A stretch of DNA of 64,000 nucleotides, taken from the NCBI RefSeq assembly GCF_003865035.1, contig NZ_BHVZ01000004.1, positions 62,001-126,000 of the forward strand. Direction: 5' to 3'. Below the pieces are notes generated by a model, which worked only from the letters and a program-made list of their open reading frames with translations, was not told the DNA's origin and made no database searches. This document shows positions 1 to 64,000 of this stretch, in pieces (position 1 is the first letter of the stretch; each line of letters opens with the position of its first letter). The position numbers and the translations under genes are program-made. This DNA is from Anaerotignum faecicola (GTDB lineage: Bacteria > Bacillota > Clostridia > Lachnospirales > Anaerotignaceae).

Positions 1-3000
1 TCAAGCTCTGTCTTATTTGTCGGCGCTTTAATAGCTGCTGCATTTTCTGCACTGTCGCCCGCTTTAACTGTTACGCCTTCAAAAGCTATTGTGGCAAGGC
101 TGTCTTTATTTGCCTTAATTGCAGGATTGCCCGAAAATTCCGCACTGCCGCCGCTAAAGGATATTTTATCCCCCAAAAGGAATAATGCATACCAATAATT
201 GGTTTCTGCCGTCATTTTACCGTCTTTAAAATCGAAGTTCTTCGCATAAATGCAGTAGCTGCCGGTTGATAAAAGCTTAACCTCGCCACCATCTTGAACA
301 TAGTCAAAGCCACCCTTGGTTGATGTTTGATAGAAACAATACAAATCAGAAACAATGTCAACCTTTGCATTTTCTGTTACCTTAAAGTCTCCCGCAGCGC
401 AGATACCTATAGTGCCGCCTCCCGACATTTTAAGGTTAATGTTAGCATCGCCACCAATTGTTAAGCCGCCTTCGGCAAAAATTCCTTCATGGGTGCCTGC
501 TGTTGCCTGGTGGTCTGTTTTAATTGTCACCTTGTCACCAATAGTTAAGAGCCCTTTGGAACCAATTCCATAGGCAAAAGTCCATTCCGGAGCAATGTTA
601 AGGTTAAGGGTTCCTTCGCCCACAAATGTGAGGGTTCCCTCGGAATATATTCCGTTATACCCAGAATAACCCAGTGAGCCGTCAAACGGTGCACCAACCG
701 TATTTTCACCCTCAAGTTTAATATTAAGCCCTGAAAGCTTGCTGTAAACAGAAGCCCATACGCCCATGTTGGCTTTTTCTGTAATGTTTACTCCGCTAAG
801 GGTCAATGTATTTGTTTTGGCATCAAACTTAACTTTCCCATCATTCACAGTACCTGCTAAAACATTTGCTGCATTTTTGTTTGTAACCTGTGTTTCACCA
901 ATCCAAAGGTTATATTTTTCTTCAGGCTCATAATTTTCAGAATATATTTTCAGATATTTATATATTTTATATCCGTCTGCTGTGTTAGGAAGCGAAGTAA
1001 TTTCTGATGCGATATCTTTGCTTTCCCCCGCAAGTATTTTCATATCGGTATATTTTGAAGTATCAGGTAAAATGCCTCCCAAATAAACCGCCTGCAAACC
1101 TCCTGTAGCCTCAATTATTCCGTTAGAAATTTCAAATTTTTTGGAGGAAGATGCAACAGAAAGTCCCACTTCTTCGCCATCAGCTATTAAACTGCCTCCT
1201 GTGAATTCCATGCCTTCCACAGCAAGACCTGCATATTCGGATGTAATCCTCACTGTGCCGCCGTTTTGAGTATAAGGCTTGCTGTCCGACTCAATGCCGA
1301 CATATGACGAATATACCTGAACTTCTGCGCTGTCTTTAATTTCAAAACCATTAGCCATGGCTCCTATGAAGTATGTACTTTCTTTATAACTGTCTTCGAT
1401 CGTGCTGGTTGTTATATTAAGCTCTGCACTTTCCTGAACAACGCATTTTCCGTAAGATATAACACCATAAACAAATCCTACTTTATCGCCGGGGTTGCCA
1501 CTCATTGTGTTCACATTAACAGTTGTGTTTTTGCCGAATGTAAGGTTGCCTTCGGCAAAAATTCCCATGTTCATGCCGCTGCCCTTAGCAAAATTTGCTT
1601 TCGGAACATCCACATGTATTGTTCCGCCTCCTGTGAAGGTGATATTGCCTGTGCTTGCAATTGCAATGGCATAGTCGCATGTAAGAGCCGTAGTCGGGCT
1701 TGCCATAGCAAGAATGTTTTCATTCTCAAGATTAATTATAAGGTTTGGCATATCTGCATAAATACCAACATATTCCGCTTTCCCATCCACTGTTCTAAGC
1801 GCACCGACCAAGTCAAAAAAGCCTGCGTTGCTAAGTGTGAGGGTATTTGTTGTTGGGTCAAATTTTGCAGAGGTCGGGTTGTCGGTTAAAATGTCCTCTT
1901 TATTTGCTTCCGTTACCTGAATTTCGCCCAACCAAAGGTTATATTCCGATGGTGCTGTTTTTGCGTTTACTGCAAAATATGGATATGCTTTAAATTCTGC
2001 TGCGCTTGTTGGAGCCTCAATAGGCTGTGCAGCTTCACTGGAGGAGCCGCCTTTAACCTCCACGTCGCTAAAGGTGATTGCTTTAGATTCATAAACTGCA
2101 ACGCCGGTTTTTGCCAAAAATTCTGCATTTCCGCCTGTAAACGAAGTAACGGAATCCTTTCCGTTCACACACAGGGCTTTATCATTTGAAACTACGTTAA
2201 GCGTTCCGCCGCTAAAGTCGAAGTTTGTAACCTCAATACCAACATCAGCCCTCTTAACGTTCACTTTTCCGCCTTTTTGAATGTAATTAAGCCTGCTTGA
2301 TCCGCCCAGACTTACAAAAATCCCCCAGGAATTGTTCATCTCTGTGGAAAGGGTAATTTCGGTGTTTTCCAAAACCTCAAATTCCCCCAAAGCGTTAATT
2401 GCTTTAATTACGGTTGAAGCATTTGCTGCACGGGTTAATGTAATATCCAGCTTTGAGTTGCCCAAAGCTTTAATTCCGCCTTCTGCATTAATTCCATAAG
2501 CCGCAGTCCCTGAAACAACGTTTTTCATTTTAATTGAAACATCTTCCTCAATAGTTAAAAGCCCTACCGAGTCAATTCCATAGATATAGTTCCAGTCGGA
2601 GGCAAAGGCAATATCAAGGCTGCCTGTTCCGCAAATGGTTAAGTTTCCTGAGGAATATATTCCTCTATAGCTTGTGGTAGTTTCATCTTTTGGTGAATCA
2701 ATTGTGTTATTACCTTCAACCTTAATAACAAGGTTTTCAAGGTTGCTGAATATTGATGCACCGAATCTATTGACGTGTTTTCCTGTGATGTTTGCGTTCT
2801 TAAGGGTTAAAGTGCTTGATTCAAAATCAAAAGAAACTGTACCGTCTTTTAAAACATCATCTGCGTTTGTGCTTGTAACCTGCACTCCAGAAATCCAAAG
2901 GTCATACTCTTGGGCGGGCGCAGCTGTTTTTTCAATTTTATAATATTTATGTGTACCGATTTCTTCTGCTGTGGCAGGAACTTGGGAAAGCTTTTCGGCA

Positions 3001-4517
3001 ACTCCCGCACTTTCTCCTGCCGAAATGGCATAATTTTTAAAGCCTGAAAAATCAAACTTTGCATTGCCGGAATCTATGGCTTTTTCTTTGCCAAAAAGCT
3101 CTGCCGTGCCGCCTGTAAATTTAAGAGTATCTGCTGTGTGCAGGGCAGTTTTTTCTGATGTTACGTTAAGGCTTCCGCCGCCGAATTCAAAGTTATCCAT
3201 ATAGATGCCTTCTTCAGCCGCATTAACAGTCACTCTGCCTCCTGTCTGCTTAAACCCTGAACCGCTTGCTACAGAATGTGAAATGCCCTTTTTGTTTGAC
3301 TTTATATCAAGTACGGCATCTTCCGAAACCTTTAAAACATTGGCTTCAATTGCCGAAACATAGTCATGTCTATTGTTTATATCCACCGTAGTTTCCGAGT
3401 TGCCTTTAAATTCAATTGTTTCGGGAGAATACAAACCTATATATTTATTTTCCGTATCATCAGTAGTGTCTTGAATCGTAATTTTCACATCATCAGAAAC
3501 AGTAATGCCCTCTGTGGCATAAATTCCCTGGGCCTCCTCCTCACGATATTTTCCAAGGTTTATGGTAAGGTTCGAGTCCCCCTCGATATTAATTGCTCCT
3601 TCATTATAAATACCGCAATAGTTGTTGGAGTACGTGCTTTCATAGGTACCAATAATGCTTGATTTTCCCGTAGCTTTAATGTTAAGTTCATCAAGCTTTC
3701 CGTAAATCGGATAATGCTTGCCGCCTTTACTATAGGCAAGTCCTTCGTCTATATTTGCTCCGTCAAGGGTAAGGGTGTTTGTTGCCGCATCAAAGGAAAT
3801 CTTGCCGTTGTTAACTGTATCTGTGGATAAAACATTTCCTGCATTTGCGCTGGTAACCTGTGTGTTTCCCACCCAAAGCTTATATTTTGTTTCTCCGCCT
3901 TTCGGCTTCCAAAGGGCAATGTTGTCGATAAAAGCCACAACACCTTCCGCCGGATTATTTTCAAAGTAAAACTCAAGCTTAACAGTATATCCTGCGGCCT
4001 GCCAAAAGTCAAATATTTTATTCTGAATTTTCTCTGTGCTTGGTTCAACTCTCCAATGCACACCGGAAAAACCGCCCGACAGCCCTACCGGCGTAATTTC
4101 GGCAGCAAGTTTTCTGCCTGGGTTTTTGCCGTCCAGCGTCCAATAGTCAAAGGTAAGCTTATACTCCTTACCGATTGAAAGGTCAAAATTATCGCTTGTT
4201 TTAATTGTTACTTTAGCATCTTTTCCGTTTAAAAAAAGAGAATTTTTGCTGCCTTCGGGTGCAAGCACGTTCTCGCCAGTTTCAACAACATAGGCCCCTT
4301 GGCCGGACCACTCTTCAGGCATATCGGTGCTTGCCATAAAGCCCAATTCCTCGTTCTCTTTAAAACTCTCCGAATCATAAGATTCAAAATCCTCGCTCCA
4401 AACAAGCTCGTAGCCGTCATATGGCGGCTCAAAATCGGTCGCCGCAAAGGCACTTGCCGGAACAAGAGAAAAAACCATAACCATGCTTAAAACGAAGCTT
4501 AAAAGTTTTTCCCTCAT
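1..4517 (-). CDS. Secreted multi-repeat surface protein (partial, C-terminus beyond left edge)
   Basis: The frame is open from an ATG at 4517 to the left edge (1505 residues, no stop). An AGGAGGG ribosome binding site sits about 5 bases upstream. Residues 1-26 are a signal peptide ending near SAFA-A. Residues about 30-195 look like a carbohydrate-binding, jelly-roll-like domain. After that, four modules of about 320-340 residues each begin with a Y-x-LW-(I/V/L) motif followed by QVT and an N-TLTL core, starting near 3893, 2911, 1950 and 930. Each module is rich in short G-x-I/G-x-L strand repeats typical of right-handed beta-helices. It is probably an exported adhesin or extracellular matrix protein; the function is inferred only from architecture. 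No anchor is visible because the end is missing. Confidence 0.85.
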   Translation of the reverse strand, partial: MREKLLSFVLSMVMVFSLVPASAFAATDFEPPYDGYELVWSEDFESYDSESFKENEELGFMASTDMPEEWSGQGAYVVETGENVLAPEGSKNSLFLNGKDAKVTIKTSDNFDLSIGKEYKLTFDYWTLDGKNPGRKLAAEITPVGLSGGFSGVHWRVEPSTEKIQNKIFDFWQAAGYTVKLEFYFENNPAEGVVAFIDNIALWKPKGGETKYKLWVGNTQVTSANAGNVLSTDTVNNGKISFDAATNTLTLDGANIDEGLAYSKGGKHYPIYGKLDELNIKATGKSSIIGTYESTYSNNYCGIYNEGAINIEGDSNLTINLGKYREEEAQGIYATEGITVSDDVKITIQDTTDDTENKYIGLYSPETIEFKGNSETTVDINNRHDYVSAIEANVLKVSEDAVLDIKSNKKGISHSVASGSGFKQTGGRVTVNAAEEGIYMDNFEFGGGSLNVTSEKTALHTADTLKFTGGTAELFGKEKAIDSGNAKFDFSGFKNYAISAGESAGVAEKLSQVPATAEEIGTHKYYKIEKTAAPAQEYDLWISGVQVTSTNADDVLKDGTVSFDFESSTLTLKNANITGKHVNRFGASIFSNLENLVIKVEGNNTIDSPKDETTTSYRGIYSSGNLTICGTGSLDIAFASDWNYIYGIDSVGLLTIEEDVSIKMKNVVSGTAAYGINAEGGIKALGNSKLDITLTRAANASTVIKAINALGEFEVLENTEITLSTEMNNSWGIFVSLGGSSRLNYIQKGGKVNVKRADVGIEVTNFDFSGGTLNVVSNDKALCVNGKDSVTSFTGGNAEFLAKTGVAVYESKAITFSDVEVKGGSSSEAAQPIEAPTSAAEFKAYPYFAVNAKTAPSEYNLWLGEIQVTEANKEDILTDNPTSAKFDPTTNTLTLSNAGFFDLVGALRTVDGKAEYVGIYADMPNLIINLENENILAMASPTTALTCDYAIAIASTGNITFTGGGTIHVDVPKANFAKGSGMNMGIFAEGNLTFGKNTTVNVNTMSGNPGDKVGFVYGVISYGKCVVQESAELNITTSTIEDSYKESTYFIGAMANGFEIKDSAEVQVYSSYVGIESDSKPYTQNGGTVRITSEYAGLAVEGMEFTGGSLIADGEEVGLSVASSSKKFEISNGIIEATGGLQAVYLGGILPDTSKYTDMKILAGESKDIASEITSLPNTADGYKIYKYLKIYSENYEPEEKYNLWIGETQVTNKNAANVLAGTVNDGKVKFDAKTNTLTLSGVNITEKANMGVWASVYSKLSGLNIKLEGENTVGAPFDGSLGYSGYNGIYSEGTLTFVGEGTLNLNIAPEWTFAYGIGSKGLLTIGDKVTIKTDHQATAGTHEGIFAEGGLTIGGDANINLKMSGGGTIGICAAGDFKVTENAKVDIVSDLYCFYQTSTKGGFDYVQDGGEVKLLSTGSYCIYAKNFDFKDGKMTAETNYWYALFLLGDKISFSGGSAEFSGNPAIKANKDSLATIAFEGVTVKAGDSAENAAAIKAPTNKTEL

Positions 4518-4607
4518 AATATCCCTCCTTTTATAATGTTAAAATACAATAAAATATATTGTTGGGGCCCCTCCAAAAGAAGAATCAAGAAGATAATTTT
4601 CAAAAAA

Positions 4608-4778
4608 TTATTGCTCCGCCGAAAGAACTTCAAAGCCTGCCACCCTTGCAATCTCTCCGATCGTGGTTTTAGTATAGCCTTTTTCCAGAAACAGAGCCAC
4701 CGCTGCACGCAGTACCTTCTGCTGTGTTAAAAGACCTACTGATTGTTTTCCTCTCGGCAAATTAGCACACTCCTTCAT
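4608..4778 (-). pseudogene. TetR-family regulator N-terminal remnant
   Basis: A 56-codon frame starts at ATG 4778 and reads as the N-terminal helix-turn-helix of a TetR repressor: a V-L-x-AA-x-x-LF-x-x-KGY-x-x-TTI-x-x-IA core. After the recognition-helix start (ARVAGF) the family pattern stops and the frame terminates at 4608. No ligand-binding domain follows in any frame before the adhesin start at 4517. It is a truncated, non-functional copy, perhaps of the former regulator of the neighbouring surface protein. Confidence 0.6.
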
Positions 4779-5327
4779 ATGTAAAGTATACTTGTGATTA
4801 CACTCCCGTAATATTATGTAATTATCATAACATACGACTTACCATTCTGCAATCAAAACTTTTATAAAACTGTCTTTGCAGCAGCGGCATTAAAAAATAA
4901 GTATAAAAAAAGGCAATGCCTTAGGTGCCTCCAAATAAAAAAACATATTATAACTGAAATAGCGGCAAAACTGCGGATACAAGGAAAAATTCCGAAGGCA
5001 CCCTTTAACTTAGATTGTCTGGGAACTCTGACGGCGTAGCCGCACTTTGCAATATTTCAGTGGTTAGGTTTCTTATACCTTGCCATAATAAAAGGTCCTA
5101 CTAATGATATTTATCGTATCATAGAAGAACCTTTAAACACTATTTTACAGAAAAACCCTCACATGCCCTTTTTATAGCAATGCAGTCGTCAAACCACTGC
5201 TATTTTATAACAAGGAGGTTTTTATATACTAAAGTTTTATCTTCCCCCAGTAAAACTGGGGGTTTATTTCCACGCATAAATGCACCAAGAAAAAGCAGCA
5301 AAATATAAAATTGTGCCGCCAAGATCA
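4779..5327. other. Non-coding stretch, possible decayed insertion element
   Basis: No convincing gene is present in this ~550 bases. It holds several short inverted repeats, such as AAGGCAATGCCTT near 4912 and GGTTTCTTATACC near 5067, and an orphan AGGAGG-like site near 5215 with no frame behind it. It ends with the strong hairpin listed separately. The pattern would fit the non-coding end of an IS200/IS605-like element, but no transposase or TnpB frame is left to prove it. Confidence 0.25.
5244..5269 (+). terminator. Strong hairpin with T-rich tail
   Basis: CCCCCAGT (5244-5251), a three-base loop, and ACTGGGGG (5255-5262) form a perfect 8-bp stem followed by TTTATTT. It is oriented as a plus-strand rho-independent terminator, although no plus-strand gene precedes it. 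It could be the right end of a lost insertion element. Confidence 0.55.
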
Positions 5328-6680
5328 TTAAAGCAACGGTGTCATATACAAAGGAAGGAACACAATTCCATTTTCCTCTTTTAGATCCCCTGTATGCAGA
5401 ACGTATGGGGTATTTGTTTGTTGATCAAATTTTCTAATAAATTTTTTTAGGGATGTGATTGTGTAGTTTTTGGAAGATTTCACTTCAATGGGAGAAATAT
5501 TATGGCGATTGCTTGTTTTGCTTTTTGCAATCAAAAAATCAATCTCCATTCTTTCTTCTTTATCTTCCCTGCAGGAACAGGAGTAAAAATATAATTTGTG
5601 ACCACTTGCAACAAGCATTTGGGCAACAATGTTCTCCACGATCATCCCTTTATTTACTTCCAGTTTATCAAAGAGCAATTTTTTATAAAGCTCCTCACTT
5701 ACAATCCCATTTTCATCAAATGCATGACTAATCAGCAACCCTGTATCTGCCATATAGCATTTTAAGGTCATGCGATCCATATTAAGTTTCAATCCAATGC
5801 TCGGAGCTGTAGAATTGTAACAGATATTTACGATCATTGCATCCTCAAGCCAAAACAACGCATCCTCATAGTCCCGCAGGCGCGCCTCTTTACTGATAGA
5901 TGATAACTTAAACTTCTTTTCATGCTTTTGCAGTTGTGACGGTATTTCATCAAAAATACTCGCTACCTTAATTTCATAACCACTTGCGTGTTTCATAATA
6001 TCTGCTCTATATAAGGTAAGTATGTCTCTTTTGATTTTATCTACTTTATCAAAATCCTTAGATAAAACATACTCCTGAACTGCCTGCGGCATCCCCCCGA
6101 CAATTAAATACTGCCGGAAGTAATCCATAGCCTTACGGTGCATGCTCTGACCCATTGGCTTATTCTCTGTAAAGCACTTTTTAATAATCCCCATAAGGGT
6201 ATCATTTCCCAATGCTAAGAGAAACTCCTCAAAATCCATCGGGTACATTCTGATGTGGCGTTCTTCAGATGGAATCAGAATATCCTGCACATTCTTTTTA
6301 ATAGACATGAGTGAACCTGTTTCAATATAATCATACCGCCCATCTGCCACAAGATATTTAATCGCAGCTCTCGCTCTTGGATACATCTGCACCTCATCAA
6401 AAATGATTAGCGATTCATGCGGATATAGCTTTACATTATAATAAACCGATAAATACATAAATAGCGAATCCAAATCATTCAGATAATTATTAAATAAGTC
6501 TTTCACTTCATCATTTACCCTATTGAAATCAATCATAAGGTAGGTTTTATATTCAGTCTTGGCAAATTCCTCAACAATATAGCTTTTTCCAACACGCCTT
6601 GCTCCATCAATCAGTAATGCTGTTTTTCCTGCTCCGTCCTTCTTCCATTCCAGGAGCACATCATATATTTTTCTCTTCAT
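5328..6680 (-). CDS. ATP-binding protein, AAA_14/DUF4143 family
   Basis: This is a 450-residue protein of the common AAA_14 plus DUF4143 architecture. The Walker A motif is GARRVGKS at residues 26-33. The Walker B is LIIFDEVQ near residue 93. The C-terminal third carries the DUF4143 nuclease-like fold, with the IDFLIAKS and IEVKSSK strands that resemble a PD-(D/E)XK core. Members are widespread, often mobile and frequently solitary; their biological role is unsettled. The gene stands alone with its own GGAGC ribosome binding site. Length is normal and no lesion is seen. Confidence 0.88.
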   Translation of the reverse strand: MKRKIYDVLLEWKKDGAGKTALLIDGARRVGKSYIVEEFAKTEYKTYLMIDFNRVNDEVKDLFNNYLNDLDSLFMYLSVYYNVKLYPHESLIIFDEVQMYPRARAAIKYLVADGRYDYIETGSLMSIKKNVQDILIPSEERHIRMYPMDFEEFLLALGNDTLMGIIKKCFTENKPMGQSMHRKAMDYFRQYLIVGGMPQAVQEYVLSKDFDKVDKIKRDILTLYRADIMKHASGYEIKVASIFDEIPSQLQKHEKKFKLSSISKEARLRDYEDALFWLEDAMIVNICYNSTAPSIGLKLNMDRMTLKCYMADTGLLISHAFDENGIVSEELYKKLLFDKLEVNKGMIVENIVAQMLVASGHKLYFYSCSCREDKEERMEIDFLIAKSKTSNRHNISPIEVKSSKNYTITSLKKFIRKFDQQTNTPYVLHTGDLKEENGIVFLPLYMTPLL

Positions 6681-6872
6681 TTAAAAGCTCCTTTCAATTA
6701 TACAATAAAACTACGCCTTTATTTTATCACGAAATCCAAAATTTTAACACCATAATTATACACTTTTTCAAAGTTTTTATATCCGTAGTTTTACACGTTT
6801 TCGAGAAATTTAATTAGTATGCTAGCTAAAAAATGAAGGTTAAAACACGGGAATCCTTTTGGCATAATAAAG

Positions 6873-6911
6873 CACCCCACTTGTTTATCGTACTATCTAA
6901 CAAATGGGGTG
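6873..6911 (-). terminator. Rho-independent terminator
   Basis: An imperfect 13-bp stem (CACCCCA-TTGTT against AACAA-TGGGGTG) surrounds a roughly 12-base loop and is followed on the minus strand by CTTTATTA. It lies about 40 bases after the stop of the gene at 6950-7462 and probably ends the whole minus-strand operon coming from 16.5 kb. Confidence 0.65.
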
Positions 6912-6949
6912 TTATTCAAGGTCTCTTTTAGTAGATATATTTTTTCTTT

Positions 6950-7462
6950 CTAAGCACAGATACCTTTCTTATTTTTCTCTACAGGTACTATCATTTCTCT
7001 GGCAAGTATCATCCACTGCACGATATGAAACAAATCTGCCTGAAATTCTGCTGTAAAGCGTGCATCTTCCTTCCACGCAAAAGCGTTTTCATCCATCCGT
7101 TTTATGGCATTTTCTGCCGCCTGATATATTTCTATAGACCTAGTATCCTCTCTTGAAAGCATAATACGCCGACTGATATATTCCTTCTGCCTATGCTCAT
7201 TTACAATAACCTCACCAAGAAATAGCTGTTGTAGAATCAGCATGATAACCTCCTTTATCCGTTTTTCAGTATCTTCCTGCAAAAGATACTTGGGCAGATT
7301 CTGCATCAGTTCCATCACAAGATAAAGTGCTACATATCTGCACTCTATTTCCCGAAAGGCTTGGTAGTGTCTGGAGCCCTCATCAATATGCAGAGAAACA
7401 GCCTTTTTATAACGTGCCTCATAATGCTCATACCATTCTTTCAGTTCCTTTTGGTAGTCCAC
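6950..7462 (-). CDS. Hypothetical helical protein, last gene of conjugative accessory operon
   Basis: About 170 residues, mostly charged amphipathic helices, with no signal peptide or membrane segment and no recognised family. Start choice: GTG at 7462 sits 5 bases after GAGGTGG. An earlier in-frame GTG at 7471 would overlap that ribosome binding site. It follows the PcfJ gene by about 45 bases on the same strand, so it is probably co-transcribed and belongs to the same mobile-element cargo. The function is unknown. Confidence 0.6.
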   Translation of the reverse strand: MDYQKELKEWYEHYEARYKKAVSLHIDEGSRHYQAFREIECRYVALYLVMELMQNLPKYLLQEDTEKRIKEVIMLILQQLFLGEVIVNEHRQKEYISRRIMLSREDTRSIEIYQAAENAIKRMDENAFAWKEDARFTAEFQADLFHIVQWMILAREMIVPVEKNKKGICA

Positions 7463-7506
7463 GTGATCCACCTCGCTTTATCCCATTTATTGTGTTTTCA
7501 CTTCCT

Positions 7507-9489
7507 TTATGCTGCATTTTTCTCTCTGATTTTCTTCAAAACCCTGCTTTCGTATCGTTTCACAAACTCCTGCACCTCGCTCGTCATAACATGATTGCTG
7601 TATCCCCTGCACTGAATGATTTCATTCTTCTGCAGCTCCATCGTATAGAACGGTTTGTCCGGCGATTGCAAATCCCGCACAAAGAGGATAATGCTCGTTC
7701 CGTCTGCCACACGGGAGGTATAGGTTGCAACACAGTGATGGAGGGTATGTCCTTCTTCTTTGATTTCCAGTAAATCCTTTGGCACAACAACGGCGAACCG
7801 ATTATCTTTCCAGGCATAGAGATTCCGATATTTTTTCAGTAATCGCTTTGCTCGGCGTTCTTCCTGCTGTATTTTCTTTCTCCGCTCCTGCTCCCGTCTA
7901 TTCAGTACATCCTGATATGCTAATTTATGAGCGACAATTAAATCTTTCGGGAACAGGACAAAGCTATTTTTCAGATCATATCCAAGTTCCCGGCAAAAAC
8001 AGATATAGTCCTTCCAGATACCCATAATTGTTAAAAGGTCATACTGTCGGTCTATAAAACCATTACAGTACCGTTCTGCCTTATGCAGTGACGTATACTG
8101 TAAAAGCGCGAAGATAACATCCATGTTCTTTCTGTATGTATCGTAGAACCGCTTAAACTCGCCGGCACTCAGGTTCACCCCCTGCTTACATAATTTGTTA
8201 TATATATCCAACTGATAGAAGGACATATCGCAGGCTTGAATAAAGCGAAAATTCTGTTTGGAAACCCCAAGCATTTCGTGAAGGGACTTCTTATTCCTCT
8301 GCACACGATATGCATAATTGGAATAGCTTGTAAGCTCGTAGGTCATTGCATAAAGCCCCGCTTTCACGAAGTATTCGATTTCAGGCATACTCTGATACCG
8401 CTTCAGATAGCCATAAGGATTCACTGCGGCCCCGTCCCAACGGGAGGCAAATTCCTTTAATGCACAATATTGATACCGCGTATTCTTCAGAACAGCATGC
8501 AGATTCTTTGTATAGACCGCTACGTCCAAGAAACTATATTTCATCCAATCCTGACACCATCTGATTTTTCCGGTCTGTTTAAACTGCCGATATTCATAGC
8601 CAAGAACCAAGCTATCTTCATAAAACTCTCGCATCAGCTCCTTCGTGCTGATTTTAGGATTACGGTAATCACCATAATACGATTTGGAAACAGAAAAATA
8701 CCGTACCAGAAACCCTTTCGGTGTTTTCTGGAAATAAGCAACCTGCCCATGGTCAAAAATATGTTTTGCTTTTCCCTCTGCAAGAAATATAACCTTTACG
8801 CCACATTTCGGGCAGTGTCCTTTTGCACGATGCCGTACTTTATGCACCTTTACCTCCTGATGGCAATGCGTGCAATAGCCGTCCATATATTTTTTTCTGC
8901 TGTAGCGATAATAGATATATCTGCTGTGCGCCATCGCAACCTCATCAATCCAATCATCGAAGTCCTTGGGCAAGGGCTTTATTTCTTGCATTTTCCGGTC
9001 TATGCGTTTCTCAATTATTGCATGCTTCTTTTGAAGCCGCTGCTCCAGAATCATGTTCTGCGCCTGCCTGATTTTTGCATACCCACTTCGCTTTATCCTT
9101 TCATCCTCCGTATAGGAAAGGTATGTATTCACCACTCGTTCCGAAGCGGTATCACAAAGAACAGGTTCTTCCTTGCTATAGTAATCATACGCAAGCAGAG
9201 AGTCTAATCTGCCCGTGCGCCATTTCACAGTACCTTCTTCATAGTACTGTGAGATATAATCCGTTTTTGTCAGGAAGGTTCTGATTCTCGGTTCTTTTAT
9301 CCCAAGAACAAGATCCTTTCTGCTATATAACTGCAATACCAGAATTCGTTTATGATTTATCATCCTTACCGCTGCTTTGATATAGTACGATGCTTTTTCA
9401 TGCCGTCTTGCCTGACTGATGGTAGCCTCTGTCGCCAACTGTACCGGTATCTTCCGAAGCAACACTTTCTTTAAGCTGTTCTTTCCCAT
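7507..9489 (-). CDS. PcfJ domain-containing protein
   Basis: This 660-residue protein starts at ATG 9489 behind AGGAGGTG; a frame extension to 9522 exists but lacks a ribosome binding site. The middle contains two CxxC pairs (CTHCHQ and CPKCGV, residues about 210-235), a likely zinc ribbon. The C-terminal ~130 residues carry the PcfJ signature, including an EEGHTLHHCVATY stretch and a Y-x-ME-x-x-x-x-x-I-x-QCRG strand. PcfJ-type proteins are encoded in conjugative plasmids and ICEs next to PcfK; the molecular role is not established. It directly follows the PcfK-like gene here, which supports the assignment. Confidence 0.85.
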   Translation of the reverse strand: MGKNSLKKVLLRKIPVQLATEATISQARRHEKASYYIKAAVRMINHKRILVLQLYSRKDLVLGIKEPRIRTFLTKTDYISQYYEEGTVKWRTGRLDSLLAYDYYSKEEPVLCDTASERVVNTYLSYTEDERIKRSGYAKIRQAQNMILEQRLQKKHAIIEKRIDRKMQEIKPLPKDFDDWIDEVAMAHSRYIYYRYSRKKYMDGYCTHCHQEVKVHKVRHRAKGHCPKCGVKVIFLAEGKAKHIFDHGQVAYFQKTPKGFLVRYFSVSKSYYGDYRNPKISTKELMREFYEDSLVLGYEYRQFKQTGKIRWCQDWMKYSFLDVAVYTKNLHAVLKNTRYQYCALKEFASRWDGAAVNPYGYLKRYQSMPEIEYFVKAGLYAMTYELTSYSNYAYRVQRNKKSLHEMLGVSKQNFRFIQACDMSFYQLDIYNKLCKQGVNLSAGEFKRFYDTYRKNMDVIFALLQYTSLHKAERYCNGFIDRQYDLLTIMGIWKDYICFCRELGYDLKNSFVLFPKDLIVAHKLAYQDVLNRREQERRKKIQQEERRAKRLLKKYRNLYAWKDNRFAVVVPKDLLEIKEEGHTLHHCVATYTSRVADGTSIILFVRDLQSPDKPFYTMELQKNEIIQCRGYSNHVMTSEVQEFVKRYESRVLKKIREKNAA

Positions 9490-9506
9490 CTTAAAAAACA
9501 CCTCCT

Positions 9507-10277
9507 TTACATCTGTAGGCAAAGCTGATTCTGTATTTCAGGATTCTCCGTCTGGGGCGATTCTTCCTTTATAACCGTTTTTTCTTTTTCCTTGGCATTT
9601 TTCTTCTTCCGCTCTTTCTCCAGTTTTTTAAGTTTTTCTTCCCGTTCTTTCCGTTTTCTTGCTACTTCCTCCTGCCGCTTCTTTTCTTCCTCAGCTTTTT
9701 CCGCCGCCAATCGTTCAAAAGTAGCTTCGTCCGTCATATAATAGGTCTCTGCGTAAGCATAAACCTCATTATCATCCAACCATCCATTCTGGCTGTTTAA
9801 TGCTTTCTTCACCTCACTTGTTACATACGCAAAGCACTTGGCAAGTGTTTTCTGCTCATCATTGACCAATGCGGCGAATGTAGCATCATTCTGACATTTA
9901 TTTTTCAAATATCTGACAATGGGAAATACCGGCAAAAGATTACTCTTTGCAGTTTCCAACTCAGCCTCCAGTTTAACCGCTGCTTCTTCACTCTGATTCT
10001 CCTGCTGTTTAAAGGGGATAATGTTTCCGTTATCCTTTTCATTCTCCCTTGGTACAGATTCTTCCGGTACGGAATCACCCTTTTCATCCTGTTCTACAGG
10101 AATTTCTTCTTTTATGGGCAATACTGTTTTTTCTGTCATTCTGCCCGCAACAGTTTCTTTTTGGGGAACAGGATTTTGTTCATTCTGTTCTTCTGCTGTT
10201 ACAGGGTTCTTTTTCTTCGGTTTAAAAACACTAAAGTCTGCTACCTTTGTTTGATTCATACTTTTGAAAATATCCAT
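9507..10277 (-). CDS. PcfK-like / AcrIIA9-family protein
   Basis: 256 residues. Residues 1-100 are a low-complexity, Glu/Lys/Pro-rich linker. Residues about 105-190 form the conserved PcfK-like core, with NDEQKTLAKCF-x-Y-V and a WLDD-x-EVY-x-YA-x-x-YY stretch. Residues 190-245 are a long Lys/Glu-rich coiled coil. The PcfK family is, to my knowledge, the same family that includes the Cas9 inhibitor AcrIIA9, so this protein could inhibit type II-A Cas9 during conjugation. That activity is inference only. AGGAGG precedes the ATG. It lies between a terminator (upstream) and pcfJ (downstream), so pcfK-pcfJ may form their own transcript. Confidence 0.8.
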   Translation of the reverse strand: MDIFKSMNQTKVADFSVFKPKKKNPVTAEEQNEQNPVPQKETVAGRMTEKTVLPIKEEIPVEQDEKGDSVPEESVPRENEKDNGNIIPFKQQENQSEEAAVKLEAELETAKSNLLPVFPIVRYLKNKCQNDATFAALVNDEQKTLAKCFAYVTSEVKKALNSQNGWLDDNEVYAYAETYYMTDEATFERLAAEKAEEEKKRQEEVARKRKEREEKLKKLEKERKKKNAKEKEKTVIKEESPQTENPEIQNQLCLQM

Positions 10278-10302
10278 TTCAATTCCTCCTAAAAATAAAA
10301 AA

Positions 10303-10343
10303 GCAGGAACAATTTAAAACATATCTGTTTTAAATCATTCCTG
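10303..10343 (-). terminator. Rho-independent terminator between two gene blocks
   Basis: An inverted repeat (GCAGGAA-ATTTAAAACA against TGTTTTAAAT-TTCCTG) is followed on the minus strand by CTTTTTTATTTTT. It separates the 10469-16496 operon from the pcfK-pcfJ pair and would set a lower or independent expression level for the latter. Confidence 0.7.
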
Positions 10344-10468
10344 TTCTTGTAATCCGTTCTATTATCTTATTTTATCCTTGTCCCTGTAATACACATTGGG
10401 ATTATAATCGGAAATCTCTTCTATAAATAATATAGCCTAAAAATGATTTTCTTCAACCACAGAAAAAA

Positions 10469-11125
10469 TCATTTTTCAGCTGTTTCCTGTGCATCTGCAA
10501 TCGCCTGTTTTCCCGACATAATAATATGCGGTGCAATTGTCTGTTCCCATGCTGCAATATATCTGCTGACACGGAAGAAAAGCTTAAAGAAATCCATATC
10601 ATTGATATTGATAAAAACCTTTCCCTCCTCTTTATAAGAATCTCCCTTGATATAAAAACCGCCTTTCTCTGTTTTTACCTTCATACCGGTGCCATTTCCG
10701 ATTTCTACATACCATGGATATGTTCTTTTCTTCCCATCTTTCCCTGTTTCCGCGCGGATGACACGCAGCTTCGTTACTCTTGCTCTGCCATCCTTATCCG
10801 GCGTGCCAAAAATCTTTTCCTGCTTCAACTCAAAGTTTGATACCTTATTTTGCAGCTGTGTCAGAATATATTCTGCTTCATCCGGTGAAATATTCGCCAT
10901 CACACGGATCGTCTGCTTTCCGGTACCCTTGCTGTAATCCTGCAGAACAATACCGATGCACGAGGTCTGCTTTACGCCCTCTTCATCCTTATCTCCGAAG
11001 GAATGGATATGTGCATAGAAATCTGTCGGTGCAGGTTTCAGCTTATCAATGAATTCAATCAGCTTTTTATCTGTTTTGTATACTGTAATCTGTCTTGAAA
11101 TATAGTTCTGTTCGCTCATGCTCAT
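10469..11125 (-). CDS. Conserved hypothetical protein of conjugative element
   Basis: 218 residues, soluble, beta-rich, with no signal or membrane segment. It carries a recurring pattern of basic and aromatic residues around PWYVEIGNGTGMKVKTEKG. I do not recognise a characterised family. The ATG at 11125 follows the stop of the VWA gene with one base between, so translation is probably coupled. It is likely part of the same functional unit as the MoxR-like ATPase and VWA proteins, possibly a client or adaptor; that is inferred from position only. Confidence 0.6.
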   Translation of the reverse strand: MSMSEQNYISRQITVYKTDKKLIEFIDKLKPAPTDFYAHIHSFGDKDEEGVKQTSCIGIVLQDYSKGTGKQTIRVMANISPDEAEYILTQLQNKVSNFELKQEKIFGTPDKDGRARVTKLRVIRAETGKDGKKRTYPWYVEIGNGTGMKVKTEKGGFYIKGDSYKEEGKVFININDMDFFKLFFRVSRYIAAWEQTIAPHIIMSGKQAIADAQETAEK

Positions 11126-11126
11126 T

Positions 11127-13187
11127 TCATCCTTTCAGTTCTTTTTCTATCTTTTTCACTAATAAAAAAGGCAGCTTTGTTAAGTCAGAAATCTCCAGAA
11201 AAGCATCTCCGTAAATCCGTTCAATGTTTTCCTTATCATCCCCGATTGCAGCTGCAACAAACAATATTCCCTTATTCGTATATTCCTTCTTAATCCCTCT
11301 TAAATCTGCTTCTGCCGCCGAACCCAGATAGCCGCCTGTACCGGCCGGCTGTCCGTCTGATACCAGCAGCAACAGCTTCTTTTCCTCGGGTTGTTTTAAT
11401 AAACGCTCCGCAACATACCGCAGGGCTGCACCATCCCGATTCCCGTATCTGGCTGACAGATCCATTAACCGATACCGATCCATTTTATCCATGGAATCAA
11501 AATCCGTATAGGCATATATCTGAACATTGCTATCGTCCGTATGCCCCATAATCAGAATCGGTACATCCATTGCCTTGCAGAAATCATAAATAATGATACC
11601 TGCCGCTCTGGCATAGGTCACTCTGTCCTGATCCGCCATAGAACCGCTTTCATCCATCAGCACTGCAACTGCCAGAGATTTCTTTTCACTCGGCAGACGA
11701 TTTCTAGAGAAAAACCTGCCTTCTCTATCCATAAGCAGTCTTGGTTCTATACGTCTGCCCATCAGAAGAGCGGATTCTTTCCCTGTAAAGGACATATCCT
11801 TAAATACCCTTTGCAGGCGTTTCTGTATCTGCTTGGAAATCGCAAGCAATGGCGGTGCTACACTCTGATACTGCTGTATATAGCTTTCCTCTATCTCCTG
11901 CATACGGTTAATGATAATTTTTATACCGCTGTGTGCATTTCCCAATCGAATATGCTCTGCCTCCTGCTGCATTTCCTCTGTCAATGCCAATGACAGTTCT
12001 TCCTGTACCTTTTCCTTCGCAACAGCAGTTAAAATACGGCTGATGTCATCTCCGGCAGTGGAATACCCTGCTCCATGATAGGACAGATTCTGCTCTACAC
12101 CACCTTCTTCTCCTTCGTCAAAATCATCTGTTTTCATCCAGGGGATTCTTCCGGATTCCTGCTCTGTTGCCTTCCGCAGTTTTTCTTCTATCTCCGTTCT
12201 CCCGCCTATGTATTTCTGTGTATCAACCGAACTGCCTGCCGCAATCGGTGTGCCGTTTAAACTCGGCACTTCTGCCATTTGCGGAATCTGTTTGTTTAAT
12301 TTCTGCAATATTTCAGATGTGTTTTCTTTCTCCTCCGCTTTTTCCGCAATTTCCTTGATATACGCCCAAACCATAAGCAGTATTCGATTGACTGCGTAGC
12401 ATCTGCGTTTCATATCCTCGTCGTATATCGCATCATCCACCAGCGGTAGCACATCATAAAAAAGGTCTAACAGTTCTCCCGTATACCCATCGCGGTTATT
12501 GATGTCACCACTGCGGCAATACTGATTCAGAAGATTACAAAACACAGAAAACCGATAGCAGCCATTTGTTAACTGCTCTGTAACAGATGGCATCATTTCC
12601 GTAAAACGGATATTATTAAGGTGGATACCCGTAGCAAACCGCCCTGTATATCGGTCGCAGATTCTCGCCTCTATATAAGCATCCTCAAGGATATTTAAGA
12701 GAAGCTTTGCTGCCTTTAGAATTGCCTGTTTCTGCGCTTCTGTGCCTGCCTTAAAATAATCCGTTACTTCTGTAAAGCTTTCCTGTTCCTCTTCCGATAA
12801 CTCCATCTGTGGATATAGCCTGCCATAGGATAATTCTGAAAAGTACGTTTCCGAAATTCTAAAATTTGTAAAGAGCATATGTCCGACTTCATGCCCGACC
12901 AACCCCAGAATACTCTCCGCCTTCAGCTTTCTGTAAGGCATACTCTGAGAAATATAGTTTCCTGTGTTAATCAGAATATTACGGTTATTGGTACAGGCAA
13001 TCATCGCATTCTCAGACGTATCGTATATCGTTTCCACGCGCAGCCTTCTCTTATAACGTTTTGTTACTGCCTCTGCAATATCTGTCAGATACGCCGCAAA
13101 GGCTGCGGAACTGAACAATTCCTCATCCGTAATTTTAGATACTTCTGCATTGATTTTTCGCCGCATTTCCTTATGTGATGTTCGCAT
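11127..13187 (-). CDS. VWA domain protein with HExxH motif (MoxR-partner type)
   Basis: 686 residues. An HEVGH motif at 99-103 lies in an otherwise helical N-terminal half and resembles a zinc-metallopeptidase helix. The C-terminal ~180 residues are a von Willebrand factor A domain with an intact MIDAS start, DESGS, at 512-516, plus a SDGQP loop near residue 610. The architecture resembles CobT/NorD/ViaA-like partners of MoxR AAA+ ATPases. The ATPase lies two genes upstream in the same operon, separated only by a small HTH gene. A plausible role is metal- or complex-remodelling by the pair; the substrate is unknown. The next gene downstream is translationally coupled. Confidence 0.8.
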   Translation of the reverse strand: MRTSHKEMRRKINAEVSKITDEELFSSAAFAAYLTDIAEAVTKRYKRRLRVETIYDTSENAMIACTNNRNILINTGNYISQSMPYRKLKAESILGLVGHEVGHMLFTNFRISETYFSELSYGRLYPQMELSEEEQESFTEVTDYFKAGTEAQKQAILKAAKLLLNILEDAYIEARICDRYTGRFATGIHLNNIRFTEMMPSVTEQLTNGCYRFSVFCNLLNQYCRSGDINNRDGYTGELLDLFYDVLPLVDDAIYDEDMKRRCYAVNRILLMVWAYIKEIAEKAEEKENTSEILQKLNKQIPQMAEVPSLNGTPIAAGSSVDTQKYIGGRTEIEEKLRKATEQESGRIPWMKTDDFDEGEEGGVEQNLSYHGAGYSTAGDDISRILTAVAKEKVQEELSLALTEEMQQEAEHIRLGNAHSGIKIIINRMQEIEESYIQQYQSVAPPLLAISKQIQKRLQRVFKDMSFTGKESALLMGRRIEPRLLMDREGRFFSRNRLPSEKKSLAVAVLMDESGSMADQDRVTYARAAGIIIYDFCKAMDVPILIMGHTDDSNVQIYAYTDFDSMDKMDRYRLMDLSARYGNRDGAALRYVAERLLKQPEEKKLLLLVSDGQPAGTGGYLGSAAEADLRGIKKEYTNKGILFVAAAIGDDKENIERIYGDAFLEISDLTKLPFLLVKKIEKELKG

Positions 13188-13197
13188 TCCTCTTTTT

Positions 13198-13419
13198 TCA
13201 CTCCTTCCCTAACTCCTTAGACAACAATACGCCGACCGATACCCCATAAAAAACAGCCACCTGATGTAAAAACCAAAGAGGTGGAATCAACTCACCTCTT
13301 TCATATCTTGCATAGGTGCTTTTACTGACATGAAGCTTTTTTGCAATCTCTCTTTGGGAATAAACCGGGTCTCTGCTTGCACGCAGGTATCTCAAATTCT
13401 CTGCAATATTCTCGTACAC
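13198..13419 (-). CDS. XRE-type helix-turn-helix regulator, small
   Basis: 73 residues covering a single HTH_3 domain: SQREIAKKLHVSKSTYARYE is the turn and recognition helix, followed by two further helices. The start is GTG at 13419, with AGGGGGA seven bases upstream; the nearby ATG at 13427 is in another frame. The gene is squeezed between the ATPase gene (stop at 13432) and the VWA gene (start at 13187), so it is co-transcribed with them. It probably autoregulates the operon. Confidence 0.8.
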   Translation of the reverse strand: MYENIAENLRYLRASRDPVYSQREIAKKLHVSKSTYARYERGELIPPLWFLHQVAVFYGVSVGVLLSKELGKE

Positions 13420-13431
13420 AGCCGCATCCCC

Positions 13432-15216
13432 CTATACATTTAATACAGGCTCGATGCAGGTACTCATAATTTCTGCTCTGTTCTCCGCATCTGCAGATAC
13501 AGAGGGTAAAATCGTATACCTCGCTGCTTCCATAAGATCGCCGCAGATCATATAGCTTTGCACCCAGCTGATCAGTTCTCTTACACCGCAACAGCCATCA
13601 TCAATCATATTCATCCTACATTTCTGCTGTATGCTCGCTACAATCTCTGCCATAAGTTTAAGCCTGCTTTTTTCCTTGTAGCCTGTAATACCGGAAACAC
13701 GTTTTACCAGGGTATCTACATCGGGTTCCTCCATATCCATGATTAAATCCATTCTGGATAAAATAGACTGGTTTAAGGAACGACAGCCTTCATAGCCGAT
13801 ATTCGTTGTAACAACCACAATCGTATCCGGGTGACGCTCGATTCTTTCACCTGTCGGCAATGTAACAGCACCACAGGTATCTAAAAGAGAGTTCAGACCA
13901 ACGAGTACACCGGGATTTGAAATCACAGTCGGCTCCTGCAGCTCCAGAACATACCCCTTACGCATTGCCTGCACTAATGGAGATTCCACATAGGAAAACT
14001 GCTGTTTTGTGGTATCACCGAATTTCCTTGCATCCTCTGCAATCACCTCAAGCAGCTTATCATATACCTCATCCTCTGTAATAGTTTCGTTATATTCACC
14101 CGTCAGTTTAAAATACGCCGTTGCCGCATCCATGCGGATGTCTTCAAAGGTCGGGTATTCCACCATAGTGTTCTGTTTCTGCGATACGGGCATCATCTGC
14201 CCCATAATATCGAAGATTTCCGTATTAGCAGAGCAGGTCAGATGCAAATAAGGCAATCCTAAGCCTGCTGCAATCGCTTTTGCTCCTTCTGTTTTGCCTG
14301 TTCCGGCATTGCCACGCAGGAGAAAATTCCGCATCGGACGACTGCTGCGTGTGGTCTGCTGTGCATGTTTACAGATGCTTACAACCTCATCCGGTACAAC
14401 ATACCAATCCGGAAGAGTCGGCACACATTGCTGTTCTTTTTCCGTTAATTCACGTTCTTCTAATACATATTTCCCGATAAAGTCCTCATGTGTAATCGAC
14501 ATTCTCCTTTTCTTCCCTACGTTTTGGCTTACAGTAAATACCTTGAACTTTCCGAATAATACAGTATCCGGGTTATATGCCCCACGATTCAGGTTAATCG
14601 CTGTAAAATTCGGAATATTCCCCGTTGTCGGTGTGACTACATGAATACCTGCACCGCCTAATGTATCTGCTTTTTTCACCCTGCGGTACAGGTTATCACA
14701 AAGAATATAGGCGTGCTCTGCAGCAACAGTCAAATCGGGGAATCCCATTCGTTTCTGTTCCAGAAGCATGTTATAATGCCACATGAACTCCTCATCTTCA
14801 AGTGCAATATCGAGTAATGCAAAGAATAATGCTGTTCCGCTTTGTTCGTTTTCCTTCAGGACATACGGTTTTGGCGGCTGGGTAAGGTCATCATAACGCC
14901 CTGCAATAAATTTCCCTGTTTTGCGGTTAAATACTACTGTATGCAGTTCGCCTGTCTTACTCGGATACTCCACCGTATATAGCAGATCTCCCTGTGTTCC
15001 GACTGCTCCGGCATTTTCATCCTCCGGGGTAATGTGCAGCTCCATCCGCTGTAAAATTGCAGATAAGGTTGCCGCATGAAGGGACGCTGTACGGGTACTC
15101 TCCATATTATACGTCGATAAATGCATATTGCTTTTCACATTCACAGATACATCATCAAAGGGTGCCGGAAGTTTCCGATTCCACGTCCATGATGCAAAAA
15201 TCTTATTTGCTGCCAT
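13432..15216 (-). CDS. MoxR-like AAA+ ATPase
   Basis: 594 residues from the ATG at 15216, behind GGGAGGA; an upstream ATG at 15240 overlaps the preceding gene and has no ribosome binding site. The N-terminal ~280 residues are not recognised. The AAA+ module follows, with Walker A GNAGTGKT at about 302-309, and TTNIGYEGCR and ILSRMDLIM segments equivalent to sensor 1 and the arginine-finger region. The Walker B position reads YVLELQEP, with Gln where Asp is usual before Glu. ATPases of this type work with VWA proteins, and one is encoded just downstream. Confidence 0.8.
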   Translation of the reverse strand: MAANKIFASWTWNRKLPAPFDDVSVNVKSNMHLSTYNMESTRTASLHAATLSAILQRMELHITPEDENAGAVGTQGDLLYTVEYPSKTGELHTVVFNRKTGKFIAGRYDDLTQPPKPYVLKENEQSGTALFFALLDIALEDEEFMWHYNMLLEQKRMGFPDLTVAAEHAYILCDNLYRRVKKADTLGGAGIHVVTPTTGNIPNFTAINLNRGAYNPDTVLFGKFKVFTVSQNVGKKRRMSITHEDFIGKYVLEERELTEKEQQCVPTLPDWYVVPDEVVSICKHAQQTTRSSRPMRNFLLRGNAGTGKTEGAKAIAAGLGLPYLHLTCSANTEIFDIMGQMMPVSQKQNTMVEYPTFEDIRMDAATAYFKLTGEYNETITEDEVYDKLLEVIAEDARKFGDTTKQQFSYVESPLVQAMRKGYVLELQEPTVISNPGVLVGLNSLLDTCGAVTLPTGERIERHPDTIVVVTTNIGYEGCRSLNQSILSRMDLIMDMEEPDVDTLVKRVSGITGYKEKSRLKLMAEIVASIQQKCRMNMIDDGCCGVRELISWVQSYMICGDLMEAARYTILPSVSADAENRAEIMSTCIEPVLNV

Positions 15217-15233
15217 AAAATATATTCCTCCCT

Positions 15234-15995
15234 TTACCATGCAAAGGTCAGCTGTCTGCCCGACACCTTTACCTGTACATCTTCATCCATCATCAGTTCT
15301 CTGAGCCTTGCCCAACTCTCTTTTGGCGGAATTTCATGGAAATGATCCTTCCGCACATTTCTGCCATTCTCCTTTACGGTTACATCTCCATTTTCATTGA
15401 TAGACAGCTTAGAGTACCCTCTGCTGTTCATATTGGTGATAAGCTCTGTTAAAAGCTGCTGTCCTTTCTGTGTAAACCATTGTTCTATATCCTGCTTCTT
15501 ATTCTCCATAAGATTTTTTGTCCCTTGGATACTTTCAAAATTTACAAGGGAAAACAGGTTCATATGAATTTCTCCCATTTCGCTCAGCGCAATACTGATA
15601 TGGCAATATTCACCTGCTTGCTGAACCGGGATATAAGCCGCCTTTTTTCTCTCCGCAATACACATAATTTCCTTTTCTCCCAGTGCAACAGTTGCCTCCG
15701 GGAATTTCACCCGTAGCTTCTCCTGCACGCGCAGCTGCAGCTGTTGTGCAAAGAGATTTTTATAATCCGGTTCAAGGTCTACAATCTGCATTGTTCTCTC
15801 CCTTTCCCGTTCCGTTCTTCTTGTCTGCTTTTCTTTCCAAAGCTCCCAAAGGAAAACCATACAAATGCCGATTATCAGCAGCCATGCATGCGCCCGAAAC
15901 CGTTCCGGTACAAAAACAGCGCATCCAATGCCTATCGCTGCCAATGTACCTGCCATTGACAGAACTGTTTCCCTTGTTTTTCCATTCTTTCGCAT
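15234..15995 (-). CDS. Membrane-anchored hypothetical protein
   Basis: About 253 residues. Two hydrophobic helices (residues about 12-26 and 36-52) separated by a short loop are followed by a basic Arg-rich stretch, then a soluble C-terminal domain of about 180 residues. No family is recognised. Start choice: ATG 15995, seven bases after AAAGGA; the in-frame ATG at 16004 abuts that site. It ends 18 bases before the ATPase start, so it is probably the membrane component that tethers the ATPase/VWA complex. That is an inference from operon order. Confidence 0.6.
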   Translation of the reverse strand: MRKNGKTRETVLSMAGTLAAIGIGCAVFVPERFRAHAWLLIIGICMVFLWELWKEKQTRRTERERERTMQIVDLEPDYKNLFAQQLQLRVQEKLRVKFPEATVALGEKEIMCIAERKKAAYIPVQQAGEYCHISIALSEMGEIHMNLFSLVNFESIQGTKNLMENKKQDIEQWFTQKGQQLLTELITNMNSRGYSKLSINENGDVTVKENGRNVRKDHFHEIPPKESWARLRELMMDEDVQVKVSGRQLTFAW

Positions 15996-16026
15996 TTTTT
16001 TCATCCTTTCCTTGTCTGCAATAAAA

Positions 16027-16073
16027 AAAGAGGGATAAATCTATGTCTCTCACACTGGATTCATCCCTCTTTT
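16027..16073 (-). terminator. Hairpin with T-tail after SSB gene
   Basis: AAAGAGGGATAAATC pairs with GATTCATCCCTCTTTT (one mismatch), and the minus-strand side continues with TTTTTTTATT. It lies just after the SSB stop, between SSB and the downstream operon, so SSB may be made in excess of the rest. Confidence 0.65.
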
Positions 16074-16088
16074 ATACGCTTCCGCATC

Positions 16089-16496
16089 TTATAACGGAAG
16101 ATCCTCATCATCTGTGCAGTAATGCTCCTGATACGTTGCCTTTGGTTGAGATTTCTTTTCCTCAGCTTTATCCTCATTATTTTTGCTGCCGCTTACAAAC
16201 TCCCAATCCTGCAAAATCACCTTGTTTACCGTCCCTTTACTGCCATCCTTCCGCTCAAATGTAACAACATCAAAATCACCGGAAATCAAAAGCTGACTCC
16301 CTTTCTTGACCTTTGCTGCTATAAGCCGTTCAGCAATCGCACGAAAGGCCCATACCTGTAAATATACTGTGTGCCTGCTTGTGCCGTAGCCCTTTGTTAC
16401 TGCAAGATCAAAGGAAAGATACGTTGCGCCATTGGCACTCTCCTTCCCCTCAATATCCGCTGTAACACCGCCTACCGTTGTCATGTGAATCATCAT
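16089..16496 (-). CDS. ssb: Single-stranded DNA-binding protein
   Basis: 135 residues. The OB-fold spans residues about 4-105, with the TVGGVTAD strand at the start and a QVWAF-x-x-x-AERL segment typical of SSB. The tail is acidic and ends DDEDLPL, equivalent to the DDDIPF-type tip that recruits partner proteins. It is shorter than chromosomal SSB (about 160-180) and fits the element-encoded type that coats transferred single strands during conjugation. The ribosome binding site is AAGGAG, eight bases before the ATG. Confidence 0.88.
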   Translation of the reverse strand: MMIHMTTVGGVTADIEGKESANGATYLSFDLAVTKGYGTSRHTVYLQVWAFRAIAERLIAAKVKKGSQLLISGDFDVVTFERKDGSKGTVNKVILQDWEFVSGSKNNEDKAEEKKSQPKATYQEHYCTDDEDLPL

Positions 16497-16552
16497 ACCG
16501 CATACTCCTTTCCGCCCGGTTCGGGCATTAAAAAAATAAATTTGAATAAAAC

Positions 16553-16606
16553 AAAAAAGCGTCTTTGCTTCACGCCATTTAGACGTAAAAACAAAAACGC
16601 TTTTTT
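16553..16606 (-). terminator. Hairpin upstream of SSB
   Basis: AAAAAAGCGTC at the left and AAAACGCTTTTTT at the right form an A/T-flanked stem. It would act in either direction and insulates the ssb operon from sequence to its right. Confidence 0.5.
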
Positions 16607-16697
16607 ATCCTTAAACAACATACCAAAATCAATGCTTGGTAAAAATCAATCTTATGGACTAAGAGTAGCATAATTCCATTAGATTGTCAATTCAACC

Positions 16698-16833
16698 TTT
16701 TTGTACAAAGGAATGCAGCTCCAAGACAATTTGCCCCGGAGCTGCCGGATGAAAAATCTTTTTTGAAAAAGCAACCTTGAAAATATTATTTTCAAAGTCT
16801 AAAGGAAACTGCCACAAAAAATTGTGCTTAGCA
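16698..16833. repeat. Direct repeat, copy A (about 136 bp)
   Basis: This is nearly the same sequence, in the same orientation, as 30539-30672. It contains a perfect GCAGCTCC/GGAGCTGC stem, an AT-rich palindrome (TTGAAAATA/TATTTTCAA) and ends at GTGCTTAGCA in both copies. The two copies bound a ~14-kb island. It may be the relic of an insertion-element end. Confidence 0.7.
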
Positions 16834-16890
16834 GCCAGAAAAAATTTCCTATATGAACGCTAAGAATGTTTTTTTATTACTCCAACTTTT

Positions 16891-17100
16891 TTACAAATTC
16901 TTTAAAAAATCTGCTAAATTATCAGCATTGACTATGAACTTATAGGACCTTTTTAGAATATTTCTGTAGCTTGCATGATCTACTTGACCATTGAAACCGA
17001 TAAGTATACAGAATCTTAACTCGCAATTGCTACATACATTTTTTGAACTTATACTTATTCCATAACTTGTTCTTCCTCTATTTATGAATATTACGGTGCG
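16891..17100 (-). pseudogene. C-terminal fragment of an unrecognised protein
   Basis: About 65 codons are open on the minus strand up to a TAA at 16891, with typical coding composition (CELRFCILIGFNGQ, then a helical end). They merge at about 17100 with the GC-richer non-coding end of the IS21 element. No start codon or ribosome binding site remains. It looks like the 3' end of a gene cut by the IS insertion. I cannot name the family. Confidence 0.4.
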
Positions 17101-17173
17101 GCAAAGCCGCCAGTCCGGTGTGGCGAGAGCCACCTGTCCGGACTAACGGAGCCACCCCATTTTGTTTATTAAG

Positions 17174-17950
17174 TTACTTTGCCATTGCTGGATCCAGTCC
17201 ATATACTTCTCTCATAGAGAGGTCTTTAGATGGGTCAACACTTTCAATATCGATTTTATAGGAATCATACGATATACGATCCATGATGGCATCGGCAAGA
17301 GTACTTTCACCATCACAGATTTGCTGGTACCATTCACTTTCACGGAACTGAGAACAAAAGATCGTTGAAGATTTTTTTCGTCTTTTATGTATCAGTTCAA
17401 AAAGATTTCTGGCTTCAGCTTCTGTCAGTTTAAGAAGCAGCCACTCATCAATAATCAGTACTATTGGCTTGGTGTATTTCTTCAGGACAGTCGAGAAAGT
17501 TCCGTTGTCCCTGGCAGCCTGTAAGTCCAATAATAGATCAGGAAGTCGTACATACCGTACTGAGTAATAGTGCTTGCATGCTTCCATGCCAAAGGCACAG
17601 GCCATATAAGTTTTACCATTTCCAGTTGCTCCAGTAATAAAGATGTTCCGGTATTCTGTAATGTATTCACAGGTTACCAGACGGTTGATCAGTGCTTTGT
17701 TCAGCTTTCGTCCAGAATGGTAATCAATCGCTGCGATGCTGGCATCTGGCTGTTCAAACTCAGCCTGGCGGATCAGCCTTTTCAGACGATTGTTTTTGCG
17801 GTTGCTGTATTCGACATCAACAAGCATGCCGAACCGATCTTCGAATGGAACTTCCTTCATTGCAGGATCATCCATCTGGATGCGGAATGCATCTGCCATA
17901 GCAGTCAGACGCATTTCAATAAGTTTATCGATTGTACTTTGATTTGTCAT
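17174..17950 (-). CDS. istB: IS21 helper ATPase IstB
   Basis: 258 residues, full length for IstB. Walker A GATGNGKT lies near residue 108 and Walker B IVLIIDEW near residue 164. The N-terminal helical IstB region (DKLIEMRL-x-x-MADAF) is intact. It activates IstA during transposition and loads at the target DNA. Its ATG overlaps the istA stop (ATGA), the usual coupling in this family. The protein looks intact, but its partner is not. Confidence 0.9.
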   Translation of the reverse strand: MTNQSTIDKLIEMRLTAMADAFRIQMDDPAMKEVPFEDRFGMLVDVEYSNRKNNRLKRLIRQAEFEQPDASIAAIDYHSGRKLNKALINRLVTCEYITEYRNIFITGATGNGKTYMACAFGMEACKHYYSVRYVRLPDLLLDLQAARDNGTFSTVLKKYTKPIVLIIDEWLLLKLTEAEARNLFELIHKRRKKSSTIFCSQFRESEWYQQICDGESTLADAIMDRISYDSYKIDIESVDPSKDLSMREVYGLDPAMAK

Positions 17951-19290
17951 GATTGTTTGCCTCCATAGTATCTGGCTCCTCTGGTTATGCCGTGTGGTTT
18001 TACTACTTGAGATGATTCTGGTTCAGTACTAGGTACATCCTTCGCTGCAGCCAACAGATTTTTGATACTTTTATAGCTGGGTTTACCGGAATAAGAAAGT
18101 GCCTTAGCACAGATCTGCTCCAACCTTTCTGGTGAATATTTTTCTGCCAGTTTCAATAATCCCGTGCAGCTTCTGTAGGATTGCTGTTCAATCCTGCCGG
18201 AGGTAAGTATTGCATCGACAACCTTACTTGTGTTAATTCCAATCGAATCAGCCCACTTACGGAACCGGTCACCGTTCCATTCCAGATATTTCTGGTGTTC
18301 CTGCGGCATATGTTCTGTCACAGTAGAATACTGACCACTTCTTCCATAGAGTCTTCTGTGAAAGGCAATACGATTGTGATTATAAAATATTTCAACCGTT
18401 GTATCTGTTATATGCACATCAACCTTATTTTTGATATACTGATAAGGCACGGAGTAGAACATTCTGTCTACTGCGATGTGATAGTTAAACTGGATGGTGG
18501 CTTGTTTCCACTCAGCCAGTTCAAAAGGTGTAGCAGGCAACGGAGCCAGTAATGGCATTTCTTCCCCAAGAAATAAACTAAGTCTGCTACATTCTTTTTT
18601 CTGGAATTTACGGGCATTGTAGGCATCCAGTTTTTCACGGATAGATGAATTCAGTTCTGCAAGAGAGAAAAACTGCTCATTGCGAAGAGCTGCTGTTATC
18701 CATGTGGATATCTTTCCTACTGATCCCTTTACATTCGGTTTATCCTTTGGTTTCCGGACTCTTTCCGGAAGGATGGCAAGATTGTAATGTTCTGCCATCT
18801 CACGATAAGTTGTGTTTAAGGCAGTGTTGTACCAGTCACTCTTTTTATGATTCACTGCAGTTGTACAGTTATCAGAAACGAGCATAGGTGTGACACCTCC
18901 AAAGAAATCAAACATCTGGACATGAGTTTTGATCCAGTTGTCGGTTTTCTCATTCATATATGCTTTTACAAAAGCATACTGACTGTAAGTTAATACACCT
19001 ACAAATATCCATGCATCTGTGATTTCTCCGGTGTCCGGATCAATGATGTGGGCAGGATCACCGGCCCAGTCAACTTCAATCTGTTCACCTGGTTTTCTGG
19101 GGATATGCATGGTAGCCCTGCGTTTTTCTTCATCCTTCTGGATGTAGTAGCAGAACTGAGAATACATCAGAGGCTCTTCGCTGCTCATGCGGCACTCCTC
19201 GCAGTATTCTACCCAGAGAAGCTTTTTGTTTACGCCGTTCCGATTCCATTTTCCTGGTGCCAATTCCACATAGAAAAGTTGTGAAATCAT
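17947..19290 (-). pseudogene. istA: IS21 transposase IstA, N-terminally truncated, catalytic Glu lost
   Basis: The DDE core is present: first Asp in EVDWAGDP, second Asp in MLVSDNCTT. The third position, usually V-E-G in KPKDKPxVEG-(S/A/T)-VG, reads NVKGSVG, so the catalytic Glu is Lys. Upstream of about 19290 the sequence no longer matches IstA, and the N-terminal HTH and about 100 residues are missing. The open frame continues to 19350 but only through unrelated sequence. Both lesions predict no transposition. Confidence 0.75.
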
Positions 19291-19376
19291 CAATCTCAGC
19301 ATATAAAAAATAGACTTTAACCTAAGTTTGAGATAAAGGCTCCAAATCATCCATTTTTAAGCTGCCGAAAAGGCTT

Positions 19377-19415
19377 AAGGGCTTGCCCTCTGCAATACAC
19401 AGATAGCAAGCCCTT
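19377..19415 (-). terminator. Terminator of the adhesin gene
   Basis: AAGGGCTTGC (19377-19386) pairs with GCAAGCCCTT (19406-19415), a perfect 10-bp stem lying about 85 bases after the adhesin stop. The tail on the minus strand is only moderately T-rich. Confidence 0.6.
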
Positions 19416-19498
19416 TTCGCCCCTAAAACAATTTACATTAAATATATTTTTCTCACTTTTTGGAATACTTCATTTTGCTTTCTTTTTCCCAAGCATAG

Positions 19499-22400
19499 TT
19501 ATCTTGCAATCGCAACTGTCTTTGTGGAAGGAACCCAAATCACGTTTGCGCCCAATTCCTCGGAAATATAGCGAATGGGAACCATCGTGCGTCCGTTGCT
19601 GATGATGGGTGCTGCGCCAAAGCCTTCCAATTCCTGATTGATTCTCATGGTCAAAACCTTGCCGTCAATCACGATGGTAACTGTCTTTGTATCCTGCGCC
19701 CAGCTTACATTTGCACCGAATGCCTCTGCAATAAATCTCAGCGGAACCATCGTTCTGTTCTGCGAAATCAAGGGTGCCGCATCCAAAATCTTGTTTTCAT
19801 TATTCAGCACAACACCATTATTGCCAATCTGCATGCTAATTGTTGTTAGGCTCTCCTTTTCCACAACGAAATAGCTGCCTTCCTCTACCACATAACCAAC
19901 AACCGCATTCGCCTTTGCATCATAGCTGCCGCCAACAATTTCCAGCTTGCCTGTTTCGGCGTTCAATCTTGCCAAGGTCAGTTGATTTACATTCTTCACA
20001 TCCTTGGTATCCGCAGGAATTTTCAAAACCGCAGGTTCTGTGAAATCCTTACCGGAAACACTCGTTCCCTCTGTTACCAGCGTTACCTTATCATCCGACT
20101 TCGCTGCATTTGCCGCCGCCGTATTTGCTTCTGCTGTGGTTTCTGCTATTTTTACGGTATCATTCTTGCCATCCACGGTAGGAGATACAGCAGGCTTTTC
20201 TGCGGGTTTTTCTGTGGGTTTTTCCGCAGGCTTACTGCCGCCACCGCCGCCACCGCCACCGGAATGTCGATTGGAAACGGTCAGTGTTCCATTGGCATAA
20301 ATAATATCATAATTATCATTTGACAGCGTACCGGTAATGTTGATTGTGGTTTTGCCGACTTTGCTCATATCCGGTGTCTGCGCATAGGTCAATGTTACAG
20401 TGCCGTTCAGGGTATCTGTACCGACCAAACCCTCTATCTTGTAATCCTTACCTGCTTCCGGATTGCTCAGAGCCGGCACATCGCTGCCGATGTAGGCGCT
20501 CTTGTCCAGTGCCGTAACGGTAACCGCTTTTTTCGCCACCTTCACTGTAAGGTTTTTCTGTACTGTGTTGTAGTTGCCGCTGTTGTCCTCGGTGTAAGTA
20601 GCCGCAAAGGTTTTCTTTCCCACGTTGCCAACAGAGCTGTCGGGAGTATCCCAAGCCCATCCCTTCGGCAGAGGTACATCCTTCAGTGTGCTGCCATAAA
20701 CAGCGTTCAATTCGGTCGGTATAGTCGGGTTAGGCGTTGCCTTGCCGATAGTAAAGGTTCCGCTTGCTGTGCCGATATAGTCGCCTTTGCCGGTGACGGT
20801 CACTGTGGCCTGTCCGGCATTCGTATTATCACTGGCAGAAATTGTGTACCGGTCCTTAGGAATCGTTTTACCGTCTACCTGAACTGTTACCGCATCAGCG
20901 GCCGGAATTTGAGCCTGACCGGTATATGTATAGCTGCCGGATACCGTCACTTGGGCATCGGTCAAGCTTTTTGCATTAACGGTTAGGGAAACATCCTGCT
21001 CCGTTGCGGAAATCGTTTCATAGTTCTTTTCCGTATCTTCACTGGGAGTAAACACCACTTTATACGAGGAAGTTCCCACTGCGGGAGTCGTATCCTTTAC
21101 ATCATCCGACCAAGCGAATGTACCGTATTGGGTACTGCCTCCGCTCAAGCGGCTGTCCGACACCTTTTCCCCGCAGGTAATTGCGCTTGCCGTTGGCCAA
21201 CTGATTTCAGGGGCCGCTGCCTTGCTGATGGCAAAGGTTTTTTTTGCTGTACCGATATAGTTGCCTATGCCGGTAACGGTCACGGTTGCTGTGCCCGCAT
21301 TGGTGTGATCCGTATAGGCAAGCGTATAATCGCGGCCCTCAACAAGCTGTGTGTTCTTTAATGTTACGCTTACAGCAGGGGTAATCGGAGAGCCTGTATA
21401 GATAAACGATTCGCCCGCTACCGCAACATCTGCATTTGCAATCCCGGCCTGCCGAATATATACTTGCTTCGTTTCTGCCTGCGCTGCCATATTTTGCGAT
21501 CCTACAAATTTTGCGGTGAGCGTGTGCCGTCCCTTTCCGAGATTCGCTTTTGCGGTGTCAATGGTAAAGGTTAGCTTGTTGCCGGAGGTTACATCTTTCG
21601 CCTCAGTAAGCTGTCTGTCTCCTTCGTAAATTGCCATCTGACCTGCCTGAGGCGTGTTAAGTGTTCGCGCCTTTTTAACAGGAGCCTTGCCGGTTGCCTT
21701 AGGTGTCACAGTGACGTAGATAGGATCGCCGTAGACATAGGCACTCACTTTCACTCCGCCGCTAAACTCAGTCCCGGACTGCGCAATGGTGTACTGCACT
21801 TTTGCCGTCTTTCCCTCCACGGTAACAGCGGCGGTATAGGTGCCCGCATCGGTGGGCGTTCCGGTAATAGCAGTGCTACCCTTGGTATAGGTAATGTCCG
21901 ATACAGACACATCGGAGATAAGGGTGTTTTCCAGAACTGCGGCCTTTCCTTGTCCGTCATAAATCAAATTGTCCGCAGGAGCCTTGATAATCACACTGCC
22001 ACCGTTGCCTTTGGGCAGTCCGCAGTTTTCTGCCGTACAATGTTCCGTAATAGTTGTACCGTCCTGACTGACGTTGTACTCCCAGCTATGCCGGTGTGTC
22101 TGAAGCTGCACGGTTTTGCCGTCATCTGATAGGGCGATACCATAGTCGGAAATGTCAGAGGTGAAGTTTCCTTCCTTGATCCAGTCTTTATTTTCCGTCT
22201 TAGCGATAGGAATCGACTCTCCATCGGTAGGGCCATGAAAGGATGTCACACCGATGCGGGTTTCTTCATGCAGTTTCTCCATTACCTGAATGGTTTTCCC
22301 ATCAAACAAAACCACATTTTTTCCGCCATTTCCAGTGTTGTCGGTAATTGTTACCTTGCCTTTGCCGGTGACCTGAAAGGCTTTGTCCTTGAAGTACACG

Positions 22401-25372
22401 CCGCCGCCATAAGTAGCGGTGTTGCCGGTAATTTTGCCGCCGTGCAGGATCATCTCTGCGGTGTTGGGGGCGACGATTGCACCGCAGTACACACCACCGC
22501 CATAAGTAGCGGTGTTGCCGGTAATCTCGCCGCCGTACATTTCAAATTTACTGTACTCTCTCAGAAATACGCCTCCGCCTGACGGTTTTACGTTGATATC
22601 TGAACCTGAATAGGTTGCATGGTTATTTGTGATTTTTCCGCCGTACATGATGAATGTTGAGGGATTGCTACTACTGCCCCAGCAAAACACGCCGGCACCG
22701 TGGACAGTCTCATTTCCGGTAATCGTCCCTCCGTACAGATGGATTGTTCCACCCACTTGGTCGGTGGATACACCGTTCTGAAAACCGGTAATCGTGCCGC
22801 CGTACATGTCAAAGGTGCTTCCTGTTGAGAGGGAAATGCCACCTTTCTTGTATACTTCATTGCCCTCTCGGCAAAGCTTGCCGGTTGTCCCGCAGTCTGT
22901 CAGCGTCAACTTTCCGTTTCCAGAAATCTTCACGGCACCATAGCCGGAGAAGGTCATCTTATGTCCGTTCAAACAAAGCACCACATCCGACGGTTCCCAA
23001 ATGCTATTCAGCTTGACATCCTGTGTCAGGTAGTAGCCGTCCACACCTTCGGGCATAGAGGTCGGCATCTGAGGCTTTGCAGGATTTTCCGCATAGGGAT
23101 TCCACGGCTGAAAATTCAACTCCTTTTCCTCCGCATGATCGCCAATAGCTGTGTGTGTACCACCACAGACACAGTGCGCTGTATGCCCCTGTGTGCGAAG
23201 CCACACCACATTCTCCTCCCGATACAGCTCGTTTGCGAGCGCATCATCCGGGAAGAGGTTATTGAAATATTCTCCGCCGGTTGTGTCAGTAACGGGGATG
23301 GGTGCCTCAGGGGAATCCGAATTTTCTACAGAAATGCCAAAGCGTGCATCGGCATTCAGCTTCCCGAAGGAGAGCGTTTTCCTTGTGTGAAGCAGAATAT
23401 TTTTCGTCTTGTTCTCAATTACCTTTGCACCGCCGCTGAGGGTAAGCGTGCCATCCAGATAATCCACACCTGTGGTGTTTTTGGTAATGGAACCGCCTTT
23501 CAGCGTACATTTCCCGCTATCAAGCAGTACGCCGGTGGTATTGCCGCTGATTACGCCGCTGTGCAGGTTGAACGTGCCGCCTGTCACCGCAACGCCGGAG
23601 GAACCACCGCTGACTTTGCCATTCTTGCAGTCCATCAGAGTGAAGGTGCTGCCGTCATCTACGGTAATTGCAGAAGCACCGTTAGGGGCTGTGATGCTCT
23701 TTCCGTTCAGACAAAGCATAATATCCCGATTCGGAGCTTCCCATGCTGTGCTTAGGGTAACATCTTCGCTCAGGCAGTAGTATTTTGTGTCTGATTTGTC
23801 TCCTGTGATTTCATCCAAAGAGTTAACCTCCTTGAATTCTGTCTGCGTGCCGTTATCCAGTCTGTGTATATGAGGGGTTACAATGGAATACGTCCCATCA
23901 TTATTTTTCTTGACCCTGCCGTAGCTTTTATCCAGAGAAGGAAACGTAGATTGCCGCCAGATGTCATTCTGCCCATCTTCATTTAACAGCCAGGTCACTT
24001 CGCCGGTGCCCATCACCTTCTGCGTCTTGGATATTACTGTGAATTTGTCTCCATCCTTGTATAGTTCACCGTTGTATGTTACACCGCCGAATCTTGGTTC
24101 GGAGTGGTAATAGTAACAGTTTGTGATTTTACCACCGGAGCTATTTTGTGCAATGGCATAGTCTTTCGGCACATAGGAAGTGCCTATGAACCCATCCGTT
24201 CGGAGTTCACCATCAAACAGGCAGTTTTTGATTGTGCCTGAATTCTCATAGGCAATGCCTGCAGCAGAGGCTTCATCCGGAATACGACCCTGAAATTTTG
24301 GATTTCCCGTTCCCGTCCCCACCGCACTCAGGCAGTTTTCGATTATGCCACTATTTTGGTAGGCGATGACACCGATCTCCCCCGCAACATAGAGCGTATA
24401 ATTGACCATAACACTGCAGCGCCGGATAGTGCCTTCGTTATACGCCGCAATCAGTCCACATTTGGTAACATTGAAATTGTTGGGGTACGCCGCAGAGCCG
24501 ATGCATTCAACCTTCACAACCAGATCCTGTATTGTACCGTCTGATCCAATCCGGCCGAAAAGGCCCTTTTCAGAAATTCCTTCTTGCTTAGCGTGGTTCC
24601 CCAGCCAAAAATTCCTTATGGTATAGGCGTTTCCGTCAAAGGTGCCGTTGTAGAGCTTTTCCTTGGTTCCAATGGGCTCCCAGATGACGTTATTCAGGTC
24701 AATGTCATGCAGCAGTTTGGCGTGAATATTAGCTTTTCCGCTATTCACCGTATCCCGAAACCATGCCAACTCCTCTGCGTTGGTAATTTGGTAGGGGGAT
24801 TCTTCTGTGCCTTTTCCTGCCGGCATTTTGTTTGTTGTTTCTGCCGCAACAGCCAGCAGAGCTTCAATTTCTTCGGCATTTTCTTTGTGGCTATCCTCTA
24901 TGTTCGGCAGTGCATTGATTTGCTCCTGTCCTGAGCAGGCCTCACATTCATAGGTGCAGGGCGTTCCCTCGGTAGCAGGGGAATAGCCGCAGTCCGCATT
25001 ATGCTCATGTCGGCAGTCTAATTTTTCTGTGATACAGCCGCTTTCCTCACTGCATTCATGGGTACAGATATGCGGCTCTCTTTCCGCCGTATTCTCTGAT
25101 GCACTGTCCTCCGCAACAGGATAACAGCTCTCCCCATGCTCATGCACACACTGCTTCATCGGTGCATAGCAATCCTCTGTATGCACATGCCCGCAGGGTG
25201 TTCCCTTCTCTCCTTCCGTATACCCACAATCCTCTGTATGCTTCGTGTGGTGTATACATAAGCCTGCACCAGCAGGGGACTCAACCTCTGCCGCCGCTAT
25301 CTGCATTTGCGGCATGGTCAAAATCATTACCGCTGTCAATAAAAATGCGGTCAATCTCTTTCGATTTCCCAT
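19499..25372 (-). CDS. Giant secreted adhesin with beta-helix, YDG/MBG repeats and stalk domain
   Basis: 1957 residues. A signal peptide covers 1-28. Residues about 38-150 hold Cys/His-rich repeats (HTEDCGY, HGESCYP, HNADCGY), probably metal-binding or disulfide-linked. Residues about 190-480 and 550-1090 form GLUG-like and right-handed beta-helix repeats (MYGG-x-ITGN, LYGG-x-ITGN). Residues about 1140-1640 carry MBG/YDG Ig-like repeats. A Gly8 and (KPAEKPTE)n linker follows, and residues about 1840-1957 are two copper-amine-oxidase-N-like stalk repeats (RTMVPLRFI, RTMVPIRYI) that often bind the cell wall. It lacks LPxTG. It follows the pseudo-receiver gene and is probably co-transcribed with it. 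Confidence 0.88.
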   Translation of the reverse strand: MGNRKRLTAFLLTAVMILTMPQMQIAAAEVESPAGAGLCIHHTKHTEDCGYTEGEKGTPCGHVHTEDCYAPMKQCVHEHGESCYPVAEDSASENTAEREPHICTHECSEESGCITEKLDCRHEHNADCGYSPATEGTPCTYECEACSGQEQINALPNIEDSHKENAEEIEALLAVAAETTNKMPAGKGTEESPYQITNAEELAWFRDTVNSGKANIHAKLLHDIDLNNVIWEPIGTKEKLYNGTFDGNAYTIRNFWLGNHAKQEGISEKGLFGRIGSDGTIQDLVVKVECIGSAAYPNNFNVTKCGLIAAYNEGTIRRCSVMVNYTLYVAGEIGVIAYQNSGIIENCLSAVGTGTGNPKFQGRIPDEASAAGIAYENSGTIKNCLFDGELRTDGFIGTSYVPKDYAIAQNSSGGKITNCYYYHSEPRFGGVTYNGELYKDGDKFTVISKTQKVMGTGEVTWLLNEDGQNDIWRQSTFPSLDKSYGRVKKNNDGTYSIVTPHIHRLDNGTQTEFKEVNSLDEITGDKSDTKYYCLSEDVTLSTAWEAPNRDIMLCLNGKSITAPNGASAITVDDGSTFTLMDCKNGKVSGGSSGVAVTGGTFNLHSGVISGNTTGVLLDSGKCTLKGGSITKNTTGVDYLDGTLTLSGGAKVIENKTKNILLHTRKTLSFGKLNADARFGISVENSDSPEAPIPVTDTTGGEYFNNLFPDDALANELYREENVVWLRTQGHTAHCVCGGTHTAIGDHAEEKELNFQPWNPYAENPAKPQMPTSMPEGVDGYYLTQDVKLNSIWEPSDVVLCLNGHKMTFSGYGAVKISGNGKLTLTDCGTTGKLCREGNEVYKKGGISLSTGSTFDMYGGTITGFQNGVSTDQVGGTIHLYGGTITGNETVHGAGVFCWGSSSNPSTFIMYGGKITNNHATYSGSDINVKPSGGGVFLREYSKFEMYGGEITGNTATYGGGVYCGAIVAPNTAEMILHGGKITGNTATYGGGVYFKDKAFQVTGKGKVTITDNTGNGGKNVVLFDGKTIQVMEKLHEETRIGVTSFHGPTDGESIPIAKTENKDWIKEGNFTSDISDYGIALSDDGKTVQLQTHRHSWEYNVSQDGTTITEHCTAENCGLPKGNGGSVIIKAPADNLIYDGQGKAAVLENTLISDVSVSDITYTKGSTAITGTPTDAGTYTAAVTVEGKTAKVQYTIAQSGTEFSGGVKVSAYVYGDPIYVTVTPKATGKAPVKKARTLNTPQAGQMAIYEGDRQLTEAKDVTSGNKLTFTIDTAKANLGKGRHTLTAKFVGSQNMAAQAETKQVYIRQAGIANADVAVAGESFIYTGSPITPAVSVTLKNTQLVEGRDYTLAYTDHTNAGTATVTVTGIGNYIGTAKKTFAISKAAAPEISWPTASAITCGEKVSDSRLSGGSTQYGTFAWSDDVKDTTPAVGTSSYKVVFTPSEDTEKNYETISATEQDVSLTVNAKSLTDAQVTVSGSYTYTGQAQIPAADAVTVQVDGKTIPKDRYTISASDNTNAGQATVTVTGKGDYIGTASGTFTIGKATPNPTIPTELNAVYGSTLKDVPLPKGWAWDTPDSSVGNVGKKTFAATYTEDNSGNYNTVQKNLTVKVAKKAVTVTALDKSAYIGSDVPALSNPEAGKDYKIEGLVGTDTLNGTVTLTYAQTPDMSKVGKTTINITGTLSNDNYDIIYANGTLTVSNRHSGGGGGGGGSKPAEKPTEKPAEKPAVSPTVDGKNDTVKIAETTAEANTAAANAAKSDDKVTLVTEGTSVSGKDFTEPAVLKIPADTKDVKNVNQLTLARLNAETGKLEIVGGSYDAKANAVVGYVVEEGSYFVVEKESLTTISMQIGNNGVVLNNENKILDAAPLISQNRTMVPLRFIAEAFGANVSWAQDTKTVTIVIDGKVLTMRINQELEGFGAAPIISNGRTMVPIRYISEELGANVIWVPSTKTVAIAR

Positions 25373-25485
25373 TTATACTCTCTCCCTTCTTTTTCCTCAT
25401 TTTCTGTCGGAACTACTCAATACCTCCTCTTTTTTTCCTGTATTTGATTCTGCGCCCTGTTCGGTGCATTTTTTCAATAACACTG

Positions 25486-25863
25486 TCATAAGCATTCTCT
25501 CCGATACAAAATCTGTCCAAAGGCTTTCCGCAGGCTATGAATATCCACAGGCTTTTTCCCAAACCAGTCCGCATTGTACCGATAGGCACGCAAGGCAAAA
25601 TCCAAATCCGAAAACCAAAAAATATGCGCATGCGGTCTTTTCTCCCACAGCAGCTCCATAATCTCCAGACTAAAGGTGCCATCCTGCGCCACCACAAATA
25701 AATCAACCTCAGGCCCATCCCGCACCAAGCTGCAAAAATCCTCCTGTCTCACATAGGGGGTAATCTCCACAAAACGCAGATATTCTCTGGCACATTGGTC
25801 AAGCTGTCCTAACAAAATTTCCAGTTCTCTAAGGTTTTCATTGTAAAGTGCAATCTTCAACAC
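25486..25863 (-). CDS. Pseudo-receiver domain protein (response-regulator-like)
   Basis: 125 residues matching the length and order of a CheY-like receiver. The start is GTG 25863 behind AGGGAGG. The phosphoacceptor strand reads LFVVAQDG, with Ala where Asp is expected (compare IIFLDIYM in the neighbouring regulator). The N-terminal acidic pair is replaced by YNE. The Lys of the KP motif is kept (GKKPV). It has no DNA-binding domain. It lies head-to-head with the LytTR regulator and directly upstream of the adhesin, so a phosphorylation-independent regulatory or decoy role is plausible. Confidence 0.6.
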   Translation of the reverse strand: MLKIALYNENLRELEILLGQLDQCAREYLRFVEITPYVRQEDFCSLVRDGPEVDLFVVAQDGTFSLEIMELLWEKRPHAHIFWFSDLDFALRAYRYNADWFGKKPVDIHSLRKAFGQILYRRECL

Positions 25864-25897
25864 GCCGCCTCCCTTCCACAGCAGATTAAAAAGGCAT

Positions 25898-25926
25898 AAA
25901 AAAAATCGATTCTTTTACAGAACCGA
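25898..25926 (-). terminator. Leader hairpin with eight T residues, possible attenuator
   Basis: TCGATTCT (25906-25913) pairs with AGAACCGA (25919-25926, one mismatch), and the minus-strand 3' side is followed by T8. It lies about 35 bases upstream of the pseudo-receiver start, inside the expected leader of that transcript. It could attenuate the pseudo-receiver/adhesin operon. Confidence 0.45.
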
Positions 25927-25970
25927 CTAAATTTAGGATACCATTTTTCACCACTCTGTCAATAGGTCTT

Positions 25971-26031
25971 GCATGAGATGTCAAAAATCTGCACGAAATG
26001 TAGGTCAAACCGAAAAAAAATATGATACAAT
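25971..26031 (+). promoter_or_regulatory. Candidate LytTR operator and promoter of the two-component operon
   Basis: GCATGAGATGT (25971-25981) and GCACGAAATGT (25991-26001) are 9/11 identical direct repeats spaced 20 bp start to start. This is close to the two-turn spacing of LytTR-bound sites. A TATGATACAAT stretch at 26021-26031 supplies a -10 element about 20 bases further on. The arrangement, next to a LytTR regulator gene, fits autoregulation, and the site also sits in the divergent intergenic region of the adhesin operon. Confidence 0.45.
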
Positions 26032-26073
26032 AGTTCGTGAAAAGCAAAATTCTTAAGTTAGGAGGCGAAAATT

Positions 26074-26820
26074 ATGCGGATTGCCATTGTAGATGACCTT
26101 TCCACCGATTCCGAAGCTTTGCGGAAGTTCCTCTGCCGCTGGGCATCGGAACAGGGGATTCCTCTGGTTCCTTCCCCTGTTATATTGGAAAGCGGCGAGG
26201 CTCTGCTTGCCCATTTCGCTCCGAATGCCTTTGATATAATCTTTCTGGATATTTATATGGCCGGCATAACCGGTATGGAGGTTGCCCGAAAAATTCGGGA
26301 GCAGGATACGCATTGTCAGCTAATCTTTACAACCACCACCGGAGAGTTCGCTGTGGACAGCTATGAAGTTGGGGCGGCATATTATCTGGTAAAGCCCTTT
26401 TCCTATGAAAATCTAACACAGGCACTTTCACGCTGCAGTGCGGAGCTTTTGGAGCAAAGCCAGTGCGTAATCATTCCGGGTGCTGCAGAACAGCCACCAC
26501 TTCTGCTCCATCAAATTACCTATACCGAATACCAAAGTCGCAATGTAGAGGTTCATCTGCTTGGCGGAAAAACACGCCTCATCTCCATGCGGCAGGCTGA
26601 TTTTGCGGCTCTGCTGTTGGCATATCCTTATTTCTGCGACTGTATGCGTGGCGTTCTGGTCAATCTGGAGCAGGTGGAAAGCTTAACGGCAAGTCATTTT
26701 CTTCTGTCAGATGGGACATCTGTTCCTGTCAGCCGATTAAAATATAAGGAGGTACGGGAAAAATATCTTTCCTTTGCCTATGCCCGCATGAGAGGAGGCT
26801 TCACAAATGGAACTCTATGA
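26074..26820 (+). CDS. LytTR-family response regulator
   Basis: 248 residues. The receiver domain covers about 1-120, with acidic residues DD at 7-8, phosphoacceptor Asp59 in IIFLDIYM and Lys in LVKPFSY. The C-terminal LytTR DNA-binding domain spans about 145-240 (YTEYQSRNVEVHLLGG, then a SRLKYKEV end). AGGAGG lies eight bases before the ATG. It overlaps the downstream kinase gene by 14 bases. It is an AgrA/ComE-like regulator, probably sensing a peptide or envelope signal through its kinase. The likely targets are its own promoter and the divergent adhesin operon. Confidence 0.9.
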   Translation: MRIAIVDDLSTDSEALRKFLCRWASEQGIPLVPSPVILESGEALLAHFAPNAFDIIFLDIYMAGITGMEVARKIREQDTHCQLIFTTTTGEFAVDSYEVGAAYYLVKPFSYENLTQALSRCSAELLEQSQCVIIPGAAEQPPLLLHQITYTEYQSRNVEVHLLGGKTRLISMRQADFAALLLAYPYFCDCMRGVLVNLEQVESLTASHFLLSDGTSVPVSRLKYKEVREKYLSFAYARMRGGFTNGTL

Positions 26821-28120
26821 TATGCTCCACCCGATGCTGGAGCTTTCCATCTCTATCCCCGCTATCATTCTGTGCTTTCTACCGATGAAAAACCATCTGA
26901 ACGGCAAGGGAAGGCTCCTCTTGCTGTGGGGCATTCCCACTTTGATTTTGTGGTGTGTAGGGGCGGGCTGGCTCTGCTGGCGGCTTCGTTATAGCACAAA
27001 GCTCTGTATGCTTTTGACGCAGGCATTGCTTCTGCTGTTCTATTGCAAAGCAGTTCCGCTATCTCGGTGGAAAACCGTCAACGTATTTCTGGCAGTTTGC
27101 GGTGTATTTTCCAGCATGTATAATCTGGCAATTCTGATAGATGCCACTCTGTTTCGGCGGAGTGGTGCAGTTGCGCTTTCCCTAAACAGTACCATTCTTT
27201 ATGTCCTGCTGTGCTGGCTGTTGCTGGGGGTTTTATGCTACCCTGCCACACACGCCGCCCGTTGGCTGTTGGATGAGGTGGAAACGCCGGAAACCTGGTA
27301 TATATTCTGGATATTGCCGTTGGTGTTCTGGTGTCTGAATACCACCCTTCGCCCCAGGAAATATTCCACGCTTTATACCAACCGTGTGATGCACTTCTAT
27401 CCGATTTTAATTCTTGCACTTCTGGGGCTGATGCTGCTTTATTATGCCCTGTTTTACTGGATGGCAAGAGGGATTGCCAAAAATATCCGTCTGTCACAGG
27501 AAAACAAACTGCTGCAAATGCAAACTGCCCAGTATCGCACTCTGCAAAAGAGTATTGCCGACACCCGCCGTGCCAGACATGATTTGCATCAGCATTTCAA
27601 GGCATTGCAGGGCTGTGTGGAAAGCGGCGATATCTCCAAAGTGGCGGCCTATGTGAAAGCATACGGAGAAAGTCTGCCACCCGATACAATTCATCCATTT
27701 TGCAAAAATTATGCTGTGGATGCCATTCTGCACCACTATGCAGAGCAGGCCCTTCTCCAAAAAACCGATTTGGAGGCTGTGGTTCAAATGGAGGAGCAGA
27801 CGATTATTCCGGAGCCGGAGTTCTGTTCGCTTTTGGGAAACCTTCTGGAAAATGCCCTTGATGCCTGCGCCGCCTCCAAAACACCACGCTTCATCCGTCT
27901 GCACATTCGCCAGCAGGGAAGCCTTTATCTGACGATGGATAACACCAGCGACCAACCGCCGCTCTCCGATGAAAAACGGCTCATTTCCTCCAAGCACGAT
28001 GGCTTTGGGATTGGGACGGAATCTGTACGAATGACCGCGGAACGCTATAATGGGGATGCTCGTTTTGAATGGAGGGAAGGAGTATTCTATGCCTCGGTTA
28101 TGCTTTCCTCTGCTGACTGA
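26807..28120 (+). CDS. GHKL sensor histidine kinase (AgrC-like)
   Basis: 437 residues. About six hydrophobic helices occupy residues 10-220. A coiled-coil linker (QENKLLQMQT) leads to the phosphoacceptor region RRARHDLHQH, with His258 the likely site. The ATPase domain shows an N-box (LENALDAC near 345) and a G-box (GFGIGTESV near 405). It lacks a HisKA domain, as is usual for the AgrC/DUF4118-free GHKL group paired with LytTR regulators. The gene overlaps the regulator gene. No AgrB/AgrD-like peptide genes are seen nearby, so the signal is unknown. Confidence 0.88.
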   Translation: MELYDMLHPMLELSISIPAIILCFLPMKNHLNGKGRLLLLWGIPTLILWCVGAGWLCWRLRYSTKLCMLLTQALLLLFYCKAVPLSRWKTVNVFLAVCGVFSSMYNLAILIDATLFRRSGAVALSLNSTILYVLLCWLLLGVLCYPATHAARWLLDEVETPETWYIFWILPLVFWCLNTTLRPRKYSTLYTNRVMHFYPILILALLGLMLLYYALFYWMARGIAKNIRLSQENKLLQMQTAQYRTLQKSIADTRRARHDLHQHFKALQGCVESGDISKVAAYVKAYGESLPPDTIHPFCKNYAVDAILHHYAEQALLQKTDLEAVVQMEEQTIIPEPEFCSLLGNLLENALDACAASKTPRFIRLHIRQQGSLYLTMDNTSDQPPLSDEKRLISSKHDGFGIGTESVRMTAERYNGDARFEWREGVFYASVMLSSAD

Positions 28121-28196
28121 CAGAATCCCCCTTCTGTGCATCAAACGGTTTTTTTCGGAAAATTTTATAAAAAATCGGAATTTCCTATAAAGGCAC

Positions 28197-28231
28197 AAGA
28201 AAACGGTTAATTTATAATCAACCGTTTTCTT
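28197..28231 (+). terminator. Terminator of the two-component operon
   Basis: AAGAAAACGGTT and AACCGTTTTCTT form a perfect 12-bp stem 77 bases after the kinase stop. The central part closely resembles the hairpin at 35062-35092. Confidence 0.65.
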
Positions 28232-28280
28232 ACTAAGCTATAATTTTTCTTTTATATCTGTCACAAAACCATTTCTATAT

Positions 28281-28425
28281 TCACTCCAAATCTCTCTCAC
28301 CCTCTAAAAGCTCCTTGGTCTTTCCGACTAGATATAATGGAATATTGGTAATATTACCGTCCTTTCTATATCCTATTTTTGAAAATTTGACTGCATATTG
28401 AGGGTGATTGTCTACAACACATTCA
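28281..28425 (-). pseudogene. C-terminal remnant, probably of a DUF4143-type ATPase
   Basis: About 47 codons end at a TGA at 28281. They read in a coding-like way (NHPQYAVKFSKIGYR, then ITNIPLYLVGK), matching the C-terminal strand pattern of DUF4143 proteins in general form. Nothing of the AAA part is left. The rest of 28232-28572 shows no other gene. Confidence 0.4.
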
Positions 28426-28572
28426 TCCAATTACCTTCTTTCAAAATTAAAATTGACTTTCATGCCCTCAATTACAATGTTCCAGAGCATAAAAGTCAAT
28501 TACACTTATTTCAATATTTTCCTCATCACGTTATCCGTATTCTTCTTTTTTGACTCCTTATACCCTACCGTT

Positions 28573-29772
28573 TTACCACTGTGATGAAAGAAGAAAATCT
28601 GACAAATGGACAATTTTAATACCATTTTCAATTCCCACATCCAAATCATTTAAAGTAACAACATACTTAGGATAGTGGTCTTTAATTTCCATTAGATTTC
28701 CCACTTCACGATCAGACTTTTCCGGAAGCTGCACACACACCTGCACATATATCTTCTCATCTCGTCGGATTGCCACAAAATCTATTTCCTTGGTATCGTT
28801 CTTTCCGATAAAAACATCATATCCTCGCCGTTTTAATTCAAGAAAAACTATATTTTCTATTACTCCGTCCAGCATTTTGCGATTATACCCCATGAGAGCA
28901 TATTTAAGAGAAAAGTCAGCCAGATAATACTTCTCCTGTGTTTTCAAAATACTTTTTCCTTGTAAATCGTATCTTGCACAAGGATAAATGATGAATGCCT
29001 GTTCCAGCCATCTTAAATAATTATAAATACTCTCTACAGATATTTTTCTATGCTCATTTTTAAGAAAATTAGAAATAGAATTCGCAGAAAATGTTTTCCC
29101 TATATTTTCTATGACATACTTCACCACACGATCAAACAAATCCTGTTTATTGATGCGGTGTCGCTTCACTATATCACGAGAAACAACCGTATGATAAATG
29201 CCATTGACAATTTGATATGCCGGCTGCGTTTCATAATCTCCGATTGCAATTATCGGAAATCCACCAGAACAAATATACTCTTCAAGTAGCTCTCGTCTGG
29301 ACAATGTACTGTTCGCTTTGAAATCTAAATACTCCTGAAAAGATAATGTAAATACAGGAATCAAAACATACCGCCCTGTTAGATAAGTAGAAATCTCACT
29401 GGACATAAGTTTGGAGTTGGAGCCGGTTACATAAACATCCGCATTTGTACCTTCAAGCAAGCTATTAACTGCTTTCTCCCAACCTTTAATCTCTTGAATC
29501 TCATCCAGAAGTATATAACATTTCTCTTTTCCTGCAATTTCTGCAATAAGTTCATCATACATCTGCTTCGCTGTAATATTCTCAGGAATATCCATTTCTG
29601 TATATCTCTTCATTATAATACATGATTCCGGTACATTCCGGCTAAGTAATTCTTCTTTTAGCATTTCAAAAATAGTAGATTTTCCACAGCGTCGGATACC
29701 TGCAAGAATTTTTACCAGAGGTTGATTTATAAATGGTTTTATTGCTTCGATATAATCCGGTCTAAAAATCAT
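28573..29772 (-). CDS. ATP-binding protein, AAA_14/DUF4143 family
   Basis: 399 residues. Walker A GIRRCGKS is at 25-32 and Walker B CYILLDEIQE near 95-104. A VYVTGSNSKLM segment is the sensor-1 equivalent. The C-terminal DUF4143 part contains FVAIRRDEKIYVQVCVQL, the PD-(D/E)XK-like strand pair. It has the same architecture as the 5328-6680 gene but is only distantly similar to it. It is solitary, with coupled antitoxin-like partners absent. It lies within the repeat-bounded island, suggesting mobility. Confidence 0.88.
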   Translation of the reverse strand: MIFRPDYIEAIKPFINQPLVKILAGIRRCGKSTIFEMLKEELLSRNVPESCIIMKRYTEMDIPENITAKQMYDELIAEIAGKEKCYILLDEIQEIKGWEKAVNSLLEGTNADVYVTGSNSKLMSSEISTYLTGRYVLIPVFTLSFQEYLDFKANSTLSRRELLEEYICSGGFPIIAIGDYETQPAYQIVNGIYHTVVSRDIVKRHRINKQDLFDRVVKYVIENIGKTFSANSISNFLKNEHRKISVESIYNYLRWLEQAFIIYPCARYDLQGKSILKTQEKYYLADFSLKYALMGYNRKMLDGVIENIVFLELKRRGYDVFIGKNDTKEIDFVAIRRDEKIYVQVCVQLPEKSDREVGNLMEIKDHYPKYVVTLNDLDVGIENGIKIVHLSDFLLSSQW

Positions 29773-29858
29773 GTTATCATCACCTTTCTTATTTATTATA
29801 ACAAAAAACTATATAATTTAAAACATTTTTTCTGTTTACACCTTAAAAATTATAAGAA

Positions 29859-30497
29859 TTATGATAGTTTTATTGGTTCTTTCCCCACACACTTTCTCCA
29901 CCCTATTTCTTCTTTTATCTCTCTCTTATATTTGTAATAGGAATTTCTACTAATTCCAAACAGTTTTATAACCTCCTTATCCTTCAGCATACCGTTAAAG
30001 GACGAGGAATACTTATATATTTCCCGTTTTTTCTGCTTTGTACTTTCGTATTCAATTTTTGTGCCGGCAGCTCGTCCTATCTGCTTACCATTCAAACGAG
30101 CCGTTTCGATTCCCTCAATGGTTCTTCTCCGCAAATCCTTAACTTCCTTCTCTGCCTGCTCAAAACATATTTTTATCTGCTCCTTCGCAAGAGCCAGCAT
30201 ATACTTGTTTACACCTTCCAGAATATAATCTACAGTAGTACCTGTCATTTCAATGCCGGACTCCATTGCCTTCTTGTAGACACTGGTATTGATATGCGGC
30301 TCTTTGAGAAATACCAAATCAATTCCCCTATGATATAATTCTTCATAGGCTGTGAATCCTTCTTCCGCATCCCTCGACATACGGCTGACAGAATCAAAAA
30401 CGATTCTGTCCCCTTGTCGGACGTTCTTAATCAGCTTCAGCCACTTTTCCCTTCCTTCCATCTTCGTTCCCATATTAATGCAACACTTGTATAGCAA
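29859..30497 (-). pseudogene. Serine resolvase/invertase, N-terminally truncated
   Basis: Homology starts abruptly at GTKMEGREKW, which in intact small resolvases follows about 45 residues carrying the catalytic Ser. Here the upstream codons are unrelated, and the only start is a TTG without a ribosome binding site. The rest is well kept: RIVFDSVSRMSRDAEEG with the catalytic Arg residues, the long E helix, and a C-terminal HTH (VIKLFGISRNSYYKYKR). Without the catalytic Ser it cannot recombine DNA. The break lies about 40 bases from direct repeat copy B. Confidence 0.75.
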
Positions 30498-30538
30498 AAA
30501 ATTCTAAAAATCGAATGGGTGAGCATAGGCCCTCCCAT

Positions 30539-30672
30539 TTTTTTATACAAAGGAATACAGCCCCAGAGCACTTTGCCCCGGAGCTGCTGGATGAAAAATT
30601 TTATGAAAAGTAACTTTGAAAATATTATTTTCAAAGTCTAAAGGAAACTGTCACAAAAAATTGTGCTTAGCA
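30539..30672. repeat. Direct repeat, copy B (about 134 bp)
   Basis: Same orientation as 16698-16833, about 88% identical by eye, with the same hairpin (one G-T pair) and the same AT palindrome. It directly abuts the broken 5' end of the resolvase. This suggests the recombination that created the island used this sequence. Confidence 0.7.
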
Positions 30673-30717
30673 CCCCTTAAGCTGTTGCTCCTTAAAAGCT
30701 ACTACGAGGAATACCTC

Positions 30718-31713
30718 TCATGTGTCATAACTATCTTGGTGGTATGTATCTCCGGCATTTTCAAATAACTTATCTACAATTTTCAAAAAAACATCTAATT
30801 CTGTCTTTGATACAGCTATATCGTTTCCTTCAGTATCAGACATATGTTGATATACTCTGTCATCTTTATAAATAGCAAAATCCTTGATTTCTTCGTTTGT
30901 AACCCAAACTATTCGATACATAAAATTTGCTGTTGGTCTTAATACATTCTTTCCTGGGGATTCAACAATCTCCCCTTGGTTTAATAAATCAGACAATTCA
31001 TCGAGCACCAAATTGATATCAGCTTCATTCGTTATATATATATAATCCGATCCTTGCTGAATACAGATGAAATCCGCATCAAAATTATAACTCTCACCTT
31101 CATAACCATCTCTCTCGGTTGTTTTTTTCAAAAAATTACTACCGATCTTTTGAATATCTTCTTGAATTATATTGACATTAATAATTTTTTCAGAATCATT
31201 CCATGTTATATCGATCCTTGGGAATTTTTCAAATACATAACCATTATTTATTGCCATTCCAACAACCTGATGGCTTACAATAATAGAACCCCATGCTTTA
31301 TTTGTTGCTTTTTCTATATCAGCTAGCTTAAAATAATATCTTCCGTTCAAAAGAAAATACTCGGCTTCACTGCTAGAATCATCATAAATGAGTCTGCCTT
31401 TTTCCACTTTGACTTTAGCGGTCTGTTGGGTTAATTCTTTCAGCGGCTCGTTGGACGTGGGTATATCATAAGGATCTACCACCACACCTTTATTATCATT
31501 CTGGATTGCATATACTGCCATATCTAAATGGTTCATAATGTCTCTTATCCTAACAAAGTTGTATCCATTAATGTTATAGCACTGGATTGTCTGTATCTCG
31601 CCATTATTAAAACGCACCTGAGCATTATTCAATGTTGCATTGCTTGTATCCGATGCAGCATATACCGTTGTAGAAAATAATACTATACATAAGAAATATA
31701 AGATTTTTTTCAC
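30718..31713 (-). CDS. Secreted protein with copper-amine-oxidase-N-like region
   Basis: 331 residues from GTG 31713. A signal peptide of about 19 residues ends at VYA-A. Residues 25-80 (NGYNFVRIRDIMNHLDMAV) and 115-150 (LNGRYYFKLADIE) resemble the stalk-type repeats found at the end of the 19499 adhesin. The C-terminal half contains no recognised domain. It may bind the cell wall. It lies downstream of the inverted protease gene on the same strand and could be an accessory or inhibitor of it; that is not proven. Confidence 0.65.
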   Translation of the reverse strand: MKKILYFLCIVLFSTTVYAASDTSNATLNNAQVRFNNGEIQTIQCYNINGYNFVRIRDIMNHLDMAVYAIQNDNKGVVVDPYDIPTSNEPLKELTQQTAKVKVEKGRLIYDDSSSEAEYFLLNGRYYFKLADIEKATNKAWGSIIVSHQVVGMAINNGYVFEKFPRIDITWNDSEKIINVNIIQEDIQKIGSNFLKKTTERDGYEGESYNFDADFICIQQGSDYIYITNEADINLVLDELSDLLNQGEIVESPGKNVLRPTANFMYRIVWVTNEEIKDFAIYKDDRVYQHMSDTEGNDIAVSKTELDVFLKIVDKLFENAGDTYHQDSYDT

Positions 31714-31794
31714 TTCTCAACGTCGCTCCTTCACTATAAAATAAAAATAAGGAAATTGTCAGAAAAAATTTCTACATTTTTATTTCTTTATAAT

Positions 31795-32013
31795 TTAAAA
31801 CTTAACAGTTACTAACGTAAGCATCTTATCTTTGTCATACAGAATATATCTCACGCCAGAATTCCATCCATCTGCAATCATAAAATAAACATTTGTTTTA
31901 TTTGTATGAACGTATTCTTCATACCCAAATGTGTATACATAATGTGCACCATACAAGCTGCCTTTATCCAACTGAATAATTTGGCAAATCTGATTTTTTA
32001 CATTACTAGACAC
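31795..32013 (-). CDS. C-terminal exon-like piece of the C39-like protease
   Basis: About 70 codons starting after an in-frame stop. The piece contains the catalytic His region GAHYVYTFGYEEY and the YFMIADGWNSGVRYI strand typical of papain-like C39/C10 peptidases. The only start is a GTG with no ribosome binding site, so it is probably not translated on its own in this orientation. Confidence 0.6.
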   Translation of the reverse strand: MSSNVKNQICQIIQLDKGSLYGAHYVYTFGYEEYVHTNKTNVYFMIADGWNSGVRYILYDKDKMLTLVTVKF

Positions 32014-32437
32014 TTCTGATTATTCTGATATGTGGAAGGCAATATATAAAGCCTATGAAAAGAAGGCAGTAGTGCCCGTGTTTATTAAAGATCCTTCTCC
32101 AATGGAAGATGGCTATAAGTCTTTAAATATTAGAAATATTGTTGATTCTACGTTTGCACCATATAAAACAATGAATGATTTCGTTGGAAACATTGGGGAT
32201 TGTGGACCGGTTGCAGCAACCAATCTTATGATCATGGCAAAGCATTCTTTCGGTGAGGATGTTTTATTAGATGGAACAATCAAGAATGTATACGATGAAT
32301 TATTTAAAACAACGGGATGTGATCCCAAGAATGGAACATACCCTAATTTTCTGTCTTCTGGTATTAATCAGTATCTTACAAGTATTAATAAAAAATATAC
32401 AGGTGCAACAAGAGAATTTCAGTTTGTGAGTGATGTA
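31999..32437. other. Invertible segment with inverted repeats
   Basis: The ends are TACATTACT (31999-32007) and AGTGATGTA (32429-32437), complementary at 8 of 9 positions. Beyond them there is weaker inward similarity (TGA and ATTCT blocks). The plus-strand frame through the segment encodes the protease core. Swapping it end-for-end restores the minus-strand reading frame at both joints, which would be very unlikely by chance. Confidence 0.7.
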
Positions 32438-32503
32438 GGAGTAAATGGTATGTCTGTACTATTGTTATACGTATCGATACTTACGCTTTGTACTTCTTCT
32501 TGA
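32030..32503 (+). CDS. Inverted catalytic core of the protease (not expected to be expressed)
   Basis: A plus-strand frame of 157 codons. Residues about 1-133 are the protease core, including NIGDCGPVAATNLMIM with the catalytic Cys. The last ~20 codons are antisense to the minus-strand N-terminal part and are meaningless. No ribosome binding site precedes the ATG at 32030. The coding quality shows that this is a misplaced gene part rather than a real plus-strand gene. Confidence 0.5.
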   Translation: MWKAIYKAYEKKAVVPVFIKDPSPMEDGYKSLNIRNIVDSTFAPYKTMNDFVGNIGDCGPVAATNLMIMAKHSFGEDVLLDGTIKNVYDELFKTTGCDPKNGTYPNFLSSGINQYLTSINKKYTGATREFQFVSDVGVNGMSVLLLYVSILTLCTSS

Positions 32504-32952
32504 GTATTTAAATTTTTTACTGTACCAGTACCTTCATTAACCGCAAAATAATCATACCCGCCGACATAGTAAATTTCTTCATTTGCTTCAGCAGAATCTA
32601 AAAAACCTTTTTCATCAGAAAAGCTGTATTCAATGACAGGTGCATATTCTTCTTGCGCACCAATAACAATATATCCATGATAAGTATCCTTCTCATCTTC
32701 AATATCAAATTTGTATGCAGAAGGAACACCTTCGGTCTCATATATTGTCTTACTTAAAATCAAATTATAGTCATTTGGCAATTTTTCAATTATATCTTCA
32801 TTTTCTTCTCTTGAAAGCAGAAAATCATATGCAATTGCCATTGCCAAATCTTCGCTTACTACTTTATCATTAGACCCACTTGCAAACGCAGTTGATGTTC
32901 CACCCAACAACATTACCATAGATAATGCTATAGCCATAATTTTTTCTTTCAT
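32419..32952 (-). CDS. Signal peptide and propeptide of the protease (truncated product)
   Basis: 177 residues as it stands. The signal peptide covers about 1-24 (ending TAFAS). A pro-region then follows with the VSEDLAMAIAYDFL helix and a Y-HGYIVIGAQEEYAPVIEYS strand pair, like the SpeB/C10-type inhibitory propeptide. It has a good GGGAGGA ribosome binding site. After residue about 172 the frame enters the inverted segment and stops at TSLTN. In the present orientation a secreted propeptide alone could be made. Confidence 0.7.
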   Translation of the reverse strand: MKEKIMAIALSMVMLLGGTSTAFASGSNDKVVSEDLAMAIAYDFLLSREENEDIIEKLPNDYNLILSKTIYETEGVPSAYKFDIEDEKDTYHGYIVIGAQEEYAPVIEYSFSDEKGFLDSAEANEEIYYVGGYDYFAVNEGTGTVKNLNTQEEVQSVSIDTYNNSTDIPFTPTSLTN

Positions 32953-33185
32953 ATATTTTCCTCCCTCGTATAGAATAAATTTATAGAAAACAATAGGAAT
33001 TTATTGTATACTATATCTATCAATCCTGATTGAAACAGATTTTGTGTTAGCCGCACGATTCTGCCTTTTCATTCAGGATTTTTTTATCACCTCCATTACC
33101 GATTTTTTCTTACCATTCATAGCACCGCCTCCTCTCATTTATGTAATTTATAAAAAGCACTCATATTTAATAAATGCTATTTACC

Positions 33186-34574
33186 TTAATGTGTACATTT
33201 TGCCATAGTAACAGTATTGATTACATCACCTTTCCAAACAGTTCCACAAGTGCTGCATTTCTGCCCTTCATAGTATGTTGTAACACAAGAACCATTACTT
33301 TTTTTCTTATGTTCCTTTAAAGTAATGTCCACAAGTTTATGGGCATGTCTGGGTTCAACCTGCGCCTGCACCTGTTCCGGCACATCAGCCACTTCCCCCT
33401 GATAAATAATTTCGTATGTAATATCATCTGTATTGCACAGTTCAAATTCCACCAGACTGTCTTTATTTATATGTGTGTGACTTTCAAATTCTCCTTCCAT
33501 CTGAATATCATCAGCAGCTACTTCTTCCAATTCGCCCGCTTTTACAAATTCAACATTCTTAGAAAACAGCATATTTACAGGAACATCCAATTCCTTCGCC
33601 GATGCATTGCCACAAAACATTGCCACCATCGCAATCGTTGCGACTGTCACCTTTCCCAATCTGCTGTTCATACTGCACTTTTTCATAATCTTTATCATCC
33701 TCCACTTATAATTCTTTATCTCCAATCCTACAAAGCCAATGCTGAAAAATGTTCCTTTGCTTCTAGCCTGTTCCAGCTCCAGCACCTTTATAATCAGCTC
33801 GCAATATTTTCGTTTTTGCCCCTTTGTATATTTTTTTGTTACATCTTCATCACAGGCAGCTTCTGTCCATTCTGAAAGATTTTTCATTAAAAGGTAATAC
33901 AACGGGTTGAACCAATTCAGGCAATTTAAGAACAACACCAATAACTTCCGCAATAAATCCCGATGCTTCACATGATAAAACTCATGCTCTAAGATAAAAC
34001 CAATTTCTTCTTCATCAAAGAAAGCTATCATATAAGCAGGAATCACAATGTATCTTTTCCTTATACCGATTGTACATGGTGTAGATATATTGCAGCACCC
34101 AATCAGGCTTATGTTTGATACCTGATTACTGTCTTTAATCTTACAGAATGTTTTATGCCATAAATCATCCTGTACATAGAACATAGACTTTTTTACGGCA
34201 TACAACAGGCTGGCATATTTCCATACATAATAAACGAAAAAGCCAATAACTCCGATCAACCAAATGGTTCCAAGGTATTCCATGTGTATTTGCTCTCGCA
34301 CATTATATATAAAGCCATCATATCTGCTTATATCTTGATGTATCAATAGATCTGACTGAATAAAAGCCTTTTCACTGCCATCCCTTAGCGATACAACAAA
34401 ATACAGCGGTGTTACAAATGAGAATAGAGCTATTGTATTTACATAGACCATTGTCCTTGCCGAAGTCCACTTATATGCAATCTTTTCAAATGGTAAAAAA
34501 ATCGCACAGAATACAAATCCGCTGATAGATAACAATAATGCAACAATAAACGCTCGCTCAATTATCAAATTCAT
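33186..34574 (-). CDS. M56 (BlaR1/MecR1-like) membrane metallopeptidase sensor
   Basis: 462 residues. Four hydrophobic helices lie near 5-27, 42-62, 103-125 and 310-325. The zinc motif HEFYH is at 197-201, followed by HRDLL. After the last helix the external domain is not a penicillin-binding domain. It is a short, acidic region ending in a Cys-rich tail (CVTTYYEGQKCSTCGTVW and a final MAKCTH) that could bind metal. In the family the peptidase cleaves the partner BlaI repressor upon signal. The gene overlaps the blaI-like gene by 17 bases. The signal is unlikely to be a beta-lactam, given the missing sensor domain. Confidence 0.85.
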   Translation of the reverse strand: MNLIIERAFIVALLLSISGFVFCAIFLPFEKIAYKWTSARTMVYVNTIALFSFVTPLYFVVSLRDGSEKAFIQSDLLIHQDISRYDGFIYNVREQIHMEYLGTIWLIGVIGFFVYYVWKYASLLYAVKKSMFYVQDDLWHKTFCKIKDSNQVSNISLIGCCNISTPCTIGIRKRYIVIPAYMIAFFDEEEIGFILEHEFYHVKHRDLLRKLLVLFLNCLNWFNPLYYLLMKNLSEWTEAACDEDVTKKYTKGQKRKYCELIIKVLELEQARSKGTFFSIGFVGLEIKNYKWRMIKIMKKCSMNSRLGKVTVATIAMVAMFCGNASAKELDVPVNMLFSKNVEFVKAGELEEVAADDIQMEGEFESHTHINKDSLVEFELCNTDDITYEIIYQGEVADVPEQVQAQVEPRHAHKLVDITLKEHKKKSNGSCVTTYYEGQKCSTCGTVWKGDVINTVTMAKCTH

Positions 34575-34938
34575 CTAACCACGCCTTCAAATCATTCATA
34601 TCCTTCTTACTGATTTTGTCACTACCTCGGAAAGCAACCAGAAAATTTTTTAAGGAGCCGCCGAATTTGCTTTCTACAAAACCTTCTGCTTCCTTTGTTT
34701 CATATTGTTCTTTGCTTACCAGCGGAAAATAACAAAGCTTGTTCCCCTTTTTGGTTACTCCCAAGATACCCTTCGCTTCCAAACGTCTCAGGAATGTTGC
34801 TACGGTAGGGTATGTCCATTCTTCGCCTTCTTCGTTTAAAATTGCCAGCATTTCCGGCACTGTAATCATTGCTCCTGTTTTCCAGATATGATTCATTACC
34901 TTCATCTCTGCATTAGAAATACTCATATTTTCATCCAT
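34558..34938 (-). CDS. BlaI/MecI/CopY-family transcriptional repressor
   Basis: 126 residues. The winged helix covers about 5-80 (AEMKVMNHIWKTGAMITVPE, then WTYPTVATFLRRLEAKGIL and KKGNKLCYFPLV). The C-terminal helical dimerisation part holds the site at which the M56 partner would cut. It starts at ATG 34938, nine bases after AGGAGG. Two matching operator dyads overlap its own promoter, so the pair is autoregulated. The downstream secreted protease and stalk protein on the same strand might also be under its control. Confidence 0.9.
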   Translation of the reverse strand: MDENMSISNAEMKVMNHIWKTGAMITVPEMLAILNEEGEEWTYPTVATFLRRLEAKGILGVTKKGNKLCYFPLVSKEQYETKEAEGFVESKFGGSLKNFLVAFRGSDKISKKDMNDLKAWLDEFDN

Positions 34939-34957
34939 CTCATATCACCTCCTTCTG

Positions 34958-35004
34958 TTACGTCTTGTAATTTCATTCTATTACATCGTGTAATATTTTG
35001 TCAA
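34958..35004 (-). promoter_or_regulatory. Promoter with two BlaI-type operators
   Basis: On the minus strand the -35 TTGACA (34999-35004) and -10 TAGAAT (34975-34980) are 18 bases apart. One dyad, TTACATCGTGTAA (34981-34993), fills the spacer. A second, TTACGTCTTGTAA (34958-34970), lies just past the -10. Both contain the TTAC-TGTAA pattern of BlaI-family operators and are 23 bp apart. Repressor bound here would block polymerase. Confidence 0.75.
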
Positions 35005-35061
35005 CTACTTATTTTCTTTATAGACAATTTTTTCATATTTGGACAAAACACATAATTATAT

Positions 35062-35092
35062 AAAAAACGGCTGATTTATAATCAACCGTTTC
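35062..35092 (-). terminator. Rho-independent terminator
   Basis: AAACGGTTGATT and AATCAGCCGTTTTTT (minus strand) form a stem followed by a T run, about 40 bases after the stop of the gene at 35132. The loop and right arm match the hairpin at 28197-28231. Confidence 0.7.
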
Positions 35093-35131
35093 CTAATTTC
35101 TTCATTGTTTTCTCCTCTCTTTCAAACCGTT

Positions 35132-35809
35132 TTATTTTCGTTTATCAAATATTATATCCTTATTCAAATATAATGTAGAAATCGCCTCCAAAGCCTTTCT
35201 ATGTCCGTCGCAAAACCACAAAAAGAAACCAAGATTATCGCGTGCCTTCTCCTTCTGAAACTCCGACTGGTTTCCAATAGAAGTATCAATTTCATCATTT
35301 GCGATACATGCAAGAATCTCTGCACAGGATAACCTTGCCTTTCTTGCCAGATGTAGCACACGTCGCTCCATTTCTGTGTAATTCTCTCTTTGAAAAACAT
35401 TCTTCGCCACTGTCAACGGCAGCTTTTCAAAAAATATAAAACGAAAAAATGCCTGCACCTTAACCATAAAGCTGCTTTCAAGAGGTATGACATAGAGCTT
35501 CGCCAACAGACGATATAATGCAATATCTCCTTTTTCCGCCTGCGCGCTTACTACTAACTGTCTGACTTCCAGTCTTTGCAAAACTGCATCAAAGCGTTCC
35601 TGAGAAACGTCCATCCTCACAGCCTTCTTCAAAAAATAAGTTTTTGCTTCTTCTTTCGTCAGAATCTCCCACATCAGGCAGGACCAGAGCAGCAGTTCCT
35701 CTCTGCTTAATGCCATTTCCTTTTGATCTACTGTTACAATCGGCTGCTTTTCGCCGTTTTCATTCTTTCTTAATTCATATCTCCCAACCGCTGTATATAA
35801 TGTAATCAC
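35132..35809 (-). CDS. Hypothetical protein next to element sigma factor
   Basis: 225 residues, soluble, mostly helical, and not recognised. It ends in a hydrophobic/aromatic stretch (GFFLWFCDGHRKALEAI). It begins 29 bases after the sigma-factor stop, so the two are co-transcribed. The helical composition and position fit an anti-sigma factor or a transfer regulator, but nothing in the sequence proves that. Confidence 0.6.
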   Translation of the reverse strand: MITLYTAVGRYELRKNENGEKQPIVTVDQKEMALSREELLLWSCLMWEILTKEEAKTYFLKKAVRMDVSQERFDAVLQRLEVRQLVVSAQAEKGDIALYRLLAKLYVIPLESSFMVKVQAFFRFIFFEKLPLTVAKNVFQRENYTEMERRVLHLARKARLSCAEILACIANDEIDTSIGNQSEFQKEKARDNLGFFLWFCDGHRKALEAISTLYLNKDIIFDKRK

Positions 35810-35838
35810 CTGTAAGTTCCCCCTTTTGTTCTTCTCCT

Positions 35839-36399
35839 TTATGCGACCTTACGAACAAATACCACATCTTGCCGCAAATGCTTCTGCGCTCTGGAGATAC
35901 AAGCAGTAATATAATTGGGCTTCACATGATACCGTTCTGCAATATCTCTGCCGCTGTATCCCTGCATTTTCAGTTCTATAGCTTCAATGCCCTTTCGTAC
36001 ACTACCACTACAGTTCTCCTTGGACTGCTGTAACGCTCGTAAAAGTTCCCTTTCGTATAAAGTTCCTGCAAGGTCTGTCATATACTGCTGTTTTATATAT
36101 CGCTCTGATTCCTCTAAAAAGCAGCTCTGTACTCGCAACCTTGTATTTAGCCCTCGCAGGTAATCAATGATTGTATTTTTTATCACATGAAAAGCGTATG
36201 TAGAAAAGGCAGCTTGCTTGCACTGTTTATATCGGCTTGCCGCTTTGCAAAGACCAATCGCCCCAATCTGATAAAGATCGTCATACTCCATACCGCAGAT
36301 ATTGTTATTCACATGAACACAACTTTTGATTACAGAATCAATCACTGTCAGATTTTCCTCAACCAATCCTCTTTGTTCCTGTGTTAATCTCTCGTCCAT
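35839..36399 (-). CDS. Sigma-70-family RNA polymerase sigma factor
   Basis: 187 residues from ATG 36399, six bases after AGGAGGGC; a longer frame to 36501 has no ribosome binding site. Region 2 is clear (EYDDLYQIGAIGLCKAA, then FSTYAFHVIKNTIIDYLRG). Region 4 is an HTH (YSGRDIAERYHVKPNYITACISRAQKHLR). Sigma factors of this length in such elements usually direct element genes. No ECF-type anti-sigma membrane protein is adjacent. Confidence 0.85.
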   Translation of the reverse strand: MDERLTQEQRGLVEENLTVIDSVIKSCVHVNNNICGMEYDDLYQIGAIGLCKAASRYKQCKQAAFSTYAFHVIKNTIIDYLRGLNTRLRVQSCFLEESERYIKQQYMTDLAGTLYERELLRALQQSKENCSGSVRKGIEAIELKMQGYSGRDIAERYHVKPNYITACISRAQKHLRQDVVFVRKVA

Positions 36400-36553
36400 C
36401 TGATAGCCCTCCTTTCGGAAAATTTTATATCTATAAATGCCTTCCGTCGTAAAAATCCTCACTTTACTGAATACATTCCTATCTCTATTGTAAAAAACCA
36501 AATTTATAAAATCTACAAATTATAAAAATCCGTGGGCTAAATTCTGGGACAAC

Positions 36554-37369
36554 TTATGTCAACAACGAAATAAGCAATAAAATCTGGCAAAAGAAAAAGA
36601 CTCCCGGAAGGAATCTAAGCCATTTGCAGAGTTGCTGTAATCTCTTTTCTCTTTTCTGTGAAAGGGCGCTACATAGGTCTCTGCAGAAATCCTTGTGATA
36701 CTCCGCTTTCTTCTCCGATACCATTCCCTCTATAAATCTCAGCAACCATATATCTGTCCATCCCCTGCTCTGATACTGCACTTCTTCTGAAAGCTGTTTT
36801 TCCTGACACAGCATACCAGACCAGATTTCATACCATGCATCTCCCGAAATCCTGCGGCTTAATTCTATAAAATGACTCATATCCTCTTGTCTTTCAAAAT
36901 ATTTTTCAGCAAGTAATCCAAACACGGGCAAGTCTTGCTTTAATTCATCGATATACTGCCAATATTGTAATAGCATGAAACCGTTGTCTGCTGCTGTAAA
37001 CAGGATTATCCCTACACACATCGCAAGCATCCAACGTACACTTATAAAAACCAACGGCAAGGATAATATAATGCCGCACGCTGCTATAAGCAGTCTGCTG
37101 AAAAGATAAATTGCCGCAGAATAATTCACACCGTTATAACTCAAAACAGCACTTATCATACTCGGTTCTTTCTGTTCTAAATCAAGTTTTCTTACAAGTT
37201 TTTCCGCCAACTGAACCATAAAAATATTATCGCAGAGGCGTACTCTCTTCCGATACAGCTTTAACAGATGCCTTCCTGCTTTTGCCGTCGGGAACATACT
37301 AAAGTAGCAAAACAGGTTATAAATGCCATAGCAAAAGAATAATACTCCCATATAAATCAATAAAATCAT
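36554..37369 (-). CDS. Membrane protein, TadC/GspF-like in outline
   Basis: 271 residues from ATG 37369, behind GGAGGGA. It has one N-terminal hydrophobic helix, two near 90-135, and one at the C-terminus (FLPGVFFFCQILLLISLL), with large cytoplasmic loops between. The helix-loop layout resembles TadB/TadC-type platform proteins, but no diagnostic motif is visible. It is co-oriented with the sigma factor, about 155 bases upstream of it, and followed by no other secretion gene. The function is uncertain. Confidence 0.55.
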   Translation of the reverse strand: MILLIYMGVLFFCYGIYNLFCYFSMFPTAKAGRHLLKLYRKRVRLCDNIFMVQLAEKLVRKLDLEQKEPSMISAVLSYNGVNYSAAIYLFSRLLIAACGIILSLPLVFISVRWMLAMCVGIILFTAADNGFMLLQYWQYIDELKQDLPVFGLLAEKYFERQEDMSHFIELSRRISGDAWYEIWSGMLCQEKQLSEEVQYQSRGWTDIWLLRFIEGMVSEKKAEYHKDFCRDLCSALSQKREKRLQQLCKWLRFLPGVFFFCQILLLISLLT

Positions 37370-37476
37370 GTTATCCCTCCATAGAAAAAGAGTGCCGATA
37401 AAATCGACACCCATTCGTTTTTAGCTACTTTTATTGTTTTACTTATAAAAAATATATCAGTCAAGTTCCCCCTTAG

Positions 37477-37760
37477 TTACTGACTTGTTGTATTTGGAAT
37501 TGTGTACAATTCAACCCTTTCCTTCTCCTTACTATCAAGTGCGTTAAAGAGTTGTTTCAAATCATGTCCTCAACTAAACTCTTGAGTAGGGGATTGCTTG
37601 ATCATGATTGCCTTGATAAACAACTCACAGGAAAAGTTTGCATTAACTACAAATGGATACAATTTTCCGTACAGAAATTCACTGGTATCATCAAAGCATG
37701 CTTTTGCCACATTCAAAATACTTCCGCTTCATCAATGCACATTCGATAATCTCCAACCAT
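37477..37760 (-). pseudogene. HEPN-like domain protein, degraded last gene of the SPFH operon
   Basis: A good ribosome binding site (AAGGAGTGG) and ATG 37760 start MVGDYRMCIDEAE, then the frame shifts near 37715. The continuing frame reads SILNVAKACFDD and NFSCELFIKAIMIKQ, hits a TAG, and goes on GHDLKQLFNALDSKEKERV. The CELFIKA helix and GHDL motif are typical of HEPN-type helical domains. There are at least two lesions, so it is not functional here. The start overlaps the previous gene's end, showing that it belonged to the same operon. Confidence 0.6.
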
Positions 37761-37762
37761 AT

Positions 37763-39004
37763 TCACCACTCCTTATCCTCATATGGTGTATTCTCAACAC
37801 CCACAGAGTTCAAATTAGCAACCATACAGTCGAGCTTGTCCTTCCACATTTTTTTAAACCACTCGGTATGTCCGAACCACTTAACAAGGGTTGGGCTAAT
37901 TGCATAATATGTTTTAATGAACAATCTGCCATGCCATGTTTTAGCCAGAGTATAATCACGGAAACGGCGTAGCGTCCAAACCTGTGGACAATCGTAAGAA
38001 CCATAAACGGCGGTTGCCACATAACAGCCACTATTCGTCTGTTGATTACCAGTCTGTTGATTACTGGTTTGCTGAGAGTCTTCAAAATCTTCCGTATAAG
38101 ACGGATCTATTTCCCTAAGCTTTTTTTGGTACTCCACAATATCCTTAATGACATACGCATACGATTGGGAGGTAGGGATATGACGCAGCCGGAGCTTATC
38201 ATTACGCAAAAGTGAAATTATTTCTCTGTAACCATCTTTCTTATCTAGCCCTATATCAATGGCTCTACATAGCAAACTGACACCACCAGTGCTAAAAGAA
38301 TCGGTTCTCCACCGTGCACACCTAGTGGCAGAGAAAATTTCACTTGCCATATCGGACATAATATCACCTATCTCTATATCTCTTTCTTCATCTTCGCCCA
38401 ATTCCATGAATGGCAAATCACACTCTAAGTAACTACACTCTGTGTAACTGTCCGGCCTACTGTACATTACAAACGGCATTACAATATCCAGGATTTTATA
38501 TTCAATGTCGGAAGATCCGTTTTCAGAATAAGCGTCACAGCAAAGCTCAATCAGGGCAAAAGCCACTCTGGAAAACTCGTTGCGCGCTAATTTTCTAACC
38601 TCCTTGACCTGATCTTCGGGTGCATTATCAACTGCCTTACAAAAATAACTGATAGATTCCTCCAGACGAATATTGTCAAGAGTAGACTGCAAGCCTGCAG
38701 CACGACCTTTCAACAACCACGCTTTATAATTATTCGGTTCAATCTCAATAACTTTATTACAATAATTCTCCGCTTCTTTCTGATTGCCCGCGTCACAAGC
38801 ACTCTCTGCTATAGTATAATAGTTTGCAATTTTCGCCGAATCATCAATTTTAACGGTACCAGCTACCTCAACGGTTCCTTCTACCATCATTTTCTTTGCT
38901 TCCTCAACAGAATACTTTGTTCCACAAGTCTCACAAACAAATACACCGTCTTGCTTTATCAAGTCTGTGCTTCCGCACATTTCACAAGTTAACTGTTTCA
39001 TCAT
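37763..39004 (-). CDS. Zinc-ribbon and TPR protein with C-terminal CFI-box
   Basis: About 414 residues from ATG 39004 (or 39001), just after GAGAGGA. The N-terminus is a zinc ribbon (CEMCGSTDLIK, then CETCGTKYSV). TPR-like repeats follow (ESACDAGNQKEAENYCNKVIEIEP). A Gln/Asn-rich linker leads to the C-terminal CFI-box type domain (GCYVATAVYGSYDCPQVWTLRRFRD). Such proteins are thought to act at the membrane surface with SPFH proteins. It overlaps the DUF1413 gene by 23 bases. Confidence 0.75.
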   Translation of the reverse strand: MMKQLTCEMCGSTDLIKQDGVFVCETCGTKYSVEEAKKMMVEGTVEVAGTVKIDDSAKIANYYTIAESACDAGNQKEAENYCNKVIEIEPNNYKAWLLKGRAAGLQSTLDNIRLEESISYFCKAVDNAPEDQVKEVRKLARNEFSRVAFALIELCCDAYSENGSSDIEYKILDIVMPFVMYSRPDSYTECSYLECDLPFMELGEDEERDIEIGDIMSDMASEIFSATRCARWRTDSFSTGGVSLLCRAIDIGLDKKDGYREIISLLRNDKLRLRHIPTSQSYAYVIKDIVEYQKKLREIDPSYTEDFEDSQQTSNQQTGNQQTNSGCYVATAVYGSYDCPQVWTLRRFRDYTLAKTWHGRLFIKTYYAISPTLVKWFGHTEWFKKMWKDKLDCMVANLNSVGVENTPYEDKEW

Positions 39005-39254
39005 TGTTCCTCTCTTTTCTTTTTGTCTTTTTATATTGTGCAGAGTTATTTGGTGCCTTTCCGATATATACAACATCAGGGAATTTTCCATCAATAACAG
39101 CGTTTTTAAATCGCTTTCCGAAGCTCAGCTTCTCTCCCTTTTGAAGCTGATTCCACTCTGCTCCAGTAAACAGATCTTTTGCCAGAAAAATTTGTTCATC
39201 AGGGATGATAGATATTTGTTTTCTTGCCCCTTCAAATAATTCAGAATAGTCCAT
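38982..39254 (-). CDS. DUF1413 domain-containing small protein
   Basis: 90 residues from ATG 39254, preceded by GAGGGA; a longer frame from GTG 39266 has no ribosome binding site. The core IFLAKDLFTGAEW, then GKRFKNAVIDG and VYIGKAPNNSAQYK, fits the short DUF1413 family. It is probably a small nucleic-acid- or protein-binding accessory. It lies in the middle of the SPFH operon with overlapping or near-overlapping neighbours. Confidence 0.65.
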   Translation of the reverse strand: MDYSELFEGARKQISIIPDEQIFLAKDLFTGAEWNQLQKGEKLSFGKRFKNAVIDGKFPDVVYIGKAPNNSAQYKKTKRKERNNDETVNL

Positions 39255-39262
39255 TTGTTCCC

Positions 39263-39934
39263 TCACTTTAAAAATTTACATTTTCGGTTCCGTTCATCTA
39301 AAAGCAAAGTAATTTCTGCTATGACCTCCTTCTTATTTGCTGCTGTTTTCAGTTCCAAAACTTTAGCGGATATTTTATTTTCTAAATCCGCCAACTGTTC
39401 ATTGCTCATAGGATCGGAAAAACGGATTTTTTCAGCAAGCTGCGCAAGTGCTGTTTTTATATCAACATCTGTTTCAGCCGCAGCCAGCAATTCAACCTCC
39501 GTTTGCAGTTCCCGAATATAGAAAACCTTTTTCTGCACTTTTACTTCCACTCGTTTGATTTCATCGCGTCCCACATCAGCAGTAATCATACATATCGCAG
39601 AAACACCGGCAATAACAGGACACACCACGATTGCGCTCCATGCCGGAAATGCCGGTACAAACAGGAATACTGCAAATGCAGCCATCTGAATGATTGCATA
39701 TACAATGGCAATGTATAAAACCGGAAAACCAAGAAATTTGCTTTTTAAGGTTTCTTCCTTTCCAAGGGCAGTTTTCCAAATAAAAATCTGTGCAACAAAT
39801 GCTACAGCGGTAAATACATAAGCAATCCAGAATGTTGCTGTTTTTATTGTTGGAACAGCAAAAGCGAAAATGCTTACCAGCGCAAATAGAATCCCAAGAA
39901 TTATATATCCTTTTGTGCTATTCTTTTTCATCAT
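39263..39934 (-). CDS. Four-helix integral membrane protein of SPFH operon
   Basis: About 223 residues from ATG 39934, whose A is also the last base of the SPFH stop codon (TGATG). Two helical hairpins lie at residues about 8-50 and 65-115 (FPVLYIAIVYAIIQMAAFAVF and similar). The C-terminal half is a soluble charged coiled coil (KVQKKVFYIRELQTEVELL). It is presumably the membrane anchor for the SPFH protein encoded immediately before it. There is no homology to a named family that I can assert. Confidence 0.65.
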   Translation of the reverse strand: MMKKNSTKGYIILGILFALVSIFAFAVPTIKTATFWIAYVFTAVAFVAQIFIWKTALGKEETLKSKFLGFPVLYIAIVYAIIQMAAFAVFLFVPAFPAWSAIVVCPVIAGVSAICMITADVGRDEIKRVEVKVQKKVFYIRELQTEVELLAAAETDVDIKTALAQLAEKIRFSDPMSNEQLADLENKISAKVLELKTAANKKEVIAEITLLLDERNRKCKFLK

Positions 39935-41106
39935 CAGTTCTCCCTTTTCGTTCCACATTTCGGACAGAATTTGCCAGGCTTAATGAATTTGAAACCACAC
40001 TTTGCACAAGTGTCTGGTGCTGCCTGCGGTGCACCACACTCATCGCAGAATGCTGCACCCGGTGTCAACTCAACTCCACATTGTTCACAGAAATGGTTTG
40101 CTGCCGACTGTGGCTGTGTTGTTATTCCCGCAAATGCGTCAGATACGGCTCCGCCTACCATTCCGCCGACTGTACCACCAACACCAGCCATCATTCCTAA
40201 ACCGATACCCATGTTAGAAAATTGTCCTGCTCCTTCATTTTGGGCAGCATCCTGTGCCACATCGAAACCACGCTCCTGTTGGTAGGTATATCCTTCCTGC
40301 ATACGCTTGGTTGCCTGCGCCTGAGAATCAATAACAACTTTCTGTGCTTCGGTCTGTGCTTGGATCATATCGATCTGCTGTTTCAGCTTTGCCTCTGCTA
40401 TATCGGCATACTGACGGAAATGCAATTCCTTGAACTTTTCATACTGCGGATCACCATCCGGCTTAACCACTGTAGTAACATAGAAGCGTTTGAGTTGCAC
40501 GCCGTAATCAAGAAAATCAGGAATCAGCCGCTTCTGAATGTCTGCAGAAAATGTTTCAAGGCTTTCGTCAATTTCAAAGATGTTGATGGCGTTAGCACGC
40601 ATCGCCTGCGCAATATAAGTTTTTACCTTGGTCATGAGGATACTGCGAAAGCAGGTTGTTAACTGTTGACGATCCAGAACTCGCTCTGTGCCGACTAATT
40701 TCACCAGAAGCTTACGCGAATCATCCACGCAAAGGGACATTTCACCGTTTGCACCAATAGAAATCGGAAACTTATATGTAGGCTCTACATACTGAACTTT
40801 GCTGTCCGTTCCCCAGCGAATTGCCATTTGTTCGGTTTTGTTAATGAAATAGACCTCACAATGAAATGCACTCACGCCGCCAGTCGGAATATTGATTAAA
40901 TGACGCAGGAGTGGGATATTCCCTGTTTCCAACGTGTGCCGTCCCGGTCCAAACAAATCAAGTGCCTGTCCATTCAGGAAAAAAATTGCTTCCTGTGATT
41001 CGTGGACAATCAACTGAGACGATGTATTGAAGTCCTCACAGGGGTGTTTCCAGATGAAGGTGCTGTTATCGCCTTCGTACTTGATTACCGAAGCGATTGC
41101 TGCCAT
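39934..41106 (-). CDS. SPFH domain protein with C-terminal zinc ribbons (YdjI-like)
   Basis: 390 residues. The SPFH/band-7 domain covers about 25-230, followed by the typical coiled coil (QIDMIQAQTEAQKVVIDSQAQA). A Gly-rich stretch (MGIGLGMMAGVGGTVGG) leads to two zinc ribbons (FCEQCGVELTPGAAFCDECG and CAKCGFKFIKPGKFCPKCG). This is the architecture of Bacillus YdjI, which works with PspA and YdjG/H in envelope-stress protection. The ATG follows an AAAGGAGG site. It is the first gene of the operon 41106 to 37477. No pspA is seen in this window. Confidence 0.88.
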   Translation of the reverse strand: MAAIASVIKYEGDNSTFIWKHPCEDFNTSSQLIVHESQEAIFFLNGQALDLFGPGRHTLETGNIPLLRHLINIPTGGVSAFHCEVYFINKTEQMAIRWGTDSKVQYVEPTYKFPISIGANGEMSLCVDDSRKLLVKLVGTERVLDRQQLTTCFRSILMTKVKTYIAQAMRANAINIFEIDESLETFSADIQKRLIPDFLDYGVQLKRFYVTTVVKPDGDPQYEKFKELHFRQYADIAEAKLKQQIDMIQAQTEAQKVVIDSQAQATKRMQEGYTYQQERGFDVAQDAAQNEGAGQFSNMGIGLGMMAGVGGTVGGMVGGAVSDAFAGITTQPQSAANHFCEQCGVELTPGAAFCDECGAPQAAPDTCAKCGFKFIKPGKFCPKCGTKREN

Positions 41107-41287
41107 AGTTTATCCTCCTTTATCTTGTTCAAAATGTGTACTTTTTTGCAGATGAATTCTGACTCTTTAAGCTGTGCTAATTATGTGGAATTTTGTTGTA
41201 AAAAACAAATGTGTATGTTAATATTGAAGTGTGAAGAAATCTACTGAAGATTTGCAAAAAAGTACACTTTATTGCAGAAATCCCCTT

Positions 41288-41665
<378 letters not shown>

Positions 41666-41689
41666 TTACTACACAACTGTAAATTTTTC

Positions 41690-41880
41690 TACCCTACACT
41701 TAATGAAGCAATCCTAGCTCTCAAGCCAATCAAAATTCCCGTCATCGTTTAATAGGATTCATCTATTCCCACGATTTCAGTATATCCTCCCACCGCTTTC
41801 TGCATTGCTTCCAATGTATTTTTCTTCAGGATGTTTATGCGGCTTTACTTTTAGCACTTTAATGACATTTTCCTTCAATA
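41690..41880 (-). pseudogene. DUF3846 protein remnant, copy 1
   Basis: Two minus-strand frames together read as a DUF3846 N-terminus: ENVIKVLKVKPHKHPEEK, then after a frameshift NTLEAMQKAVGGYTEIVGIDESY, a stop, and a GILIGL echo of the family's later motif. DUF3846 genes are common cargo of clostridial mobile elements. It has decayed beyond function. Confidence 0.55.
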
Positions 41881-42053
41881 TTTTTACCCCCTTCCAAAAT
41901 TTGTCAAAAAAAATTTTTCAAAAAATGGTTGTTTTTTGAAAACCACTTTTTGTCGATTTTTAGAAATAAAAAAAGGCAGTGGAATTTACGTATCTCACTG
42001 CCCAAAAAGCGTTTTTTGAATCCAAAAACGCCATATCATCTATTTTGATCACT
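41843..42053. repeat. Direct repeat around DUF3846 remnant, copy 1
   Basis: It is similar along its length, in the same orientation, to 47997-48278. It covers the DUF3846 start, a poly-purine stretch, a GGCAGTG/CACTGCC hairpin and a TCTATTTTGATCACT end. Together the copies bracket the 42.1-47.7 kb catabolic cluster. Confidence 0.65.
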
Positions 42054-42097
42054 AGTCCTAGTATGCAATTTATTTTGCATATACAATAGCTCATTAT

Positions 42098-43429
42098 TTA
42101 CTGTGCCAAGACTACCATTGCATACATAATTAATGTAATCGCTCGGTAAAGATCTTTTAAATCTACTGACTCGTTTGGTTGATGGATCTTATTTTCTTGA
42201 AATGGAAAAATGGGGCCAAAAGCTACCATATTAGGAAAAGATTTTGCATAGGTACTGCCACCAATAGCAATCGGTGCAATTTCTTCCCCCATCTCACTAC
42301 AATATAAATTCATGAGTTTTCTCACAATCTCAGTATCTTTTGAAATGTAAAGTGGAGGATTATTTTTTTTATCTGCTATTGTCATTTCATATTTACCTGA
42401 AAGTTGACCCATTTGATCTATCACATCTGCTGCATTAATTCCATATGGATATCTGATATCAAATTCGTAAAAAACCGATTCTTTCTTTTTGTACATCTTT
42501 CCCAGATTAATCGTTATTTTACCCAAATCTTCTTCAAAGGATTGAACACCCTTCTCTAATTCTCGCGGAAACATCATCAGACTTTCCTGTATAAAACAAC
42601 TCATTCTCTTAATAGCTTCAGGAACATCGTCAAGAGTCAACAATTCCTTCGATGCTTTTAGAGCAGCATTGATTCCTTTCCATGGCTCACTGGCATGAGC
42701 ATTTTTCCCTTCAAAGTTTTTTTGATACCTTGTTTTCGTTTGCTCATCAAAAAAAGCTATTGAAAAGTTTGACATTACCGCATTTATAGCTTTGCCCCCA
42801 TTACATTCCTCAAATAACATATCCTCTTTTGCTGTAAGTTTCTGTTCAATAACAATTTGGATGGCTCCTTTTTCCGAATAAATAACTGGAAACTGTGCAT
42901 CTGGTGTAAATCCGCAAGACGGCATTTCCTCTTTACTCGTTATATAATGCTTTACACACGAAGACCCGCTTTCTTCATCTGTGCCTAAAATGACACGAAT
43001 CCTTTTATTTAGCTGTATACCACTATCTTGAATTGCTTTTAATGCGTATAATGCCCCTATTATAGGGCCTTTATCATCTAAGGCACCTCGTCCCCATAAA
43101 ATCCCTTCTGAAATGACTGCTTCATAGGGAGGATGTTTCCATTCACCCTCTGCCGGAACTACATCTAAATGTCCCAATACTGCAATCATTTGATCTCCTT
43201 TTCCAATCTCAGCATAGCCTATTTTATGATCAATATTTTTCACACGAAGTCCCAGTTCTTTTGCCTGCAACAAAGCATCCTCTAAAGCCATATTCACAAA
43301 TTTCCCATAAGGTGCCCCTGCTTCTGGCTTACCTTTCACACTTGGAATACGCATATTATTTTGAATTCCTTCTATCATTCTGTCATAATACCGTTCCAAA
43401 CATAAATCTAAAATTTCCTTTTGTACCAT
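42098..43429 (-). CDS. M20-family metallohydrolase (PepV/Sapep-like dipeptidase)
   Basis: 443 residues from ATG 43429, behind AGGAGG. All M20 zinc ligands are recognisable: AVLGHLDVVP, GALDDKGP, GTDEESGS, TPDAQFP and the late His in NKIHQPNE. The insert and length fit the PepV/Sapep group rather than ArgE/DapE. M20 enzymes hydrolyse dipeptides or N-carbamoyl/N-acyl amino acids. Given its neighbours (hydantoin-type permease and DUF917), an N-carbamoyl or peptide-like product of ring opening is a plausible substrate; that part is inference. Confidence 0.85.
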   Translation of the reverse strand: MVQKEILDLCLERYYDRMIEGIQNNMRIPSVKGKPEAGAPYGKFVNMALEDALLQAKELGLRVKNIDHKIGYAEIGKGDQMIAVLGHLDVVPAEGEWKHPPYEAVISEGILWGRGALDDKGPIIGALYALKAIQDSGIQLNKRIRVILGTDEESGSSCVKHYITSKEEMPSCGFTPDAQFPVIYSEKGAIQIVIEQKLTAKEDMLFEECNGGKAINAVMSNFSIAFFDEQTKTRYQKNFEGKNAHASEPWKGINAALKASKELLTLDDVPEAIKRMSCFIQESLMMFPRELEKGVQSFEEDLGKITINLGKMYKKKESVFYEFDIRYPYGINAADVIDQMGQLSGKYEMTIADKKNNPPLYISKDTEIVRKLMNLYCSEMGEEIAPIAIGGSTYAKSFPNMVAFGPIFPFQENKIHQPNESVDLKDLYRAITLIMYAMVVLAQ

Positions 43430-43448
43430 TACAAAGCCTCCTTTAAAT

Positions 43449-43482
43449 AAAACGCCATGCTGAACATACAGCATGGCGTTTT
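43449..43482 (-). terminator. Strong hairpin between permease and M20 genes
   Basis: AAAACGCCATGCTG and CAGCATGGCGTTTT form a perfect 14-bp stem with a 6-base loop. It starts right after the permease stop and lies only about 20 bases before the M20 start. It may reduce read-through, so the M20 gene may be expressed less than the upstream genes. Confidence 0.7.
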
Positions 43483-43483
43483 C

Positions 43484-44752
43484 TCACACATTTTTCTTTT
43501 CCATCAATTTACTTAAGCCATAATACAGAACAACCGTGAGAATAATCGCAGTGATTGTTGTAGAACCAAACTTGGAAATATATGCGATTCCTCCACCTAA
43601 AACAACTGATACAAAGGCAAGTGGTTTATAAGAGGTCGTCTGATCCATATTTTCGAAATCATATTGATGTTTTTTCTTTAGTAAGTAATAATCTACTGCC
43701 AAAACAGCACCTATTGGAGGTAAAAATGTTCCTAACGCAGACAAGAACCCTACAAAATGGTTTTGGATGCCAGTAACAGCCAAAGCAGTAAAAATGACAC
43801 CGCATACGGCTGAAACGATATGCTTGTTAATCCCTGGCTTAATATTGATAATTGCCAAAGCTGCGGAATACAAATTATTATCATTACTTGTCCACTGACC
43901 TAATACAACAATCAGTAAGCCCAAAACACCCATGCCTAAAATACTGAGGCCTTCCATGATATTAGTGCTATTTGTCGCTTTTGCCACAACAAAACCACCC
44001 CAGTTTGCTGCAGCAAAAACAACCATTGCTACAATAACACCCACGGAATTATCCATTTTGCTTCTCGCATATCTGGAAATATCCGGCTGTAAAACTGCCC
44101 CAGTAATCCAACCACCTACTACAATTGTAATACCAGTTCCGATGGTAGCAGGATTATCTGGCATATGTGCAATGATAGGACTCAGACCCGTTGTGCTGAT
44201 TGCCATAATGGCACAGTAAAGACAAAGTCCCAAAAGTAACGGTGCTGCTACCATACTTAAATAAGTCATCCCTTTATAGCCAACAATGGCAGTTGACATC
44301 ATGAGCAATCCACCCCAAATTGTAGCAACAACTGGGGATGTCAAAAAATGCCCTGGCAGCATCAGCGCGATAGTTTCACCAAAATACCCACATTGGTATG
44401 AAAACCACCCCAACATTGATATTCCCAAAACCAGACCAACAATATTGGAACCTTTTCTACCGAAAGGAACTCTAGATAACATTGATGTAGAAATGCCTTG
44501 ATTTGCTCCGATTCCCCCAGTTAGCGAAGCAAGTATGGCCAAAATCACACTGCCTACAACAATTGCAATCGTGCCTTCTTTAAAATTCATAACTTCCGCC
44601 AGTGCTGATCCTGTATATAAAGTTGACATAGCAACTGCCATCCCAGTTGTAACTACAGCAATATTGATTGGACTTTTCCGTTTGTCATGTGGTACAGGTC
44701 TATCAGGATAATCATAATATTTATCCTCTGGCGTATAAACATTTTGATCCAT
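43484..44752 (-). CDS. NCS1-family nucleobase/hydantoin permease (CodB-like)
   Basis: 422 residues from ATG 44752, behind AAGGAGAA. About 12 hydrophobic helices. Conserved NCS1 features include the NINAVV-like start (PINIAVVTTGMAVAMSTLYTG), an early GGIGANQGI loop and an Asp-Ile-Ser-Arg-Tyr-Ala motif (QPDISRYA) shared with cytosine permease CodB. NCS1 carriers import cytosine, allantoin or hydantoins with Na+ or H+. The adjacent DUF917 and M20 enzymes favour a hydantoin-like substrate. Confidence 0.88.
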   Translation of the reverse strand: MDQNVYTPEDKYYDYPDRPVPHDKRKSPINIAVVTTGMAVAMSTLYTGSALAEVMNFKEGTIAIVVGSVILAILASLTGGIGANQGISTSMLSRVPFGRKGSNIVGLVLGISMLGWFSYQCGYFGETIALMLPGHFLTSPVVATIWGGLLMMSTAIVGYKGMTYLSMVAAPLLLGLCLYCAIMAISTTGLSPIIAHMPDNPATIGTGITIVVGGWITGAVLQPDISRYARSKMDNSVGVIVAMVVFAAANWGGFVVAKATNSTNIMEGLSILGMGVLGLLIVVLGQWTSNDNNLYSAALAIINIKPGINKHIVSAVCGVIFTALAVTGIQNHFVGFLSALGTFLPPIGAVLAVDYYLLKKKHQYDFENMDQTTSYKPLAFVSVVLGGGIAYISKFGSTTITAIILTVVLYYGLSKLMEKKNV

Positions 44753-44809
44753 AACAATTCTCCTTTCAGACTCCTTATAAGGTTTATACGTCAACATATA
44801 CAATCTTAT

Positions 44810-45940
44810 TTATTTCATACGTTCTTCTACTGGAACATAGGAAATATCTTCGAAACCAAAATATTGAGGGTCTAATACCTTTTTGATTTTGTCTTGTCTC
44901 AATCTCTCATCACAAGGCAAAACAATGATTGCCACTTCCTGCGCCTGACGCATCTTCGGATTTGGAATTGGTTCACCTGTATGACGATCAACAACACAAA
45001 TCAAATCCGGACTGGAAACAAATGGTTCTCCATTTTTCCAGCATACATGGTTTTCATTTTTAAACCAGATTTTGTATTCATCTCCAGCATCGCTCTGAAT
45101 GGTTGTCGTTCCCCAGTAGTATCCGATTCGATCTTCATCTTCAAAGTCTGTTCTTTTTCCTTCTGCCAACACCCAACCGCCAACTTTTTCTGCAATTTTC
45201 TGAGGAATATGATCCAGATGCGCTTCCTGAGCTTCACGAATAAACTTACCAAGTTCATAAGATTTGGAGAGAGTTCCAGCAATTACGGTTTCTTTCAGTT
45301 CTTTCCCACTCATAATAAAACCTGCCTGACCGGCCAAACCATATGCACCAGCGCTAATAAGCTTACCAATTCTTTCAACTACACGAAGATTGGTTGCCTT
45401 TTTGATAATACAAACATTATCCCATTCATCAACAGAAGCGACAGGAAGCCATTTTCTGTCATACAAATATGGTGTAATCTGCAAAATTTCCGGAATAGCA
45501 CGTCCACAATAATCTCCATCAACTGCCATCATACCCAAAGAACTGCCTGCAGAAATGGGGCCAGAAGTATTCGCACCTGCCAGTTCAATAGGAACAACTA
45601 CTGTTGTTTTTACCCCTGTATATGCTTCCAGTTCCTGAATTGCTTTTGCCAGTCTGGCTTTTTCTTTATTTACGCCATCAATAAAACCAAAACCTGCCAT
45701 TTCCTTAAGAGTTGCTTCATCATGCGGTGCAATAGAACCCATCAAAAACGGGCATACAGCAACAGCATCATCGGGAATCTCTGAAATATCTGTTATTTGT
45801 ACAAAGCCTTTTTCATTAATTTCGCTCATCAAAGACTCAATCCCATTTTCAGGAAGTCCGCCCCCGCCAGTTGCATAAAATGTACAACCTCTTACAAAAT
45901 CTGTTGCTTCCTGAATGTTTGTCAATTTTTTTGTTGCCAT
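44810..45940 (-). CDS. DUF917 / S-methyl thiohydantoin desulfurase-domain protein
   Basis: 376 residues from ATG 45940, eight bases after AGGAGAG. The DUF917 pattern is complete: FYATGGGGLPENG at the N-terminus, VVPIELAGANTSGPISAGSSLGM in the middle, a GLAGQAGFIMSGKELKE strand and a PDLICVVDRHTGEPIPN C-terminal domain. The family is related to the hydantoinase A/ATP-independent side and includes S-methyl thiohydantoin desulfurase. The gene lies between the permease and the PucR regulator, all on one strand. The real substrate is open. Confidence 0.85.
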   Translation of the reverse strand: MATKKLTNIQEATDFVRGCTFYATGGGGLPENGIESLMSEINEKGFVQITDISEIPDDAVAVCPFLMGSIAPHDEATLKEMAGFGFIDGVNKEKARLAKAIQELEAYTGVKTTVVVPIELAGANTSGPISAGSSLGMMAVDGDYCGRAIPEILQITPYLYDRKWLPVASVDEWDNVCIIKKATNLRVVERIGKLISAGAYGLAGQAGFIMSGKELKETVIAGTLSKSYELGKFIREAQEAHLDHIPQKIAEKVGGWVLAEGKRTDFEDEDRIGYYWGTTTIQSDAGDEYKIWFKNENHVCWKNGEPFVSSPDLICVVDRHTGEPIPNPKMRQAQEVAIIVLPCDERLRQDKIKKVLDPQYFGFEDISYVPVEERMK

Positions 45941-46038
45941 AATTACCACTCTCCTGTTTTGTATTTTTCTTTAATTATACAAATCCATAATTCTAAAACA
46001 ATTGTCAAAAAAACAAAAATGCAAACCAAATTTTATAA

Positions 46039-46070
46039 AAAAAACAAACCAAGTTATGGTTTGTTTTTTT
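46039..46070 (-). terminator. Bidirectional hairpin after pucR-like gene
   Basis: AAAAACAAACCA and TGGTTTGTTTTTT surround a 5-base loop, with T runs on both strands. It separates the regulator from the structural genes, which therefore need their own promoter near 45960-46030. Confidence 0.65.
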
Positions 46071-46079
46071 ACACTTTAT

Positions 46080-47624
46080 TCACTTTTCTTTCATCTTCAT
46101 AAACAAAGCCAATGTATATAATGTATCCATATCTGATGGCCTTTTTAAGTTGATCTGCAGGAGTTCCTCAATTTTCTTCGTTCGATATTGCACTGTGTTA
46201 TAGTGGATAAATTCTGCCTTTGCCATCTCTTTCAAATTCATTTTATATTCTAAACAACAGTCAACAATCATTTTTTTCAAATTGCTTTTATTCTTCTTAT
46301 CGTATATATCCAGCCTATTTTGCATGCTTTGATACAGTATCCGCATTGGTGAATGGAGAAGAAACTGCATTTGAAGAATTGATTGAATTTCACTTCGATC
46401 ATATATTCTACTGTTTTTTATTTCTTTTAGACCAGCAAAAACCTCAATTACTTTAGGCAGAAATAAGAATAAATCTTCCTTTCCATATACTGTTGCTACA
46501 ATTGTATGATACGGGAAATTAGATATATTCTCAATGGAATTCTTCACATCCAAAAATTTATTTTCTTCATGCCCAAATAATAGATAAACAGATTTTTGTT
46601 GAACTTCTGTGTGTACAACTCTAAATCCTTCTTGCTTTATAATAGAATCCATGAGTATCTTTATATTTCTATTTTTCTCAAAATCTCCTTGCTTCGCAAT
46701 ACAAATAACACCTACAGCTTTTTCCAGATCAATTTTCTGCTTTTCTGCAACAGCAAATGCCTGCGACCTATTATCACTCAAAATTGACAAAATCAATTCA
46801 TGCTGACTCTTGTGAAGAATATCTTTTTCCCATATATCTATAATCATCTCAAAACTTTGCATAATAAAACTTACATTATGCAATTGCTGTGTTCTTGAAA
46901 ACATGCCCAACCATAAATGCGTATTATTATGCCATATCTTTTTCCAAACACACCGATTTCCATCATCAATGAAAAAAAAGACATTATCCTTTCTATCATC
47001 AAACAAATCCTGTTTTTTCAACAGCTCCTTCATCTGCAAGATATCTAAACCGCAGGAACAAATCTCTTCCATACTATTTTCCAATAGCATCAGTGTAATA
47101 TCATATGAATCACTTAAAAATTTTAATCCTTCTGAAAAAGATCTTTGTTTCTGATTTAGTTCCATTATCCCCTTTAGAATAGTTCTCTCTTTCTTTGATT
47201 CATGTTCACTTTTCCTCATTAAAAGACCCATTATATCATTCATCACAGAAGCATAAGATATTTGGGGATCATTAGGTGGGCAAATTAATGGAAGATCCAG
47301 CTTATCACATAACGCAATCACACTATAATCCAAACTTTTTATAACATAGCCTATATAAAATAAAACAATACCTGCTATTTTTCTTTGTTTTAACGCATAA
47401 ATTAACTGAAGCTGCTTTTCAACATTTTCTTTGATATCATTACAAGACGTAATTACAATTTCTCCTTGCTTCAGATTTAATAAAGAACTCCCCTCTTCAT
47501 TTAGATCAGACATTTCTAAGACAGTAACACCAGATATCTTATTATTCAAACCTCTGCTTCCCGCTAAAATAGTTGCATTTCTTAATGAATTTGTATTATG
47601 TAATAAAGCATTGATGGTATCCAT
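46080..47624 (-). CDS. PucR-family transcriptional regulator
   Basis: 514 residues from ATG 47624, just after GAGGTG; the longer frame to 47675 has no ribosome binding site. The N-terminal PucR ligand-sensing domain spans about 10-125 (ILAGSRGLNNKISGVTVLEM and VGIVLFYI-like strands). The middle is a GGDEF-like regulatory core. The C-terminus carries the PucR HTH (NLKEMAKAEFIHYNTVQYRTKKIEELL). PucR regulators control purine and hydantoin catabolism in Firmicutes. Position upstream of the permease/DUF917/M20 genes makes it their likely activator. Confidence 0.88.
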   Translation of the reverse strand: MDTINALLHNTNSLRNATILAGSRGLNNKISGVTVLEMSDLNEEGSSLLNLKQGEIVITSCNDIKENVEKQLQLIYALKQRKIAGIVLFYIGYVIKSLDYSVIALCDKLDLPLICPPNDPQISYASVMNDIMGLLMRKSEHESKKERTILKGIMELNQKQRSFSEGLKFLSDSYDITLMLLENSMEEICSCGLDILQMKELLKKQDLFDDRKDNVFFFIDDGNRCVWKKIWHNNTHLWLGMFSRTQQLHNVSFIMQSFEMIIDIWEKDILHKSQHELILSILSDNRSQAFAVAEKQKIDLEKAVGVICIAKQGDFEKNRNIKILMDSIIKQEGFRVVHTEVQQKSVYLLFGHEENKFLDVKNSIENISNFPYHTIVATVYGKEDLFLFLPKVIEVFAGLKEIKNSRIYDRSEIQSILQMQFLLHSPMRILYQSMQNRLDIYDKKNKSNLKKMIVDCCLEYKMNLKEMAKAEFIHYNTVQYRTKKIEELLQINLKRPSDMDTLYTLALFMKMKEK

Positions 47625-47996
47625 AACACACCTCTTTCCTTTGCTATATAGGGTTGTAATAATTGTTCGTTTCACAACTGCATGATGTTCTTTTTTTCAA
47701 AACACATATATAAATCAATCCCACATAGTTAATCCACAATCATTCTAGTTCCTTTTTATATTTAAAACCCCTAATAGACAAAGATCCACATTTATAAAAA
47801 AGTATATCACAAAGATTCTAGTACAACAACCTCTGTTAATTTACCAATATTGGCAAATATAGGTTTAAAATTCTTTCATGTTCTTCCATAAACATTCCAT
47901 CCTTGTAGGTAGCACTTTATGTAAAACTTAAGATTTATAAAAATAAATCATTTCCTCTGTATTCAATTTTTTAAAGACTTCAGAATGTTCATACAA
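47625..47996. other. AT-rich intergenic stretch upstream of the PucR gene
   Basis: About 370 bases without a gene. It must contain the pucR-like promoter, but I see no convincing -35/-10 pair, since AT richness makes many weak candidates. The right end (from 47928) holds the frame of the second DUF3846 remnant. Confidence 0.3.
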
Positions 47997-48060
47997 CTTT
48001 ACTTTTGGCACTTTAATGACATTTTCCTTCAAAATTTGTCGAAAAAATTTTTTCAAAAAA
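47928..48060 (-). pseudogene. DUF3846 protein remnant, copy 2
   Basis: The frame reads ENVIKVPKVKLYEHSEV, then FKKLNTEEMIYFYKS and stops. The first part is the same DUF3846 start as in copy 1. The rest has diverged. No ribosome binding site or full domain is left. Confidence 0.45.
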
Positions 48061-48278
48061 TGGTTATATTTTTGGAAACCACTTTTTTGTAGATTTTCAG
48101 AGACGAAAAAAGGCAGCGAGATTTTTTTCACCTCACTGCCCGAAAATCGGTTTTTAACTCCAAAAACGCTATGTCATCTATAAAATTCGAATTTTTGGGG
48201 CTTTGAAAACCGCCCTCAAAAACCGCTGGAAGCCTTGATTTTACTGACTTTGCGGCTATGTCATCTATTTTGATCACT
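47997..48278. repeat. Direct repeat around DUF3846 remnant, copy 2
   Basis: Matches 41843-42053 in the same orientation, with an additional ~80 bases inside (a CCAAAAACGCTATGTCATCTA unit is partly duplicated). It contains the same GGCAG/CTGCC hairpin at about 48111-48140. Confidence 0.65.
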
Positions 48279-48348
48279 CATCCCATTTTGATTTAACTAA
48301 AAGTATGCCTGATGAAGCTGGTTGCCCCTTACATAGGGTTATTTTTCA

Positions 48349-48435
48349 AAAAAGTGTTGCTCCTTATTTCTCTAAAAAATAGTGGAAACAAAAAAATCTA
48401 GAATGGTGATTTATTTTACATTCCAGATTTTTTTC
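48349..48435. repeat. Direct repeat/terminator, left flank of defence module
   Basis: Similar, in the same orientation, to 52155-52243: an AAAAAGT-TTGCT start, an AT-rich inverted repeat, then AAACAAAAAAATCTAGAAT and a hairpin closed by ATTCCAG-TTTTTT. The hairpin could terminate the minus-strand operon that ends at 48630. The ~195 bases between hold nothing else. Confidence 0.55.
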
Positions 48436-48629
48436 TTTTCATTATGTATTGATATTAACCTTTTAATATTGTATCTTTCTCCATTTAACAATAAACTATA
48501 TAAAATAGATTTATGCTAAAGAAATGATACTTGGTTTATACAAGCTATATATTATTTTTTAGATTAATTTTTTATTGCCTACCCCCACTATAAAATCACT
48601 TTATAGCAACATCATTTTATTTTGTAGCA

Positions 48630-50042
48630 TTAAAAATAGTAATTTTCTATATCAGTAACAGATATTCGGTATGAAGACGTTGTCGTTGGTGTTCCGCATT
48701 TTTTAATATATTCATAAAATGATTTGCTTTGAAGTATTTCTTTGGCCTCATTTAAACCACTTTTATACTCATCTAAAGTTCGAATAAATACTCCAGCATA
48801 CGGAATAGTATCAATTCCAGCATTATAAACATTTACATTATTTGTAATAACCACTGACATAATAAGTTTTTCTACAAAAATACTATTAATTGCTTGAACT
48901 CGACCATATTCAAACCATTGTACGCCTTCGCTAGATTTGCGCTTTAGAAGTTTATCCTTGTTTTTTAGCAGATAAGCATAGCATTCGGGAAATGTTTGTC
49001 TAAATTCTTTTTCAGAATAAGAAAAAATTTTTTTACCTATTATTTTATAAGGGAAAATTATTTTATCACGCTTCTCACTTTTTTGATATTTTTTCTCACT
49101 TTTAACACTAACCGCATCAAAAACTAAATCTTTCTCGATTTTTCCGTCTTGAAGATAAAAAAATAAATCATCCTCTTCTTTAGCTTCAAACACAAAAGCA
49201 TCATTATACAACGTTGCAACACTATTTGAAACTTTAAAATAATCACCAAAGCGTCGCAAACTTTCTTCTTGTTCTTTATCAAAAATCCATTTACCAATTA
49301 ATGATTCTTTTGATAAGTTTTTTTGTACTCCATCTTTCTTACTCCAATAATATATATTATCATTATTTTCTTTATTACACATAATAATAATAGAAGAAGT
49401 AAGTATTTTAGGAAAAAGTTGTATTCCTTTATAATCAATAATTCCTTTAAGGTATTCTTTAATCAACATCCTTACTTTTTCAGCATGTTTATTTCGTATC
49501 ACACTATATGGAATTAGATAAGCTAGCTTTCCATCATCAGCAAGATCCCTTAAACCTGCTTCTATGAATGCATAGCAATAGTCAAAACGACCTTCTTTGC
49601 ACGTTTCAAAATTCTCTTTTAAAAAAATTCTATGTTCTGTAGACAAATCATGGTATGTAATATAAGGTGGATTTCCAATAATAAAATGAAAACTATTTTT
49701 CTTACACTTTAAATAATCTTGCTTACATATATTCCATCGAATACCGGTTAATCCATATTCCTTCGCAACTGCATTTAACGTATCAATGCATTTAGTTATA
49801 CACTTATGATCAATGTCATATCCTGTAATATGATTTTCTAACCCTACGATTATCTGCTCGTTACTATATCCATCTTCTAGTGAACTTGTTATATATCTTC
49901 TGACTATTTCTTTCAATATATTGCCTTCTCCACAAGAATTTTCCAATACTGACTTATCATACAAACCATGAGTATATCCAATACAATCCAAAAGTTCATT
50001 AGCATATTTTTGTGGAGTAGGCACTTGACAATTATTCCCCAT
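48630..50042 (-). CDS. Eco57I-type N6-adenine DNA methyltransferase
   Basis: 470 residues from ATG 50042, preceded by GAGGTGG; a GTG at 50051 is in frame but too close to the ribosome binding site. The SAM-binding motif is in VLENSCGEGNIL. The catalytic motif IV is NPPYITYHDLS (N6-adenine class). A target-recognition-like C-terminal half follows. No endonuclease domain is visible in the same chain. It overlaps the HEPN gene. It could protect self DNA, or act as a methyl-sensing partner, in the DUF262-HEPN module. Confidence 0.85.
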   Translation of the reverse strand: MGNNCQVPTPQKYANELLDCIGYTHGLYDKSVLENSCGEGNILKEIVRRYITSSLEDGYSNEQIIVGLENHITGYDIDHKCITKCIDTLNAVAKEYGLTGIRWNICKQDYLKCKKNSFHFIIGNPPYITYHDLSTEHRIFLKENFETCKEGRFDYCYAFIEAGLRDLADDGKLAYLIPYSVIRNKHAEKVRMLIKEYLKGIIDYKGIQLFPKILTSSIIIMCNKENNDNIYYWSKKDGVQKNLSKESLIGKWIFDKEQEESLRRFGDYFKVSNSVATLYNDAFVFEAKEEDDLFFYLQDGKIEKDLVFDAVSVKSEKKYQKSEKRDKIIFPYKIIGKKIFSYSEKEFRQTFPECYAYLLKNKDKLLKRKSSEGVQWFEYGRVQAINSIFVEKLIMSVVITNNVNVYNAGIDTIPYAGVFIRTLDEYKSGLNEAKEILQSKSFYEYIKKCGTPTTTSSYRISVTDIENYYF

Positions 50043-50706
50043 GAACTCCACCTCTCATATATATTTTATTATCAGCAGCATTGACTAATAAAGTTTTATA
50101 CTCCTCAACTAAATCAATGATAATTTTAAAAGTTGTTAAAAAATCTTCTTTATCCAAATCAGAACGTTCTCCATGAACAACTTTGTGACGTTTTTCTAGC
50201 AATGAACTATCTATATATGTAGCTTTTGTCTCAAATATGTCAGATTCAATACCAATCGTCTCTAAAATCTCTTCTAGTTCTGCAGAACTCGGATTTGAAT
50301 GAGTAGAAATAAAAGGATTGTTTTCATCATATTTCTCTATAAATCTTTTTGTTAAAAGCTCCTTGTGCAAGATCAATAATTTTTTATGCACACTATGTTT
50401 ATCCGATTTTGCACAAGACTTAAACTCTTTTTCCATCTTTAGTGCAGTAAAATTTTCTTTTAACTCACTATATAATTTTTTTTGTTGCGAAACATATCCT
50501 ACATAACAGTTTGACGCTCGTTTTATAAATCCTTCAAAATGTGCACATAATAATGCAATTCCCGCTCTAAGCAAAATGGGTTCATTTACTTTATCTTTTT
50601 CAACTAAAATTTTCAATGAAATCATTTCTTTTTTCCTCCAAGCAAGATCTTGTACTAAAAGTTCTTCTAACTGTTCAACTGTTTTAATTTTAATATTACT
50701 CGCCAC
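50032..50706 (-). CDS. MAE_28990/MAE_18760-like HEPN protein
   Basis: 224 residues, start GTG 50706 nine bases after AAGGAGAT. It is all-helical, with a C-terminal R-x4-H motif (LLEKRHKVVHGERSDL) typical of HEPN ribonucleases, and an IALLCAHFEGFIKRASNCY helix diagnostic of the MAE_28990-like group. HEPN proteins often cleave RNA in abortive infection. The gene overlaps both neighbours (11 and 11-20 bases), so the three proteins are made together. Confidence 0.8.
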   Translation of the reverse strand: MASNIKIKTVEQLEELLVQDLAWRKKEMISLKILVEKDKVNEPILLRAGIALLCAHFEGFIKRASNCYVGYVSQQKKLYSELKENFTALKMEKEFKSCAKSDKHSVHKKLLILHKELLTKRFIEKYDENNPFISTHSNPSSAELEEILETIGIESDIFETKATYIDSSLLEKRHKVVHGERSDLDKEDFLTTFKIIIDLVEEYKTLLVNAADNKIYMRGGVHGE

Positions 50707-51817
50707 GTAAAAATATCTCCTTGCTAAATTCTGCTAGCCTTTTAATCCTTCCAACTGGTCTAACCCCTCTTTTGATCGCAGCTAAATACCCATCAGAACT
50801 ATATACTTGTTTTATTACCTCACTAAGTTCCTCTGTATTTTCTTGATAATAATCAATATTAGCTGTCAATCCAGGAATTATCGCTTCATACGCTCCCACC
50901 AAAACAGGTCCATAACTCTTATTTTTTTCTTTGTCATATTTCTTAAAGGCATTTTCATCCATTACTTCGTATAATAAATCAAATGTCTTTTGAAATATGT
51001 CTTTTTCTTCTTCAAAATCGATATTATTTTTATTTATTAACTCCAAAATTTCATCAGTTAAAAAATTATTATAATTTTCAGAGTCACTTACATCAAACTT
51101 TGAATACCTAAGAATAAAAAATTTTACTACAAATTCTAAATAGCCCTGTTCTTCCGAGTCTTTTTCTGATATGGGAACTGAATTTATAAAATTAGTATAT
51201 TTGCTCATATCACGCAACTTTTTATAAAATTCTTCATTTTTCATTACTATAATACAGTTACGAATTTCCTGAGGACTCAAATGACTTCCACCAGTATTCA
51301 AACGCTGGAACATCTCATACTGAGCAAACTCATCACTACTTTTATCAATAATTATAATAAGGATCTTTGATCTTTTTATATATCTACGTTGTGCATCAGT
51401 TAATGAAATATCTTCATCTTCATTATCCCAATATTTTCCTTCTAATGATGGTAAAAATTTTGTACAGGTCAAAGGTTCAACCTCAACCTCCTCTGTTGAT
51501 CCATCCTCTGATTCGTTTTTTAAGATACCCATAAATTTGAAAATAGTTGACAATCTTTGCTGACCATCAATTAAATTCCATTTTCCCTTTTCATTTTGAT
51601 ATACATAGACAGGGGGAATCGGAATATTTAATAGAATTGATTCTATCAACGCAGACTGTTGTGTTATGTCCCATCGAAACATTCTTTGATAGATGGGATT
51701 TATTTGCAAGTCTCCATCTAGATAAAGATTTGCCAATTCCCCTATAGACATTGGATAGTTATCTGTTTTTATTGACTTAGCCATTAAATCAATCTCTTTC
51801 TGTAAGGAATTTTCCAT
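50696..51817 (-). CDS. DUF262 (ParB/GmrSD-like) protein
   Basis: 373 residues; AGGAGG precedes the ATG at 51817. The DUF262 core is intact: NPIYQRMFRW near 39-48, IPIPPVYVY, and LIDGQQRLSTIFKF near 85. A C-terminal helical part follows (DUF1524 HNH motifs are not seen). The DUF262 fold is a ParB-like nuclease/NTPase found in the type IV enzyme GmrSD and in several phage-defence systems. It is the first gene of a compact three-gene operon with a HEPN protein and a DNA methylase. Confidence 0.85.
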   Translation of the reverse strand: MENSLQKEIDLMAKSIKTDNYPMSIGELANLYLDGDLQINPIYQRMFRWDITQQSALIESILLNIPIPPVYVYQNEKGKWNLIDGQQRLSTIFKFMGILKNESEDGSTEEVEVEPLTCTKFLPSLEGKYWDNEDEDISLTDAQRRYIKRSKILIIIIDKSSDEFAQYEMFQRLNTGGSHLSPQEIRNCIIVMKNEEFYKKLRDMSKYTNFINSVPISEKDSEEQGYLEFVVKFFILRYSKFDVSDSENYNNFLTDEILELINKNNIDFEEEKDIFQKTFDLLYEVMDENAFKKYDKEKNKSYGPVLVGAYEAIIPGLTANIDYYQENTEELSEVIKQVYSSDGYLAAIKRGVRPVGRIKRLAEFSKEIFLRGE

Positions 51818-51919
51818 TTATTTTATCCTCCCATAAGTAATCTTATTCATATATTTCTAATTTTAATGCAAACTGCATTTTTATATAGTCTTAAGTGTAT
51901 ATATAATATTGGGTTAAAT

Positions 51920-52069
51920 TCTTATAAGTTCATCCTTAAAACATCTAATGATGAAATATTAACAGCTAAACAGATACAGAAACTACAAAGAGAAAATGCT
52001 CAGCATAAGGAAAAAACCTTAATCAAGAAAGTAATTGCCATCTTTATACTACACCCAAACAAAGATTAA
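51920..52069 (+). pseudogene. IS3-family OrfA C-terminal remnant
   Basis: The plus-strand frame (open from 51866) reads NDEILTAKQIQKLQRENAQ, then HKEKTLIKKVIAIFILHP. This is the leucine-zipper end of IS3 OrfA proteins, with damaged spacing. Neither OrfB nor the N-terminal HTH is present. Upstream of 51920 the frame is unrelated. Confidence 0.6.
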
Positions 52070-52154
52070 GTTATATTTTATAATCTTTGATTTTTACATA
52101 CTACCAAAATACTCTCCCCCATACTCAACATAAGCCGACGTATCATAATTTAGT

Positions 52155-52243
52155 AAAAAGTATTGCTATCTGTTTCTCTTAAAAACAGCAGAAACAAAAA
52201 AATCTAGAATAATTATTTTCTCTTGCTATTCCAGTCTTTTTTC
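52155..52243. repeat. Direct repeat/terminator, right flank of defence module
   Basis: Counterpart of 48349-48435, about 75-80% alike by eye, including an exact AAACAAAAAAATCTAGAAT block. It also ends in a T-tailed hairpin. It lies just past the stop of the KilA-N gene on the minus strand, so part of the likeness may reflect terminator function. Confidence 0.5.
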
Positions 52244-52283
52244 GTTGTTTACCGTAAATGGGATTATCTCATCTAACTGAGGT

Positions 52284-53141
52284 TTATATTAATTTGTCAT
52301 CACCTTGAATTTGAGGTAAATGCTGCACACTCAAAGATTCTATTGTTTCAAGCTGTTTTATCGCTAAATCATGCAAAAGAACCAATCTTTCTGATTGCGT
52401 CTTCCCCTGTTCGATTAAAATTGCATTATAGCTTTCCATATTCGCCAATACCAAAAGTTGCTGGATTGTTGCCTCATCCCTCATATTTCCCTTCTTCCCT
52501 GGATTAGCATCTCTCCACTGCCTCGCTGTCTGACCAAATAAAGCTACATTCAATAAATCTGCTTCATTCGCATATGTATAGACAATCTGTTCCTGTGTTA
52601 ATTCAGGCGGAATTAAGTTTTGCTTGATCGCATCGGTATGAATGCGGTAATTCAACTTTGCCACCTCTCGATTCAAGTTCCAATTCAGAGATAAACGGCT
52701 GTTCTCATCCGATTTCAGGCGTTTGTAATCTTTGATAATATACAGTTTGAATTCAGCAGAAATCCATGAAGCAAACTCAAAAGCAATGTCAGAATGTGCA
52801 AATGTACCGCCCCATCGTCCTGACTTTGATACAATACCAATGGCATTTACTCTGGAAATCCATTTTGTAGGTGACATCGTAAAAGCATTCAGCCCTGCCT
52901 GATTTCTAAACCCATCGAATTCGACGGGTTTAAAATTTGGATTATGAAGACTTTCCCATAAACCAAGAAACTCTATGGTATCTCGATTTCTCATCCAATT
53001 CCTAATCACATCATTTGGTTCATCACTTTTATATCTGGCAATATCCGTCAAAGAAATAAATTCATTTTGAAAATCCGTAGTATAAATTCCAATCTCAACG
53101 CCCTTGGCATGGATCGTTTCTTTTATTGGTTTTTTGGGCAT
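52284..53141 (-). CDS. KilA-N domain-containing protein
   Basis: 285 residues from ATG 53141, behind GAGG. The KilA-N DNA-binding domain covers about 20-125 (FISLTDIARYKSDEPNDVIRNWMRN, WISRVNAIGIVSKSGRWGGTFAHSDIAFEFASWIS). The C-terminal half is helical and of unknown role. KilA-N proteins come from phages and mobile elements and often act in lysogeny control or anti-repression. It is solitary, with about 225 bases of plain AT-rich sequence upstream. Confidence 0.85.
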   Translation of the reverse strand: MPKKPIKETIHAKGVEIGIYTTDFQNEFISLTDIARYKSDEPNDVIRNWMRNRDTIEFLGLWESLHNPNFKPVEFDGFRNQAGLNAFTMSPTKWISRVNAIGIVSKSGRWGGTFAHSDIAFEFASWISAEFKLYIIKDYKRLKSDENSRLSLNWNLNREVAKLNYRIHTDAIKQNLIPPELTQEQIVYTYANEADLLNVALFGQTARQWRDANPGKKGNMRDEATIQQLLVLANMESYNAILIEQGKTQSERLVLLHDLAIKQLETIESLSVQHLPQIQGDDKLI

Positions 53142-53378
53142 ATGATACCTCATTTCTCTTTTTCATAATTACTTTCCACTTAAAATGGTTCCTTCTATAT
53201 AAAATAAATAAAATGTCGAATGATATAAGTTGTATATAACATAAATACACTTTATCTTAATCTATATTTATTATTTTACCACACAGCCTGATACAAAATC
53301 AAAAAATTTAATGCATTTATTTGTTGATGGCTGTTTCCAACTTTAAAACAACCACCAACTTTTTTCATCATCGTGTAT

Positions 53379-54998
53379 TTAATATTCCGGAAGCATCTTC
53401 TCAACTATAATTCCAGATTTGAATACTACCTCTATCTTTCTTGCATTCACCACGTTGATATTCTGAATCAGCTGCCGCACCAATTTATCGTCATATTCTG
53501 TCAGTACGCAGTTTGTTTTGTCCAGAAAACGCCCGATATCTTCCATCTCTCTGCTTTTCTCGCCTCTGCTAGCTGCTTTGATCTGCTTTATTTCCAGTGC
53601 TTCTATCTGTGCTGTGATCGCCTGACAGCATTCCTCAAATGCGGTTTTATCGCCGTTCTGCTTGGCTTGCTGCTGTATCAGTTCCGCCATAGCTTTCTGC
53701 AAGTTTTTCTTTTCTTCAGCATATTCGGAATCCTCTGTGTCATGCGTCAAGGCTGTGACTACATTTTTTCTGAATGTCTGGACGAAGTCACCTTTGTTTT
53801 CAAGAACCTGATTGATAGCATGTAATACTGCTCTATGTAATACATTTTCCTCTATAGTCGGGGATTCCTTGCAGTATCTTGTCCCATTTCTCAGCCTGTT
53901 TTCGCATCTCCACACCGCTTTCTTTTCCCCATACTTAGACCAGATTTGTCTGCGGTACTCACATCCGCACTCTTTGCAAATGGTAATTTTCGACAAAGCG
54001 TATTTTCCACTATGCTTGCCCTTTGATTCTGTTTTCAGTTTACTGGACTTCTTATATATATTGGCTCGCTGATGCAGTTTTTCCTGCACTTTATAGAATA
54101 CTTCCCTTGGAATAATTGCTTCATAGGTATTTTCCACATAATATTTTTGAAGTTCCCCTTGATTCTCTTTTCGTGTTTTGGTCAAATAATCTATTGTGAA
54201 AGTTTTTTGTGCCATGGCGTCACCGATATACTTTTCATTAATCAGGATTGTACGGATTGAATTCACATTCCATTCTGTATTGCCCCTTATGGTTTTAATA
54301 CCCTTTTCTTTCAGTATGCGAGCGATACTGTTCAGGCTTTCCCCCTCCAGATATTTTCCGTAAATCAATCGTACCACTTCTGCTTCTTCTGGAATGATAT
54401 ACAGCTGTCCATCTGTGCTTTTGCCATATCCAAACATTCTTCTGACCAGCATCTCTCCTTTTTCATATTTTCGTTTTAAGCCCCATTTCACATTTTCGCT
54501 GATATTTCGACTTTCTTCCTGTGCCTGACTGCTGAGTATGGTGATCAGAAGTTCTCCTGTGGATTCCAGTGTGTTGATATGCTCTTTCTCGAAGTAGATA
54601 GCGATATTTCGTTCTTTCAGCTTTCGGATACAGGACAGACAGTCAACTGTATTTCTGGCAAATCGGCTAATGGATTTTGTCAGAATCAGGTCGATATCTC
54701 CATCTTTTTGCAAGCATCTTTCCATCATGGCATTGAAGTTGTCCCTTTTTTTCATATCCGTTCCTGAGATGCCGTCATCCGCATAAATACCTGCTAACTG
54801 CCAACTGGGGTTTTCTGTAATCAGCTTAGTGAAATATGCCACCTGCGCTTCATAACTGGTTTCCTAGTCCTCCTGTGCGGTACTGACTCTGCAATAGGCG
54901 GCAACATTGATTTTTTTTACTTTCTTTTTCTTTTCTGTATTCATATTAGCTTTGGGCGGAATTATTTTGATTTTTCGATCAGTCGCTGTGCTATTCAT
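53379..54998 (-). pseudogene. Large serine recombinase interrupted by an amber codon
   Basis: A complete 539-codon gene can be read from ATG 54998, except that codon 45 is TAG (54864-54866). The text around it, CRVSTAQED-stop-ETSYEAQV, shows Gln (CAG) as the likely original. The catalytic Ser is in YCRVST. The rest carries the resolvase core (LTKSISRFARNTVD), recombinase domain, zinc ribbon (CKECGCEYRRQIW) and coiled coil. The downstream frame could start at a GTG at 54842 but would lack the Ser. It would be the integrase of an integrative element. Confidence 0.8.
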
Positions 54999-55052
54999 AA
55001 TATACTTCCTTTCTTTTTATGCTATTTTTTCTTCCATACTCTTTACACCGTT

Positions 55053-55919
55053 TTATGGCAGCATTTCTGTTACATTCACTCCGTTTTTCAGTGTGAACAT
55101 CACTCTGCCATCTTTGTATATGGTAATTGTTTGGGTTATAAATTCGAATAAGTCTTTGTCGAATGTTTTTTCTTCTGTCTGCTCTTTATGCTGCTGAAGC
55201 AAGTCTAAAATTTTATTTGTATAGTATTCTGCTCCGCCATCATCGGAGTCTTCATACTGTAACGATGCTCTTTTATATATCAGCTCCAGCAATTCGTCTA
55301 TGTTATGACTGCTGTCGTTTTTCAGAAGCTCTATTTCATGCTCTACTGCCTGTAAACGGATATTTCTTTTGAATTTATGTATCGTAATTTTTCTAATCTT
55401 TTCCGGATGGTTTTTCATTTTAGTTACTGCCTGCATAAATAATTCTTTGATTTGGGCTTCCTGTATATGCTGATTTCTGCAGTGTACCCTGCCTTTTACA
55501 ATTCGTTTACTGCAATCCCATATCTGTTTATCTCCATGCTTGTAGCAGTGATATTCACTGCCACATTCTCCGCATTTCATTTTATCACCCAGAAGGAAGT
55601 ATTCTTTATAATAGATATAGGACTGTTCCTTGCCTATTGCTTTGCGTCTTTCCTTTTTCATTTGCTGTACCGCTTCAAATAATTCCGGTTCTATAATCTT
55701 TGGGAAGTTCTCATCCCCCATATACCTTTTGTCGCTGAGCATATCATTGAGCTTTACTCGATTGATTTCCAGTCCCTCAATATGGGCTTTTAGCCTTGAT
55801 ACTGAAATGCCGCTGTTATATACATTGAATATCTCCTGCACAAATCTACTTTGTTCCTTATCTGCCTGCAATATGCCATTTTTAAATTGATAGCCGTATA
55901 CTGTTACTTTTCTTCCCAT
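55053..55919 (-). CDS. Recombinase-family protein lacking the catalytic domain
   Basis: 288 residues with a good AAGGAA ribosome binding site. It contains only the recombinase domain, zinc ribbon (KCGECGSEYHCYKHGDKQIWDC) and C-terminal part (FITQTITIYKDGRVMF). No resolvase catalytic domain precedes it. Trios of two full recombinases and one such short protein occur in some clostridial integrative elements, where the short one may help DNA binding. It lies 3 bases from the previous recombinase's end. Confidence 0.75.
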   Translation of the reverse strand: MGRKVTVYGYQFKNGILQADKEQSRFVQEIFNVYNSGISVSRLKAHIEGLEINRVKLNDMLSDKRYMGDENFPKIIEPELFEAVQQMKKERRKAIGKEQSYIYYKEYFLLGDKMKCGECGSEYHCYKHGDKQIWDCSKRIVKGRVHCRNQHIQEAQIKELFMQAVTKMKNHPEKIRKITIHKFKRNIRLQAVEHEIELLKNDSSHNIDELLELIYKRASLQYEDSDDGGAEYYTNKILDLLQQHKEQTEEKTFDKDLFEFITQTITIYKDGRVMFTLKNGVNVTEMLP

Positions 55920-55921
55920 AT

Positions 55922-57487
55922 TTATTTCCTTCTTTCTGTTAGCTTTAATCCGTTTGTCAGTTCAAATACTAACTCGTTGGGATTTACAATAATCTTTTTT
56001 ACGATTGCTTGGAATAATGTCTTGTCATATACTTCCAGATATTGCGGTCCTTTTTTGAACTGCTTAATCAGTTCCTTTGTCTGTATCAATTCTTTTCTCT
56101 GTCTAGATTTCTGAAGATATTGCTCCTTTGCTCTCTGATACTCTTTTAGGTTTTTGCTGATCATATTTTGCTGTTCCATATAAAAAGCAGAGTCGATCAT
56201 CTCTCCACTTGCCAAGTGGTTGAGAATCTCTCTCTGCTTTTTCTGTTCTTGTATTCGTTTGTCTAATTGTTCCAACTGCTTCTGTATCATGGGTGTTGCA
56301 TTTAGCTGCTCCAGCTCGTTCACCAATGGTACCAGTATATCATCACAGTGGCTTGAAAGTTTGTTCCACATGATGATAAAGGCTTGTTCTAACTGACTTT
56401 CTTTTATTATGTCATTCTCACAAAGTTCTTTTGTCTGTATGCGTCTGGCACAGCTCCAAGTAATATTGATCTTACCTGTTCTTTCTTTTCTCTCCCGACG
56501 ATTGTATGAGGAACCGCAGATGCCACAGATAACTTTTCCTTTAAACTCTGAAGGTTCTTCCGACTGTTCTTCTTTGCCGGTTTTTTTACTTTTGCCTTTT
56601 GTTTCAGCATTCGCTGAACGGCTTCATACTCCTCATGGGTTACGATTGGTTCATGATCATTCTCAATAAGCACCTGACGATATTCCCCATTATTTTTTCT
56701 TCTTACGAATGGTACAATGTCCTCACTGTATGTTTTCTGAAGAAGCAAGTCACCTGTGTTGATGTTGTTTTTCAGAATGATATAAATGGCTCCGCCTAAC
56801 CATGCCGCCTTTCCTGTTTTTGTTGGTATCCTCTGTTCGTTCAGGCTTTTGGCAATCCGCCATATTCCATTCCCCTCCAGATATTCGTCGAATATAAATC
56901 TCACGACAGCTGCTTGCTTCTGGTTCAGCTCAAGCAATCCGTTTGTATTTGTACAGTAGCCATATGCCGGATTAGGCAATATGTATGTACCATTCATAAA
57001 TCTTTTTTGTATGCTCCATTTCTGGTTTGATGAAATGCTTTCCGATTCCGCCTGTGCCACAGAGGAATAAATGGATATCAGAAATTCACTTTTTTTCAGA
57101 AAGTGTATGAATATTTTCTTTTTCGAAATACACATCTATTTACTTTTTCTTAAGCTCTCTGACAATCTTAATGCATTCTACTGTGTTTCTGGCAAATCTG
57201 CTGATTGATTTGGTACAGATAATATCAATCTCCCCTGCTTCACAGTCTTCCAACATACGCATAAAATCCGTTCTGCCTTTTTTCTTTGTACCGCTTTTGA
57301 CGTAGTCGGCATATATTCCTATGAAGCTCCAGCCTACCTTGCTTCGGATCATATTTTCGTAATACTCAAGCTGAGATTCATAAGAGCCTTTCTGGTGAGG
57401 AATATTTGTGCTGACTCTGCAGTAAGCACAAACATTTTTCATCATCGGTTCTTCATTTATGTCTGTTGTTTTTGCTGTATCATTCAT
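55922..57487 (-). pseudogene. Large serine recombinase with one stop and two frameshifts
   Basis: It starts at ATG 57487, behind AAGGAGG. The catalytic Ser (YCRVST) and LTKSISRFARNTVE-like core are in the first frame, which hits TAA at 57140-57142. The same frame would continue IDVYFEKENIHT. A run of seven A residues (57090-57096) then shifts the frame to SEFLISIYSSVAQAESESIS. A second A7 run (56581-56587) shifts it again to EFKGKVICGICGSSYN and on to the end at 55922. Each join restores the recombinase family text, so it was once one gene of about 520 codons. Confidence 0.75.
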
Positions 57488-57504
57488 GTTTATGCCTCCT
57501 TTTT

Positions 57505-57708
57505 TCAAGCAAAGGATACCTGCTTTTCAGTGACACATCTACTATTTTTTTCATAAAGTTTGGCTTCTGCCGGCTGGAAGGTTTGCAAGTTCAAACTGTT
57601 CATCTGATTATATTCTTCTTCTGTGATCAGATTTCGAAAGAGCATTCTTGTCAATAACTCCTTGGAAAGCTGGTATCTGATTTCATTTTGCATCTGATCT
57701 TTTGACAT
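57505..57708 (-). CDS. Small SHOCT-like protein ahead of recombinases
   Basis: 67 residues. The N-terminal ~40 residues (EIRYQLSKELLTRMLFRNLITEEEYNQM) have the short SHOCT-like helix pair frequently encoded directly before the recombinases of clostridial elements. It overlaps the recombinase region and shares its promoter. It may act as a recombination directionality helper, which is inferred only from position. Confidence 0.6.
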   Translation of the reverse strand: MSKDQMQNEIRYQLSKELLTRMLFRNLITEEEYNQMNSLNLQTFQPAEAKLYEKNSRCVTEKQVSFA

Positions 57709-57794
57709 ATAATTTTTTCCCCCCTTAATGACTATTTTCCTATTTATGACCTTTCATCAAAGAGTCACTCTTTCTCTGATGAAAAGTCACAAAT

Positions 57795-57818
57795 GTGTGC
57801 CGCTTAAAAACGGCACAC
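57795..57818. other. Perfect hairpin upstream of recombinase operon
   Basis: GTGTGCCG, an 8-base loop and CGGCACAC. It lies in a ~470-base gene-free stretch (57709-58176), otherwise without recognisable genes or motifs. The position next to large serine recombinases is where an attachment site or promoter region of an integrative element would be. Confidence 0.35.
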
Positions 57819-58176
57819 TATTCTGACTTAAATTTGCCGTATTTGACACTACTTCCCGGACATTAGGCAGCAATATAAACTGTGCTTGGCTGCACACATA
57901 GGCTTTTCACCTCCCCCGTCATGCGGGCTGCCGTCCTTGCGATGTCTGGGACTCGGCAGAAGTATCATTGTGGCTCTGCTTCGGTCGTGGCATTTGATCT
58001 TGCCAAAAGATCAATCCCATACAGCAAAATCGCTCGAATTATGTATTACAGACAAACGAACCACCCTCAAAAATATGTTTATTTCACGTTCTGTTGTAAC
58101 GAATCGTCATGGCGCACTGCATGGTACTGCTTGTCCCTTTCGGGCAAAACAGAGTAACGTATTTATATTGCTGGGT

Positions 58177-58525
58177 ATGTATTTTTCAATGTGCAACGAA
58201 GGGAAGAAAATACCCCTCACTTATAAGCCGAAAATACATACCCCTTAACAACCAATTTTTTAAAATTTGTGCAATTTTTTTTGATTTTTTCAGAATCTTA
58301 TTTTGTGTTTATTGGTTTGTCTGTTATATTGCTCTAATTTTTGTTTTTGGGTAGGCATTTTCAATGCAAAACTGAAGGGAGGAAAAATAACCCTCACTTA
58401 TAAGCCGAAAATACATACCCCTTAACAACCAATTTTGAAAATTTTGTGCAATTTTTTTAATTTTTTTCAAAATCCTTTTTTATTTCTATCGGTTACCTGC
58501 TGTATTGCTTTCATTTTATTTTTGT
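58177..58525. repeat. Two tandem copies of a ~177-bp unit with internal palindromes
   Basis: Unit 1 begins about 58177 and unit 2 about 58354. A 46-base stretch is identical in both (58214-58259 and 58391-58436). In unit 1 a GGGTATGTATTTT arm pairs with AAAATACATACCCC about 45 bases further on. The TTAACAACCAA word recurs a third time at the end near 58527. The function is unknown; iteron-like origin, attachment region or terminator array are possible. Confidence 0.6.
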
Positions 58526-58957
58526 TTAACAACCAAACTTAAGAATTTTTTCAATTATAGTCTTTAAACTATTAAAAACCCTTTTTTTGTTTTTATGGAT
58601 TGCTTGCTGTGTAACATTCGCTACCTTTGCAATTTCTATCTCCGTAGTTCCTTTTGCTATCCCTTCACATATATGATATTTGTCATCTATCTGAGCAACA
58701 TATGACCAAATATCTGACGCTATTACTGTCCTTATGGCTTCTTCTTCAACATTCACTGTGCTATCCATAATGTAATCAATTCCTCTGGTATCTTCAGTGT
58801 CCCAGCTATCATAGTATAAAAGACCATGGGCTTTATCTTTTTCTACCATATACTTTTCTTTGCATTCCATCTCATAATAAGCTATGTATATTTCATCAGT
58901 TACTTCTACCAATGCGCCTTTGATTTTTATAAAATATTTCTTTCCATCATTGTTCAT
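58526..58957 (-). CDS. Small sigma-factor-like HTH protein of conjugative element
   Basis: 143 residues. The N-terminal KIKGALVEVTDEIYIAYYEMECKEKYM and later YDSWDTEDT segments match the small sigma-70-like proteins encoded in Tn916/Tn1549-type elements. Region 4-like HTH: TEIEIAKVANVTQQAIHKNKKRVFNSL. There is no region 2. It probably regulates element genes. The start is behind GGAGGAAT. Confidence 0.7.
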   Translation of the reverse strand: MNNDGKKYFIKIKGALVEVTDEIYIAYYEMECKEKYMVEKDKAHGLLYYDSWDTEDTRGIDYIMDSTVNVEEEAIRTVIASDIWSYVAQIDDKYHICEGIAKGTTEIEIAKVANVTQQAIHKNKKRVFNSLKTIIEKILKFGC

Positions 58958-59413
58958 AGTTATTCCTCCGATTCAAATTTGTTTTTTCATGGCAAATTCA
59001 AGTCAGAGGCTGGTGGTGATCGGCACCTTTTTACGCAACAAAAAAAGCAAATCTCGGACTGAGATTTGCTTTTCGGCATAGTTATTTTATATATACAATT
59101 GAAAATATCAAATATTTGATGCTGAATGGCTTTTTTCACACAATATATTTAAAAATCGTGTCTTTTTTATTGACTATAGTCCATATCCATATACCATTTC
59201 TGTTAATCTCCTGTTTCTTCATGAAATTCAAGAACTAAAAAAACGCTGTCTTAAATCCAGCGTATCATAAAAATATATATCCATATTTCTTATTACATAA
59301 TAATCCCTCGGTTTTTTGATAAACAGCTTATTTTCTTCTTTCAATCTATGAATCCTTTTATTAAAAAAGCGGTACTCAGACCATTCTAAGTACCACTAAT
59401 TATCAAAACTATA
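58958..59413. other. Gene-free stretch between sigma-like and hypothetical genes
   Basis: About 455 bases without a gene. It includes the hairpin at 59041-59073, an AAAAACGCTG/CAGCG small stem near 59241-59263 and a GGTACT-AGA/TCT-AGTACC stem (about 59371-59394) right after the next gene's stop on the minus strand. No promoter can be called with confidence. Confidence 0.4.
59041..59073 (-). terminator. Perfect A/T-flanked hairpin
   Basis: AAAAAAGCAAATCTC and GAGATTTGCTTTT make a 13-bp stem with a 5-base loop. It could terminate transcription on either strand and isolates the sigma-like gene from sequences to its right. Confidence 0.65.
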
Positions 59414-59914
59414 TCAGTCAAGCTCCCACTTATACTGTGTATAGGGGCATCCGACATGCTTCAGATCCCTCTGTATCATTTCTGCAAGATGATGAAACAT
59501 ATCCTTGGTTGCTGCAATCGCCGCAGGCTCCAGTTTATACACGACACTGTCATATACAAAATCAATATAGGCATACCCAATATTAGCCTTATTCTGGAAC
59601 TCATTTCTGATTTTATTGATTTCATCGCTCCATTTTCTCAGAAGCTCACGAACCGCATGCGGCATTTCACTGCCTTCGGAAATAATATTGTTCGGTCTGA
59701 TCCATTCATCCCATTTCACCCAGATTTCCTGATTCCTGCCATCATTGCTTTTCAGCATATATAACTTGCAATTGTTTTCTTTTCCAAAATGTGTATCCAT
59801 AGCACCCTCACCGATTCTGTATTCTTTCAGCATTACACCACTCAGAAAAAATAATCTTAACCAAGCGCATAACTCATCAGTTATCATTGTATCAGGTACA
59901 ACGCCTGCTCGCAA
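59414..59914 (-). CDS. Hypothetical protein, possibly N-terminally truncated
   Basis: Up to 166 residues. The start is unclear: the frame opens with TTG 59914 directly after an in-frame stop, and the first ATG is 59887; neither has a ribosome binding site. A Trp-rich middle (EIWVKWDEWIRPNN) and amphipathic helices are visible; no family is recognised. The last codons (YKWELD) share a nucleotide word with a site at 37453-37477. It lies downstream of the Cna-B gene on the same strand. Confidence 0.45.
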   Translation of the reverse strand: MRAGVVPDTMITDELCAWLRLFFLSGVMLKEYRIGEGAMDTHFGKENNCKLYMLKSNDGRNQEIWVKWDEWIRPNNIISEGSEMPHAVRELLRKWSDEINKIRNEFQNKANIGYAYIDFVYDSVVYKLEPAAIAATKDMFHHLAEMIQRDLKHVGCPYTQYKWELD

Positions 59915-59994
59915 TCATATTTTCTTTAGCACTGTTTATTCACCGGATACTATTCTGCTATAGAATGTTTTCACAACATCATTCAATAAAAAAA

Positions 59995-60025
59995 GAGGCA
60001 CTCAGAATCCACTTCCAAGTGCCTC
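59995..60025 (-). terminator. Terminator of the Cna-B surface protein gene
   Basis: GAGGCACT (59995-60002) and AGTGCCTC (60018-60025) pair, and the minus strand continues with TTTTTTTATT. It sits 47 bases after the LPKTGY stop. Confidence 0.7.
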
Positions 60026-60071
60026 ATCATTTACCCTACAGATGATATACTCTCATACAGTCGGTAGCCTA

Positions 60072-63000
60072 TCAATATCCTGTTTTCGGCAGTTTCCCTC
60101 TGCTTGCCACAGGTGCATAAATCTTCGTTGTATAGGAATCCTCCGCCTTTACTTTCTGCATTTCGTACATCCCACCTACCTCTACTCTATTCGTAAACTG
60201 ATACCCGTTCGGCAGATTCTGATATGTTTTACAATAGATAAAAGGACGTTCTACTTCGCAGAAGCCAACGTCCACCGTACCAAATTCGTATTTAATATCA
60301 GTGATATATTCCCCTGCCATTAGACCCTTTGTGCAGTCAATTTCATAGACCTTATTGGTAAACAGGTTATCCCGCAATACCTTAAAGCTGCCTGTTTTAT
60401 TCGTCTTATAATAGATGGTATAGTTCAGGTTCTGATTGAATGTACCGGTAAACAGCCTTGTAATATACGCCGCATCCGCAGGCAGGCTTTCATGCAGATA
60501 GAAGTTCTCCAAAGGTACCAGAGATTTGTTCTGGATATGATAGAGATCATATCTGATTACACTTCCGCCCATTGTCTCCTGATAGCCGCTTTTTTCCACA
60601 TGCGTCTGCAAAGCCGTGCTTTTATTTTCTCTTTCAATCTCTACGATTTCTCCATCCTTCCTGATTTCAAAAGAAATCATTTCATCACTTAAAAGGAAAT
60701 ACAGCGGACTGGTTGTTTCCTTCATGGTATACTTACCATATCTCAGCCAATCGGATTCCGCAAAGCCTTTACTGTCTGTTCTTAGAACAGTAACCTTCTT
60801 CCCGTCAGAATCATAAACCGTAAATTTTGCATCCTTTAAGCCATCCCCTTTTAAATGACCGGTGATAGCATTATTATCCGCAGCAGTTTTATGGATCTGT
60901 ACTTTTCCTTGAATCGGCTTATTTTCCAGCTCTACATAGGTTGTCTTCCCCCATTTTGTTTTTACTGTCTGTAAGCCCTTTGTCACAACATAACCTTCAT
61001 TTTCCTTTTCTTCGATATAGTAGGTAGCATCACCAAGGAACATCTTATCCAGATGAATTTCCCCCTTACTGTCGGTGATATATGTGCCGATGGATTCCTT
61101 ATTCTTATCGAAGAGCTCAAACTTTACGCCGGAAATAGGGTCTCCCGTTTCCGCATCTGTTTTTTCAATCCGGATAGAAGCCAGAGGGTAGTTCTCCCAT
61201 TCAATGAGTTGGTCATCGCCCCAATCCAACGCAACTTTTCTTACATTGGTATCCAGTGCATAGCCTTTTAGGGTATTGGTTTCTCTGATGAGATAGGTGC
61301 CGGCGGGGAGCTTATATTCCAGATTGATTTCACCCTGTCTATTGGTGTAATGCTTTCCATAGGTCTTGCCGTCCTCACGCACAATGGTAAATTCCACATT
61401 TTCCATTGGCTTTCCTGTGACACTGTCAGTTTTGGAGATACGAAGTGTCGCATTCTTATCGTTTTCAAATTTCACCATAGAGGGTGCATCGCTCTTTACC
61501 TGTACGTTCTTGCTGACTGCGGTATCAAGGCAATAGCCTTCGGGTGCCGCTGTTTCCTTTACCACATACCAATCGGGTTTCAGATCCGGAATGGTGATTC
61601 TGCCGTCTGCGGCAGTGATATATTCACCAATATAGGTGCCGTCAATTTTTCTTACCTCAAACTTTGCACCCTCCAGCGGCTTCTGTGTTTTTCGGTCTAC
61701 CTTCTGAATGATAAGGCTGTTATGCGGCTGATTGAAAAATTCCAGAGAATAAACTCTGCCTTTTTCGATATAAATCGTCTTTGCGGTATTATCAAGAAGA
61801 TACCCCTCCTTTGCCTTTACCTCCTGTACGATATAGCCGCCAATCAGCTTTGGAATATAAATACTGCCTGTTTCATCAGTGCGATATTCACCATTGGATT
61901 CACCGACTACTGCACCTTTGATGTCTGTTATCTTAAAGATAACATCACTCAGCGGTTCTTTTGTCACAGCATCCATCTTTTTAATCAGCAGACCGCCTAA
62001 CGGCGCATTTGTAAATTCAACAGTAACAACTGCATTATCATCTTTCAGCGTCACTGTTTTCAGCGTATCATCTAAAATATGGTCGCTGTCAGTAGATACC
62101 TCTGCCACGGAATACACACCGGGTTTTAAGCCTGCAACAGTAATCGTACCATTTTTCGATGTTGTATAAGTCCCGATTACGGTACCCTCTGTTCCCGTAG
62201 CACCGCTTAAATATCTTACCTCAAAACGAATACCGGATAAAGCTGCTCCTGTTTCTGCATCTATCTTTTTAATGATAATGGCAGACTGTGGGCTATTTTC
62301 AAAGATAATCTCTTTATCCTCGCCTGCTTTCAGGAATACCTCCATAGATTCTGTTTTTCTCTCATAGCCTGCAGGAGCCTGTTTTTCTATAATACGATAC
62401 CAGCCGCTATCTGCCTGCTGCAGTTGGAACTGTCCGTTGCTGTCTGAGGTATATTCACCGACCTTTACTACCTCTCCGCTAAGAGAATCATTTACCGCCT
62501 TCAGCACCTCAAACCTTGCATTCTTTAAGGGCTCTTTGGTAATGGAGTCTACTTTATGGACTGTTAATGTTGCTTTTTTCGTATTTTCAAATACAGCTGT
62601 AAAATCCTGCCCGACAACAAGATTTACTACACGTTCTTCATTGCCGCTCTCGTAAGCATTCGGTGCTTTTACTTCACAGATTTTATATGCACCGGGTGTC
62701 AGACCTTTCAGCAAAATTTTACCGTCAGTATCCGTTGTAAAGGGACTGCCGGATACAAAGCCTTTATCAGGCTCCTGCAATTTTTCTACGGTAAACATTG
62801 CACCGGATAATGCAGCACCGGTCTGACTGTCTCGTTTGATAATCGTAAGGTTAGGTGCTCTATGATTCTGAATTGCTACAGTGCCGGGCTTTCCGCTTTC
62901 TGCATAAACCTCATACACCTGCTCTAAAGGAAGATAGCCCTTTGCAGGCGTAACTTCCGTTACCTCATACCAGCCTTCTTCTACATCTGACAGCGTAATG

Positions 63001-64000
63001 CAGCCGTTCTGATCCGTTACACCCATATATACCTGTCGGGTATTCTTATTTGTGATTTCAAAGTGTACCCCTGCAATGGGTTCTGATGTTTCTGCATCAA
63101 TCTTCTTAATCTCTACAGATGGCTTTTTCTTATTTTTCATTACAACAACTGTTTCCTTGCCCCAGTCAACCTCACCAATCTGCGGTGTGGCATCCAGAAT
63201 ATAATCAAATCTGGCCGCAAGCTCCTTAACCTCATAGCTGCCCTCCGGCAGATCTTCAATCGTTACTTCGCCATTCTTACCTGTTTCTACTGTCTGTTCA
63301 AAGCCCGTAGTATGATTGATGACCTGAAAATAAAAACTGGCTAACGTCTCCTGTGTCTGTGCATCAATCTTGCGGATTGTAAGAGAGCCATACGGCTGAT
63401 TTTCAAAGGTGACTTTCGGATGTACCTCTGCATTGTTTTCCACACGAACGCTCTGAGAATTTTTCCCTACTGCAACAGAATAATGCGGCGGCGCAGATAC
63501 CTCTGTTATTTCATATACCCCCGCAGGAATCCCTGTCAGTTTCAGGACACCATCGGAAATCGTAATGCTTGCACCTTTGCCAAGGACAGGCTCTATTGCA
63601 CCATTCGTTGCCTTTACAGTAATATTGATGTACTCATTGCTCTTCGATACACCACGGATATGGAATACGGCATCTGCAACTTTTTTCTTAGTCTGATAGT
63701 CCAATTTTTCTACGACCAGACTGCCTTTATCAGAGGATACAGGTGTATCGGGATTCTCCGGTGTATCAGGGATTGTGGGGGATGCGTTGTAGGTCATTGC
63801 TGCAGAATCCGTTCCCTGCGGACGGAAGTTATAGATATACCCCTGCCAGTTACCGGACAGACCTACGGGGTTCCCAAGATAGCTGGCGGCTGTATCTAAA
63901 GAACCACCAACGGTTGTACCATACAGTGTATATCGAATCCCTGTGGATTCTGCCAATGTCTTTGGTACTTTTACCGTTACATCCTGCCCCATATCAACTG
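60072..64000 (-). CDS. Cna-B/SpaA repeat surface protein (partial at right edge)
   Basis: The frame stays open across the right edge, so the ATG at 63992 is only internal. At least 1308 residues are visible. Eleven tandem Cna-B/SpaA-like domains of about 85-95 residues each start with a (L/I)-x-(I/V)-x-K-x-D-x-x-T motif and contain the E-x-x-A-P-x-G-Y or similar Glu used for isopeptide bonds. A terminal region without repeats follows. The chain ends KLPKTGY-stop: the sortase motif is there, but no hydrophobic helix or positive tail follows in any frame. It is a stalk adhesin of the type carried by conjugative elements of gut Firmicutes. A terminator follows. Confidence 0.88.
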   Translation of the reverse strand, partial: VDMGQDVTVKVPKTLAESTGIRYTLYGTTVGGSLDTAASYLGNPVGLSGNWQGYIYNFRPQGTDSAAMTYNASPTIPDTPENPDTPVSSDKGSLVVEKLDYQTKKKVADAVFHIRGVSKSNEYINITVKATNGAIEPVLGKGASITISDGVLKLTGIPAGVYEITEVSAPPHYSVAVGKNSQSVRVENNAEVHPKVTFENQPYGSLTIRKIDAQTQETLASFYFQVINHTTGFEQTVETGKNGEVTIEDLPEGSYEVKELAARFDYILDATPQIGEVDWGKETVVVMKNKKKPSVEIKKIDAETSEPIAGVHFEITNKNTRQVYMGVTDQNGCITLSDVEEGWYEVTEVTPAKGYLPLEQVYEVYAESGKPGTVAIQNHRAPNLTIIKRDSQTGAALSGAMFTVEKLQEPDKGFVSGSPFTTDTDGKILLKGLTPGAYKICEVKAPNAYESGNEERVVNLVVGQDFTAVFENTKKATLTVHKVDSITKEPLKNARFEVLKAVNDSLSGEVVKVGEYTSDSNGQFQLQQADSGWYRIIEKQAPAGYERKTESMEVFLKAGEDKEIIFENSPQSAIIIKKIDAETGAALSGIRFEVRYLSGATGTEGTVIGTYTTSKNGTITVAGLKPGVYSVAEVSTDSDHILDDTLKTVTLKDDNAVVTVEFTNAPLGGLLIKKMDAVTKEPLSDVIFKITDIKGAVVGESNGEYRTDETGSIYIPKLIGGYIVQEVKAKEGYLLDNTAKTIYIEKGRVYSLEFFNQPHNSLIIQKVDRKTQKPLEGAKFEVRKIDGTYIGEYITAADGRITIPDLKPDWYVVKETAAPEGYCLDTAVSKNVQVKSDAPSMVKFENDKNATLRISKTDSVTGKPMENVEFTIVREDGKTYGKHYTNRQGEINLEYKLPAGTYLIRETNTLKGYALDTNVRKVALDWGDDQLIEWENYPLASIRIEKTDAETGDPISGVKFELFDKNKESIGTYITDSKGEIHLDKMFLGDATYYIEEKENEGYVVTKGLQTVKTKWGKTTYVELENKPIQGKVQIHKTAADNNAITGHLKGDGLKDAKFTVYDSDGKKVTVLRTDSKGFAESDWLRYGKYTMKETTSPLYFLLSDEMISFEIRKDGEIVEIERENKSTALQTHVEKSGYQETMGGSVIRYDLYHIQNKSLVPLENFYLHESLPADAAYITRLFTGTFNQNLNYTIYYKTNKTGSFKVLRDNLFTNKVYEIDCTKGLMAGEYITDIKYEFGTVDVGFCEVERPFIYCKTYQNLPNGYQFTNRVEVGGMYEMQKVKAEDSYTTKIYAPVASRGKLPKTGY

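Follow-up and report, generated by a model that had tools for sequence, protein, structure and literature searches.

A Putative Secreted Cysteine-Peptidase-Like Gene Disrupted by a Small Balanced Inversion in Anaerotignum faecicola

Introduction

In a 64,000-nucleotide stretch of the Anaerotignum faecicola genome (contig NZ_BHVZ01000004.1, positions 62,001 to 126,000; hereafter, the window, to whose positions all coordinates refer), the gene at 31795-32952 on the minus strand has its middle part on the opposite strand, according to both the ORF listing and homologue mapping. Does this arrangement reflect a reversible switch, or did an accident break the gene? Intragenic invertons, in which DNA inversion occurs wholly within a bacterial gene and yields intact and broken orientations, were reportedly described by Chanin et al. 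in Nature in 2024. In the part of PMC11892184 that describes such elements, invertons are said to have inverted repeats of 10-40 nt, and PhaseFinderDC is presented as a repeat-based inverton scan. An earlier note on the window, made from the DNA letters, proposed that the gene is a candidate phase switch which turns between positions 31999 and 32437.

Results

An Intact Homologue Matches the Gene in Three Pieces

The core piece, padded with X on both sides to suit length limits, was used as a query and returned 10 proteins out of 146 candidates. The best of them, P0002, is a protein of 385 amino acids representing a cluster with 491 members; across the core, it shares 99% identity with the query. 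In a six-frame mapping, P0002 aligned with the window in three ordered pieces lying on the minus, plus, and minus strands (Table 1; the last piece, residues 316-385, occupies 32007-31798), a match far above chance. Five more full-length proteins (P0003, P0004, P0006, P0007, and P0008), 67-81% identical to P0002, matched the same three pieces. Since P0002 and all five of these homologues map in this way, the window copy is inverted relative to its family. The footprint of the gene amounts to 386 codons including the stop, the same as in P0002, with no net length change. Thus, the copy in the window is disrupted by a balanced inversion of ~444 bp, and the intact form of the gene is seen in the protein database. 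The central proposal of the earlier note, an inversion inside the gene that separates a signal-peptide-like N-terminal ORF and a His/Asp/Asn C-terminal piece (both on the minus strand) from a Cys core on the plus strand, is borne out by the ORFs and by the order of the P0002 pieces. An intact homologue of 385 residues had been set as a test beforehand, and P0002 has exactly this length.

Profile scans revealed no relatives in genome contigs (one of these scans used poor patterns, its alignment containing fragments) and none in viral contigs. Among plasmids or phages, no close match was found either to the DNA at 27000-51900 or to the P0002 protein.

Table 1. Coordinates of the disrupted gene, its joints, and related features in the window.
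Feature	Position	Strand	Basis
N-terminal piece, signal-peptide-like start and propeptide-like region	32452-32952	-	P0002 residues 1-167, tblastn 100% identity; ORF
Inverted core with conserved CGP motif	32009-32452	+	P0002 residues 167-314, tblastn 99.3% identity; ORF 32030-32503
C-terminal piece, invariant His/Asp/Asn	31795-32007	-	P0002 residues 316-385 and stop, tblastn 100% identity; invariant columns
Leftover ORF in present orientation, 177 aa	32419-32952	-	Stops 10 residues past the part shared with P0002
C-side joint, AGACA, first arm of the 5-bp inverted match	32008-32012	+	Letters, exact-match listing
N-side joint, TGTCT, second arm of the 5-bp inverted match	32451-32455	+	Letters, exact-match listing
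Earlier proposed left repeat, not a breakpoint, chance-level	31999-32007	+	Homologue mapping, repeat frequency
Earlier proposed right repeat, not a breakpoint, chance-level	32429-32437	+	Homologue mapping, repeat frequency
Stretch inverted in public allele P0018, approximate	32667-32927		tblastn; few shared bases at ends
Nearest serine-recombinase gene found, N-terminal part of domain absent	29859-30497	-	Resolvase-domain profile 44-106 of 145

The Encoded Protein

Four residues, C231 (within C231-G-P), H337, D361, and N364, are invariant in 6/6 full-length sequences. The homologues share a layout in which a signal-peptide-like start and a propeptide-like region are followed by the CGP motif and, later, by His and Asp/Asn. 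The same order of elements is found in secreted papain-fold peptidases with a propeptide (C39-like or C10-like). In papain-fold peptidases, a Gln is expected about six residues before the Cys; unlike them, the present protein lacks this Gln, and it has no convincing match to a family model or to a PDB sequence. Searches of Pfam and NCBIfam, in which the pieces were used separately, gave no convincing match, and no convincing relative of the core was found among PDB sequences. A fold model had a mean pLDDT of 35.9, which is too poor for use. Of the earlier reading of the gene as a cysteine protease, the conserved Cys/His/Asp/Asn motifs therefore hold up while a Pfam, NCBIfam, or PDB-sequence match to go with them does not appear. 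Judged by motif only, the protein is probably a putative papain-fold cysteine-peptidase-like enzyme.

Joints of the Inversion

Alignment with P0002 places the joints at 32008-32012 and 32451-32455, and not at 31999/32437 as had been proposed: the left joint lies 9 bp further in and the right one 14-18 bp further out. The proposed breakpoints nevertheless gave in-frame joints because the errors of the two positions add up to a multiple of three. Similarly, the 386 codons that were expected upon rejoining do equal the footprint of the gene and the length of P0002 with its stop, but no inversion alters the footprint length. The repeat TACATTACT/AGTGATGTA was rejected as a breakpoint on the basis of homology and of the frequency of equally good repeats. 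Within the gene, there are 189 inverted 9-mer pairs that match at 8/9 positions or better, including 61 with a spacing of 300-600 bp, as compared to means of 137.1 and 43.3, respectively, for 21 other stretches of the window.

At the true joints, the exact inverted match is limited to 5 bp, AGACA/TGTCT. Since 1.2% of random position pairs within the gene reach a match of this length, the repeat appears unimpressive, and it would partly be a product of the event itself if P0002 represents the parental state. Residue 167 of P0002 is encoded on both pieces, while residue 315 has no counterpart in the window; therefore, a few N-side bases are present at both joints, and one C-side residue's worth is lost. 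Derivation by hand gives 3-5 converted bases. This pattern, in which the letters of one end stand at both joints, assumes a parent like P0002, whose DNA is deduced from the protein. Such a parent is likely at the joints, because just one other mapped residue differs. Flipping the window form does not precisely yield P0002 at one joint (residue 315), but the actual parent may have differed from P0002. Had the 5 bp already stood at both ends in the parent, the flip would be exact, and this argument against a recombinase would fall away.

A Second Inversion and Other Public Alleles

A search for alleles with the 177-aa ORF as a query returned 15 proteins out of 137 candidates. One of them, P0018 (117 aa; a single-member cluster, from two contigs and two sources), matched the window by tblastn on the plus strand at 32633-32671, then on the minus strand at 32931-32662, and then again on the plus strand at 32924-32983. 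P0018 is thus another inversion in the same gene, ~256 bp long, with other ends and without net length change. Its ends have a short imperfect inverted match at most, with longest exact runs of 1-4 (ten axes were tried). As derived by hand, the letters of one end are again present at both joints, with 1-6 bases converted.

The remaining proteins are of several kinds. P0016, P0020, P0021, P0019, and P0023 were read by eye as small frameshifting changes or deletions. P0012 (179 aa, 61 members) stops at residue 179 and may be a nonsense allele or the result of contig ends. The 177-aa ORF of the window may be hidden within the P0012 cluster, and copies of the window inversion elsewhere therefore cannot be counted. 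P0013, P0014, P0017, P0010, and P0022 are fused to other sequence; in P0010 and P0022, the fusion partner is 30440-30532 (near 30526, upstream of the recombinase gene), joined to the protease gene at a different point in each, and may represent either the edge of a mobile element or an assembly chimera. Contig ends or chimeras may account for some of the non-inversion variants. P0009, P0011, and P0015, 82-85% identical, belong to a sister lineage. Altogether, shortened or otherwise changed versions of what is practically this protease gene make up 12 of the 15 proteins.

A control query, made of residues 1-177 of the product of the neighbouring gene 30718-31713, gave 11 proteins out of 74 candidates. 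Six of the 11 (P0024, P0025, P0026, P0028, P0030, and P0031) are shortened or otherwise changed versions of what is practically the neighbour gene, and no inversions are present among these six; in P0031, the neighbour gene is fused to 30346-30248, again with a mobile-element edge or an assembly chimera as possible reasons. Both searches took proteins of ~97-310 aa only and are thus biased towards short forms by design; some of the forms counted may merely reflect contig ends or other start sites (P0012 and P0014 for the protease gene, P0025 and P0026 for the neighbour), and the source of P0025 carries the mark "-", which is used for proteins encoded by the window. Recurrent loss of the protease gene under selection was considered and set aside, as 12/15 versus 6/11 is an approximately two-fold excess and too weak. 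A single inversion among 12 forms, to which the window adds another, versus none in six is suggestive and not significant. At the same time, two different inversions in one gene go beyond what would be expected of a rare accident, which hints that something local favours inversion.

Recombinase Genes

Relatives of the nearest serine-recombinase gene found (Table 1), at ~58% identity, occur in three phage records that derive from human faeces. Together with the gene content of the window, they suggest that the host is probably a gut bacterium of the Clostridia type. The start motif of the resolvase domain has three matches in the window, at 54896, 57424, and 32506; the former two lie in a recombinase cluster, the last one is located inside the protease-like gene, in a reading frame that contains several stops, and none of the three belongs to recombinase gene 29859-30497. 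Other recombinase genes or gene pieces are present at 53379-57508, ~20 kb or more away. The scan covered part of the window ORFs, and an enzyme could also be encoded elsewhere.

Discussion

The inversion is quite likely a one-off event in which ~444 bp, bounded by 32008-32012 and 32451-32455, were turned around during replication or break repair within a secreted, probably papain-fold cysteine-peptidase-like gene, giving rise to a pseudogene allele. According to this scenario, a balanced inversion would have arisen in one lineage, either by template switching between nearby strands in replication or by the repair of a break, and presumably not by a programmed switch. The product of the resulting allele would be limited to the signal peptide and the propeptide-like part, followed by a short foreign tail; in the earlier note, this leftover propeptide was put forward as a candidate inhibitor.

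The relevant sections of PMC8755829 discuss short inversions with tiny repeats as outcomes of template switching or of microhomology-mediated break-induced replication, and state that template switching converts imperfect inverted repeats into perfect ones. The same sections see problems for the template-switch model in this conversion and in repeats of just 3-4 nt, and prefer break-induced replication; either route may apply in the present case. The window joints would fit the imperfect-to-perfect pattern described there for template switching. Like the microinversions in those sections, the window allele has a clean inverted segment, whose ends match in inverted orientation over a few bases (3-75 nt there): AGACA/TGTCT exceeds the edge match of at least 3 nt by which microinversions are recognised, although relative to P0002 it is partly a product of the event, and the inverted copy is clean and of unchanged length, with one P0002 residue unmatched at a joint. 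Unlike them, it spans ~444 bp in a bacterium, as opposed to 17-33 bp in human and chimpanzee genomes. Searches of one open-access literature library for short inversions in bacteria returned no bacterial case.

A reversible intragenic inverton, in which the core would be turned by a site-specific recombinase so as to switch a secreted protein on and off, is an improbable alternative. It would account for a balanced inversion without net length change and for the occurrence of both intact and inverted forms in nature, and the window does contain serine recombinase genes or gene pieces at 53379-57508. Intragenic invertons likewise are contained in one bacterial gene and exist as intact and broken forms. 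Unlike them, the present locus shows no evidence of reversal and lacks repeats of 10-40 nt at the ends of the inverted segment, the inverted match there being just 5 bp; an exact flip of the segment would not restore the nearest intact homologue, which is known only as a protein. The P0018 inversion ends elsewhere, at breakpoints just as poor in repeats, and hence no invertible segment of fixed extent exists. In addition, the nearest recombinase gene is without the N-terminal part of its domain, and a second copy of the inverted ORF was not recognised among the 15 proteins, where it could hide inside a 90% cluster. The phase switch of the earlier note is thus disfavoured: the repeat at the true joints is short, the joints appear imprecise relative to P0002, and the nearest recombinase found is incomplete. 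Type II topoisomerases cut with a stagger of four bases, serine recombinases with one of two, and tyrosine recombinases with one of six to eight. Inversion by exchange at non-matching staggered cuts, as in illegitimate recombination by a type II topoisomerase, leaves one daughter strand with the same overhang at both joints; the window and P0018 both carry the letters of one end at both joints without net length change, and the 3-5 converted bases of the window suit a four-base stagger better than the others. Yet this argument rests on two events and on a parental state deduced from protein, and template switching yields the identical pattern; a search of one open-access library for inversions made by gyrase led to a paper on plastid genomes and to no bacterial case. 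We regard such an enzymatic exchange as no less doubtful than the inverton. Template switching, break repair, and staggered-cut exchange are not separated by the present data.

An assembly or amplification artefact is still more improbable. Public variants P0010, P0013, P0014, and P0022 do resemble possible assembly chimeras, but in the window both joints are present and balanced. Assemblers need overlaps of more than 5 bp, so the 5-bp overlap is too short for them, and amplification chimeras typically have one joint. Finally, the two independent repeat-less inversions, together with the mark of staggered cuts, could point to a hot spot, at which segments may be flipped by a recombination activity independent of inverted repeats. 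We give this idea a small chance; if true, it would mean that these bacteria harbour a recombination activity invisible to repeat-based inverton finders.

With accidental inversion as the preferred explanation, the locus provides a well-resolved case of a bacterial gene disrupted by a small balanced inversion. It also calls for caution: a plausible repeat combined with an in-frame reading is insufficient to call an inverton, as the homologue shifts the breakpoints to places without a repeat. If the P0018 and window inversions share a cause, repeat-less inversions would cause gene losses that escape repeat-based inverton scans.

Surroundings of the Disrupted Gene

Directly upstream of the broken gene, at 33186-34938, lie genes for a BlaR1-type M56 peptidase and a penicillinase-repressor-type regulator, a pair that possibly regulates it. 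On the other side, the neighbour gene 30718-31713 codes for a secreted protein of 331 aa, which has no Pfam or NCBIfam match and is represented by several shorter or altered public forms. A dispersed repeat of ~139 bp, small and mobile-element-like, is present at 16698-16836 and 30540-30675; the two copies are 88% identical and have a palindromic centre, ctttgaaaatattattttcaaag, and the latter copy adjoins the truncated recombinase gene. The large serine recombinase cluster at 53379-57508 looks interrupted, with start motifs located in separate ORFs or past a stop codon. At 57896-57971 on the minus strand, a pemK RNA is the sole Rfam match of the window at the gathering score.
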